Below are positions 1 through 64,000 of a stretch of 64,000 bases of DNA, one piece after another. The notes beneath the pieces were generated by a model. That model saw only the letters and a program-made list of their open reading frames with translations, was not told the DNA's origin and did not search any database. A program made the translations under genes and the position numbers. Origin of the DNA: Diphasiastrum complanatum (taxonomy: Eukaryota > Streptophyta > Lycopodiopsida > Lycopodiales > Lycopodiaceae); assembly GCA_029204225.1 (NCBI GenBank), contig CM055098.1, positions 23,005,367-23,069,366 of the forward strand. The letters are read 5' to 3'. How positions within the stretch are numbered: the stretch's first letter is position 1; each line of letters starts with the position of its first letter.

Positions 1-25
1 GCTTAGAAGATTGCTTTAGGATCTT

Positions 26-292
26 ATGATCATTCAAATCAGTCCAACTATACTCTATTGCGACAATCAGAGCTGCATTGCTCTATCTCTGAATCTACGA
101 ACTCACTCTAGAACTAAACATATTGAAGTTCAATTTCATTTTTTTAGAGAGAAAGTTTTAAATAAAGATTGCCAATTAAGTTATTGTCTTACTACCAATA
201 TGTTGGCTGATATCTTGACTAAGCCTCTATCAAGAGAAAAGCATGTTACTTTGTGTAGCTTGCTCAATTTCATTCTAGATCCTAGGAGTTAA
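26..292 (+). pseudogene. Ty1/Copia polyprotein, RNase H C-terminal end (partial)
   Basis: This 88-residue frame is the last part of a Copia pol polyprotein. It shows the RNase H signature YCDNQS, the SRTKHIE block and the terminal LADILTKPL motif in the usual order and spacing, then stops. RNase H degrades the RNA strand during reverse transcription. The rest of pol would lie left of the window, so only the tail is visible and I cannot judge whether the element is intact. The sequence after the stop would hold the polypurine tract and 3' LTR, but I see no clear LTR boundary. Confidence 0.8.
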
Positions 293-300
293 GCTTAAGT

Positions 301-3290
301 AAGGGAGCTCAAACCTTTTCTATTCACGTCATCAAAACACGAATCACTCAACTTCATTGCATCTCCTGAGTACTAGTAAACTATGTAAATACACACTCTC
401 TCTCTACGACAACTTTGCAATCTTACTCTTTGAAGTTGAGAACATCTGAGCAATAATCAACCGAAGTAGAAGCAAGATCGACGATGAACTCTTCGATTTC
501 AAGGTACTCGACTACATTCTCTTCGTTCTCCCATGAACTTAAATTCTTCGGTTTGAGATCCACGTCATCCACACTGCCCCGTTAGACGCAAACCACGTCA
601 CAGTTCACTTTAGTAACTCCATTGTTTCACGCTCGTTGCCTATGCAGTCATTATAACTACCTCATATACATATATACATAACGACAACTCATGAAAACGA
701 TGATGAGTCAATCTGTGATGAATGCATGTAAGTGGAGATGAGTAAAATTGAGTTCTTGTGCGGACTAAATTGTGTCTTCATTATCTGATTCCATAGGATC
801 AAAGATTTTAAAGAGAGTGAAAGCCATTCAGAGGATAGAGATAGTTATTTAATATATAACTAGCTAAGTAAGATCACTGCACACAGTGCAACATTATTGT
901 GAACCATTCTTGGGCACATGATAGTGATCTGATCGTTGTACTTACAACTGCTTAATTCAGATTCGCTATTCTTCTTATGTGCATTACACTACGAATGCTT
1001 CTGATAGTTTTATTTCTCTATTGACGCTCACTCAATCCAGAATGTCTAATATTCGAAGGTAGCAGGGCTGTCTTAGACGCCTAATTGTTCGCTCCTTCAT
1101 GGTTGTCTTTGACACCTACAAGACATTCCTCCATTCGTTCTAAGTCAATGCTTATGTTGTAGTTTTGGAAGGATTTTGAAAAGTTCTCTATGTTGGAGTT
1201 GCGTATATTCTTCCGCACCTAATTTATTTGAGAGCACCCCAACAGACCAAGGTACATGGCCCATGTGGGACTATGTCCTATCCAATGAGGATGTTCCATT
1301 TGTCAATTAAGTCAAGTTCTTATGCTCAATATTTGATGTTGTGTCGGCATCCTCTTAGATTTAGATGGTCCTTGACATTTTTTTGGTTTCTCATGATGAT
1401 TGGTCCCTGGATGGCCCTTATGCATTGGGCACTTCCTTAATCATGAAGGTTTGGCCTAATCTTGGTCCCATGACCCATTGTATAAGGGAAGACTGCTTAC
1501 AAGATAGACACAATGGAAAACTCACTATGGAGAAACCAACCAACCAATCAACTCTAGAAGCTTTGCCCCCAAGCCAAGATATAGGAAGCATGAAAGTAGA
1601 GTAAAAGTCTGACAATGAATCAACCACAAATATCAATGTGTGTAGCAGGACGAGTTTGGCCTCCTTATATAGAGCCTAGAACCACCTATGCACATGGTCA
1701 TGCAAGGTCCTAACTCCCCTATACATATATTCATTTAGAATAGAGTCTCTATGCACGGATCCTCTATTCATAGATTGTTATGATAACTCTACACATGCCT
1801 TGACTGTCCCAAACCTTGTACTAACTCCATTTAGTGTGTTCTGGGCCTCACAAGGATATTAGTTACTTTCGGGTCACGTCCAATATGACGTGGCATAACT
1901 AACAGCGTGTTTCACTGGAGTATTGTATATCCAAGACTAGGAGTATACTGAATCTTATGTACTGGTCATGGACATGACATTCTTCCCCCCTTAATCTGGT
2001 TTTGTTTTCAAAACAGGAAAGAATTACAGGAATAATTCCTTTAGCTTTCATTATTACCCTAGAAAATCATTACCCTTAGTTTGACTTTCTTATCAAACAA
2101 GTACTCAAAGATAAAGCCGTTTTCAAACCATTTATCTCTGCTCTGGAGGACAACCTATGGTTTGAAAAGTACACTAAGCAATAAATTTTCTCAATTGGGT
2201 TTCACTCTTTATAAATTAGTAACATCACCTTCATGTAAAACACTTACATGAAACATTGAGTGAAGTATTACCTAACTTAGGAGATTAAAAATAAAGAAAT
2301 GATAATAAATTACAGTCTGAAATCATCCACAAACTCTGGTAGACAATTCATAAAAGCTTCCAAATACAAATATCCTTAGTATCCAATTCTAAGATATGAT
2401 AATTCATTCAACTAGAATCTTTAGGAGAATCATTAAGATATAATATGATTAAAACTCAACTCTGAGTATCCTAGATACTTCTTTGAGTTAAAGGCCCCTG
2501 TTTTTAGCATCAAATGCAAGAAAATATCACCCATTTATCTTAATAGATTTGTTTGTCTCCTACTATAACTGGAGATCCTAGCAAAAGAAAAACTGTACTC
2601 AAGCATCTGCAGACCATAAACTGTAGTAGAATAGCATCCACTAGGTAAATTAAATTCTGAACAAGAAAAGAAACTTATCTTGTGAGAATGTCTGTGAGAT
2701 CTATAGGCTCTTAATAAAATACTGGAATAAAGAGATTCAAAACATTGATATGAATTCTTACTCAATTAATAGATCATCACATTTAAGAATCATTACAATT
2801 CCTTATAATCCTCTGACAATAATTAAGTATCTATTTATGGTCCGTCAATCATAAATATTTAGATTCGTATGATTCATCAATCATAATTTTCTGAATCCAA
2901 ACCATAATCATTTATAGGATACTGGAGTATATGTCCTACATAACTCAGGAAAAATACGAATCATTCCAAAATCTTTTCCAACAAGAAAAATACTAGATTT
3001 TAGAAACATTCTCCAAACATGATTCTCTAACAAAAGTGCTAGATATTCAAGTTCTATATGCCACTAGTAATTAAAGACCAAAAGCATACCAAAATGACAA
3101 TCATCTTGAACAAAAAAAAAACTTTAGATTATCGTCTAGAGTCAAATCTAAATACCCAAAGTCCTGTTGAATATCAATTCAGTTATTAGCTCCATATAAT
3201 TCCAAAGTGCTACTAGGACAAGATTTGGACCAAGATTGTCATGATTGGACTAGGATTATGAGAACTACCTCTACCAGGTGACTTCTGCCA
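301..3290. other. Intergenic stretch without a recognisable gene
   Basis: About 3 kb after the Copia tail. Only short unsupported frames are present on either strand. The left few hundred bases may include a Copia 3' LTR whose ends I could not define. The 2000-3200 part is A+T rich with nothing recognisable. Confidence 0.5.
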
Positions 3291-3291
3291 G

Positions 3292-3595
3292 TTGAATAGA
3301 CCAGGAAGGATTTATCACTACTTCTATTCCAGGGATTTCCATAAGCATCTTCTAGCAGGAGATAAATTGCTTAGAGTTAGACACAATGCCGATAGCAGTT
3401 CCCTTGAAGTCTACGAATTGAGTGAAGATTATGTGTGGAAAGAGTTAGGGGGATCCTTTACTCAATATATAGAACTGCGTTTAGGACTTCCCGATCCATT
3501 ACCCGAGTATGTGCTAGAGAACTTAAATGATGTCATCAGAGACTCTGGGAGAGACCCTCGAGAAGAATATGATAGGGAAGTGGCTCTAGAACTTC
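3292..3595 (+). CDS. Orphan exon-like open frame of unknown protein
   Basis: About 101 residues of protein-like composition, beginning LNRPGRIYHYF and continuing through VYELSEDYVWKELGG and a proline-rich LGLPDPLPEYVLEN stretch to a charged end. It begins right after a CAG acceptor (ttctgccag) and ends at a good donor, C|GTAAGT, which is how an internal exon looks. The frame stays open upstream only to a TGA at 3259. I found no partner exon on either side, and do not recognise the family. It may be an exon of a gene whose other exons have decayed, or a gene fragment carried by a transposon. It lies 1.2 kb upstream of the FYV7 start on the same strand, but the two do not join in an obvious way. 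Confidence 0.4.
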
Positions 3596-3875
3596 GTAAG
3601 TGAGCGCAAGATACCACTAGCACAGGTTGTGTATTTCAAGAGAGCCAAGAAAGAGTGTATGGCCCTTTATAGGCTATGCCCTTAGAGGCTGGAAAACCTC
3701 TATTAGCTATAAAGGTCCGAATTGGTCCATAAAACATGTCAGGGATCCCCTAGTTAGCTTTATGTTTGGGACATATCTAACCATTCTTGCACGACACCGA
3801 ACACATGGTGGTGCTGTATCCTATTATGTTGTTTTCCCCTTAGCTGCGCTCCCCTGGGTGGAAAATGTCGTAACC

Positions 3876-3929
3876 CACACACATACACACACACACACAC
3901 ACTCTCTCTCTCTCTCTCTCTCCCTCTCA
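3876..3929. repeat. Compound microsatellite (CA)n(CT)n
   Basis: A run of CA dinucleotides with one interruption passes directly into a run of CT dinucleotides. Confidence 0.95.
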
Positions 3930-4057
3930 ACTCACATTATCATCTCCCATCTCCCTCTCTCCGCTCTATCCTTCACCTCCCAACACACCATCACTGCACT
4001 TTCCTTACATGAATTATACTAGCGCTAGTTGCTGCCTTTCACGCCATCGCCATAGCT

Positions 4058-4059
<2 letters not shown>

Positions 4060-4119
<60 letters not shown>
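4060..4119. repeat. (CT)n microsatellite, about 59 bp
   Basis: Uninterrupted TC repeats. Confidence 0.95.
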
Positions 4120-4123
<4 letters not shown>

Positions 4124-4763
4124 AAGAAAGAAGAGGTGCGACGACCTTGATTCTCTAGAATAAATTTGGTGAGGAAGGGAAAGAAGGTGTAGCTGCTGCC
4201 TTTGCTTCCGAATTGACAAGGACGACAAGAAAAGTTGTGTTGTGCCAAAATTTTTTTGCCGAAGCAACTATGGTTCTTCGGCTTATTCTTATTTTGAAAC
4301 TAGTAATGCAACAAAGCTACGATTGTCCCAACAGGACTATTGTGATCAATTCGCAATGGGGAAGACGAAAGAGAACAAAGGGAATTCGACTATTGTGAAC
4401 TTGCAACATGAACATGCAGCATAGATGGTGCAATGTATCTATCCCTCTCTCTCCATCAATGATCCCTAGCGCGCTGTCTCTCTCTCAAAAATTCTTTCTA
4501 AAAGTTTCCAAAAGCACACGTTCTCTCTCTCTAAATGTTTGCCCTTCAACCCCACTTCAACTGCCTACCAATTGCCCGTCAGAGATGTTTTAGGGCACAC
4601 GTCCACCAATGAGTTTAGGGCAAACGTGGAACAATGAGAGTCTGCAAAACGGGTTCGATCTTTCCCTCCCTTTCGAGCCTCAGCTTGTGTTTGTGACTCT
4701 ATCGCCCTGCAATGACTAACATCCATCTCATGTGGGAGCAAATCATGAGGCTTAGATAAAAAG

Positions 4764-4772
4764 TTAGGGTTT
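4764..4772 (+). promoter_or_regulatory. telo-box next to the FYV7 start
   Basis: TTAGGGTTT, the reverse complement of AAACCCTAA, lies 28 bp upstream of the ATG at 4801. In plants such telo-boxes are common near the 5' ends of ribosomal-protein and ribosome-biogenesis genes, which fits the rRNA-processing identity of the downstream gene. No TATA box is evident. Functional relevance is inferred. Confidence 0.5.
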
Positions 4773-4800
4773 TAAAACGGCGGCCAATTTTCTGACAGCC

Positions 4801-6348
4801 ATGAAGAGCAACAGGCAGCAAGTGGGTAAAGGCCGTGGTGATGGTGGTGCTGCGTTTGGTATGGCGCGTAAGGGTTTTGCATCCAAGCAGAAAAATAAGA
4901 GGTTGGGAGGGAAGGGCTTAAGCTTGGAGGCTTTTGCTTCGGCCAAGACAACGCCCATCATCACTCCTAGTCAGATTCGTAAGTAGCACCATTGTTTGCA
5001 TCATAATCATTTTAGAGCAACTATGATCAAATATGTGATTGAGTATGTGACACATCCTTTGCCTCTTGCTTATCACAATTGTATTGTTGAGACCGGTGGC
5101 TGGCCCTCATATCCTCCTAGAAGCACGTCTAGCAAGTTTGAAAGGTAGAATTTGAGAACCTTCTACACATGGAACCTTGGCAGCCTTCTCCGTGGGTGGC
5201 GAAGGTTCCATTTCAGAGGCAAAACACCTGCTTTATAGCAGGCAACTGTATACCTGAGTTTTATATTGCCTCCCAAACGTGCATGCATGCTTGGGTGCCC
5301 AGCTGCGTGAGTGGGTGGCTAGTTCACACGCACTACACCCACCCGTTTGAGCTTGGCAAACTAATGGATGCTTACCATGCCGGTGATTCATGACTTAAAA
5401 TATCCGGAATGTATAAATGACCATGTGGCAAATCATGATTCTAAGAGCCAAGGTGTTTCCAAGCGCCAGGGGTAGCCAGCCACAAATAATGCTTGAAGAA
5501 GCTGTAAATGGACCTCAACATGGATGATTGATTATGCTCTATGATTCCATTGTGTATCCATAGGATCAAGCACTTGATCTCTAGGGGAGGTGGAGAGCTG
5601 GCATGACCTTTTTTTTAGTTCTGCCTATCACTATTCAAATCAAATCAAGGTTTTAGCTGGAGGAATATCAGAATTATCTCCAGATCATGGCAGATTGAAT
5701 ATTTTTTGTACTTCATTATTGGTTTGGATGGAATGGTACGACTTCTTCACATGAATATTGTAAAGGATTGAAAGATTAAAAGTTTCTGTTATGAATTTAT
5801 GCCATGAATATCTACAACAACTATCCTGCTTCCTGTACTAGATGCTGTTTTGATTTGACATGAAGGAAAATATGGGAATTCGTTGTGTAAGTGATTCATC
5901 AGATTGTGAGATGTTTCTCTGTAATTTGGAGAAGTAAGCGCAAGTCATTTGAATGATTGATCGTGTGAAGTTAATCGGTGATTTTCCGGCAAAATCATGA
6001 TATGAGTTGTAACATAGAATATCAACTACCTTGCTACTATAGGCACTATAGGTTGCAATTTGCTAGCATAATTTGAAATTGAGTTTCTGTATGTAACAGG
6101 CGAACGGCGAGAGCTTTATCAAAATGCAAAGAAGGTGACAAAATACAAGAAGTTGGTGAAACGCATGTGTGGGCAGAGCTCCAGCCTTCATAGTATCGAT
6201 GTACAAGATATCAATGCGGATGTTGTGGTAAGCATTTATTGTATACAAGAATATTGATGGTCTGGGATCTCAATCCTGTGAAAGTGATTAGGAGAAAAAA
6301 TTTCACTTAAAATTTGATGAACCTAAATTTGCTTTGTGTGCATGTTTG

Positions 6349-6403
<55 letters not shown>

Positions 6404-9400
6404 GCACTTTTAGGTCGAAGGGAGGGTGTAGCCCTGATATTACTTTTTTGGTCAGGGCTTGAAAAGGCAAGAAGATAAGAAAGATAGCACTACTTGTTTA
6501 TTGACTGATTACCAAGCACTTTGTCGTCATACTTTTTTAGATTCTTTGAATCTCACAGAAAGACAAAGCTACCTACCTGGAAAAGCCTTCTTGAGATGAC
6601 CATCTCTTGCGTCGATGCTTCACTATGGAGCACTGTGGATTAGCAAAATCCCCAAAGTAGTCTTTGTTCAGTCAAGTTGTGATGAATGACGATTATAACT
6701 GCTTCTTTATTTTGATAACATTTTGGTTGATAATTTTGAGATGGTTTCTCATACTGTGTATTTGTAGTCCGTTTTTCATCTTTTAGTGCAACATCAACTA
6801 TTTGCTAAAAGGTCAAAGTGCACCTACTCAGACAAAATGAATTTTTGGGAGCCTTGTTGATTACGTGTTATGAGATTTGTAACTCTATTCATGAAAAGAG
6901 ACATACCCTTACGAAGTGGCGTCATTATCTTAAGCCTATACCTTTGGATCTCTACATTGACAATTGATCTTTATGTTATTTTTTTGTGAGTGTCAAATGG
7001 ATGATGACAAAGATGCTTAATCTTGGTTACTAGCTTTTCTTTGTGCTTTTACTTCTATTATATGTGCTTGGTTTGATGCACTCCCGGCTGCGTACTCTAG
7101 CTATCCTAATTTTTGTGATATCTATCCTATTGCTAGACCACCTTTTGCTGTTTGCCATCGTGTTTATTCCTTTGTTGACCAGAGACTTTTTGCCATGGGA
7201 CACTTTGCTTTCCTGGTACTCTAGATCTATGATCCATATTTTTGTCAGATGCTCACTATTCTTGATTAATGTTCCTTGTGGGTTTTAAAAGTGCGTCACT
7301 AAGCTTAAACCCTATTTTTAGTGGGAATTCAGTCACTCATGTGCTTTTTGTGCTTGCAATAAGTATTCTTGTGTCAAGAGGCTGGGTCTTCTTTAGAGTT
7401 GGCCTATTCCTCGTTGCCAATGGACTAATATATCCATGGATTTCATACTTGGACTTCCTAGAACACATAATACTTGCCTTGTTGTGGTTGATAGATTTCA
7501 AAACAGGCACACTTTATTTCTGTGCAGCTACTCTTACTGAGCAATGCATTAGTATTTGTTTATGTGAGATCTTTAGACTGCATAGTTCGCCTCGTTCTAA
7601 ACTTATGACCGTGATATCCATTTTATTGTTGGTTTTTGGACATAAATTTATGTGTATATAAGATCAGACATGAGGGTCCAGGCCGGATGCGGGCATTCTG
7701 CGTCTGCGTCTGCGTCCGGCGTCCGGACCTGGACGCGTCCATATTTTTTTTTATAAAAATTTAGAAAAAACTCAAAAAAAAAAAGGCGGACGCGTCTGGA
7801 CCCCCGGACGCACCCCTGGCGCGTCCGGATGCAGACGTGGACGTGGACGCGCGTCCGGACGCGCGTTCGGACGCACCATCCGATTCCTTAGTATTAGATA
7901 TATAGATTCTTATGGGTACTAACTTATCAGTCATCTACTGATAGTCAGTCTGAAGTTCTTTTGACCTCATTTTAGAAGATTATTTACGTAATTTTGTCTC
8001 GCCTTCTGATCTTGTAGAATAGAGTCATAATAACTTTGTCAACAACAACACATGCTCTCACATTTTGTATTGGCAAATGGTTACTCGTTCGCTCTCCCAA
8101 GGATTTCATTGTCCCCTGATAGTATTCTTGTCTTTTTTTATTACTGCAGGATGGCCATCCTAGACAGGTGAATTCTGATGACTGTGCTCTAACTATGAAT
8201 ACTGGGGCAGGCTAGAAATGCACTAAGGCTGTTGCAGACAATGAGATTTTCGCAAAGCTTGTGCAAAGCTTCATTGTGAGATGACATGTGAGGAGAGGAG
8301 GTAGCTTAGGATGACCAGGAGCATGACTAGGACAGAGGTGGGGGCTGCAGAGGATGAGGGTGGTGATGAGGATGATGAGGGAGATGAGGAGTTAACAGGA
8401 GGGGCAGGCGCAGAATTTCTCATTGAGTTAGGCTCTTGAATTTGTTTGTTAAGTCAAGGGCAGGGAGGGCACAGAGTTTTTCATTCAGTTAGGCTCTTGA
8501 CTTTGTGTGTTGTGTAAAGGGCATCTCAGGCACAGACAATGTCTTAGGCATAGGCAGCAGAGTACACGACGAACCAGTGGCATAGAGACAGGCATGGACA
8601 GACCGCAACACATCCTTCTAATCATCCAGAAGTGACATTGAGGAGAATCAAACGGAATTACGGGAGAATAGGGATATTTTTATACATCGACATTATTGGC
8701 GTGTACTATTTAGTTTTCTGTGGGCCACATGTGCCCATGTCTTTACGTCAATGTACTAGGATCAAAGAACACTTGCTATCTACTTACTGGTCGCTAGTCT
8801 CGACTCTGCTTCGTACATTGTCCAACAATTGTTCTGATTATGGCCTTGTCAAAGTCACTTATGGACATTCAAAGTTCAAATAGTTAAAGCATTTCTCCAG
8901 AGTCCACTACAGGCTATTATAGAGTGTGAATGGACTTAAAATTATTCATGCATTATTGTCAACATTTTTCTCAACGATGTCTTTAAACAAAAAGGTATTT
9001 TGCAATCCCCCTTGAAGAAACTCAAAATCAGAACTTAGATCAGATTTTCCAGAGTGTTCCGATTTGGAATGTTTTGGAATTCTAGAGATTGAGTGTTAGA
9101 AGGATCTTGGCACTTTGATTTCCTACAGAGACTTCATCGAAAGGGTCAAGAAGTTAAAGGGGCAATGTACCCTTGCTAGTGTACCTGATGTGAATGTGAT
9201 TTCATGATTTATGGCTGGACTACCTAAAAGCATACGACGCCACATGAAACGCAGGAGTGAGTACGACACCTTTAGTGAAGCATGTGTCGATGCGATATGA
9301 GAGGCGGACGAGAGCTCAGGAAGTGATTCGGATAGCTCCACTGACCCACTGACCGATCTAAAGGGCACCATTGGGATACGGGAAAGGGAAGAGTGAAGAA

Positions 9401-10475
9401 TTTGCTTCCATGTCTTCTACCATAACCTACTACGGTGTATGCTTTTATTGATACCAGATTCCTACTTTTGTGACTTCCATTTTGGCATGCACATTCTTAC
9501 AGCATCTTCTTGACTTTATGCAATTTGTGGCAGTTTCTACTTTTTTGAGCAGCAATATTTTTATCATAGTGATCCCCAGGACCATCCCTTTTTCAAGGAG
9601 TAAAGTATAAGCCATTTATACTTTGTATCTTGCACCACATGCCACCATTACATGTACAATGTGCACAATTCTGATTATGGGGCTGAGCTGAATGCATGCT
9701 GGAGCTGTGTGGCAGAGGTAGAGCCAGAGGCCTACACACCCGGTCCTTTACCCTCAAATGTGAAGTGTGAGGATAGGGTGGTTGGAAGGTGTGAACATGC
9801 AAGTTTGGGGCTTGCAGGGGCTCTTGTGGTCAGCTGCAGCATGCATTCGGCGCAGTACCTAATTTGCTCTGATCAGGTATAGTTTTATATCTATATATTT
9901 CAACCTTATTTTAAATTTTTTGTCCCCATTAATGTGTAAAACTTGAAAGGGTTTTTTATCCTTGTATTTTGAGGTTTTAAGGTTTTCTAAGATAGAGAGT
10001 TCTTTGGCTTATCTGGACAAGCACCAAGTTACCTTTACATTGCAGCATGCTTACTCTCTTAAGTATTCAGTGATTTTGCACTGTATGTGACTATTTACAG
10101 AAAATTCCTGATCAGAACAAGCTGCCAAGAGATAGCTCTGGTTTATCTCAGAACAAAAATGTCAAAGGCATTAGCCCAACTAAGCAAGCCTCTATAATGC
10201 TTGGTTCCAGAGCAAAATCCTCAGCAGACCTCAAAAAACAGAAGAAAATGAGCTCTTTAGAGAAGTTGAGACATGAATACGAGAAAGAACACATTGAGTT
10301 GGAAAATGTTAGGAAAGAAGAGGAGGATGCCTTTGCTTCTCGACAAGAAGCGCGAGAAAGGGCCAGGCAAATTCGCAAAGATGCCCAACTGAAAATGAGG
10401 AAGAAAACCTCAACAGGGCAACCTGTTATGAAACATAGATTGGAGCACCTATTAGAAAAAATTCAGCGGACATAG
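4801..10475 (+). CDS. FYV7: FYV7-like rRNA-processing protein (spliced)
   Basis: Exon 1 is 4801-4978 (donor C|GTAAGT), exon 2 is 6100-6227 (donor GTG|GTAAGC) and the last exon is 10101-10475 (acceptor TTTACAG). All phases agree, giving about 226 residues, or 232 if an 18-nt exon at 8150-8167 is used. Exon 1 has a basic start and a SLEAFASAK motif. Exon 2 encodes RELYQNAKKVTKYKKL. The last exon is a basic coiled coil ending in GQPVMKHRLEHLLEKIQ, the hallmark end of the Fyv7/TAP26 family. Fyv7 is a nucleolar factor for early 18S pre-rRNA processing in yeast; the role here follows from family membership. The ATG at 4801 is the first in frame, and a telo-box lies just upstream. The second intron is long (3.9 kb) and full of repeats. 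The family call is firm, the internal exon is not. Confidence 0.85.
6352..6404. repeat. (GA)n microsatellite in FYV7 intron
   Basis: About 52 bp of GA repeats with one GGG interruption, 125 bp after the exon 2 donor. Confidence 0.95.
7676..7885. repeat. GC-rich foldback with A/T core inside FYV7 intron
   Basis: About 200 bp made of repeated GCGTCCG/GGACGC motifs. The left block (about 7700-7740) and right block (about 7783-7880) are largely reverse complements and flank an A/T-only core of about 40 bp. CpG density is far above the surrounding intron. It resembles a small foldback or MITE-like insertion, but I could not define target-site duplications. Confidence 0.6.
8150..8167 (+). other. 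Candidate 18-nt micro-exon of the FYV7 gene
   Basis: The six codons GAT GGC CAT CCT AGA CAG are preceded by TTACTGCAG with a T-rich tract and followed by GTGAAT. The exon is phase 0 on both sides, exactly the phase left by exon 2 and required by the last exon, so it could be included or skipped without breaking the frame. The match may be chance in a 3.9-kb intron. Confidence 0.3.
8402..8520. repeat. Imperfect direct duplication, 61-bp period
   Basis: Two diverged copies share the core GTTAGGCTCTTGA.TTTG at a spacing of 61 bp, within the FYV7 intron. Confidence 0.5.
9128..9396 (+). pseudogene. Degraded retrotransposon gag-like fragment
   Basis: Read in one frame, this gives a gag-like stretch: FIERVKKLKGQ, then a FMAGLPKSIRRHMK block that resembles the FxxGLpxxIR motif of LTR-retrotransposon gag proteins, then an acidic tail. 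Two internal TGA codons interrupt it, at positions where CGA (Arg) would be natural, as expected from deamination of methylated CpG. It lies in the last FYV7 intron and is not part of that gene. The assignment rests on motif appearance only. Confidence 0.4.
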
Positions 10476-10933
10476 TTAACACCTGAGTCATTAGTTGCAT
10501 TTCTATTTCACCTTTCTTTTTAAGCTTCTTCTCCATCTGCATCCACTTTTAAGTTCTACAAGTGTGAGCAGATTTTTTGTTACGTTGTAATGCACTTTCA
10601 TATCAAGTTGATATTGCACTATGATACAAAGAATGGGGTCACGTTTGAAGTTTGTGTAGTAAGTGGATTGCATTCAGAAATGTGGACGAGGTCCTTAGTT
10701 GGGAGCCTGGGAGTTGCTATGGGTATATCAAAATGGACAAGCGTCAATTGACTTGTTTGTATATGTTTGTCTGTCTTATCTTTTGAAAAATAAGGAATCA
10801 ACTAAATGACTTGACATTCCTGACCTGCTACTGTTTGCAGAACTTTGCTTCTTATGTGTTAAGAAAAGTGGGATGAGTTTGTCCTTGTGGAAGTGAGTTT
10901 TTTTGGGGAGATTTAGTTAAATATTGTTCTTGT

Positions 10934-11000
<67 letters not shown>
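10934..11000. repeat. Compound microsatellite (GT)n(GA)n
   Basis: About 23 bp of GT then about 44 bp of GA, 460 bp after the FYV7 stop codon. Confidence 0.95.
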
Positions 11001-11007
<7 letters not shown>

Positions 11008-12234
11008 GTAAGGCAATGTAGTTGAGGATTTGCTAGCAGTTAACAAGGAGATTCAATATTTTATACCCATGACTTTCAATTGAAAGTCTGTGGTAAGTAG
11101 GACAATTTTTTCACACCGAAAATGCAGGATGGATATCATATACCACCTGCTATTAAGATATGGTTTTAGTTCTAACAATGAAAATTCTCTCTTGCTGATG
11201 TTGAGACGAAATCTATCTTGATACATCTTTTGAAAATTCTATTCTACAATTTTGTAAGTATACTGATCATTGGAGCAAATGCAATGTCTCAAGAAATGTT
11301 TCACTGAAAGGTTCATATTCATTATTGCTCCGGGCTGAGAGGACCTTATAATTGTTTGAGCTTTGCTATCGAGCTGTGTTCTGTGAATGAATTTTAGAGA
11401 AGAATGCACCTGAAGCTTTCTTATTGTTTTGCAAGCATTCTATGAACTTAACTGCTCAATATTTCAGGCTCAAAAACTAGTTTCTTGTGTAGAAGCTTAA
11501 CTAACACTTGGCAAGGATGCCAACTGTTCTTGCTCTATCACCTTCTGATTGTGAAAAGTTGTTTTAAACTCAGTTAGTTTGCTGAGGTGTAAGCTCGTGT
11601 TTGCGATAAGTTAACAAGTGTTCATGTTAAGTAATTGCATGTTAGCAATCCTTGTGTTCATGGTAAAAGTTGTTGAGAGTCTTCACAATCATTTGATCTT
11701 GTGTTTAAAAAAAATGTTGAACTTGTATTTAGTGGTTGATGCTGAGCAATCAATAAGGTCTCTTAGTGTACATGGGCAGCTAACTTGTTGTTCTGGTTTG
11801 TAAAGCTTTCATGATGCTGGACTGCATGCAAAAGCCTTGGAAGTTGAATTCATCAACTGCTGGATGGGAATGCATCTCCTCCTACCATATTTTTCAGTTC
11901 TGTTCGACAAAAAATGAAATAAAAGTGAGATTTGTTTCTGACATATAGGTAGATTCATTAAATGCATTGGGAAGCCTTAGTATCAATCATTTTGACTTGC
12001 TGCCTTAACAGTTATACTATTGACAAACAACTTGTAACAATGTAGCGAAACTTTCTCCTCAAATGATGGGATACCCTTTATACTTTTTAAATGGGCAGTT
12101 GTGCAGCCCTTATCTGCTACTAAGCATCATACTTTAAAAAAGTGGACCAGAAGGAGACGATGCTTTCCAGAAAGGTTTCCTTTTTCTGGAAGACACTGGC
12201 ACCCCTCTTCAGTTTTTAAGAGAATGAAAAGCTT
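11001..12234. other. Intergenic stretch, nothing recognised
   Basis: No supported reading frame on either strand. Part of it could be 3' flank of the FYV7 gene. Confidence 0.5.
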
Positions 12235-12746
12235 TTATATGTTGAAATCAAATACATTGAGACACTTGTAATCAGTGCTAAGGCCCAACTCAATAGTGCC
12301 ATCTCGGGAAGCATCCACACCTGAGAAATACACTGCCCAATGAACATGAAACCAAGATGTTGATAATAGGCTTGCGTCTAATATCAGTCCACCCATCCGA
12401 TAGAATAAACAACCATATATCACTTAGACATGTCGTATGGGGCCGAGCTCTCTTGTGATGCATGAATGCTCCTCTCAAATGGCGAGTATGAAGAGCCTTT
12501 CATTTGGGGGGTTCTCCAAGTGGCATCACAAGGTGTAATCTCGCTCATCGTGTCATAGAAGATGGTGTTGTCGGCCAAGGCAAATGCAAGGTATCCATTG
12601 TGAAAAAATTGGCATGTAAGTCTAGTGGCTGCCTCATGGTGTGTCTGGGGCCACCACGCAGGCACTCGTCTGTCAATATCTGCTCGACCTATCCTATGTA
12701 GGTTCATGTGGTCGAGGCTTGACTCTAGGGCGTGCGTGTGCTCCAC
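12235..12746 (-). pseudogene. hAT-like transposase fossil (DUF659 type)
   Basis: On the minus strand, one frame gives LSDGWTDIRRKPIINILV, and a second frame continues VYFSGVDASRDGT. Together they match the SDGWTD...(I/L)INF.V......F..S.DAS signature of DUF659 hAT-type transposases in plants. Upstream, a FFHNGYLAFALADNTIF segment corresponds to the F...GI.F......F block that precedes it. The match switches frames several times and no complete domain remains. Terminal inverted repeats were not found. Confidence 0.55.
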
Positions 12747-12957
12747 CCTGTGCTCCCCCCAACACCTCTCTTAGCCGTCATAGGAATTGTTGTCCCAGTT
12801 GAACTTGGGCCACTACCCTTGGTAGGCCCTCTGTCAACTGACTCCCCTAATGGAAAAGTCTCTCTTTTAGATGATGGCGATTCTACTGTTGATAATGGTG
12901 GCTGTGCCGATAAAGTCCATGATGGGCATGTTGTTGATGGACTAGGCCGTGATAGCC

Positions 12958-12984
12958 TTGTTGTTGTTGTTGTTGTTGTTGTTG
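12958..12984. repeat. (TTG)n microsatellite
   Basis: Nine consecutive TTG units; open frames across it are not supported as genes. Confidence 0.9.
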
Positions 12985-13263
12985 CTGACGGAGGCCGTGG
13001 TGGGCCTATTGTTGATAAACTAGGCCATGATGGCCCTGTGTTGCTACTGCAGCCCTTGATCTTGTGCTAGCCCCTGGTCTTGTGCCAATAGAATCGAACT
13101 GTCCACCAATCTGTACCTTGGGCCCAATCACTACTACTCCATATGTGCTCAGTAGGCACTCTTGCTCAGGTGTAGGAACTGCCACACATGGGGCAATGCC
13201 CATGGTCCACCCATCTGGCTTGGTCAAACCAAGCAAGATCCTCGTTGCCTCACCCCGCCACAA

Positions 13264-15556
13264 GCATGGCTATAGAAATTCTCAAGCGCTATAAAAAGGT
13301 AAAAACTCAATGGAAAGTGCACGAGTGAAAAGAGGGAGGTAAAACAAGCCTAGAGCCACCTAAGACCTAAACTGTAATGCAAATGGACACCTAAGACCTA
13401 CCCTAAATCTCTAAACCCTAACCCCTACATCTACAAAAAAACAATGCAAAATGCCTCATGCACACTAACCATATGAATGCTCATAGTGACCACCTATGCA
13501 TAAAGAAGCTTGGGAACATGCAATAACTCTCCCTAGCAACCCTATGGCCAATCTTAGCAATAGGAAACACTCAAAATGGAAAGCAAGGGTGAAAAAAAGC
13601 TTTAAAACGTTGCTTTGCTTCCAAATCAACGCATAATCATTGTTGCCATCTTTTATGTGCTACATTCACCTTGCCCTCAGCATGGCCTTCACATAGAGTG
13701 CTCACACTACCCTTTTGGCCACCTATTCTTCTCTCCACAATGTTTTTTTTTGCCTTTAACAATAGTGCATTGGAAATGGGGCATCGGCTGTAGATAAAAA
13801 AAATTATGAATTTTTTGGAACAATGTTCCAGGGTTTTGGAACGCAGGGGTCTGGAATGTCGTTCTGAGGCAACTTAGAACAGTAGATGTGGGGAACTTAG
13901 TTGTGGACTGCAACAAAAAAATTGTTTCTTAAAATTCAACGAATGTTTAAAATCGCTACCCTTAACATTTTCGCATTTAGTCACTTTGCAGTGCATCCAT
14001 TATGACCTTGGCTATTCTCTAGTTGAAAATTTATTTGCAACCCACAATATTTAGGACAAATCATGTCAACATAGTTTATAAAAGGACCACTATAGAAATG
14101 TTGTGCATTTGTGAAATTTCTTTCCCTTTCATAATATTTAAATTCTAGTAATTGTCAAGCTTTGCGTTGGCGTGCCTAAACTCATTATCACTTTTAAAGA
14201 ACAAGCAAATTGATATTCTGCCTAAGTATAAAAGCTTCCTAAGTATAAGATGGTTAGGTCCTCCAAGAAGTGAGCTGGTTGGGACTTTTTGCTCTCCATG
14301 AAGTTAGGGGATCCATCCCAATTTGCAATATAAATGAGGACAAAATATATTACAAAAGAGTTGGTAACAAACAATAGTGAGTATAGACACATAATGGGTT
14401 TATTAAGTACTTCGAAGATCTTCTTTGCATTCTATTATAGTTTTGTCCATGTATATTGCAAGTGTTGGATAGTTTGATTTCCAATCATCAACTAAGCTGC
14501 AAACTCTAATATTGGAAACTAGGCATGGCTTGTACACAACATGCATATGGTGAACTTAGGTTCTCAAGTTTCAGATAACACAATCTCAATTAATTTTGAA
14601 AATTTTCGTTTTGTTTGGACTATTTTGAAATGTGCCATCCTAGAGAGGGAATAAGCTAGAATGACAAAAAATTAAAAAAATTGAGCATACAAATTTGAGT
14701 GATGGCTTTTTCCATAGTGTGGAAATGTCCAACACTCTCCCAAAGCCACACTTTGTTTGGGTACTAGTCATGACTTGAAACTCACACTTTAACCATTCTA
14801 AAACATAATTATCTACTTCGACTGTTGAATGTTATATACCACAAGATAATTCAACTATCTTACATGAACATGCCACCATTCACAAAATTGGTTTAGAGGA
14901 AAAAATAGTTCACACAATTAGTGTGCATTGTTGAAAGGAATCACTTTTTGAAATGAAACATGGATTTGATACATGAAATTTCAAAAGCAAGATATTATGG
15001 CATCAGATATTAATTGCGTTCATATTTTAATGACACCATCAATGATCTATGATGCTAATCATATTGATTATTACAAACTTTAATAAAATTAACATAAATG
15101 ATCATACAAAGATAATCACAATGATCATTTTATGACAACTATATCTGTACATTGAGGAAGTGTTAAAAATGTCCATCTTTTTAGACATGCTTCACTTTGG
15201 GTTGGGTACTACATGACAACCACGATCATTATAGTAACAGTTATTATGGGAGTAATTGTAAGAGTCGAGAAATTCAGGTTGAACTTCACTTCAATCGTCA
15301 ACATTAGCCACATATTTTTTTAATCTATTTTTGACAAGTACATGTGTGCTACAAAGATATTTGGGGTGAATAATGATTTCTCCATGATGTAGCCATGTTC
15401 TTTAGTTGACTCTTTGGCCTTTGATTTCCATGCAAAAATAATAGCATTAATGTTCACATCTAACATCGTGTCATTGTTTGGAACCCACTCTTTCAACTTC
15501 TGTTGTGTTCATTATTTCCACATCATTAGCTTGAATTTAGTCCATACCATAATGCT
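13264..15556. other. Intergenic stretch without a recognisable gene
   Basis: A+T-rich spacer. Around 13412-13425 there is a short CTAAACCCTAACCCC telomere-like run, too short to call an array. No reading frame is supported. Confidence 0.5.
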
Positions 15557-15707
15557 TTGAATGTAGTGACTATGCCTTCACTATCATTTTCCACCACAAA
15601 ACCTTTTGCAATTCAAATAGGAGCTCCCTTTGCAACATCTGCATTTGGAGGTCAGATTGTGACAATTTTGTCTAAGGCAACCTCTCAGCTGGATGTAAAC
15701 TCAGATA

Positions 15708-17710
15708 ATGGTGCATCACATTTTATACGAGGATGTGCCATTCACAATGCATAATCATGAGGGCGACATGGATGACATGATGGATGCATTCTTCACAAAC
15801 CCACTCAAACCCACATTGACAAGGGAAGAAGAGATGATGCGTGGATTGGCATCCACTCCTTTGTACGAGGGTGCACAAATGTCAAAATTACGAGCTTGTT
15901 TATTACTTTTGAACTTGCAAACCAAGTACGGATGGTCGAATGCGAGTGTCACAGACTTGTTTAGGTGAGCTTGCCTTTTGGTGTACTATAGCTAAACTCA
16001 AATCTCGTTTTGTATTTCATGTTTTGTGAGAAACTATAACTAACTATAGGAATATCTTGTCGTAGTTTGCTCAGAAAAATGTTGCCTCCAAATAACACCA
16101 TGGCGGCGTCTCAACAAGAAGCCAAGAAAATGCTATCAGCGGTTGGCATAAATTACAAGAGTATTCATGCATGTCCCAATGATTGCATTTTATATCGAAA
16201 TGAGTTTGAGGAGACAAGCACGTGTCCACGCTGTGGGGAACTCCACTACAGGCAAGATTTACAAGGAGACACCATACCCGCCAAAGTGGTAAGGCATTTT
16301 TCCATCATACCTAGGATACGCCATATGTTTAAATGCAAATCCATTCGGATTGCGCTCCACATCATGGTCCACTTGGCCGGTTGTCCTTGTAACTTACAAC
16401 ATTCCCCCTTGGCTTTAAAGTATCAAGAAGGGGCATCTAATGCTTGCCCTTATTATCCCAGGAAAATACAAGGCCAAAAATATGGACGTATATATGGTTC
16501 CCTTGATAGATGAGCTAAAGATTCTACTCTGCAAGCATGTCACTCACAACATCTACAAAAGGTGATTTATGAGGGCCACACTCGATACCTTCCACCATGA
16601 TCACCCTATGCATGATGGGCTTATTGGTCAATGTCTGAAGGTACAATACATATTGGGCCAATTAATGTCATTTGAATTTTTTACAATTACTCTCTCTAGA
16701 CTATTCTAAGAATAGTCTCAATTAAATGTGTGCTTGTTTGTTAATATTATAGGCAAGTGATTGGTTTCAAATCTAGAGATCCAATCAAGATCTAGGGTGA
16801 CTCATTGTTGATAAACCATATTTTGGACCCGATGCACATATTCAAGAATGTAGGGAACACAATTTGGGCACACTTGACCAGTGCCAAAGATAAAAAAGAC
16901 ACACAAGATGACTTAAAAGAAGTGGAAAAGATGGCCAATTTACAAACAATGGGAAATTCAATTGTCCTCCCAAAGGCTCCATGCATGTTCTCGAGGAGAG
17001 AAGAGACGATTGTAAAAAAGGCAATAGTCACATTTCGAACACATGCAATGCCTAAAGGGTGCCTTCACAAGGGACAACAAGCTAAGTGGACTAAAGTCTC
17101 ATGATTGGCATAAATTTCTACAAGTTGGCATGTTTTTTGATGTTGCCTCCATCTCAATATTGAACATTACATTTTATAGCATGCCTTGTTTCATGACCTC
17201 ATTGCACAAATATGTATCTCAATGACCAAATTTTTTTTGCGCATGCAGTTTGTGCTTCCCTTGGTGCTGAAAGAATTTCTGATGGAGGGGTTAAGGAGTG
17301 CAATCTACAATGAGGTACGATCAATGCGAATTCCAATCACAATATTTTTTCTTGAGATGATTTAAGATGATGATCTAACTAATGCATGTATTATTATTAT
17401 TTACTTTTCTTATGAAGATACATTTCATCCAAGGAGATACCGCTAGCATCCATTGAGGCGACAAGACAAAGCTCCATCGAGGCAAAGTATTTGATTGAGA
17501 AGCACTTTTCCACATCCATTCTCACCATTCAAATGCATCTCATTGTGCATTTGGTAGATGAGGTGGCCATTACATGTACATCATCTACTTTCGTCAATTG
17601 TCTACTCTTAGTCCATCCTAGAATATTGATATTGTGGTTACAATGTTCTCATATTAATTTTGATCCACATTTTGTCTTTTTTTCATCAGTCACTCTATTA
17701 CCTCGGTGAA
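15708..17710 (+). pseudogene. CACTA (En/Spm) TNP2-type transposase fossil
   Basis: The transposase of a CACTA DNA transposon in recognisable order. The region has PLYEGAQMSKLRACLLLLNLQ (about 15850-15925), then LLRKMLPPNNTM and the diagnostic IHACPNDCILYRNEFEE (16150-16212), a CPRCGELHY cysteine motif, VYMVPLIDELK in a shifted frame near 16500, LDPMHIFKNV (about 16820-16860), SHDWHKFLQ (about 17100) and a last IEKHFSTSILTIQMHLIVHL block (17490-17550). An intron looks preserved: donor after 15964 (TTTAG|GTGAGC) and acceptor before 16066, which join the first two blocks in frame. Later parts have frameshifts and stops, so it is inactive. I did not find the CACTA termini. The ordered motifs make the family call secure. 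Confidence 0.8.
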
Positions 17711-17908
17711 CAGAGTATTATGGAATGCCTCTAGCATGTTTGACCCTCTCTATAATCTTTCTTATAAACCTCCCTATAACCCTCTATATAGATCTTCAAC
17801 TAACCCTCCCTTTAAATCTTTGAAAAACACGTTAAAATTTGCAAGGTTTATATCGAGGCCAAATGCTAGACTCGACGCTCAAGCTTTCCACTCCCATCAC
17901 GACTCATT

Positions 17909-18244
17909 TTAAATTATATCTTTATAATGTGCAAATCTATCTTTATGTATTCCAGTAGGGTGTCCATCAATAACCTCAACAAAAATGGAACCTTCATTAA
18001 GATTTTGAGCACACCTAATCAATCTTCTCTCTCGTTTGCTAGCATTGTACTTTTCTTTTCTGGAGGCTAGCATCTCGATATTTGGCTCACCGGCATTACG
18101 GAATGCCGGCCATGTCAATTGCTTTTTCCATGGGGCAATCATCCAAAGTGGCGTTAGCGGCCATGTCAATTGCTTCTTCCCTGGGGCAATCATCCAAGGT
18201 CGTGTCAACGGCCTTGTCAATTGCATCTTCCCTGGCGTAATCAT
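17909..18244 (-). other. Open frame of unknown function beside the CACTA fossil
   Basis: A 111-residue minus-strand frame. Its C-terminal part, GSIFVEVIDGHPTGIHKDRF, resembles the VDVIDGKPTGRHK-type motif seen in proteins associated with plant CACTA elements. Its N-terminal part is the translation of a 51-bp tandem repeat. It could be a remnant of a second CACTA-encoded protein on the opposite strand. Confidence 0.3.
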
Positions 18245-18263
18245 TTAGGGTGAGATTAGCACA
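18111..18263 (-). repeat. Three-copy 51-bp tandem repeat
   Basis: Units starting at 18111, 18162 and 18213 are about 85-90% alike. On the minus strand they encode a 17-residue repeat (LDDCPREEAIDMAANAT type) in one frame and WMIAPGKKQLTWPLT in another. The period is a multiple of three, so copy-number change would keep a frame. Confidence 0.75.
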
Positions 18264-20400
18264 AAAAATGTTTCGTTTTCTCATCGTTGCTTTGTCCCTC
18301 TTTTCTTTTTTAATTTCTTTAGCACAATGGGGGACTCAATGGACTCCCCATCATTGGAGTTATATTCCAATTCTTTTGTATTATCGCTTGAAATAAATAT
18401 GAACATGTAACAAGTTATGATATGTTGTATGACAATCAAGCACCATGAGTGTAATAAACTTATCTACTATGATTACCTGTGCTAGGACTGCTCTGCTCGT
18501 AATTTATAGTGGTTTTCAGCTGCATACTCCTTTTTCTCTCTTTTGTCATTATTACATTCAATGTTGTTTGATACTCTCTTACTAGAGAGCTGAGAAATCC
18601 TGAGAATGACATCCAAGCAAAGATTTAGTTTCTAATGCATGAAAACTAAAAATATAACCACAATAGAACTAGCAAGTATTAAAATATATGTCTTTATGAC
18701 TTATCTTCAAAAATAAAGTACTGTTTCGGCTAAAGATGACATAAAAACAAACATTTGTGAAAACATCAAGCATTTATTGTGTGTACCCAAACAACAAATA
18801 AAACAATGAGCCAAATTTTTCATTACAAAAAATTTTCTGCAAGTTTTTTCATTCTTAAGATTTTCCTACAAGTTCTTTTTTCCAAAGTTAATTTGAGATT
18901 TGATAAGCGAGACCTATCCTCATCCAACTTCTTCGCGATAAGAGAAACAATGGAAGCTATTGTCTTCTCCCTTGCAGGTGCTTAAAGACTCACTTTGGCG
19001 GCATGGCAGGAGAGTAGGGGAGAGGGGAGGGCGGGTCGGGTAGGAAGGAGGTAGGGAAGAAGGGTAGGAGAGGGAGGGTAGAGAAGTTGAGAGGTGTGAT
19101 CATTTTATTTTTACTTGCTTGGTGAATAAGCTCAACTGAAAAAAAAAAAAGTTTAGATTAACAATTTAAACTATCTATAATCAACAATACATATCTCTAT
19201 CATTATTATTATCGCTATTCCATCAAAAAACATTTGCTTTCCAAAAATGGTGATGGATCTAAACATTTGCAATTACATTCCAGTCATGAGTTTAAATAAC
19301 GTCTCTTACTTTTTGTGCAGAAGCTCATTGAATACATATCTTACATGTTGTCTTAAGTTGTCTTAATAATGCCCACAGACTAAATAACTCTCTCTATGAC
19401 TTCTATTTCTCCTAAGTGGTTGCTTTTGCCGCGCCAAGCGAGTTAAAGCAGAATGGTTGAGCGACACCGCCCTGCCGCCTCTAATTATAAACTCCTACAT
19501 AATTACAAAACAATAGAGCTTGTGTTAGTTTACCAGTGTGTTTAGAAAAGGTAGATAGAGAAAAGGGATACAACTAGAAATGATTTAGAGGAGAAAAATG
19601 ATGGAGAGAGAAAAGGTACAATACCTCCTCCTCGCTCTCTTCATGCTTCAACTGCAAAAACAGAAGATAGTATGAGCTTTTTTTTAACTAATTGATACCT
19701 CAATGAGGACATTACATGTGAAAAATAGAATACAAATATATGATTTATCAAGAGGGAAATCAAATGAGAGATAATGTACAGACCTGTGTGGTCTCGTCCT
19801 TCGACCCCTCCTCCTGCCTCTTATGCTCTTCCCTAAGACTATAACAAAAAACATTTATCATAATTACCCGAGCTGCCTCCCAATTTATAAAAACATCTGG
19901 ATTTTGGGCAAGGAGCTCGAAAAGTTCACAAGAACCATGTACGTACGCATATTTATACTCCGAACGAGTATACTCACGACCCACACATGATAACTACACA
20001 AGTAACAACATGCAAGTTTAGTAACGACCACAAATTCACACAAAATACCTTTTTCACTAATTTTATTTCTTTAATGTATTTTTTAATGTAATTTAAAATT
20101 TCTGAAAATGTATGTTCAAAAATAAAAACTCACAAAGTACTGATGGAAGGACTTCACCCCCCCCCGCTGCCAAGATGTGAGGCCCCTTGACAAACACCTT
20201 TGGGATGCAGCCTCCTATTGTCGAAATTTCTCTGAAAAATCTCGACGTTGTGAGACTGCTTGCTCCCACACCTCAGGTATCCATGCAGGTCTACTCCTCC
20301 TGTCCTTTATGTGAAAAGTATAGTACTAAGGACCATAAATGGATCTTTGAATGATCTACAAGGTGATTGTATGCTTGTTAAACAATCTATCAGAAACTAG
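18264..20400. other. Spacer without a recognisable gene
   Basis: Contains a purine-rich tract near 19010-19085 and a poly-C run at about 20156. The open frames here lack recognisable motifs. Confidence 0.5.
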
Positions 20401-21000
20401 TCATCAGAAAACAAGATCTAGTTTAGCAGCTTGATAGGAAACAAGTAGAGACAATCAAAACATTGATCAAATAGTATAATCCAACTCCACACGTGTGGAA
20501 ATAAGGCTGTCATACGGCCTGTAGACAGTGTTTACAAAGTGCCAAAGCTGGGTTTCATTGGAAATCAAGAGTAATCACCATACAATGAGAGGAAACTCGA
20601 GTTTCTCCTTGAGGCTCCAAAAAGTTTCTATCTTCTCACTGTGGAGAATGGGAATACATAGTAAAACACACATCCTTTGCAAAGTTAGGTGAAAATCCAG
20701 CATGTAATAAGGAAGTAGACTCCACTTTCTTGCCCTAATGTGAAAACCCTAGCCTAGATCCAAGAGTCATGCTTGGCAGGTGCATGGTAGGTACAAATCT
20801 CATCATAAATCATGGTCTAGATCCTACAAAATAGGAATCACTACCAAATAGACACAACCACTCCTCTTGACTCGTGGTAACCTACTTTAGGTGTGTATGT
20901 ACAAGTGGCACTTTGGCCATTCAAGTAACCAACAAACAATATTGACAAAATGTACAGTATTCTACATGACTAGATTTGCCAATGTAGGCAATTTTTCACA
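20400..21000 (-). mobile_element. Probable 3' LTR of the Copia element (one end defined)
   Basis: On the minus strand the pol tail is followed by a purine-rich GAGGAGGAG tract (plus strand 21001-21010) and then TGTGAAAAATTGCC, the pattern of a polypurine tract followed by an LTR start. The LTR would therefore run from 21000 towards lower coordinates. Its other end, and the 400-600 bp length, are guesses. Confidence 0.35.
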
Positions 21001-24000
21001 CTCCTCCTCAAATCCAGCCTTGGAGATCACAATGCTTTTATCAATAACTCCAATTGAAGATCTAAGCTTGACAAATGAATCTTTAGGTAAAGGTTTAGTA
21101 AACAAATCAGCCAAGCAACTTGATGATGGCACGTGTTGGAGCTTGATCTCTTTAGCTTGCACTTTTTCCCTCACGAAATGATGAGCAATTTCAATGTGTT
21201 TGCTCCTTGCATGGAATGTAGGATTAGTTTCAAGTGATTGGGCTGATTGGTTGTCACAATAGATGATAGGGATCTCCTCCTCCATGACATGAAGCTCCAC
21301 CAATAGCCTTTTGAGCCACAAGACCTCCTTGCATGTTGATGTCAAGGCCTTGTATTCGGATTCTGTGGAAGATAGGGAGATGGTATCTTGCTTTTTGGAA
21401 AGCCATGATACTACTCCATCACATAGAAAGGTGGCAAAGGCACTTGTTGATCTTCTATCCACTTTGTCACCTGCAAAATCCGAGTCACTATAGGCTCTTA
21501 AGCCAAGATTAGTTCCTCTATACAAAATACCAAAATTCTTAGTGAATGAAATGTATCTAAGAACTCTTTTGGCCATCTTCCAATGTGAAACTAGAGGACT
21601 TTGCATGAATTGGCTTGACTCTTCAACACTATAACTAAGATCAGGTCTAGTTATAGTTAAATAAATCAAGGAGCCTATAAGCCTTCTATATAAAGTGATG
21701 TCCTCAAAGGATGCTTCATCACAACTAATAGATGCTTTTACATGTTGCTCCATTGGTGTCTCAATGCCTTTACAATTCTTCATTCCAAATCTATCTAGGA
21801 TGGATGTAGCATATTTAGATTGACAAATGAAGCTAAAATCACATCCTCTAATAACCTCTATTCCAAGAATGAAGCTCAATAGGCCAAGATCTACCATCTT
21901 AAACTCTTTTGCTAAAGCAATTTTTACATCTCTAATTCCATCTAGATCATTACCACTCAAGATAATGTCATCTACATACAAAACAAGAATAATGATCATG
22001 CCATCATGAAAACTTATATACAATGATGGATCATAGGCACTCATTACAAAATTGATGGAAATGAGAAAAGAGTTTAGCCTAGAGTACCATGTTCTAGGTG
22101 CTTCTTGAGCTCATAAAGGCTCTTATTCAAAAAACACACCTTTCCTTCATGTTTTGCCTTGATGAAGCCCTCGGGTTGCCTCATGTAGATCTCTTCCTCC
22201 AAATAACCATTGAGGAATGCATTTGTGAAGTCAAGTTGGAATAGCTCCCAATTAAAGGTTGTAGCAAGACTAATGATCAACCTGATAGTAACAAGCTTAG
22301 CCACAGGAGCAAATGTCTCATCATAATCAATGCCTTTGGTTTGTAAAAAACCTTTGGCAACAAGCCTAGCTTTATGCTTGCTTATTGATCCATCTTGATT
22401 ATACTTCAATCTAAACACCCACTTGCAATCAAGAGGTTTCTTCCCTTGAGGAAGATCCACAAGATCCCAAGTATGATTCTCAATAAGAGCATCATACTCT
22501 ACTTGCATAGCATCCATCCAACTTTTAGATTTACAAGCATCTTCATAGCATGTTGGCTCATCTAACATTGAAGTAAGAAAGGTGTAAGATGTGAAAGATG
22601 ATGAGCCTTCCCTTTGATCACCTTGACCATCATAGGTGAGCCTCAATGGCTCGGATCTTGCCCTTGTAGATCTTCTTGGAGTTCTTGGAGTTCTTGCATC
22701 TTGAGGTGGATCCTCAAGTTCTTCTTCACTTGGAAGCTCCTCCTCCATCCGAGCATGATCCTTGGCATCAAGATGATTAGTAGCATTATCATCCAAATCA
22801 CAAGCATGTCCTTCATAAAAAATAACATCCCTACTCACTATCACCTTGCTAGTGATGGGATTGAAGACTCTATAACCTTTGCTATTCTCACCATATCCCA
22901 CAAAGATGCCTTTGATGGATGTTGCATCATCCTTCCTTCTCTTATCCAAGGATTGGTGTACATAGCAAGTGGATCCAAAAACTTTGAGATCCTTGAGATT
23001 GGGCTTCTCTCCAGATACAGCTTCAAATGGTGTGATTCCTCCAATGGCTTAGTTTGGCAATCTATTGCACAAATAGTTAGCACAAGTTATTGCTTCACCC
23101 CAAAATGGTTTGGATAGAGAAGCATCTAGCCTTAAGGCCTTAGCACACTCACAAAGAGATCTATTTCTTCTCTCACTCACTCCATTTTGTTGAGGGGTGT
23201 ATGGACATGACAACTCCCTCTTTATGCCATTAGAACTACAAAAGTCAATCAACTTATTGGAAATATATTCACCTCCATAATCACTCCTTAATACCTTAAT
23301 CTTGGTACTAAGTTGATTTTCTACCAAAGTCTTGAACTTTACAAAAGAATCAAACACCATTGATTTGCTAGACAAGAGGTACATTCAACAAAATCTAGAA
23401 TAGTCATCAATGAAGATTATATAGTACTTGGCACCACCATTAGACTCATGTGAAAAACTATGAACATCCGAATGGATGAGTTCAAGAGGAGAGTTTGACC
23501 TTGATGTAGATCTTGAGAAGGGTAGTTTGTGAGCCTTTGAGAGGCTGCATGCTTCACATCTCTTCCCACACTTTGACAAATGCTTGGGGAGTCCAACTGC
23601 AAGCTCCTTTGTAACAATAGATTCCATGGCTTTGTAGTTGGGGTGGCCCAACCTTTTGTGCCATAGTTCCACCTTTGATAGCTCCACCTTTGCCAAGTTA
23701 ACACTCTCCACTTCAATATTAGCATCAAGCTTAAACAATCTACCTTGCTTAAAGCATTTGGCTATACATTCATCATTTCTAAGGATGGAACAAACTCCAT
23801 GCTTAAATTGTACATCTAGGCCATTATCCATTAACTGCCAACACTAAGCAAATTCTTGGTTAACTTAGGAACATAAAGAACATTATCAAGATTCATCCTT
23901 TTGGATGATCCCACATACAAGGGAATTGTTCCTATTCCACTTACCTTACATTCTTGACTACTTGTAGTATAGATTGATCTATGTAAGTCATTGTAAGAAA

Positions 24001-24025
24001 GTAAGGTGGAGAATATGTAACCCAA
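20962..24025 (-). pseudogene. Ty1/Copia pol polyprotein, decayed
   Basis: Reading down the minus strand there are a protease C-terminal part (VLYVPKLTKNLLSVGS), the gag-pre-integrase region with ELWHKRLGHPN and CEAC, the integrase core with HSDVHSF, FIDDYSR and QQNGVSERRNRS, then reverse transcriptase with LVAKGFLQ, the catalytic LYVDD and RNase H with YCDNQS and SKHIE. Damage: a frameshift near 23832, a TGA after FIDDYSRFC at 23385, a stop near 23049 and a frameshift near 22094 in reverse transcriptase. The gag and the protease active site are missing, and no primer-binding site was found on the 5' side, so the element is 5'-truncated. It is inactive; frames and motifs make the class certain. 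Confidence 0.9.
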
Positions 24026-24197
24026 GGTAAAGGTGCCACGTAGGATTGATTAGCACTAAATTAATTATGATTAGAAAACTTGTTTAGGCAAGGAAGAGGC
24101 CCTTTTTGAGTCCAAAAAGGGCCCTAATGATGAGTTTAGTACTCATAGTTTCAAAACAGGAGTTTTTTCATGTTTTGAGGCATATTGTGAACTTCTT

Positions 24198-24677
24198 TTG
24201 AGAGTAAGCGAAACATCCAATGAGGACACTTACATCCTTAAGAATGTATTTAGCCTCAATTTGATCAAGTTAGAGTATGGTTTCAAGATTAGATCCATTG
24301 TGGATAGAGTTCATAGTGTTTGGACTAATAAAGCTAGTGTGCTTAATCTTGAATATTGCTCATGGTATAATCTTGATCTATATGATCTTTGTGATCATGA
24401 TGAGGCATGGAAGCCTCGGATTTTTCAGATTCTTATGCAGCCCTCTTCATGCAAAAGAAATTTGCAAACCCATGATCTACATCAAGCATGGAGGAGGCCT
24501 ATCGACATAGTGGCAAATTGGTGGAAAATTTTTCAAAGGCATTTGGAAAAGATTTCTATCAAAGAGATCTTATCGTGGAATTGGTACGCGTGCTGCTATG
24601 AAGAATTCTTTAATCATCTTCATTTCAAATACAAAACAAAGAATCCACACACAAAGGATCTCATCAACATCAGATAG
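24198..24677 (+). other. Unassigned 159-codon open frame
   Basis: Open frame rich in Trp, His and Leu with no motif I recognise, just beyond the truncated 5' side of the Copia pol. It may be chance or an untranslated part of a repeat. No splice signals or conserved blocks support it. Confidence 0.15.
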
Positions 24678-26245
24678 ATATATTTTAAGGAGGAGTGACA
24701 TATCTATCTTATGTATGTTGATTTTAGGGGTCCTACCCATGTAAATACTTTGTACATATCCAAGGTATGTGAATTGAGCACATATCCTTGTAGAATAGGG
24801 CGAGTTTGGGTTAGGTAGATCAAGTTCCAATGACATGCATAAAGTCTAGTTGGTCTAGTAAGACATGCACCAATGTTCACAACATCTAGATTGACATGCA
24901 TGTAGATTTTCACATAGAATTGGACAAATATGGACTTGTTGAAACTTGAGCCACATCAAAACCATTGTGTCCTAAGTTTACTTAGAGACATGCAAATACT
25001 CTAATGGACACATGCATATAGTTTTGTAGGTTCATAGTTGAGAATTTGACATTTGGAGAAAGTAGGTAGAAGTTAGGTGCAATCTATGCATACAAGCAAT
25101 TAGGTGTCAAGATAATAGTAGTTTGCAGCACTTGAATAGGTGCATTGAATGCAAGAAGTACCACAAATTTTGGCTCTCCTATATATGTACATATGGTTCT
25201 CATTCATTTCTAATGATGAATCAAGCTTTGGTAAGGTCATAATGTCAAAATTGGATCTCATGCTATTTTGCTTGTAATTGTATTCTCTCTCTAACTCAGA
25301 TTTTGTGTCTTCTTCATACATGATCTTGCTTGTGTACTTTCCCTATTTGTGAGGAATTAGTATTGCTTTGATCTGTAGCATTCTAGATTGTGCTCTAGCC
25401 ATAGATCTGTTGGCGATTGCTCTACAGGTAATCTGTGTGCCACCAGAAAGCATGGTAAAGATCATTCACACTTTTTGTGTGGTTCCCCACACGTGTGAAT
25501 TTGCTAGATTTTTCACACAAAATTTTATGTGAGAAAAATTCTAGGCCCTGGTCTTTATGTGAGAAGCCATCTCGGGGGCCCAAGCTTTACCTTGTACAAA
25601 ACTGCTTTTTGAAGTAGGATCGTAATTAATGCCAAGTGCTGAGATGTTTTTGTATTCTGGAGACACCTCCAAAAGCACAATGTTCATGTAAATTTAGAAC
25701 TGGAATTCTTTGCGAGCCTTCTTGTCACAATTCTCAATTGTATAACAATAAAAATTTGACACATAGCAGACGAGAAGTCGAGAAGTTTGCTGGAATGTGC
25801 GTGTTGATAGCCAAAGACATATTCCGTAGAATGTGCATGTGCTCGTGGTAGCTTGTCATTGGCACGTTCCATAAAAAAAATTAATATTGTATAAATAAAT
25901 TCATAAAAAATGGACAGATTAAAAATTAAAGAATGTGAAAAATAAAACATGAAAAAAAAAATACAAAAACAAAACTATCACACATAGCATTACCCAGTGG
26001 AAGGAAGGCCCGCTTGTCCTTAGGGCTGAGTGGGGCTCGTGGGCACCCACCTCTAGGGTGTTCGCCCAAGTGATGTGGGAGTCGCGACTACTGACTCTCT
26101 TCTCCTCCTTTTTCTTCTTCTTCTTCTTCTTCTCTTCTCTATTTCCCCGTCGAAATTCTTTCACTGCGGACGATTTATGCATTGCCCTATACATTATACA
26201 TCAGCAGAAAACTGCAAATCTTGAATTGGCTTCTGCGTTTTTGAG
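24678..26245. other. Spacer upstream of the 398-residue ORF
   Basis: No gene seen. A pyrimidine-rich (TTC)n tract at about 26110-26140 lies 105-135 bp before the ATG at 26246 and could be a Y-patch or 5' UTR tract of that gene. Confidence 0.4.
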
Positions 26246-27442
26246 ATGGAATTTCAATATCCTACGCTGTTGTCCGAGGGCATCGATCTGCAAGTAGTTC
26301 ATCTAAATGGTCCACAGAATAATTTCTATCAAGAAGGAGGCCGACAGATGATTTATGTGGTTGATAGGGTTGAAGATCAATACCAGCATAACATTTATCA
26401 CCGGGTGAGAACGGTAGTTTGTGCAGGTTCTCCACGACCTATTCATGTTGATGTAATGACTACTGTGGTTCATGCTAGATTTGAAACACAACCGTTTTTT
26501 AGATTCGTCATAATGATGAACCATATCGTTCAGGTTTATCACCATAATCCTGCCATTGTATGGCATGCCACATTTAGGGAAGAAAGCCGTGCGTGGTACA
26601 GCCATATAACGCTTCATTCTGTACCTGGAGAATTACAGCATTTAATAGTTAATCCGAATGACTTCTTTGATCTGCCTCCTGAAATACTTCCTTTATTGCG
26701 AACGAGCATCCACCACGAGCTTACGGATACAGTCATCGAGTTACATATTCAACACATGACGTGTGAACCTCGCATACCCAGTCCGCTTACCGATATAGGA
26801 GGAGGAGCTAACGAAGGGACGACGGTAGGACGACAAGGAGTGGACGATATAGGAGAAGGAGCTAACCAAGGGACGACGGTACAAGGAGTGGACGATATAG
26901 GAGGAGGAGCTAACCAAGGGACGACGGTAGGACGACAAGGAGTGGACGATATAGGAGGAGGAGCTAACCAAGGGACGACGGTACAAGGAGTGGACGTCGA
27001 TATAGGAGGAGGAGCTAACCAAGGGACGACGGTAGGACGACAAGGAGTGGACGATGATGGGAGAGCATCAAGACGTAGAAGAACAATATTAAGACCTGCG
27101 AGAACAACAAGATTTGCGAGAACACGAAGAAGAGGTCGTGAAAGGAAGAGACAAGAGGCAGAACGGAGAAGTCTTACAGCAAGAGACTGCATTGCTCAAA
27201 GATCTCCACGTCAAGATGGCCAAGGGATGAATGTAGGCCGACAACAAGGAGTGAATGAGGATGGGAGAGAGGGAGGAGAAATAGAGGAAGCAAGTTCTAC
27301 TGTATGTAGTGCACCGAAACGTTCCTGGCGAGAAATAGTTACAGCACGGCTCATAGATGACCGAAAAATGAGACAGGTGGCAGAAGGGATAAATGTTACT
27401 GCAAGCGCCATAGCTGAAAGCTGGCCGGCAGAGGAACAATAG
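26246..27442 (+). CDS. Intact intronless ORF with in-frame tandem repeats, unknown function
   Basis: A 398-residue uninterrupted frame, the longest intact one in the window. The first ~175 residues are mixed and globular-looking, rich in His, Val and aromatics (start MEFQYPTLLSEGID). Residues ~183-269 are five units of an 18- or 16-residue repeat of the type DIGGGANQGTTVGRQGVD. Next comes a strongly basic Arg-rich segment (RASRRRRTILRPARTTR, then RTRRRGRERKRQ) that looks like a nuclear or nucleic-acid-binding tail. A sixth, diverged repeat echo (GMNVGRQQGVNEDGR) follows, and then a final ~50 residues ending in EEQ. No TM segment or signal peptide is evident. The repeat units keep the frame and the ORF has no lesion, unlike neighbouring transposon debris, which suggests selection or recent origin. 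I do not recognise the family. Confidence 0.6.
   Translation: MEFQYPTLLSEGIDLQVVHLNGPQNNFYQEGGRQMIYVVDRVEDQYQHNIYHRVRTVVCAGSPRPIHVDVMTTVVHARFETQPFFRFVIMMNHIVQVYHHNPAIVWHATFREESRAWYSHITLHSVPGELQHLIVNPNDFFDLPPEILPLLRTSIHHELTDTVIELHIQHMTCEPRIPSPLTDIGGGANEGTTVGRQGVDDIGEGANQGTTVQGVDDIGGGANQGTTVGRQGVDDIGGGANQGTTVQGVDVDIGGGANQGTTVGRQGVDDDGRASRRRRTILRPARTTRFARTRRRGRERKRQEAERRSLTARDCIAQRSPRQDGQGMNVGRQQGVNEDGREGGEIEEASSTVCSAPKRSWREIVTARLIDDRKMRQVAEGINVTASAIAESWPAEEQ
26792..27052 (+). repeat. Alternating 54/48-bp coding minisatellite
   Basis: Units are 26792-26845 (54), 26846-26893 (48), 26894-26947 (54), 26948-26995 (48, then an extra GTC codon) and 26999-27052 (54). The short form lacks six bases coding for Gly-Arg. 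The alternation 54-48-54-48-54 suggests that a 102-bp dimer was duplicated. Confidence 0.9.
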
Positions 27443-28730
27443 GCATTTTCTTACAAAATTTAAAATGGCCTGGCGAGGATCGTCCGTCCCACTGCAGAAT
27501 ACCCCTAGATGCACCAAGTCTGTATCATTGGCGTGCATGCTCATAGAGGCTGGTAAAGGGTAAGCTTTCATCTTTAATTCTTCAGATGGACAATCACTGA
27601 CGGTGCGGGCAAACCATCCATGAATGCAAGCATTGTAAAGTCTGTGAAGCTGAACTGAAATAGTTTTATCAGGGATGTCTGCAGGAATTGAGAAATTAAT
27701 GTAGTAAAACGCACGCTCACTCAGATTAAACTTACAATCACACGATTATAAAATTCTTGTGAAAATTCCAGCATAATCATTTGATGGGCACGATTATACA
27801 ATCACGAATTCTTCTTTTGATATAATCACTGCATCTTGTCGTAGACCATCACAAATAAAGAAGAAAGTTAATCAGCGAGAAAAATGGTCTAATGTTTTAT
27901 GAAACAAAAAATCTGAATGCAACAACACGTGCTTATAATTTGACTGACTCAGGTTCCCGGAATCTATCGTTCAGCCTTAGAATGCTTTGAAATGCTTTCG
28001 TGAACCAATTTGATTTGATCCCTTTCAGTAGTCGCTTCCAAGCTTGATCATGACTGGCCTGAACGGCCTCGATGTCATAATTAACACATGTATAGGAGCT
28101 CATTGCAAATAAGATTTGCTTGAAGTTCTTTTTCGGTGACGTCCTCTTCAAGAAAACTTACAAACATCCTTTGTAATTTCCAATCTCTTTCTTTTATTTC
28201 ATTTCCCCTTTTTATTCAATAAGACCATATCTTCAATCAAAGAAAAATATGAGACACTCGTGGATTGAAGTGCAAGTTTCCTTTCATCATTACTATTTGT
28301 AAACTCATGTAATGAAGACTAACATTTTAGTCTTTTTCTTGAGGAAATCATTTTCTTCCAAACAAATTTGTAGCCTTATATGTTTTTCACATACTCTTTT
28401 GATATTTTTCTTTCCAAAAAAATATTGGTTGCATTGAATGTGCATTACCATAGACTTTCAAATTTTTATAATAACCTAAAAAATTCACTTTTTCCATGAC
28501 ACATCATTTATTAACTAAGTTATTGCATGAAGATCAAGATGTTGCAATGAATGTATATCAATAGGATACAATGATGTTACAAATAATCTGCATGAGTAAA
28601 TGTAGTACATTCTAGTAATTATCATACAACATACTATAGTGAAATCCTACTTATTCTAGATTTAGAAGAATAAGGAACATTATCAACCTCTAAAAATGGG
28701 ACCTTTCTAGTAGACCCATGAGATTTACAG
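27443..28730. other. Spacer, no gene recognised
   Basis: A+T-rich sequence between the 398-residue ORF and the telomere-like array. Only short unsupported frames. Confidence 0.5.
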
Positions 28731-29800
28731 TCTAGGGCCTAGAGTTCAAGTTTTGAGATTTAGGGTTTAAGGCATAGTGCTTAGGGTTTAGGCTTTAGGA
28801 TTTAGGATAAGGGATCTAGGAAAAGAGTTTAGAGCCTTTGGGGTAAGGAGTTTGCATATGGATTTAGGGTAAGGGGCTTTAAGATAAAGGATATAGAGAA
28901 AGGGGTTTATGGTAAGGGGCTTTAGGACAACAAATCTAGGAAACAGGGCTTAGGAATCTAGTTTAAAAAATTTAAGGTAAGGGATCTAGGGAAAGGGGCT
29001 CGGGATTTGGAGTTTGGGTTTATTCTATAGGGTAAGGGGCTTTAGGGTAAGGAAGTTAGGGAAAGGGACTTAGGAATCTAGGGTAAGAAGTTTAGGGTCT
29101 AGATCTTAGGGTTTTGGGCTTAGAATTCAAGGCTTAGGGTTTCAAATTTAGAGTTTAAAATAAGGGTTTAGGTGAAAGAGTTTAGCCTGGCTTTAGGGTA
29201 AGGAATCTAGGGTAAGGGACTTTAGGGTGAGGGATCTAGGAAAAAGGGCTTACAGATCTAGAGTAAGTGGTTTAGAGTAAGGGACTTAGGCTTTACAGTT
29301 AAGGGTTTTGGATTTAGATCTAGGGCTTAGAGTTAAGAGTCTAGGATCTAGTGTCTAGGGCTTAGAACTTAGGTTTAGAGCTTATGATTTAGGATAAGGG
29401 ATCTAGGAGAATGATTTAGGGTCGGGTAAGGATCTAGGGCCTGGAATCTGGGATAAGGAATTTGGGTAACTGGCTTTGGAGTAAAGGCCTTAGGGTAAGG
29501 AATCTAGGAAAAGGGGCTTAGGGATCTAGTAAAATGGGCTTATGGATCTAGGGTATGAGATCTAGTAAAAGAGGCTTAGGGATCTAGGGTAAGTGGTTTA
29601 GGGTAAGGTGTTTAGGTTTTAGATTCAAGGGTTTTGAATTTAGGGTCTAGGGCTTAGGGATTAGGATTTGCAATTAAGGGTTTAGGGCTTTGGATTTAGA
29701 GGTTAGGATTTTGGATTTGGAATTTAGAATAAGGGATCTAGGGAAAAGGGTTTAGGGTAAGGGGTAAGGAGTTCAGGGCTTAGGGCTTAGGGCTTAGAGT
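28731..29800 (+). repeat. Degenerate TTTAGGG (plant telomere-type) interstitial array
   Basis: More than 1 kb made almost entirely of variants of TTTAGGG, such as TTTAGGGTAAGGG, GATCTAGGG and GCTTAGGG. The G-rich strand is the plus strand throughout. Exact TTTAGGG units recur among the variants. This is typical of an old interstitial or subtelomeric array that has drifted, with secondary ~20-bp units such as GGGTAAGGGGCTTTA. It ends abruptly at the Copia junction at 29800. Confidence 0.8.
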
Positions 29801-31608
29801 TTGCAGCAATTCATCACTCCTTACAGTCCTCAATTGAATGGCTTAGCTGAGAGGAAGAACCGTACTCTGGTCGAATCTGCCAAATGTATGCTATCGCATG
29901 CATCGTTGCCCAAGAGATTCTAGGCTGAAGCTGTCTCCACTGCAACTTACGTCCAGAACAGATGTTTGACCAAGGCCCTCTCAGATAAGACACCCCACGA
30001 GGTGTGGACAGGCTCTAAGCCTTCTTTGAAGAACCTAAGAGTGTTTGGGTGCATTGCCTACGCGCAGATCCCAAAGGACACAAGGAAGAAATTGGACTTC
30101 CAAGGTCTCAAGACCATCGTGATCGGATATACTTCGTCTGATAACACTTACAAGCTGTACAATCCTGATACCCAGCAAATCTTGTATAGCCGGGATACAG
30201 TCTTTATCGAGGATCAGTTCGTCGACCTCAAAGGCAAGGATATTGCTCAAGAAAAACCTTCATCACCTGCCGTTGACACGACAATCCAAGATTCTGGCTC
30301 AAGCGTATGTATTGTCGACCCACTTCGAGACAACGAATCAGACGAAGATGTTGCTGCTACCCAACAACAAGTCCCCAGAGCGGTTCATCAGTCAAATCCT
30401 CCCGGAAGATCAAGTCGAGTGCTCACACAACTCACAAGGTATACTCCTGAGTCTGCCTATCTCTTAATGCAGGAACCGACGACAGTCGAAGAGGCACTTA
30501 GCCAACCAGACTCTGATCTCTGGAGAGAAGCCATGGACAGAGAGTATTCCTCTCTGATCAAGAATCAGACATGGTCATTAGTCGAAACTCCTATTGGCTA
30601 CAATATCATTGATTGCAAATGGATTTTTAAGATCAAATATAATGCCAACGGAGCAATTGATCGAAGGAAGGCTAGACTGGTAGCACGAGGATTTTCCCAA
30701 ATCCCGAATGTCGACTACAGTGAGACTTTTAGTCTAGTCGTCAAACATTCATCGATTCGAATGCGTCTTATGCTGCAGCTGCCGATCTCGAAGTACAGAA
30801 ACTTGATGTACAAATAGCCTATCTGAATGGAGTTATACAACAAGATATCTACATGATCCAGTCCAAAGGATACATTCTGGAAGGCATGAAGAATCATGTC
30901 TGTAAACTCCACAAAGCACTGTACAGCTTGAAACAGTCTGCCAGGGCTTGGTTTCAAAGGATCAACACATTCCTCATTGAACAAGGATTCAAACCAAGCA
31001 TTGTTGATTGCAATGTTTATTCGAAGTCAGTGCAGCAATCCTTCATTATCATCACTTTGTACGTGGATGATATGTTGCTTTTTAGCAACGATACCAATAT
31101 GGTTAAGGATTCAAAATAGATGCTATTCTCAGAATTCGACATGACTGATCTGGGCGAAGCTCACTTCTATTTGGGAATTCAAATCCACAGAGGCAGAGCA
31201 AATCGACTGATTTACATCACTCAACAAAAGTATCTTCATAATGTTCTTAACATATAAAACTTCATGAATTGTAAATTGGCTCACTCACCAATGGATCCAG
31301 GCCTGCATTTGTCAAAGGACCAATGTTCCCAGACCAAGCAGGAAGAGGAGCAAATGAGAGAGTATCTGTATCGATCGATACTAGGATCTCTCATGTACGC
31401 AATGGTCTATACAAGACCAGATATCTCTTTTGTTGTTAGCTCACTCAGCCAATACATGGCCAATCCTGGCATTACCCATTGGAAGGCTCTTATTCGAGTC
31501 ATGATGTATATTCGAGCTACCATAGACTAGTGCATTTGCTATGGAGATGTTAGCAACGACAATCTTTATCAGCTCAGTGGTTATTCTGATGCAAGCTGGG
31601 GAGGAAAA
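29801..31608 (+). pseudogene. Copia pol, 3' half in inverted orientation
   Basis: Plus-strand pol starting inside integrase (LQQFITPYSPQLNG, then LAERKNRTLVES) and running through integrase C-terminus, reverse transcriptase (LVARGFSQ, LYVDDMLLFSND, LGSLMYA) to the start of RNase H (LSGYSDASWGG), where it ends at the junction near 31605. Lesions include TAG at 29921, a frame break near 30755-30815, and stops near 31117, 31257 and 31528. Its first residues follow directly on the last integrase residues of the minus-strand fragment to its right, so both are halves of one element. Confidence 0.85.
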
Positions 31609-33370
31609 TGCCTTGGCTTTGGAAGTACTCCTTAAACTTGACAGAGATATATTCTCCACCGTTGTCTGACCTTAGGGCCTTGATCGTCCTTCCAGTCTCC
31701 TTTTCTGCACGCTCCTTGAAGATTCTGAAGCAGGTGAAGGCCTCTGATTTTTTCTTTATGAAGTACACCATAGTCCTTCTGGAGAATTCATCAATAAAGG
31801 TTATAAAATACTTGGCGTTCTTCAGCGAAGGAGTTTTCATCGGGCCACAAATATCTGAATGTACAACATCTAGCAATCCTCTAGCAACATGCTGATGGCT
31901 TGACTTAAATGGTCTCCTAGTCTGTTTACCAACTAGACAGTCTTGACAGACAGGTAACTCGACCTTTTCGAGGATAGTTGAGATCAAGAACAATAGATTG
32001 TCTAGACATTTGTTGTACAACAACATGATTTAAATGACCAAGTTTATAATGCCAAAAACCTTTATTTGAATGAAATGAAGTACTGAGAGCCTGACTAGAG
32101 GCAGAAAAGCAATGACTCAACTTATACAAGTATCCATGTCTCTTTCCGAGTGCTAGGATCTTGCCTGTCCTATCAACTACTTTACATTGATCACATTCGA
32201 AATCTAATCTATGTCCTAGATCTGTGATTCTGCTTACAGAGAGCAGATTCGTAGATAACTTTGGTACATATAGGACTTTAGAGAGTAGCTTAGATTGATC
32301 ATTTGCAAAGCATAATCTTACAGTACCTTCACCTTTAATAGCTTGTGTGCTATTGTCGCCAAGGTGAATGAATTTTTGAGTATTGTAATGTGTATAGGAC
32401 TCAAACATCCAATGAGGCTAGTCATGTGCTGAGTGGCTCCGAAATCCAGGAACCAAGAACTGTCGCCAGATGCTCCTTGATGAATGGTCATGAAGGCATC
32501 ATGATCCACTTTTTGAATAGGCTGTGGAGCTTCTGCAGCTACATTTTCCACTTGGTTCGACTGCCCATTGCTGTTGTTCTTTGCTTGAAGTATTCGATAG
32601 TCTTGTATTTCGTGGTTGTTTCGTTTGCAGTATCTACAGAACAGCTTCTTCTTTGTCTGTGGATTTGACTGCTACTTGTGCTGAGCTGGTTTCTGATCTG
32701 GCTTTAATTGCTTCGGGCCTTTCTTCTTCTTCTTCTTCTGCTTTGTCGTGCTCTTGTTGGTGTACAAGGTGTGAGAATCAGCTGAGGAACTTGAGGCTTC
32801 GTTCCTTCGCGTGTCTTCCTGCAACAACATAGTAATGACTCTCGAAAGAGTCAATTCTGGATGAGTCGTGATGATCATCACCCAGCTATTGTAAGAACTT
32901 GGCAAGCTTGTAAGCAGTTGCATCACTGCATCTTGATTGTCTATGACAGATCCGACAGTGGCCATTTGTCTTAGCAGGTTTTTGAACTGATTAATGTGAT
33001 TCTGCAGAGAATCACCATTCGTCATCTTGAGGGAGTAGAATTTCTTCCTGAGATGTAGCTTGGAAGCTATATCTCGCACTTCGTATATTGTGCTCAAGAT
33101 GTCCCAGACTTCTTTCGATGTTTGAGCCTCGGATACATGGCCGATCTGGGTATCCGTGATGTTGAGGATGATTAGCGCAAAGGCTTTTCCATCCTTCAGC
33201 TTCCATCTAGCGATTGCCACATCGTCCGCTTCGGGTTTCCCTTCTGCACCTGTAACAACGTCGTACAATTCTTTTGCCATTAGCACAATTTTCATCTTAA
33301 ATTTCCACAGATGGTAATTGGTTCCATCAAGCTTGTCCATGATAGGACTGGCTTTCTCTTGGGAATCCAT
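31609..33370 (-). pseudogene. Copia 5' half: gag, protease and integrase start
   Basis: Minus strand from 33370: an intact 232-residue UBN2-type gag (starts MDSQEKASPIMDKLDG) ending with a TAG at 32672-32674. The CCHC knuckle that follows has its last Cys replaced by Tyr. The protease active site DSG reads DFG (LDFGATQHMT). Next are the gag-pre-integrase with CQDCLVGKQTRRPF, and the integrase core with HSDICGPM, FIDEFSR and SDNGGEYISVKF, breaking off after FQSQGI near 31610. Damage includes frame changes near 32320-32410 and 31930-32030. It is inactive: the protease and knuckle lack key residues. The tRNA primer site is present to the right at 33516-33527. Confidence 0.88.
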
Positions 33371-33515
33371 GTGGAAGAGTTAGTCTAAGTGATAGGAGAA
33401 GCTATCAATGACTTAAGTATGAAAATCTGATACTAAAAAATACAGAACAAGAAAACAATATCTCTATCGGCTGGTAGAGTCTTGTACTGTGGAAGCTTAT
33501 CAAGCTATGAAAATA

Positions 33516-33527
33516 GCTCTGATACCA
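33516..33527 (-). promoter_or_regulatory. Primer-binding site (initiator tRNA-Met) of the minus-strand Copia
   Basis: The plus strand reads GCTCTGATACCA, so the minus strand is TGGTATCAGAGC, complementary to the plant initiator tRNA-Met 3' end. It is followed by TG (33528), the expected LTR edge, 145 bp upstream of gag. Confidence 0.9.
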
Positions 33528-35110
33528 TGTTAGAGGGAGAGGGGAGATGAATGACGAACATGAATGAGACACGAACTCGAACAAGAAATGAACGCGAAAC
33601 GAACTCGAACAGGAAATGTTCGTGCGCAGTGGAATGAGTTATACGACTCTCTCCGTAAGCATGACTACGCCTATCAGAATGAGCAGCACTTTAATAATGG
33701 AAATCATGGTCATTCTAGATTACGTAGCCAAGCATTAATAGATGAAGTGCCAGAAGAACAATTTGTCACGAATAGCAAGACAAATTATATGTCGCGAATG
33801 ATTCGCGAAGAGCTAGATTGTGCTCGACTGATAATTAGTCGCAAATGATTCGCGAAAGACAAGACTAAATGTTAGTCGACTATTACTAGAAGGAACAACT
33901 AGAAAGATCAGACAAAATGAAGAATAAGCATAGCTATATTAACACGGATCTAAATGCAGAACAAAGAGTTGTATCAGATTAAGTATATCATGTATACATG
34001 TCAATAATGTGGTAGAGCACAAGATAATAGCGGACGAAACCGCGTGCCCTAAGAAACTTATTTCAATCTGTAAAAAAAAGAGAGGATAAAACCTTGATTA
34101 TGACAAGAATGAAGAATCAATGCTCAGGGCATCTACTTCGTCTACTTTTGTATCTGTCTCTTCATTCATCAACTTATTCACCCATTGGCATGAATACGCA
34201 AATGGTATCCAATATATATACATTATATTATAACTTTTGAATCGCTCTTCTTTGCTATTGTGGCTAACTGGGTGTGCAGATGTGGAAAGTACAGTGGATG
34301 TGCTGTCTGTAAGAGACCGTGGGTGGCCGCAGTTGTTGTCCAGTCTATTAGCGTAGCTGCATGGGAGAAGCGTGAAAAGGGTGTGATGTCAGTCAGTGCT
34401 GAGGTGACCGTTGGTGATGACGATGCAAAAAGTGCGTCTCTCTTACGAATAGCCTTAGGATTAGATTTATAGAGTGCCTTTTCTTTTAGGTCACCTTTGG
34501 CATTCTGTAGGATAGTGTCTCCTTTTTGCCTGTCACCATAACCTGTGTAAAAAAAACACAGTGTCGCGATTCTTTCACGTTTTATTCGTCTGTGCGAATT
34601 TGCGTGTAAATATGCAGGCTGCGCGACAACGTTAATAAATGTGCAGTATGAATCAAGGCAGATTAAAATGGGATTTAAGGAAAGTAGAAGTAATAAATCC
34701 AACATGGAATGATCTCGCACCATCACCTAGAAATGCAAAGAATAAGTGAAGCCCGCCGATTCCAAGTGCCAGTTGCACATATTTTCAAGGGTCCCCTCGG
34801 AGCGCTTTTCAAAGGAAGAAATATGCAGGAGAACTATAGTTTAGAAAAACTAACGCTAGTTAAACTATTCGGGCAGATATTTCATACGGGCAGCACATAT
34901 TTTCCAATGAAATATTTATTTCTGCCCGACAAGAGTTTTTGAAATAATAAAAAGTAACTTGAAGACTTGAATACTTTTTTCGTCCAGAGAGCACTGTTAC
35001 AGTGTTGTACACATGTTATAAGATTATTGGTCCATTTGAACGCTTAAAGCATGTGAAGTCAACAAAAGCATTTTTACAAAGGGCCCATTTTGAATCCAAA
35101 CTTCCGCTAA
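33528..35110 (-). mobile_element. 5' LTR region (right boundary unresolved) and spacer
   Basis: The LTR begins at 33528 (TGTTAGAGG on the plus strand). I could not fix its distal end. The region includes short repeated TTCGCGAA-type motifs (about 33790-33860). No gene recognised in the remainder, including a 167-codon minus-strand frame at 34223-34726 with no known motifs. Confidence 0.4.
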
Positions 35111-35114
35111 TAAC

Positions 35115-35620
35115 TTCATACATAACAAGTCGGAAGCACTCAACAAGTTTATAGAATATATGAACTGGATAGAAAAGTGGACAAGAAGCAAAATCAAACA
35201 GATCAAAACTGATCATGGCAGAGAATACATCTCGAATCACTTTGTTGACTTCTGCAACAGTCTTGGAATCCTTCATACAAGGACTGCTTCCAGCTACACA
35301 CCACAACACAACGATGTTGTTGAAAGAAAAAATAGGACCCTCATGGAAGCCACAAGGTGTATGATGGCCTATTTAAAAGCACCAAAAGTTCCATGAGCTG
35401 AAGCAGTAGCTACAGCCTCCTACAAGCAGAACATGATCGACAAATCCAGTGTTTCTCACATGACACCACACGAACTATGGTGGGGTGAAAAGCCCAATCT
35501 GACACATGTTCAGATCTTTGGTTGTATCGCTTATGCACACGTTCCAAATAAGCTTCGAAACAAGCTCGATGAGAAAGTCAAACAAAGATATCTCGTTGAG
35601 TATGAACATCGTAGCAAAAA
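35115..35620 (+). pseudogene. Copia integrase fragment
   Basis: Frames with WIEKWTRSKIKQIKTDHGREYIS, YTPQHNDVVERKNRTLMEA, then after a stop (35396) TPHELWWGEKPNLTH and FGCIAYAHVP. This is the second half of a Copia integrase core and the following domain. It is bounded on the right by an extremely A+T-rich segment and has no reverse transcriptase. Confidence 0.8.
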
Positions 35621-36350
35621 AAAAATGACATGCAGACCTATTTTTGGTAATATTTCAATTTTTTTTTTGAAAAATGCCTATATTCAAAATGCTTTGCAAA
35701 TTTTATATTATAATGCAAAAAATATATCATTTTTATGTAAAAAACTAAAATCACACTAAAAAAGTTAGATATAGAATTTTGACAACATATTCAATTTTGT
35801 ACGTATTTTAAATTAATTGATAAAAAACAAGATCATTAAATATAAAAATACTAAAATCAACAGCAAATTTTTTTATAATTACTTAAAAAATTATTCAGTA
35901 ACAAATATTTTAAAATACTTAAATTTCTTTGTTTGAAATAATTTTTTATAAATGCAAAATAAATTCAAATTAGTATTTTTTTGAATTTTAATTTTTCACA
36001 ATAATAATTTGTATAGATTCAAAAAGGTTTATGTAATTTAGGTCTATAACACACATACTCTAATTTTAAAATATTTATTTAAATACACATCTAGAACTAC
36101 ATGACTTTTGAAAATTTTAAATTTTTTTAAAAATAATCTTATCCTTAATCTCATCATAATTAAAAAACTTCAAATTCTATTAATAAATTTTAATAATCTA
36201 AAAGATAAAAAATATTACTAATTTTGATAATATTCATTAACTTTTTGAGAATACAATTTTAGAATAAATTCAAAACAGTATTATCATTCCAAAATAACAT
36301 TTATTAAAATAACATTTATTAAATTTATATCTAAAGAGTAACATAACGAC
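35621..36350. other. Very A+T-rich segment
   Basis: About 700 bp of roughly 80% A+T with no coding signal, splitting Copia fragments. It may be an insertion or slow-decaying spacer. Confidence 0.6.
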
Positions 36351-36489
36351 AACCTCTTCAATAGTTTCTTCTACAGTGATAATAGTATAATCTTGAACAA
36401 GGACATCTGCAAAGTCTCCTTTGTCACCCACTTTTCCACTAGGGGGAGATTGATGTTCTTTCTACAAAGAAATTACAGAGTCTTCATTT

Positions 36490-36648
36490 AGTGATAGTGG
36501 ATGCATCACCTTCAAGCTTAACTTTTGTGCCATCAACGATGTCCCAAAGTTCCTTGGCTAGTAGTATGACCTTCATTTTGAACTTCCAGAGATGGTAGTG
36601 GCTCCCATCGAGTCTGTCGATAAGAGAAAAACTAGAAGACGAATCCAT
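36490..36648 (-). pseudogene. Copia gag N-terminal stub
   Basis: Starts at an ATG (36648) and reads LIDRLDGSHYHLWKFKMKV, the UBN2-type gag start, then ends after about 53 codons at a stop. It lies 132 bp downstream of a primer-binding site and LTR, so it is the 5' end of an otherwise missing minus-strand element. Confidence 0.75.
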
Positions 36649-36780
36649 TATGGTTGATTGAGATCGTTGGTAGAAAAAACGATTTCAAAATGCTGTTGGT
36701 TGCACGCTTGCTAGAACGATGTCTTGATAAAGACAAGACTTGATAATCTACAATCAAAATGCAGATTACTGAACAACCCT

Positions 36781-37179
36781 CTCTGATACCATGTCAAAAA
36801 TCAGTGAGAATGAGCAGAAGCTGATGAGCGAGCTTGGTGTAGGATATGAAGTGTCACAGTTAGTATCAGAATAATCAAGATGAATAATTCATAGAAATGC
36901 ACAATGAAACGATATTGCACTATAATTAATATCAAAAAGTGAGTACAATGCTTAAAGTGATAACTTCAGCTTACAGTCATTGAGAGTGATAACTCTAGTT
37001 AAAGAAAAACTTGAATAATCAAAAGAAGATTTTTGATGAAGATTCTAGGATTGATATCCTACAAAATATATACAACTACTTTCTGTTGCAGTTATTACAA
37101 CTGCTTCATTAGAATTAATGCATGTACAAAGTGGGCGGACTGTTAATGTAAAGTCGTTGGGTCGGATTTTAGACCGACA
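36781..37179 (-). mobile_element. Copia 5' LTR with primer-binding site
   Basis: The LTR spans 36792-37179 (388 bp), starting TGTC and ending GACA, a perfect 4-bp terminal inversion. At 36781-36791 the plus strand reads CTCTGATACCA (primer site for initiator tRNA-Met on the minus strand). The gag stub follows on the same strand. No second LTR copy was noticed. Confidence 0.7.
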
Positions 37180-37194
37180 ATATCAAATTTTTCA

Positions 37195-37486
37195 TGTATC
37201 AAAAAATTGTACAATGACACAAAAAATATTGACTCGAAAAATATAGAATTTTTCAAGTTGATCCAGTATCGAAATATTCTAGAAAATTCGATAATGAATT
37301 TTTCGATCCTTTGCTCAGAATTTTGAGCCTTTTTGTTTTTGGGATTTCAGGATGCTCATTATTGAATGGATTTGAGACTGAGTATCAAATTCCAACAATA
37401 TATAACATGGAAACTCACCCATCTCCCTATTGAATTTTTTGATTTATGAAGCCAGGACTTGGCGATCTCTACAGTGGTATCAGAGC
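37195..37486 (+). mobile_element. 5' LTR and primer-binding site of a plus-strand LTR element
   Basis: TGGTATCAGAGC at 37475-37486 is an initiator tRNA-Met primer site on the plus strand. One base before it a sequence ends in TACA; a candidate LTR start TGTA at 37195 gives a 279-bp LTR with matching ends. The distal boundary is inferred only from this TGTA/TACA match. Confidence 0.55.
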
Positions 37487-38776
37487 AAGGCTTTGCATCA
37501 ATCAGAATCTAGAGTTGTTTGCATTTTCCTAGATTTTTGGTATTTTCTCTTTGTTTTTTACTTCCAAGTGGTGGAATTAACCTCCAAATCTGTGGCTTCT
37601 CTCATTTCGGTTTGCTTTCAACCCGATGATCATTATTATGGGAATTTTCCATAGAAAATTATGGAAATGTATGGATTTTTGACAGTTTTTGAGCTAGTAT
37701 TCCATGTTTTGGCTTGAAATTTATCAAAGATACTATGCATGAACATTTTTCAGAAATTTACTTGATATTTCCAAGTCATTATGATTGATTCTAGTGATTG
37801 CATGCTGCTGTGGTCAAAGATAGTGATTTCTGGTCAAAATCTAGTGATTTTGGACTAGAAATGGGCTATATGAACCATAATTGAGTGAAATAAAAAATTT
37901 TAGGACTTGCATGTAATTTTTTTTATAGGGATTTGGGTTTGATTGCACTTAATTGTGGATTGGATTCACAAAATTAGTCAAAAATGGTCAAAAAACATGG
38001 TTTTTTTTCATGGTTTTTGCACTAATTTTGGAAATTTTCCCAAAAAATTTGGCCAATACTTTTCATGCACATTTTAAGAGGTGTAATGATGATTTCCTAA
38101 GGCTTTCATGAAGCTTGGTTAGGATGGGACACCAGTAAGGGTCTCAAAAACTCAAAAAATAGTGTATTGTTGAGGTTTTCTGAGCTTGAATAACTATCAA
38201 ATGGTGGTTTGAACCTGTTGAATCTTTTTGCAAGCTGAAATATATGATGGATTGCCTCTGATTTGAGCCATCATGCACCCAATTTGGTTGTGGGAGGCTT
38301 AGGCACCATTATCTTGAAGTTTTGCATGTTGAAGGAGTCCATAAATGCAATTTTTGCATGATCTGAGCTTATGATTGCTTGCTGGACCTGATAGAAGCTT
38401 CTATGCCTCTTTAAAGAACCTTAGAAGAGTGCTTGTAACCTCTGAGTGGATGCTTATTGGGATGGGTATTGATTTTTTGTGAAACCTCCTTGAGAAAGTG
38501 CTCCCTCCTACCTGATTTTTGGTCAATTACCTTGTCTTTTGAGAAAAAAAAAAAGGCCTTGAAGACAAAGACAAGTTTACTAGATATATTTTATTTTTCA
38601 ATCCAACAATTTCACGAGCATGGCAAGGCCTTTGTGCCAAAATATCACTATTGTTACACCAATTGGAAGGACTAATATTTGACATGGTTCTTGCAGTTTT
38701 AGAATATACAATTTCCAATCTCCTTATACTACTTACATTGTGCGTGGAGTATATTATATACCATACCAAATCCACC
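37487..38776 (+). other. Leader of the LTR element, no coding sequence recognised
   Basis: Follows the primer-binding site but shows no gag or pol motifs. It may be the untranslated leader of a non-autonomous or 3'-truncated element. The MLO gene ends at its right side. Confidence 0.4.
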
Positions 38777-45043
<6,267 letters not shown>

Positions 45044-46790
45044 AGCATATAATTCCTTGTCGTCAAATTCTGTTAAAATCAACTCAGATTAGCTAAGAAG
45101 CTTAAGTTGCTAAATCTCCTAAATACTTCCCTCCAAACACCCACCGAGCTTCAGTACTTGTTCAAACTGTTGTGTCGATCAGGCTGAAAGTTGCTGAATT
45201 CTAGACGACGTTTAGTGATTGTCAAGCAAGTCCCTTCTGTGGCTTGAGAGTCTAGAACAACCCAAACATGCACGTTCAGAACAATTTTGGATATATTTTT
45301 GAGCAGCTTACTTCAGACGTTCTCAACTTATAAATGGCGGGACTTTAGATCAGTGACAGGATAGCTAACACAACGATCACATGCAGGTATTTTGTTGCAC
45401 TTCCTGAAGCAAAGAAATACCTAGCTAGCTGGTAGAATAATGAGGCTTCGATGGATTTTATAAGCTATCGTAGCCTTATGTCCATATGAAAACGTCCTGA
45501 AAACCAAAATACTTATGTCTCTTTAAGCACTTGATCTTGATTTTGATTTTGTGCCTCTAACTTGTAACCTTGCACAATAAGTAAGTTGCGATCACGACTT
45601 TCGTATTCACAACGTCGATTGTTTTACTTATGCAGGCTGGGGTTTATCGCCAGAAGCCTAGAAGGCGTCTTTCTTTGCCCACCCGTCTAAAGAGCATACG
45701 TTGCAGTTAGTTTTCAGCATTTCTCGCGTATCAACGATTTTGAGCTCTTGCTGGAATTGCTGTGCAAGCCATACGACAATCTATGCATCATGCTACAAAT
45801 CACAAACTGTCGTACAAAACAATGTGTATGTAGTGCTTGACTAGAAGCTACTTTTGAATTGCTTAAGGCATGCCAAGTAGCAATTGAGGCTAGATACTAG
45901 ATACTCTGAAAAGCTCTGACGATCGACTAAATGGTAGATAAAGAAATTGAACATGAATAGGCTTTTATACACGTAAATGAATAGATTGGTCCGCATTGAA
46001 GTAAGTAAGCACTATATATATATTACGGGCTTACTGTGCATGCAGATTTAACAATAATACGTCTAAGTTAGCAAAGTTTACATCTACATAATATATAAGC
46101 GGCCCATAACTCCCTGTCAAACTTAAATCATGCAGTCGATGCTTTAGCAAATAAGTATTCAATCAAGCGCTCAGTCAAAATTAGCATAGATTGTACCGGC
46201 TTATATCCAAGAACATATCCCGCCTCCATATAATTCAACCTGAGTCAGAGCATGATGCGACATCGTTGCAAACAAGAAACAGCGTAGTCTCCAGCTCCTT
46301 TCACGTAAGCGTCCAAAGAGAAGCATCACGAGTCACGAAGCAGTCAAGAGTCAAGATACAAATATGGACAAAGCTCATTCTAAAAATTTCAGCCAAATGC
46401 TTAGCACAAACTACGAGCATTCACACACGTAAGACAAATATGGACTATGCTCGTTATACCAAAATGCTTCCCAAACTCATGCGAGCATTCACAGACTCCA
46501 TAATCCATTACAAAATCTCAACACGTTTCCTAAAATCCACCATAAGATCACTTTCTACACAATCCTCCGCGTAAAATCACACAAAGATTTGTGTGCCGTG
46601 CATTCAAGCATAATTTTTTTTTTTGTCCATTGATGCTTGACTTCCCTTCTTTGATTTTCTTCTTCCGCACTTATGTTACTTCATATTCTTGCACCATGGA
46701 TGGGCATACGATCTATGTTCTCTATCCTTATCCTTATCGAACACCACCCTAGCCACTCCTTTTCTCTTTCCTCATTCCATGTTCACTTAG

Positions 46791-46828
<38 letters not shown>

Positions 46829-48167
46829 GTAATATATATAAATATATATAAAATAGACTATTTTAAGAGAGAGAACGTGCGTTTTGCACTAAAAAATGTC
46901 ACGCTTTTGCCGACAAAAAATGTCACGCTCTGCCCACAAAAATGTCACGCTTTTGCAAAGGAAAAAACTAAATACAGCCTCCAAAAATATATAAACACTT
47001 TTTGTGGGTAAGTGCCCATTGTTTGTCATCGACGGGCACAAACAACTAGTGTATATATATATATTTTGCATCCATGTTCACACATATTCTCGTTAGACGT
47101 TTACTTGTGGTAAGGGTCATTGATAAGTTACCTTAATTCAGTGCTCGGAAAACCTTTTTAGGGTTCCCCTCCAAAAACCTATATTTCAGAAACTTTTCCA
47201 GTTTTTCACAAGGATGACCCTCAATACATGTCGGTTATACATTATTTTATGATCTAAAAAGACCTGCAAGTTTGCGAGCATGCCGGTTTTTGGCAAAAGT
47301 TGCCGAATCCATTGTTGGACTTTGCCGGCTTTCCCGAATTACACTGCCTTAAGTCACTTGGGGCCGTCCCCATTGAGCATTAATGCTTCTTGGTTTCAAA
47401 GGAAAGGCTCTAACGGTTAACCTTGGACCAAAGAAACTTGATGTCAAGCTAACCAACTCAGCCAACCCCGTTGGGCCCACTGAGAATAAATGAGACAAGA
47501 AAACTCTCATTTTCATTGAGTGATGAACCCATCATGCCAAGTGCTCAAATTATTATCTTTGGAAGCACTTCCATCAGTAAAATGTTGACGTAAACTTTAG
47601 AACCAAATTTTATTTTCCAATGATGGGTTGGCGCCACATGTACATAGGCACATGCATATTTATAGGTCTTCCACATGCACATTCCATCAAAAAGAAAAGC
47701 GAGGAATAAGATATTGAAAAAAAAATAGTGAAAAAAATTTGCACACAATGTGAAAGCAAAAAAAAATTCAAAAAAAACGTAAAGAACATAGAACTTCTCA
47801 CATGGCACTATGGAAGGGAAGGCCCTAGTCAGTTGAGCCTTTGGGCTCCCGCCCTCTTGCATCTGCCTCCCAAGGCAAAAGGCTCTCATACAGGGGGGGG
47901 GGGGGGGGGGGGGGGGGGGGGGCTTTCCCCCATGTGATCATGATCAATACTTTGGGGATTAGAAATCCCAATTGACATGAATTGCATGGAAACCTTGTAT
48001 GTTGTCTAGATATTGTGTGCAGATATTGTGCGTGAAATTGTGGAGGTGCTATGTACCCATGGAGGACAAGGAAAACTTCAATGTGGTGTGTTGAATTGTA
48101 GGGCTATATGTCCCCAAAGCTAAGTGGGGACGAAGATACCCTCAACCCTAAATTGTGATCAAAAGGT
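45044..48167. other. MLO upstream region and spacer
   Basis: No further gene recognised. Includes a (CT)n(TA)n microsatellite at about 46795-46828, three close copies of ATGTCACGCT between 46895 and 46952, and a 30-G run at 47893. A 127-codon frame at 46191 has no known motif. Confidence 0.5.
47893..47922 (+). repeat. Homopolymer G30
   Basis: Thirty consecutive G. Homopolymer length in an assembly is unreliable. Confidence 0.9.
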
Positions 48168-48329
48168 CATTTTGACTTCTAGCCCGTCTTTGAGATGAGT
48201 CTCAATGCCATGAAGGTAGGTCCCTAGGAAGGCCATTCCCCTCACAATCATTTTGACTTCTAGCCCGTCTTTGAGATGAGTCTCAATGCCATGAAGGTAG
48301 GTCCCTAGGAAGGCCATTCCCCTCACAAT
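48168..48329. repeat. Perfect 81-bp tandem duplication
   Basis: 48168-48248 and 48249-48329 appear identical. The unit is 27 codons long, so a frame stays open on the minus strand across both copies. Identity implies a recent event. Confidence 0.9.
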
Positions 48330-48831
48330 CTTATAAAGGATGAACAAAAACTACTCGCTTATTGCCCAACATTATTATAAGATGTGCTCAAAATTTATTG
48401 ATTGAATCAAATTTGTCAAGAATTTAACAAGAAGAAAAAAAGCCTTAATGGCAATGTAAATTTTTTACTATGCACCTTTATGGCTTATTATTTAAATAGA
48501 ATGAATGTAGATTTTTTGTTATGCAATCTTATGCCATACGTGATTGGCCAATTTTACGCAACAAACTTTTCCACCATGGAATAAATGTTTAGTAAGCTCA
48601 AAATTTTGAGAGAATCTTTTATTGTTGGGGATATTGTACAAGTGGCTAACAATGGTCAATGGGTTTTCGGAAAAGTAGAACCACCATTTTGTAGATAAAC
48701 TTATTGTGCTTTTATGGAGAAGCACATTTCCAACCCACACTAAGATGCCATTGGTGTGGCCCCATAAGTCCGCTGCATGCTCCAATTTGTTGCTTCAATT
48801 CATGAATGGAGCTTTCCCCCCTGTGAAAATT

Positions 48832-49230
48832 GTTAACATTTCCTAGCTAGTTTGAGGCCTAGATTGGCAATTTTTGTATATAGTTTTGGATCTAACCTTT
48901 CACACGTGTGAAAGAGGCCTAGATACTTTCATTTTAGTATATATTTTATACTGAATAAGTCTCAAACTTTAGGACCTTCGAAATGACACCAAAACCATGT
49001 TATTTGGACAGATAGGCCAAAATTGACTATTTTAGGCTACAGGTGCCCTAAAATTGGGTCCTAAGTTCTAGAGAGAGGAGAGAGAGTCATCTCTCTCACC
49101 TATATTAGGCTGAAATTCGTGGAGAACAAGTTGGAGAAACTTATTGTATTGCTGAGAGAGATCAATAGATCATTGTTATAATTTCTTCCTCCATTGTGAG
49201 AATTGCTTTGTGTATTGTCTATCATTTCCA
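48832..49230 (+). mobile_element. Candidate solo LTR
   Basis: A 399-bp segment starting TGTGAAAATTG after a CCCCCC tract and ending ATTTCCA. It has a TATA-like TATATTTTATA near 48943 and a downstream U5-like region. It starts like the LTR of the Copia at 20962 (TGTGAAAA). No internal sequence adjoins it in the right orientation. The boundaries are tentative. Confidence 0.35.
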
Positions 49231-49269
49231 GTTTGCCATACTTCGACACCCAAGCAATAGTGCATAAGA

Positions 49270-52200
49270 TCTAAATCCGTCATCTCAAATTGCTCTTAAG
49301 TTGGCTTTGATAGAATGAGTGAGATTTTCATCATTGCCCATGATAATAATATCATCAACATAAATTACAATCAAGGCAATGCTATCTTCGTTCATAAGAA
49401 CATAAAGATTTAAGTCTGAATTTGTTCTTACAAACTCATGAGAAAGTCGTACCACATGTGCGTGGTGCTTGCTTAAGGCCATAAAGTGCTTTGCGTAGCT
49501 TGCACACCTTATGTTCTTGTCCTTTTGCCATAAAGCCCTGTGGTTGGACCATGTAAACTTCTTCCTCTAAGTCACCATTCAAAAATCCAGACTTCACATC
49601 CATTTGATGGATCTTCCATCCAAAATGAGATGCTAAGGTGATGATAAGACGTAGCATAGTCCACTTAGCCATTGGAGCAAATGTCTCTTTGTAGTCAATT
49701 CCCTTGTTCTGCTCATAGCCCTTCACTACTAAACATGCCTTATGTTTTGCCATTGTGTCATCCGCATGAAACTTTGTGTGTTCTAAACACCCATTTGTTG
49801 TCAATGAGTTTCTTTCCCAGTGGTAGATCAACTAACTCTCATGTATCATGTCTGTGGATGGACTTCATCTCCTCTTCCATTGCCCTTTGTCACTCTTTGT
49901 TATCCTTTGCCTCATCAAAGGTTGATGGCCCTCGACACTTCAAAATGTCACTCATTAGGGCATAGTTCACATGATAATGATCGGGAGGCTTCATTTCCCA
50001 CGTTGATCTTCTTACTTCTTCTTGTGTGCTAGATCCTGGTTGGTTTAGCTTTGCGTCCTTTGTGATCTTTTCATACCATTTTGGTATCTTAGACTCAGAT
50101 GATACACTTCGTGGAAAGTATGTGTCCCAAGGAGTGTCCAAGTAATGTCTCTTACTTCCAACCGGTTTCTCCTTTGTTGCTCTTATCGGCAAGTACCTTC
50201 TCCTAGGCTCTTGGATAGGTGGTGTCTTCTTATACTCACTCTCCCGACCTTCGCCTTCATGTGCATCATCCTGTGGAGCGTCTTCTTCATCTTCTTCTTC
50301 CAAGATTGTGGGAAGTCTTTTGATGCTTTCATCACTTGCATGGTCTTCATCTTCATACCTATGCATCTCATCAAAGATCACATCTTTGCTTATGTGAATC
50401 TTGTTCATTACATGATCAAAACTCTTGTATGCCTTCATCCTCTCATCATAACTGACAAAGATACACTTGATTGCTTTGGCATCAAGTTTTTTTCGCTCCT
50501 CCTTTGGCACACGTACATAGACCTACATCCAATGACATGAAACTTGTCAATTTTTGTCTTTATTCCTATAAATGCTTCTTTAGGAGTCACATTTGGAACC
50601 GCAACTGTCACGGCTCCCATTTTGCAAGAACGTTGCTGCACTACATGCTTCTGACCAAAGTGAATCGATTTAGCCCATTTACTTCATCATGGAGTGTGCA
50701 CTCTCCATAATATTCATGTTTTTCCTTTCAGCTACACCATTACTATGCGACATGTGTGACTGTGTGAATTGTCTTTTGATGCCGTGTTCCTTGCCAAAGT
50801 CCTGAAAATCATTAGATTTGTATTCACCCCGTCTATCTAATCTTAGCACTTTGATGCGTGCATCTAGTTGGTTCTCTACTAGAGCCTTAAACTTCTTGAA
50901 GCGAGCAAAAGCATCAGATTTTTTCTTCAAGAAAATAATCCATGTCCTTCTAGAGTAATGATCTATGAAAGTCATGAAATAATAGGCTTTTCCCATTGAC
51001 ATGGTCTTCATTGGGCCGCATAGGTCGCTATGAATAAGTTCCAATGGTTTCTTAGCTCTTGTAGCGCCACCTTTCTTGAATGTCTCTCTGTGATGCTTTC
51101 CCATAACACATCCTTCACATATGGTGTGATGATCATCCTGTAGTGCTGGTAATCCTATTACCATTTTCAACTTCACCATCAATCTCAAGCTCCCATAGTT
51201 CAACTGACCAAGTCTTATGAGCCACAACTCAGATTGTGATGTTGTTGAGATAGCCAAACCATATTCTCCCAATTTTGCAGCATCCAATTTATAAAGACCA
51301 CAGTTACTATTCAACCTTAAGATGTTGATTTGCCATCACACCAACAGAAAGCAAACTCTTTTGAGTCCAGGAACATAAAGTACATTAGGGATATTCTTGC
51401 TTTTACCATCAGGAAACTGCACAGGTACATTGCCAGCACCTTGTATTTGGCATTCCTCCCCGTTGGCTTGTGTGACCTTGTCCCCATCATGGATTGGCAA
51501 GAATTTCTCAAACCAATTACGTTTCCTGGTCATATGCCTTGTGGCGTCTGAATCTATGAACCATCTGGCACCATCATCAACCTGGAATGCCAATGTTGAT
51601 GAGAAGATACTTGTCTCGTCATCTTCCCCATCATCTTCAGCAATGTTGCTTTGTTGCTTGACTTTTTTCGCATTTATGTCCGCTTTTTTCATGTAACACT
51701 CACATGCCCAATGACCCGGTTTGTGGCAATAGTAACATTTGTCTTTCTTCTTCTTTTTCACCTTCGATGACGACTCTCCCTCATCATCATCATCCTTGGA
51801 TTTCTTAGGAATCCTCTTCCACCCTTTCTGCTTGACTTTAGCAAGCAATGCTTGATCATCCTGTGGGGCTTGCCTTGACTTCACCATCTCGCGACACTGC
51901 TCTTTTTGCAACATGATTCTGTGAAAGTCTTCAAAAGTAGGCAATTTCTCCCTCAAAGCAATGCCATTCACAAACATTTGTAGACCTTCCAAAACACTGC
52001 TCATAGTGGTATGTACCAATTCAACCTCCCTGATTGGTTCTCCAATTGCCACAAGTTGATCTCTCAACTCCTTTATCCTGGTGAAGAAAAATCCCACTGA
52101 TTCGCCTTCTTCCATCCTGGTTGTGTTCAATTTCAACTTCAAGAACATGGCTCAGCTGGATTGCAAGTTTGAAATTGCATTCTAAGAGCTTCCCAAGCTC

Positions 52201-52463
52201 CCCTAGCTGTCGTGGCATCACTTATATGGGTGATCACATGATCTTTCACTGAAAGGTTGATCAAAGACAATGCTCTTTGTGCCTTTTTATCAAAGGCCCT
52301 CATGTCACCTGGAGTGGTATTAGGTCAAACTTCAATACTTGAAACAATGTCCCATAACTCGTTCTCCTTTGATGCTCTTCATTTTGAATTTCCAGATGTT
52401 GTAGTTAGAAGCCCCATCAAGTTTGCTTGCATCGCCCAAAATTGCCTCATTGATGTTTGCCAT
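49270..52463 (-). pseudogene. Ty1/Copia gag-pol, 3'-truncated
   Basis: From an ATG at 52463 on the minus strand: gag start KLDGASNYNIWKFKMK; gag body with an intact CCHC knuckle (CYYCHKPGHWACEC); a protease site reading DSD instead of DSG (FIDSDATRHMT); gag-pre-integrase with CEGCVMGKHHRETF; the integrase core HSDLCGPM, FIDHYSR, NGVAERKN; and reverse transcriptase with LVVKGYEQNKG, MDVKSGFLNGDL and YVDDIIIMGND. Pol breaks off about 25 residues after YVDD, near 49270, so RNase H and the 3' LTR are missing. There are frame changes near 52020-52360, 51310-51340, 50680, 50510 and 49830-49890. Inactive. Confidence 0.9.
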
Positions 52464-52763
52464 TTACAAACTGCTTGAAACTCCACCTATAGGCTAAAAG
52501 GTGTATGCCAAAGCCAACCGTGATGTCACAACGACTTGTCATGTAACATATCATTGGAAAGCCCTTTCGAGCGCTTTCAAATGCACTAAACTCCGCTAAA
52601 TTCGGACTTACCACTAAAAAGTTATGTCATTTTTTGTGTGGAATCAAAATGTGGACTCAAAATGTTACGTTACGTAGATTTCAAATTTGAGTGTTTTGAT
52701 TGGTCCATGTGTAAGAAAAATTTGAGAAAAATTATAAAAAGAATCTTGACAGTGCCTTGAAAT

Positions 52764-52849
52764 CTGACTTAGGGTTGCCCCACACTTTGCCAGAGTCATT
52801 TCATAAAAAAAGAATGACTCTGGCAAAGTGTGGAGCAATCCTAAATCAG
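52764..52849 (-). repeat. Near-perfect hairpin, 37-bp arms and 12-nt loop
   Basis: Arm 1 is 52764-52800 and arm 2 is 52813-52849. They are reverse complements except for three positions. In plus-strand RNA all three would be C/A mismatches; in minus-strand RNA all three would be G/U wobbles, so a minus transcript would fold without a mismatch. Pairing does not extend outside the arms. It could be a MITE core or a small-RNA precursor. Confidence 0.75.
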
Positions 52850-53366
52850 AGACATTTTTTTTCTCATAACATTTGAGTCACTTTGAAAAAAGCAAAAAAT
52901 GCAACTCTGCATATTTACTCGCAATTCCCAACAGACAAAAAATGCGAAAAGGTAACACTGTTGTCAAACTCCGTGTATTTCTACAGACTGTGTAAAAACA
53001 CTTGTAAATCTATAGATTGTGTAAAAACACGGAAAAATCCGCAAAACTGGATAAACAATGGATGAAGATTAAAATCGATTAAACGATTATTAAGAAGGAG
53101 AATAATCCAACAACTGGCTGATCCCATTGAAAGTCTTATTTCTATCTTTTCATCTCGATCTTTTAAAACAAATTTCCAATTTCCCTTAAAAAAAGGTCTT
53201 TAGAAAATAATGCATAGGATATTAAAAATCATACTATTATAGACCGGACAATTTCTCCAAAACCATAGAATATCTTATCCAAAGTGATAGAAAATATTAA
53301 CTCTTAACAATCAACTATCAAATAGAGATAATCATTGTAAAAAGTACATGTAAAATGAAATAATAT
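52850..53366. other. Spacer, nothing recognised
   Basis: A+T-rich, no supported frame. Confidence 0.5.
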
Positions 53367-53630
53367 TTAACTTAGAAATCCAAGTTTTGGGGTTTGTCCA
53401 AACTCGAGGTAATCTAGGTAACCGAATTCTCTCCACGTAGCAAGTTTCGATTGCAAATCAGACCACCATGATGAAGCCTCACTACGAAAAAATAAAACAA
53501 TGTTCTCTATTTCTTTTTCATTTAGACTAAAATAACTGGTCCATTTGATTAGCCAATCATCTACCACCTCAAGCTTCTTCTCCTTTTTCTCCCACGAATA
53601 TGGTTTTGGTTGAAAATCTAGATTCGACAA
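53367..53630 (-). pseudogene. LTR-retrotransposon gag fragment, probably Ty3/Gypsy type
   Basis: The minus-strand frame of 87 codons contains VVDDWLIKWTSYFSLNEKE and then IVLFFRSEASSWWSDLQ, matching the V..WL...E.YF......E....A......A..WW pattern of the Retrotrans_gag domain. No other domain of the element adjoins it. Confidence 0.55.
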
Positions 53631-54003
53631 GAATAAAGCCTTGAGTTGACTTTATTTAGCGAAACATTCATCTGTTGGTCCAACAAAGTGTTCCAATCAT
53701 TCATCTCATTAAGTGCCACACTACTCAACTTAATATGACAAAATTGGAGATAGGTCGACATGCAAACGTTCCTTCTAGACTTGCATTATCTTCGGCCATT
53801 ATTAATCACCTAAAACAAGAAATCGCTTTAATTAAGTTGACAAATCTTGAAATCTTTAACTGAAATTGAACATTGTTTTGATCTCATAAATTGAATGATT
53901 ACATCTTAGTAAGGCCATTTAGTCCAAAAGCCAATGTTGTTTTAAGCAATAACCAACAAATTTGAAAAAATCGAATTGACACATTTTCAATACTATAAAA
54001 GAT

Positions 54004-54217
54004 CAAGGAAAATTGTTTTCAGAAATAATAAAAAACAAAGTAAGCTCCAGTATATAATCTGACATAACAAATCTACTAGTACTTGATAAGAGACAAAAAC
54101 TTATGCATTCGGCTTTGTCTTCTTTGATTACTGTCTCTCCATCAATATTATGTCCACCTTTTGATGTCAATATTGTTGGTGAATAGACAGTTGGCTGTGG
54201 AAAACCAAGTTGACTTT
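54004..54217 (-). pseudogene. Inverted partial copy of the plus-strand gene at 61732
   Basis: The reverse complement is about 93-95% identical to 62601-62806, covering the end of the first part of that gene, its donor site and intron, and the start of the next exon. Differences: a CAG codon where the right-hand copy has TAG, a 7-bp insertion near 54132, and ATAAGT where the right-hand copy has the donor GTAAGT. Similarity stops on both sides, so it is an isolated fragment. Confidence 0.8.
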
Positions 54218-55745
54218 TGATCTAAATGCGATCTAATCTTGTGTAGATTGATAGGTTGATCTAATCTAACATCCAATCACACTTGTGGATCTAATTCAGA
54301 TATATTCTTGGTCCATTTTGTTGTACTTTGAAATTCTAGTGTCCATTAACTTCTGGAGTTCAATTTGACACCATGAGAGCTGAAGATAGTTCTTATATAT
54401 GATTAACAAAATTCTCAATAGGTGTCCTAGTTGGGGTATCATATTTTTGTTTTGAATTTGACAAAAGATACGAGTTTGGCAGTTAATGATCATGAAGATG
54501 TTTTGATTAGCTTTAGTGTTTTACGTTTGTGGTTATTTTTAACTATAATATGTAGATTTTGTTTGAATTTTTATTCACTTTGTCACAATAGCGGTAAGCT
54601 ATTGTGACAATTTGCTAAAAGTTAAAATGAATTTTCTTTTTTCATTTTGAATTCTTCTAAAATGCATTTTTTTTTTCCAACGATTTGAATGCCCTACATA
54701 AGGCAAAGCTTCTCTTGATGGATAGATCGATTACCTTGTTAATGTGTTGTTTTTGTTGTTTACAATGTGATTTCCTAGTTGTATTTTATTGAAGTTTAGA
54801 ATTTAGAATGTTCAATCTTTTAATTTTATCTCATTCATATTCATTTCATAGGTATTTGTATAGTATTGCATACCTATCCAATCACTTTTATTTGGATATT
54901 AGCTTTAGTTTATGTTAATTGTGTGGCTTACAAAGATTTTGTTAGATATTTTATGGGAGTCACTATGAGCATAATTCCACTCTTAGTAATATTTGGAGAA
55001 TTTCTTGATTTTGGAACAAATTAATTTTTCTCTCTATCCTCTCTAGTACATGCTTGTATGCTCGAACTTAAATTTCAAGCAAAGGAGCATGTGCTCGAAC
55101 TGAAGTTAGAGCATAGGTCTTTGTCAAGTTTGTGCGATTGAACTTAATTTCAGCAAAGGACGTTATAAAAGAAAAGAATGGGATTTCGGATTGTCCCAAA
55201 ATTACTAAAGTAGTGAGAAAATTCCCTGAGGCATTATGAGCTGATAGTGTGTGTTTACTCAAACCTTACATGAATCAATGTTTTACATTGAGTTGGGGGA
55301 CCACCAAACCTAGGGCATAATGATGGGACATAAATTTTGATTTTGTGTATATGTGAGCCCTCAAAATAAAAGTATATCATGGATGGAATCTCAAAACTAC
55401 TTGACCCTCAAGCTGGATATAGGCCTCATGGATGGAACCACTAGCAAAATTTTGAAAATCATGTTTTAAATATAAAATGTTTTAGATTTTCATAACACAC
55501 ATTATCTATTTCGATAACGGATACTTGTCGTCCCATGGTAATGACTTGTCCTTACGGTCAATTTGCGTTAACAAGAGGACATGACATTATACTCCAAACA
55601 CTAATTATTAGTGTTTAAAGGGAATTATGCTCATATTGCTCCCAAAATCATGCACATAAAATTTAGCATCACAGAAGTGGACTAAACAAAATCTACCAAG
55701 TATTTTGGGCATTCAAGAATCAGACTCAGAATATTCATTGATTTC
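54218..55745. other. Spacer, no gene recognised
   Basis: A+T-rich sequence without a supported frame between the inverted fragment and the RING gene promoter. Confidence 0.5.
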
Positions 55746-55755
55746 TATAAATAAT
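55746..55755 (+). promoter_or_regulatory. Probable TATA box of the RING gene
   Basis: TATAAATAAT lies 201 bp upstream of the ATG at 55947, on the same strand. Confidence 0.45.
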
Positions 55756-55946
55756 TATTGCCATCTTCCCGAATCCGGATCGTAAAAACAAAAAGCAAAA
55801 GCTACGAGATTTATGGCTTTTGGTTTCGAATAAATTGTGTGCTCGCGAGAGAAAGAGCGAGGCTGCGAGAGTGAGGTAGCATCATGAGATGGAGAGAGCG
55901 AATGCATGCCTTCGTACAGTAATTGCGAGCGCAAGTGCAAGCGCCG

Positions 55947-56708
55947 ATGTTTACATCTAATTGGAGACGCTGGTGCACAATGTCTTGGGCAGTCAGCGAG
56001 TATACGTTTAATCTTATAATTTTTGAAATCACACTAATAGTCTTCTTTGGCAGTGAAGGAGAACGTCCTCACAAACATGAAAGAGCTCTTGTTCTGTGGA
56101 ATTTGTTCGAGCGAATGATGCTCATAGCTTATGGATCTCGTGGGTCTTTAAGCAGAAGTGATATGCAGTACCAAGAGGCTCGCTCATGGCATTCACTCCA
56201 AGATTTTGTGCTGAAACGGTTTGTTGCAGCGCTGTCAGGCTTCCCGCGGGCGTTGATGACACTCATAAGGTTGAAGTTTTCCATGGATCAGGATGCTCCA
56301 ATATTATATATACTTTGCTACGTGCTCTTGCTTTTAGACTTGCGATTTATACTGCTCAGATTCATAGCCGTGTACGCGATAGAAAGCCCTGAGGATAGAG
56401 ATTCGGAAGACATTGTTGTTTCACCAGAAACTGAACTGCGGATAATAGTAATACCAGAAAACAAAATAGTCGGTGTAGTTTCGGACTCGGATGAGTGGGG
56501 AAGCGAAGTGCAGTACGGATCAAATGAAGAGGAAGCCAGATGCTGCATTTGTTTATGTGCTTTTCAAAGTGGGGAAACGGTTTTCCAGCTTTCGTGCAAT
56601 CATCAGTATCATAAAGTTTGCATCGAGACGTGGAGAAGGATTGATCCCAGATGTCCGCTTTGTAAGCAGGTTCTTAGTAATCAAGCAGTTGAGGCCTTGT
56701 TGCATTAG
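55947..56708 (+). CDS. Membrane-anchored RING-H2 E3 ubiquitin ligase
   Basis: Single-exon gene of 253 residues from the first ATG (MFTSNWRRW). The C-terminal RING-H2 reads CCIC....., SCNHQYHKVC and RCPLC, i.e. C-x2-C, C-x-H-x2-H-x2-C, then C-x2-C: all eight zinc ligands of the C3H2C3 type are present. Two hydrophobic stretches precede it: NLIIFEITLIVFF (residues ~20-35) and YILCYVLLLLDLRFILLRFIAV (residues ~130-155). An acidic linker lies between. It should transfer ubiquitin from an E2 to a membrane or nearby substrate, with the RING on the cytosolic side. The frame is intact, with a TATA box upstream. The subfamily and substrate are unknown. It may be an ordinary host gene or part of the multigene cluster to its right. 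Confidence 0.85.
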   Translation: MFTSNWRRWCTMSWAVSEYTFNLIIFEITLIVFFGSEGERPHKHERALVLWNLFERMMLIAYGSRGSLSRSDMQYQEARSWHSLQDFVLKRFVAALSGFPRALMTLIRLKFSMDQDAPILYILCYVLLLLDLRFILLRFIAVYAIESPEDRDSEDIVVSPETELRIIVIPENKIVGVVSDSDEWGSEVQYGSNEEEARCCICLCAFQSGETVFQLSCNHQYHKVCIETWRRIDPRCPLCKQVLSNQAVEALLH

Positions 56709-58317
56709 AGTTGAACAACATGAGCTATATTTAAGCGAGCCCGCCTCTAGATGCGGAAGCAAATCAAACTCTTCCAGAAGGCAGACTTTGTGGGCTGCAG
56801 CAGTTGTAAAGCTCTTGAAAGGCCACCAAATTCTGATTCTGAGATGAGCTTTGAAGAAACATACGATTCTGTGAATTTCAGTGAGGCCAATAGTTCAAGT
56901 GGTTATTTGGTAAACATCATAAGAAGCACAAGCTGCATAATCCTACTATTTTGATAAACCTAAAAATGTTTCATTAAAATTTTAAATTATTAGGAACGTG
57001 AGATAAAATCTGTGCGGATTCCACCGAACATGTAAACTTTCAAGCACGATGCATGGCAATGCGTTTGGCCATAATTTTCTATGTTGTTGAAAAGTTTTCC
57101 ATGGCATTTTACATCGTTCTATGCAACAAAACAGGTCGCCCAAACATGCATACCTTTTTATGGGCTACAGTCAACCTGAAAATCCATGATATGGACGTGC
57201 AATGAGCATATGTATGTACACTCATGAAATGCTTCTTTGACCGTTTTTTTTTTTGGCAATTCCCCAAAATAATCACAATTATACCCCCCCCCCCCCCCCT
57301 CTCCCAAAAGTAGCATGCAACGGTCAATCTCCAAGCTCACATGATTTGCACCTTCACTATTGATGATGGTAACGATTAAAAGCTAAAGCAAGCTCTAAAA
57401 CTGTCCAAGCCACATCATAGGGGTCTATAAATATCATTTTGTTATTTAAAGGATGACCAAAACCTTTCATTATTTTTACTAATATCCAAAATGATTGTAA
57501 GACGTACTACAAAAACAATTTCAGTATCATTCTCTAAAGTACATCAATTTTTGTTCATGTAGCACTACATACACTTGAATTGACATTGTATGTTGATGAT
57601 ATGTTTTGTGCACATACACCTACTATAATTGTGTGCCGTAATTGCACGTGTGCAAGGAAGAAGCGCTCACGCTCCCACATTATACTCAAAGGCAACATCA
57701 TGAAGGGCATGAATATTGTCAAAATTTTGAAGCTGAAAACTAGAGTGATATAATGATCCATGGATATGTAGTGTAGTGGATAAGAAGGCCTTTGAGATGC
57801 TAATATTTCAACCAAGAGTGATACATGCATCAATCATATGCCCCTTTCATCAATCCATGCATTAGAGAAACTTAGAGCCCGACGAGGGCCTTTGAAAAAG
57901 ATGCTTTTTTATTTTTTTTCTTATTTTCGTTGCCATGTGGACCAATTGAAACCTTAGCTTCGGGGTTCTACGTAACGTAAAATTTTTCAAATATAAACAA
58001 AATAAAAACTTTTTATTTTTGTTGTTTCGTCAGGCAACATGTGGAAATGCTATTGGTTGATGAGGCCTGCCTTCCAGCTCATCACTACCCGAAGAGACCA
58101 CCATTAATGTATATGCATTGTCAAACCATGGTTAACAGGGATAATCAGAGTTAATTTGTGGTGCCAAATAGATCAGTGTTTCAAATTTTTGCCAACACCT
58201 TTTCTCAGATTCATGGCTTTTTGTCTACGCAAATTTTCAGATTCATAGTTCATTGTTTCAGATTTTTACTTTTATTCCTTTTTGATCATATAAAATAAGA
58301 TCTGCATCCTAAACAAC
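56709..58317. other. Spacer between RING gene and H3-protease gene
   Basis: The first ~250 bp contain a 67-codon plus-strand frame (56751-56954) with no known motif that could be RING-gene 3' UTR. A C16 homopolymer lies at 57284-57299. Nothing else recognised. Confidence 0.45.
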
Positions 58318-60209
58318 CTAAAAGGCTGTTAAGACAGAAGCAGCTTCCTTTTGAGGGCCCTCTATTGTAGGTGCAACGCTTATACCGTACTGGGCAAAGG
58401 TTCTAATCAACTCTTGTCGAAATCTATATACATCATCAGGAGTATACGGCTCAAGAGTGAACTATCATCACAAAACACGAGAATCAGCAAATTACAAACA
58501 ATGATAGTAATAAAATATGAATCAGAATGAAATGAACTACAAATGAATAGAATATTACCTTTTCAATATCTACATCCGTTTGTAAATTATACCATTCAAA
58601 AAATAGCTTTGTATTGTAAAGGACGAACCACGCACAACTAAAAGCATCATTTTGCTGTACACATTGCATATGTAGAACGAAAATTAGTAATATTATGATA
58701 GAAATTTTATTTATGCTATGACGATACATTTGAATCAAAAAAGGAATACATGCATATCAGAGATAAATTGAATATACCTTGAGAGATTTAATGGTTATAT
58801 CTCCAATTGAAGTTGCCGTTGTCGGTATTTCCTGAACGACATCATGAAGTAGAAAATCAAATTCTCTATGTGTATTTGCAGCTGAGTTTAATTTTACACG
58901 TAGAAATTTTGATACTCCCTCCTTATTTATCTTTACAAAAAGAATGTTTAGGCTCCAATGTTGACTGCAACAACCAAGATACAAATATCATTAAATTCAT
59001 ATCTATGAAAAAATTTCATTCTTATTAAAGCAATGAGACATGCAACAATCCAAATTAAAGCAACAAAAACAAAAGAACAATCCTTACTTATTTTCATATG
59101 GAATCAAATAAAATTTTGCCATAGGACTGCACTTGATAAAATAGACAGCCTTCTCAAAATTGGCTTCTTTCGCCTTTACCGCTCCCATGAAAAATGGACT
59201 AACTACAAAAACTGTACCATGGGAATCGAAACTAATACTATTTTGCAAAAAAGAAACTCCAGCCTCTACTATTGCATCTGAAATTTTTGAGGTATTATCT
59301 TTTAGCTTGGCACAAAATTCGGGACCTAATCTAAAGCTTCTACATATATCTGGAAGAAAAAAATCCAAAAAGTTGCCGAGAAGATCAATTTTGTTAGCTA
59401 GGTAGGCCTCGTATTGATTTTAATGGTCAGAATAAAAAAAAACTTGGGCTGGATCGTATGGAGTTCTCACAAAAACATTATGTACAGGAACAGAAACAGA
59501 AGTGGAAAGAATATTTACAAATTTCTCTGTTATTCTGTCTAGCTCCTCTTGGGTAATCAACACTTTTGGTGATAAAACCTGTTGAGGAGCTGGACAAATA
59601 ACAGGAGGAGGACTGGGTGAAGATTCTCAATCTGAATCAGATTCTCCAGCATCTGACTCAGAGCTTAGGAAGACACAGGGTCTCTTGGCCGGGATACGTC
59701 TAGGAGGAAGGGAAGCAGCTGGCCTTCGAGATCCAGCCTTCTTGAGGACAACCTGCTTTCTCTTCCTCCTAGAGGTAGTAGGCACGTTGGTTCTATCTAG
59801 GGGCAGGTCTCTAGAGGTGCTGGCATTATCAACATGCAGACCAGAATATCTGTCCCGAAGCCTTTTGAATATGACGAAATCCTTTGGCATGATGGTGACA
59901 TGCTTACCATGCACTGCCAAAAGACAAGTATCATCAAAGTGACTGGGACAGAAAATCTTCTGCAGCACCCTGCAAGGCCTGCATGGCTGTCACGGCAAAA
60001 TGAACATCCAGCCCAAGTGACAGAGTGACATTCCATACAAATCGGCCGAAAGGAGCCCTAGGGATCAACAATTCAGTTGATCTCTTGAGTTTTCTAATCT
60101 CCCTCACCTGCTTCCTGCCACACCTATGGCCAATACCAGGGGGAACACGGGAATGGCATGGCTGTACAGTGGTGATGGCATGGGCGGTGGATTTGGTCCT
60201 GGCCATCAT
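58318..60209 (-). pseudogene. Histone H3-like domain joined to a Ulp1-like protease domain (spliced, damaged)
   Basis: Minus-strand exons: 60209-59088, 58964-58778, 58654-58559 and 58461-58318, with GT..AG borders and matching phases; about 515 residues. Residues ~2-125 follow histone H3: MARTKSTA start, VREIRKLKRSTELLI, ALQGAAEDFL, then HGKHVTIMPKDF. Loop spacing is that of ordinary H3, not the longer loop of CENH3. Next come a basic segment (SRRKRKQVVLKK), an acidic-Ser patch and a proline linker. The C-terminal ~200 residues resemble a C48 peptidase: NQHWSLNILFV (His), LNSAA where DSL is usual, and QNDAFSCAW (Gln and Cys). C48 enzymes cleave SUMO. Lesions: one extra base near 59940 inside the H3 fold, TGA near 59629 and TAA at 59422-59420. 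It may be a pseudogene. The H3 call is strong; Ulp1 moderate. Confidence 0.7.
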
Positions 60210-60516
60210 TCTCAGAAGAAGAAAATTAACAAAAAGAAGTTTGAATAAAACAAAAGTGGATCAAAAAAAAAAATTTGCGATGAAAGGGCACTTGAGATCG
60301 ATACCAGCACTGAATATCGGTTTCGAACGCAAGATCTATAGAGATTATTTACAGAAAAGAGATGCGCGCTCGAAAGCGATATTGCACAATAGGCGGTATT
60401 GGGCTCGAGCGCACTGTGAGAGGGCGGAAGCTTGAAAGATGAAAGAGCGCACTTGAGAGCGATATTGGGAGCTAAAAGTGAAAATTTTGCCAAAAAAAAT
60501 GAAAATTCCGAGGACT

Positions 60517-60524
60517 TATATATA
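60517..60524 (-). promoter_or_regulatory. TATA box for the minus-strand H3-protease gene
   Basis: TATATATA 308 bp upstream of the minus-strand ATG at 60209. The sequence downstream of it on the minus strand (CTCCCAATATCGCTCTCAAGTGCGC-like) resembles the 5' region after the plus-strand TATA boxes at 60786 and 61411. Confidence 0.5.
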
Positions 60525-60534
60525 GAAATTTTTG

Positions 60535-61375
60535 CACGTGTGAAAAGATGGCTGAGACACATGTCGTCAAATGATTAGACCACGTGGAGTGTTCATACTG
60601 ACAATGATGAGCCAATTATGAGGCCACGTGGGCTGAGACACATGTGCGAATCCCTAATTGACGCGTGTCATTCTTGCACGTGATAGATGTCAGATCAATC
60701 ATACTAGGTACGACGCATTTAGTTTGGCTAATCACAAGTCGACACGTGTTCCTTCACCAGTCCTCCACAATTGCAATTTTTTTTTTATAAATATGTCTTT
60801 TTGGGCTCAGATTTTCATGCAAATTCACGATTGCTTTGTCGGATATCGATTTCAAGCGCGCCGCTTGCTCTCATTACATCTCGTTGGCTGTTATGCGCCT
60901 AGATCCGATACTACATCGGCCGGTATCGCATTCGAGCGTGTCTAGCAAACCTTTTTTTTTTGCTCATTGTCCTTGCGCTCGGATCCGATACTCCAACTTC
61001 AAATATTTCTCTTGAGTGCATGTTGATTTGACGTGCTTGTTGGACCTAGGGTTTGTGACTCAGAGCGATATTTGGAACTTTAGTTCTCTTATTTTTTTTT
61101 AAAATGTCTAATTTTGAATTCAGTTTGCTTTCTTTTTTTAATGAATTTTTGCAAATTTTCACACTTGTGAAAAGACGGCTGAGACACGTGTCGTCAAATG
61201 ACTAGACCACGTGTAAATTCCGTACGGATAATGATGACTTAATTAAGGAGACACGTGGGCTGAGACACATGCGCGAATCCCTTATCGACGCATGTCATTC
61301 TCGCACGTGACAGATGTCAGATCAATCATTCAAGGTACGACGCATTTATTTTGGCCAATCATATGTCGACACGTG
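60535..61375. promoter_or_regulatory. Ten CACGTG (G-box) motifs in a divergent promoter
   Basis: CACGTG occurs at 60535, 60581, 60625, 60677 and 60743 in copy 1 and at 61185, 61208, 61252, 61304 and 61370 in copy 2. In plants this palindrome is bound by bZIP and bHLH factors, including light and abscisic-acid pathways. Such density upstream of genes pointing both ways suggests strong, shared control. The binding is inferred. Confidence 0.7.
60786..60793 (+). promoter_or_regulatory. TATA box, promoter copy 1
   Basis: TATAAATA, followed 318 bp later by the truncated gene start at 61104. The equivalent element in copy 2 is at 61411-61420. Confidence 0.5.
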
Positions 61376-61410
61376 TTCCTTCACCACTCCTCCACACTTG
61401 CAAAAATTTT

Positions 61411-61420
61411 TATATAAATA
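61411..61420 (+). promoter_or_regulatory. TATA box, promoter copy 2
   Basis: TATATAAATA 312 bp upstream of the ATG at 61732, at the same relative place as in copy 1. Confidence 0.55.
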
Positions 61421-61731
61421 GGTCTTTTTCGGCTCGTATTTTCACGCAAATTTACGATTGCTTTGCCAGATATCGATTTCAAGCACGCCACTTACTCTCA
61501 TTACGTCTCCTTGACTATTATGCGCCTGGATCCAATACTGCATCCTTCGGCATCGCATTCAAGCGCATTTCGTATCCCTTTTCTTTTCTGCTCGTTGTTC
61601 TTGCGCTCAGATCCAATACTCCAGCTTCCAATATCCCTCTCGAGAGCACATTGCCTTGACGTGCTTGTTTGACCTGGGGTTTGCGCCTGAGAGCGATATT
61701 TGGAACTTCAGTTCTATTATTTTTGTTTAAA

Positions 61732-63229
61732 ATGTCTAATTTTGAATCCAGTTTGCTTTTTTTTTTTAATGAATTTGGTATTACTGATAGGTTGGACTAT
61801 TTCAAATCCCTTTTTTCTCCTTTTCTTTTTATTCTACCTTCTATAACTGAGGGCCGTGGTGTGGAGGCATTTTCTGGGATACATCTCAGATTTAAGTCCC
61901 TGCTCAGTACTCCGTTATTCAGGTCTCAAAATAAAGACATGATTCATTATCAGGACCTGGTGGCACTCGACAAGCATATCTACAAAGCTAAGCTTGACAG
62001 AATGTTTACCAAATTATATAATGATTTCAAGTTTGTAGATGAGTGCCCAATTCATAATAAAAAATGTAGATTTGTTGATTTTCAGTCTGCTTTTGTTTTT
62101 TTCCTTTTGTTAAATATTTCTGACGATTCGGACTCTGTGCCCTCTACTTTTGAAGCAGCTTTTTCTAGTGGTACAAAGTCTGAAAAGTCAAAGATTGTAG
62201 ATATAGATACCTTTTTTTACTGACACGAGTGTTAATTTAGATGATTGTTCTGATTTTGATCATGTTCAAAATAGGGCTACTTTTATAAGCCCTAGAACAC
62301 CCACTACCCTTTCTCCTTCTGATAAATCTTTGATCACTTTGCCTACTTATATTATAGATAATAATTCCTTTTTGACAATATCGGATATATTGGATCTTTT
62401 TTACTTCACTGAAGCTGAGACTCTTTGCATTTCCAACAAAGAGCTTGATGAATTTTTGGATATAATTGATTTTGATGCTGATGATCTTCTCCCTGGTGTT
62501 GACGATGTACATAATGATAAGTTTTATTCAGGGAAAGATTGCTTGGAAATGGCTGTGGAGGAAATGCGCAACTCAAAAGGTGAGGAGTTTCTTAGAATCC
62601 AAAGTCAACTTGGTTTTCCATAGCCAACTGTCTATTCACCAACAATATTGACATCGAAAGGTGGACATAATATTGATGGAGAGACAGAGAAGACAAAGTC
62701 GAATGCGTAAGTTTTTGTCTTTTATCAAGTACTAGTAGATTTGTTATGTCAAATTATATACTGGAGCTTACTTTGTTTTTTATCATTTGAGGAAACAATT
62801 TTCCTGGATGATTTCACAATTCGTCGAGGAGGGCAGAGATATTCTGCGGGAGAATTTTCAAGAGATCATGCACTCGGGCAATATCTAAAGTCCTTCAAGA
62901 ATAATGAGATAAGTGTTGCCCATTCAAAGTTTCATCAACATGGTGAAACTATGATTATGGCAATCAAGGCACTATCTCATTTTCTTGGAGGACATAATTT
63001 TAATAAGGTGCATAAAATAATTGTTGTAAAGAAAACTATTGCAATTAAAATTTTAGGATATGGACCAGTGAATTCCATGCTCAGATCATCTCATTTTGCA
63101 GTGTATGCTGCTTACGTTGATCTGAGTAAGCATGAAAACTATGAGCTATTGGATCCATACGAAAGAAGAAAATTGTTGCATGATTCTAAGTTGCAACTTT
63201 CATTGGAAAAAATATCGGAAGCCGATTAG
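61732..63229 (+). pseudogene. Spliced gene of unknown family (damaged)
   Basis: Starts MSNFESSLLFFFNEFGI at 61732. The first part runs to a T7 run near 62212, where a one-base shift leads into a stop; the frame continues one base over (DTSVNLDDCSDFDH...) to 62623, where a TAG interrupts GFP/PTVYSP. The exon then ends at about 62707 with a GTAAGT donor. The next exon starts near 62791 (acceptor TTTGAG) and encodes EETIFLDDFTIRRGGQRYSA to SLEKISEAD, stop at 63229. The total would be about 470 residues. It is acidic in the middle (FDADDLLPGVDD), with no TM segment and no motif I recognise. It is divergent from the H3-protease gene, and convergent with the next gene, 60 bp apart. A partial inverted copy lies at 54004. 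Confidence 0.55.
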
Positions 63230-63288
63230 ATACTGCTAAATTGTACTTTGTAAATATTTTTATTAATATACAAAATTTTATTGTGTGT

Positions 63289-64000
63289 CTATAGCCTACT
63301 GGCTTGTATGAATTTGCATGCCTTTTGAAATTTTTTATAATTTGTCGATTTTGTATTATGACGAATTTGGATTCTTCTGTAAAACCATTGGAAAAGTTGC
63401 AATATATAGCTGTTTTTTGTGCTAGTCCCGCCATGTTGTGTACTTTTATGAAATGTCGCTCTTGCTTGCCAATGAGATTTTTCCATTCCTTGCAATGACC
63501 ATATGCTAAGACTTCCACTATTTCTTGCAACGAATGTCGAATGATGTCGTAATATGTGCTGCATGTCATAAAAACATAATATAAATCAGTACCAAAAGTA
63601 TCTAATTTAATTGCACATATTTGTCTATCGTAGTGTGAAATCAAAATCTTACCATATAATGTGTTATATGATCAACACCCCATGCACTCTTAACTGCATC
63701 CACAAATTCATTGGTTGTTTTCTGTATCATTTGAACATCAGTATTTGAAAATTTATCTTTTCTCAAGTATTTCACCATGTTGTCTAACTTTTTTTCAAAC
63801 TTCTACTTTGTGTATACGAGTAGAACCTTTTTTTTTGAAATCTTGAGTTGCTGCAATAATTTCTTTCCAAATTGTGTATTGAACCTTAGATTGTTTGACA
63901 GAATAATTTGATAAAAATCTTCGAGCTTTAGATCCTCCAATGCTCGGCTTGCATGGAATATCTCCTGTTTTACCTGATAACTTGTCATCTTTTTTCATTT
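63289..64000 (-). CDS. Partial spliced gene with a QG-E-K motif, transposon-like
   Basis: Minus-strand gene entering from the right edge. The upstream part (63998-63795: ARRFLSNYSVKQSKVQYTIW and on) shifts frame near 63800 into KKLDNMVKYLRKDKFSN and VDHITHYM, ending at 63653 (ATG|GTAAGA). The last exon, 63558-63289, joins in phase 0: HILRHHSTFVARNSG, SIWSLQGMEKSHWQA, HKSTQHGG, QLFQWFYRRIQIRH, stop. The pattern H(I/L)L..H....., S.QG.E, T.HGG, and a final aromatic-basic W..RR motif recalls uncharacterised, repetitive, probably transposon-encoded proteins of many eukaryotes; this is from memory and not checked. It is convergent with the gene ending at 63229. Start outside the window. Confidence 0.45.

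Follow-up and report, generated by a model that had tools for sequence, protein, structure and literature searches.

We analysed a 64,000-nucleotide stretch of the Diphasiastrum complanatum genome (hereafter the window; contig CM055098.1) that contains a decayed gene on the minus strand (60206-58318). The gene encodes, in order, an H3-like histone fold, a charged linker and a Ulp1-like domain, distributed over four phased exons (intron phases 2, 0 and 0). An earlier reading of the letters without database searches (hereafter the sequence-only reading) had described the locus as a histone H3 domain fused to a peptidase C48-like domain in four in-phase exons, with a frameshift and two stops.

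Exon 1 (60206-59088, minus strand) starts with MARTKSTAHA at 60206 and ends in IPYEN ahead of its donor site. The first part (59843-60206) encodes the H3-like fold with its MARTK start, in which Lys4 is kept and Lys9 is lost; the STELLI, AAED and VTIMPKD motifs singled out by the sequence-only reading are all present. The one frameshift lies in this part, near 59950. The ORF list places the basic/acidic linker and the start of the Ulp1-like part at 59420-59842, together with both stops (TGA at 59627-59629, TAA at 59420-59422); the equivalent stretch is open in another copy, L024. The remainder of exon 1 (59088-59419) encodes the N-terminal half of the Ulp1-like domain, and is matched at 5.4e-51 by the profile of an alignment (A2) that includes the window copy itself. 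The exon model and profile comparison place HWSL, with the catalytic His, and LNS, the triad position with Asn for Asp, in exon 2 (58778-58964), and QNDAFSC, with the oxyanion Gln and catalytic Cys, in exon 3 (58559-58654). Exon 4 (58318-58461) encodes the C-terminal part. The exons, phases and motifs of the window gene were found again in independent copies. The exon structure of the sequence-only reading stands, with one correction at the exon 3 acceptor, which in the window lies at 58654 or 9 bases earlier: comparison with the copies that we call type B (see below) indicates that it was ancestrally 9 bases further 5', and the AG at that site has been lost in the window copy.

An annotated Diphasiastrum complanatum protein, P0002, has a relative of exon 4 at its C-terminus. 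The idea that exon 4 is a captured host fragment was ruled out because exon 4 holds the same position in type B copies, as a transposon-encoded exon would. P0002 itself resembles the model of a host gene into which a transposon exon has been incorporated, a possible case of exonisation.

Upstream of the H3-Ulp1 gene lies a region shared by two divergent genes (60207-61731), delimited by repeat search and motif matches. It holds most of a ~627-bp tandem duplication (60526-61776) that extends into the neighbouring gene. Motifs resembling GAGAGCGATATT with at most 2 mismatches occur 10 times in the window (4.45 expected; none of 100 shuffles reached 10), and 6 of the 10 lie between the divergent genes at 60313-61700, beside the duplication. 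These motifs are possible binding sites of a protein of the element. The divergent partner gene (61732-63229, plus strand) is broken and was recognised from its frames and from syntenic relatives in all three types of copy described below. Beyond it, the 3' part of a transposase-like gene (63376-64000, minus strand) matches a type B piece at 77% identity and a type C piece at 45% (tblastn). When 5 kb beyond the window were included in the search, this match stopped 61 bases past the window end, and no more of the transposase-like gene than its 3' part was found there.

Copies of the fusion gene in the genome

In a search of the 1.74 Gb genome with the Pfam Histone profile, 150 of 6325 candidates were scored, and these yielded 153 matches. 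Among the matches listed, 13 are canonical H3 at 163.7-165 bits, and the remainder, on many contigs, score 82.8-109.5 bits. By eye, 27 divergent rows among those listed have no stop and a frame of at least 280 aa. We retrieved 20 of these 27 copies, a sample biased towards intact copies because it was chosen for open frames.

The copies fall into three types. Type A comprises L024 and the window, type B comprises seven copies (L015, L016, L017, L019, L020, L022 and L027) and type C comprises the other 12. The frame running from H3 to Ulp1 is carried by 8 of the 20, namely L024 and the seven type B copies. L024 is stop-free from MART through H3 and the linker to the start of the Ulp1 part, where homology ends. 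In type B, exon 1 is open from H3 into the Ulp1-like part in all seven copies, with a stop in the tail of L017 and L027. L016 and L022 retain the complete spliced frame of four exons, 470 aa, and are the intact paralogues that the sequence-only reading had suggested be sought. Because intact copies are thus present at other loci of this genome, the fusion is real.

In the 12 type C copies Ulp1 was not detected by profile search, and H3 is the end of a proline-rich protein starting MARTKQTARD. Two type C pairs (L011/L013 and L018/L026) are each 99% alike across 10 kb and may each be one locus assembled twice. Two further arrangements were seen: the type B copy L017 has two H3 domains in tandem (L017:3694-5045), and L035:121-813 (G000:C13), which belongs to none of types A, B and C, is a fourth kind of divergent H3 with a MARTKQTARE tail and a frame change ahead of the H3 fold.

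The H3-like part

The window H3, with its two frame pieces joined by X, matches Pfam Histone (PF00125) at E = 2.1e-17, and the H3 of L027 matches it at 4e-28. Against the PDB, the best H3 chain matches the window H3 at E = 1.3e-20, and the best 60 of 178 matches are all H3 by name. Lys9 is absent from all 23 tails read (22 loci; the tail of L034 lies outside its retrieved stretch and is excluded from the count), the position being occupied by Asp, Gly, Ala or Glu. These losses are not 23 independent events because the lineages are related. Lys4 is present at 21 of the 22 loci, the exception being L024 with Glu. Lys9 is still present in L001 and L004, which are canonical H3 genes of this genome. 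Judged by the H3 profile, the transposon H3 is thus a histone fold; judged by Lys9, its tail is not canonical.

The Ulp1-like part

The C48 layout (HW...NS...QND..SC) described by the sequence-only reading is weak in the window alone: Pfam Peptidase_C48 (PF02902) matches the exon 3 frame at E = 0.014 (15.7 bits against a cut-off of 20.7), and the joined window exons gave no C48 match in Pfam. The same layout is significant in the intact copy L016, whose Ulp1 part matches Peptidase_C48 at 2.7e-11 (44.1 bits, above the curated cut-off of 20.7) and is 37% identical to the window across the domain. Three of the four members of A2 have C48 matches at E up to 10. In a profile search of the PDB, the nearest solved relatives were yeast Ulp1 (0.0013) and SENP2 (0.0059; PDB 1euv and 1tgz). 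The fusion shares with these enzymes the IPY..HWSL, Gln and SCG regions; it differs from them in its triad and in the placement of the domain behind a histone fold.

The His, Gln and Cys of the Ulp1 site are retained in L016, L022 and the window. The triad Asp is replaced by Asn in all seven copies where the position was read, so the His-Asp-Cys triad plus Gln of peptidase C48 is incomplete. DeSUMOylating activity of the fusion is doubtful because Asn stands where C48 peptidases have the triad Asp. Individual copies carry further damage. In L015 a stop interrupts exon 2 and the Cys is replaced by Tyr, L027 has stop codons adjacent to the His and at the position of a Gln, and the frame breaks in exon 2 of L020 and in exon 3 of L019. 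L017, modelled through exon 1, has no match to exon 2.

Selection on the fusion gene

The H3 part is under purifying selection. Between type B subgroups its pN/pS is 0.15-0.24 in four pairs (Fisher 2e-8 to 2e-6), all of which are comparisons with L019 and hence not independent. Among the same subgroups constraint on Ulp1 exon 1 is weak (0.40-0.64, p 0.055-0.24), and exon 2 gives 0.34-0.61 (p 0.006-0.24). Between types A and B, where synonymous sites are near saturation, pN/pS is 0.35 for H3 and 0.25-0.61 for the Ulp1 exons (p <= 4e-5). Canonical H3 compared with transposon H3 gives 0.36-0.50.

Between the window and L024, pN/pS is 0.70 for H3 (p 0.20) and 0.82 for the linker (p 0.40). Constraint is thus not seen in this comparison, which is what decaying copies would be expected to show. 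Within type B subgroups, H3 remains at 0.34-0.48, while ratios above 1 occur in the tail and the linker and, for one subgroup, also in Ulp1 exon 1; these ratios fit decay after insertion.

The element is a multi-gene DNA transposon

Type B copies are bounded by terminal inverted repeats of ~35 bp, which enclose the genes as in a TIR DNA transposon. Both ends are present in B16 (L033 + L016; 35 bp, perfect) and B22 (L031 + L022; imperfect), and one end in further copies. B22 spans ~9.3 kb, and the type B element thus reaches up to ~9.3 kb and carries three genes besides H3-Ulp1. A transposase-like gene comes first, followed by the partner gene, which runs in the opposite sense, then by H3-Ulp1 and lastly by the fourth gene. 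Type A has the same layout as far as it is preserved, and type C has the same gene order but with the partner and H3 turned. No ends of the type A element were found, and no match to the fourth gene in the window and 5 kb beyond. Inspection by eye of the two copies with both ends revealed no target-site duplication.

The transposase-like gene is so called only for motifs that we read as DDE-like. Three of its ORFs (pieces, from L025 and L027) gave no Pfam match, including to a Mutator or hAT domain, and a profile of two such ORFs retrieved no PDB chain at E 10. Between type B subgroups the outer parts of the element are 88-99% identical, and the central ~2 kb mostly 74-88%. The diverged centre (for example in L022) runs from the start of the partner gene over the shared promoter to H3. 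Because it is less alike than the outer parts, the central cassette would appear to have been exchanged, as if by recombination, or to have diverged independently.

We conclude, with a probability of about 95%, that the locus in the window is what is left of a multi-gene DNA transposon, in a decayed and truncated copy, and that one gene of this transposon fuses H3-like and Ulp1/C48-like domains.

Discussion

Each half of this fusion has a published counterpart in transposons. The Mutator-like Vandal elements of Arabidopsis and others are likewise plant DNA transposons, and their Kaonashi (KIU) genes are accessory genes that encode a Ulp1 (C48) domain (PMC13317346, available in part). According to the same partial text, elements with a Ulp1-bearing VANC gene (KIU) induce hypomethylation of related copies in plants, and an anti-silencing role is reported for such genes. 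A second source, also available in part, describes the VANC protein of Vandal elements as stripping DNA methylation from related copies, with no mention of Ulp1 in the portion available (PMC5735166). The present element differs in several respects. No histone domain is mentioned for KIU/Vandal in the available text, in which the word 'histone' occurs 0 times, and these elements are described there as non-TIR (PMC13317346), whereas type B has terminal inverted repeats of ~35 bp; nor was a Mutator transposase domain detected in the three ORF pieces tested here. H3, for its part, has been multiplied by a DNA transposon in fungi, as an H3-like gene (H3L) carried by hAT elements in Pyrenophora tritici-repentis and Pseudocercospora fijiensis (PMC3538342 and PMC6710886, each available in part). 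In P. fijiensis and C. zeae-maydis the fungal elements have target duplications of 8 bp according to these partial texts, whereas here no duplication was seen and no hAT domain was detected in the tested ORFs; 'Ulp1' occurs 0 times in the available text of PMC3538342.

Thus, as far as the available texts go, fungal hAT elements with H3 and plant Mutator elements with Ulp1 are already on record, and we did not find a fusion of H3 and Ulp1 in the literature. That search, which placed bioRxiv preprints and most subscription papers outside its scope and drew on partial texts, returned neither a protein that fuses H3 to Ulp1 nor a plant transposon that carries H3. In the protein database, the whole window fusion as query had 5 matches, with no second H3-Ulp1 protein among them. 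The Ulp1 region matched none of 611 candidates at E 10, and none of the best 120 of 962 matches to a further profile (A1), dominated by H3, contained PF02902. Eight pattern matches in viral contigs yielded no confirmed case.

What the fusion does can be proposed from its sequence features. The protein would enter chromatin via its H3 fold and would work for the transposon, most likely against silencing. A tail with Lys4 but without Lys9 could not carry H3K9 methylation and would thus escape that mark. For the Ulp1 domain we envisage local removal of SUMO or, should the triad with Asn for Asp be inactive, SUMO binding. This anti-silencing mechanism is our best guess, and a tentative one; against it we count the Asn in the triad, the weak constraint on Ulp1 exon 1 and the lack of Ulp1 in type C. 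Because type C elements carry H3 and no Ulp1 was found there, Ulp1 would seem dispensable for the spread of the element. Taken jointly, the identification of the element and the anti-silencing mechanism seem to us reasonably probable. The sequence-only reading had considered a deSUMOylating activity placed on chromatin: the fusion is borne out, the activity is in doubt, and the gene belongs to a transposon and is not a host chromatin gene. It is a more speculative step to envisage transposon-made chromatin, in which an H3 variant with Lys4, unmethylatable at Lys9 and joined to a SUMO-protease-like domain, would let the element's nucleosomes resist host silencing.

Alternatively, the fusion could be an accessory for transposition, its H3 fold binding DNA or H4 and its Ulp1-like fold serving as a scaffold or processing a transposon protein. 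H3 accompanies the transposase-like gene and the partner gene in all three types of copy, and this suits such a role, as does the Asn in the triad, which suggests a non-standard or dead protease; on its own, however, an accessory role leaves the loss of Lys9 beside a retained Lys4 unexplained, and we regard it as possible, at well under even odds. The element might instead carry pieces of host H3 and Ulp1 passively and without function, by Pack-type transduplication. Passive capture is common in plants (PMC13317346, in the part available), and in fungi H3 has been captured by hAT elements, with inactivated copies in P. fijiensis, yet 23 of 26 Pyrenophora copies that look functional (PMC6710886, in the part available). 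The window copy, broken and with an H3 pN/pS of 0.70 (p 0.20) against L024, could be read in this way. The measured constraint on H3 nevertheless disfavours passive capture, at 0.15-0.24 among type B subgroups, 0.35 between types A and B and 0.36-0.50 between canonical and transposon H3; the H3-Ulp1 frame and splice phases have, moreover, been retained in two deep lineages. We consider this the least likely of the explanations weighed here.

The element might also have captured CenH3, the centromeric form of H3, and be directed to centromeres by it. The LLIPRAPF, AAED and KDF stretches of the H3 part resemble what we take to be CenH3 motifs, and in a tree types A and B share a branch side with two database proteins that are CenH3-like in appearance. 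That branch has a support of 88/85, however, the two database proteins are long-branched, and a CenH3 of the host was not found for comparison. CenH3 is marked by a longer loop 1 with a Trp; loop 1 has no insertion in type A and an insertion of one residue in type B, and the Trp is absent. A centromeric origin is therefore improbable.

An H3 under purifying selection, without Lys9 and joined to Ulp1, points to an ability of selfish DNA to make a histone variant for itself. If the anti-silencing mechanism is true, the product would be a self-made anti-silencing nucleosome. The fusion would make it possible to test directly how transposons counter silencing based on H3K9, and would provide a SUMO-protease fold that is naturally tethered to chromatin.

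Other features of the window

Part of the partner gene recurs in inverted orientation at 53997-54221 (minus strand; repeat search). This inverted repeat (53997-54221 / 62597-62814) was considered as the element termini and ruled out because its right arm lies inside the partner gene. An open frame at 55923-56708 (plus strand) has, by eye, a terminal RING-finger-like CxxC...CNHxxH...CPLC motif, and a perfect 81-bp tandem duplication occupies 48167-48328. A frame at 16040-16513 (plus strand) may represent a piece of a CACTA (TNP2-type) transposase, which it resembles by eye. Remains of Copia-type retrotransposons were recognised by eye at 20962-23048, 29924-33379 and 49890-52151.
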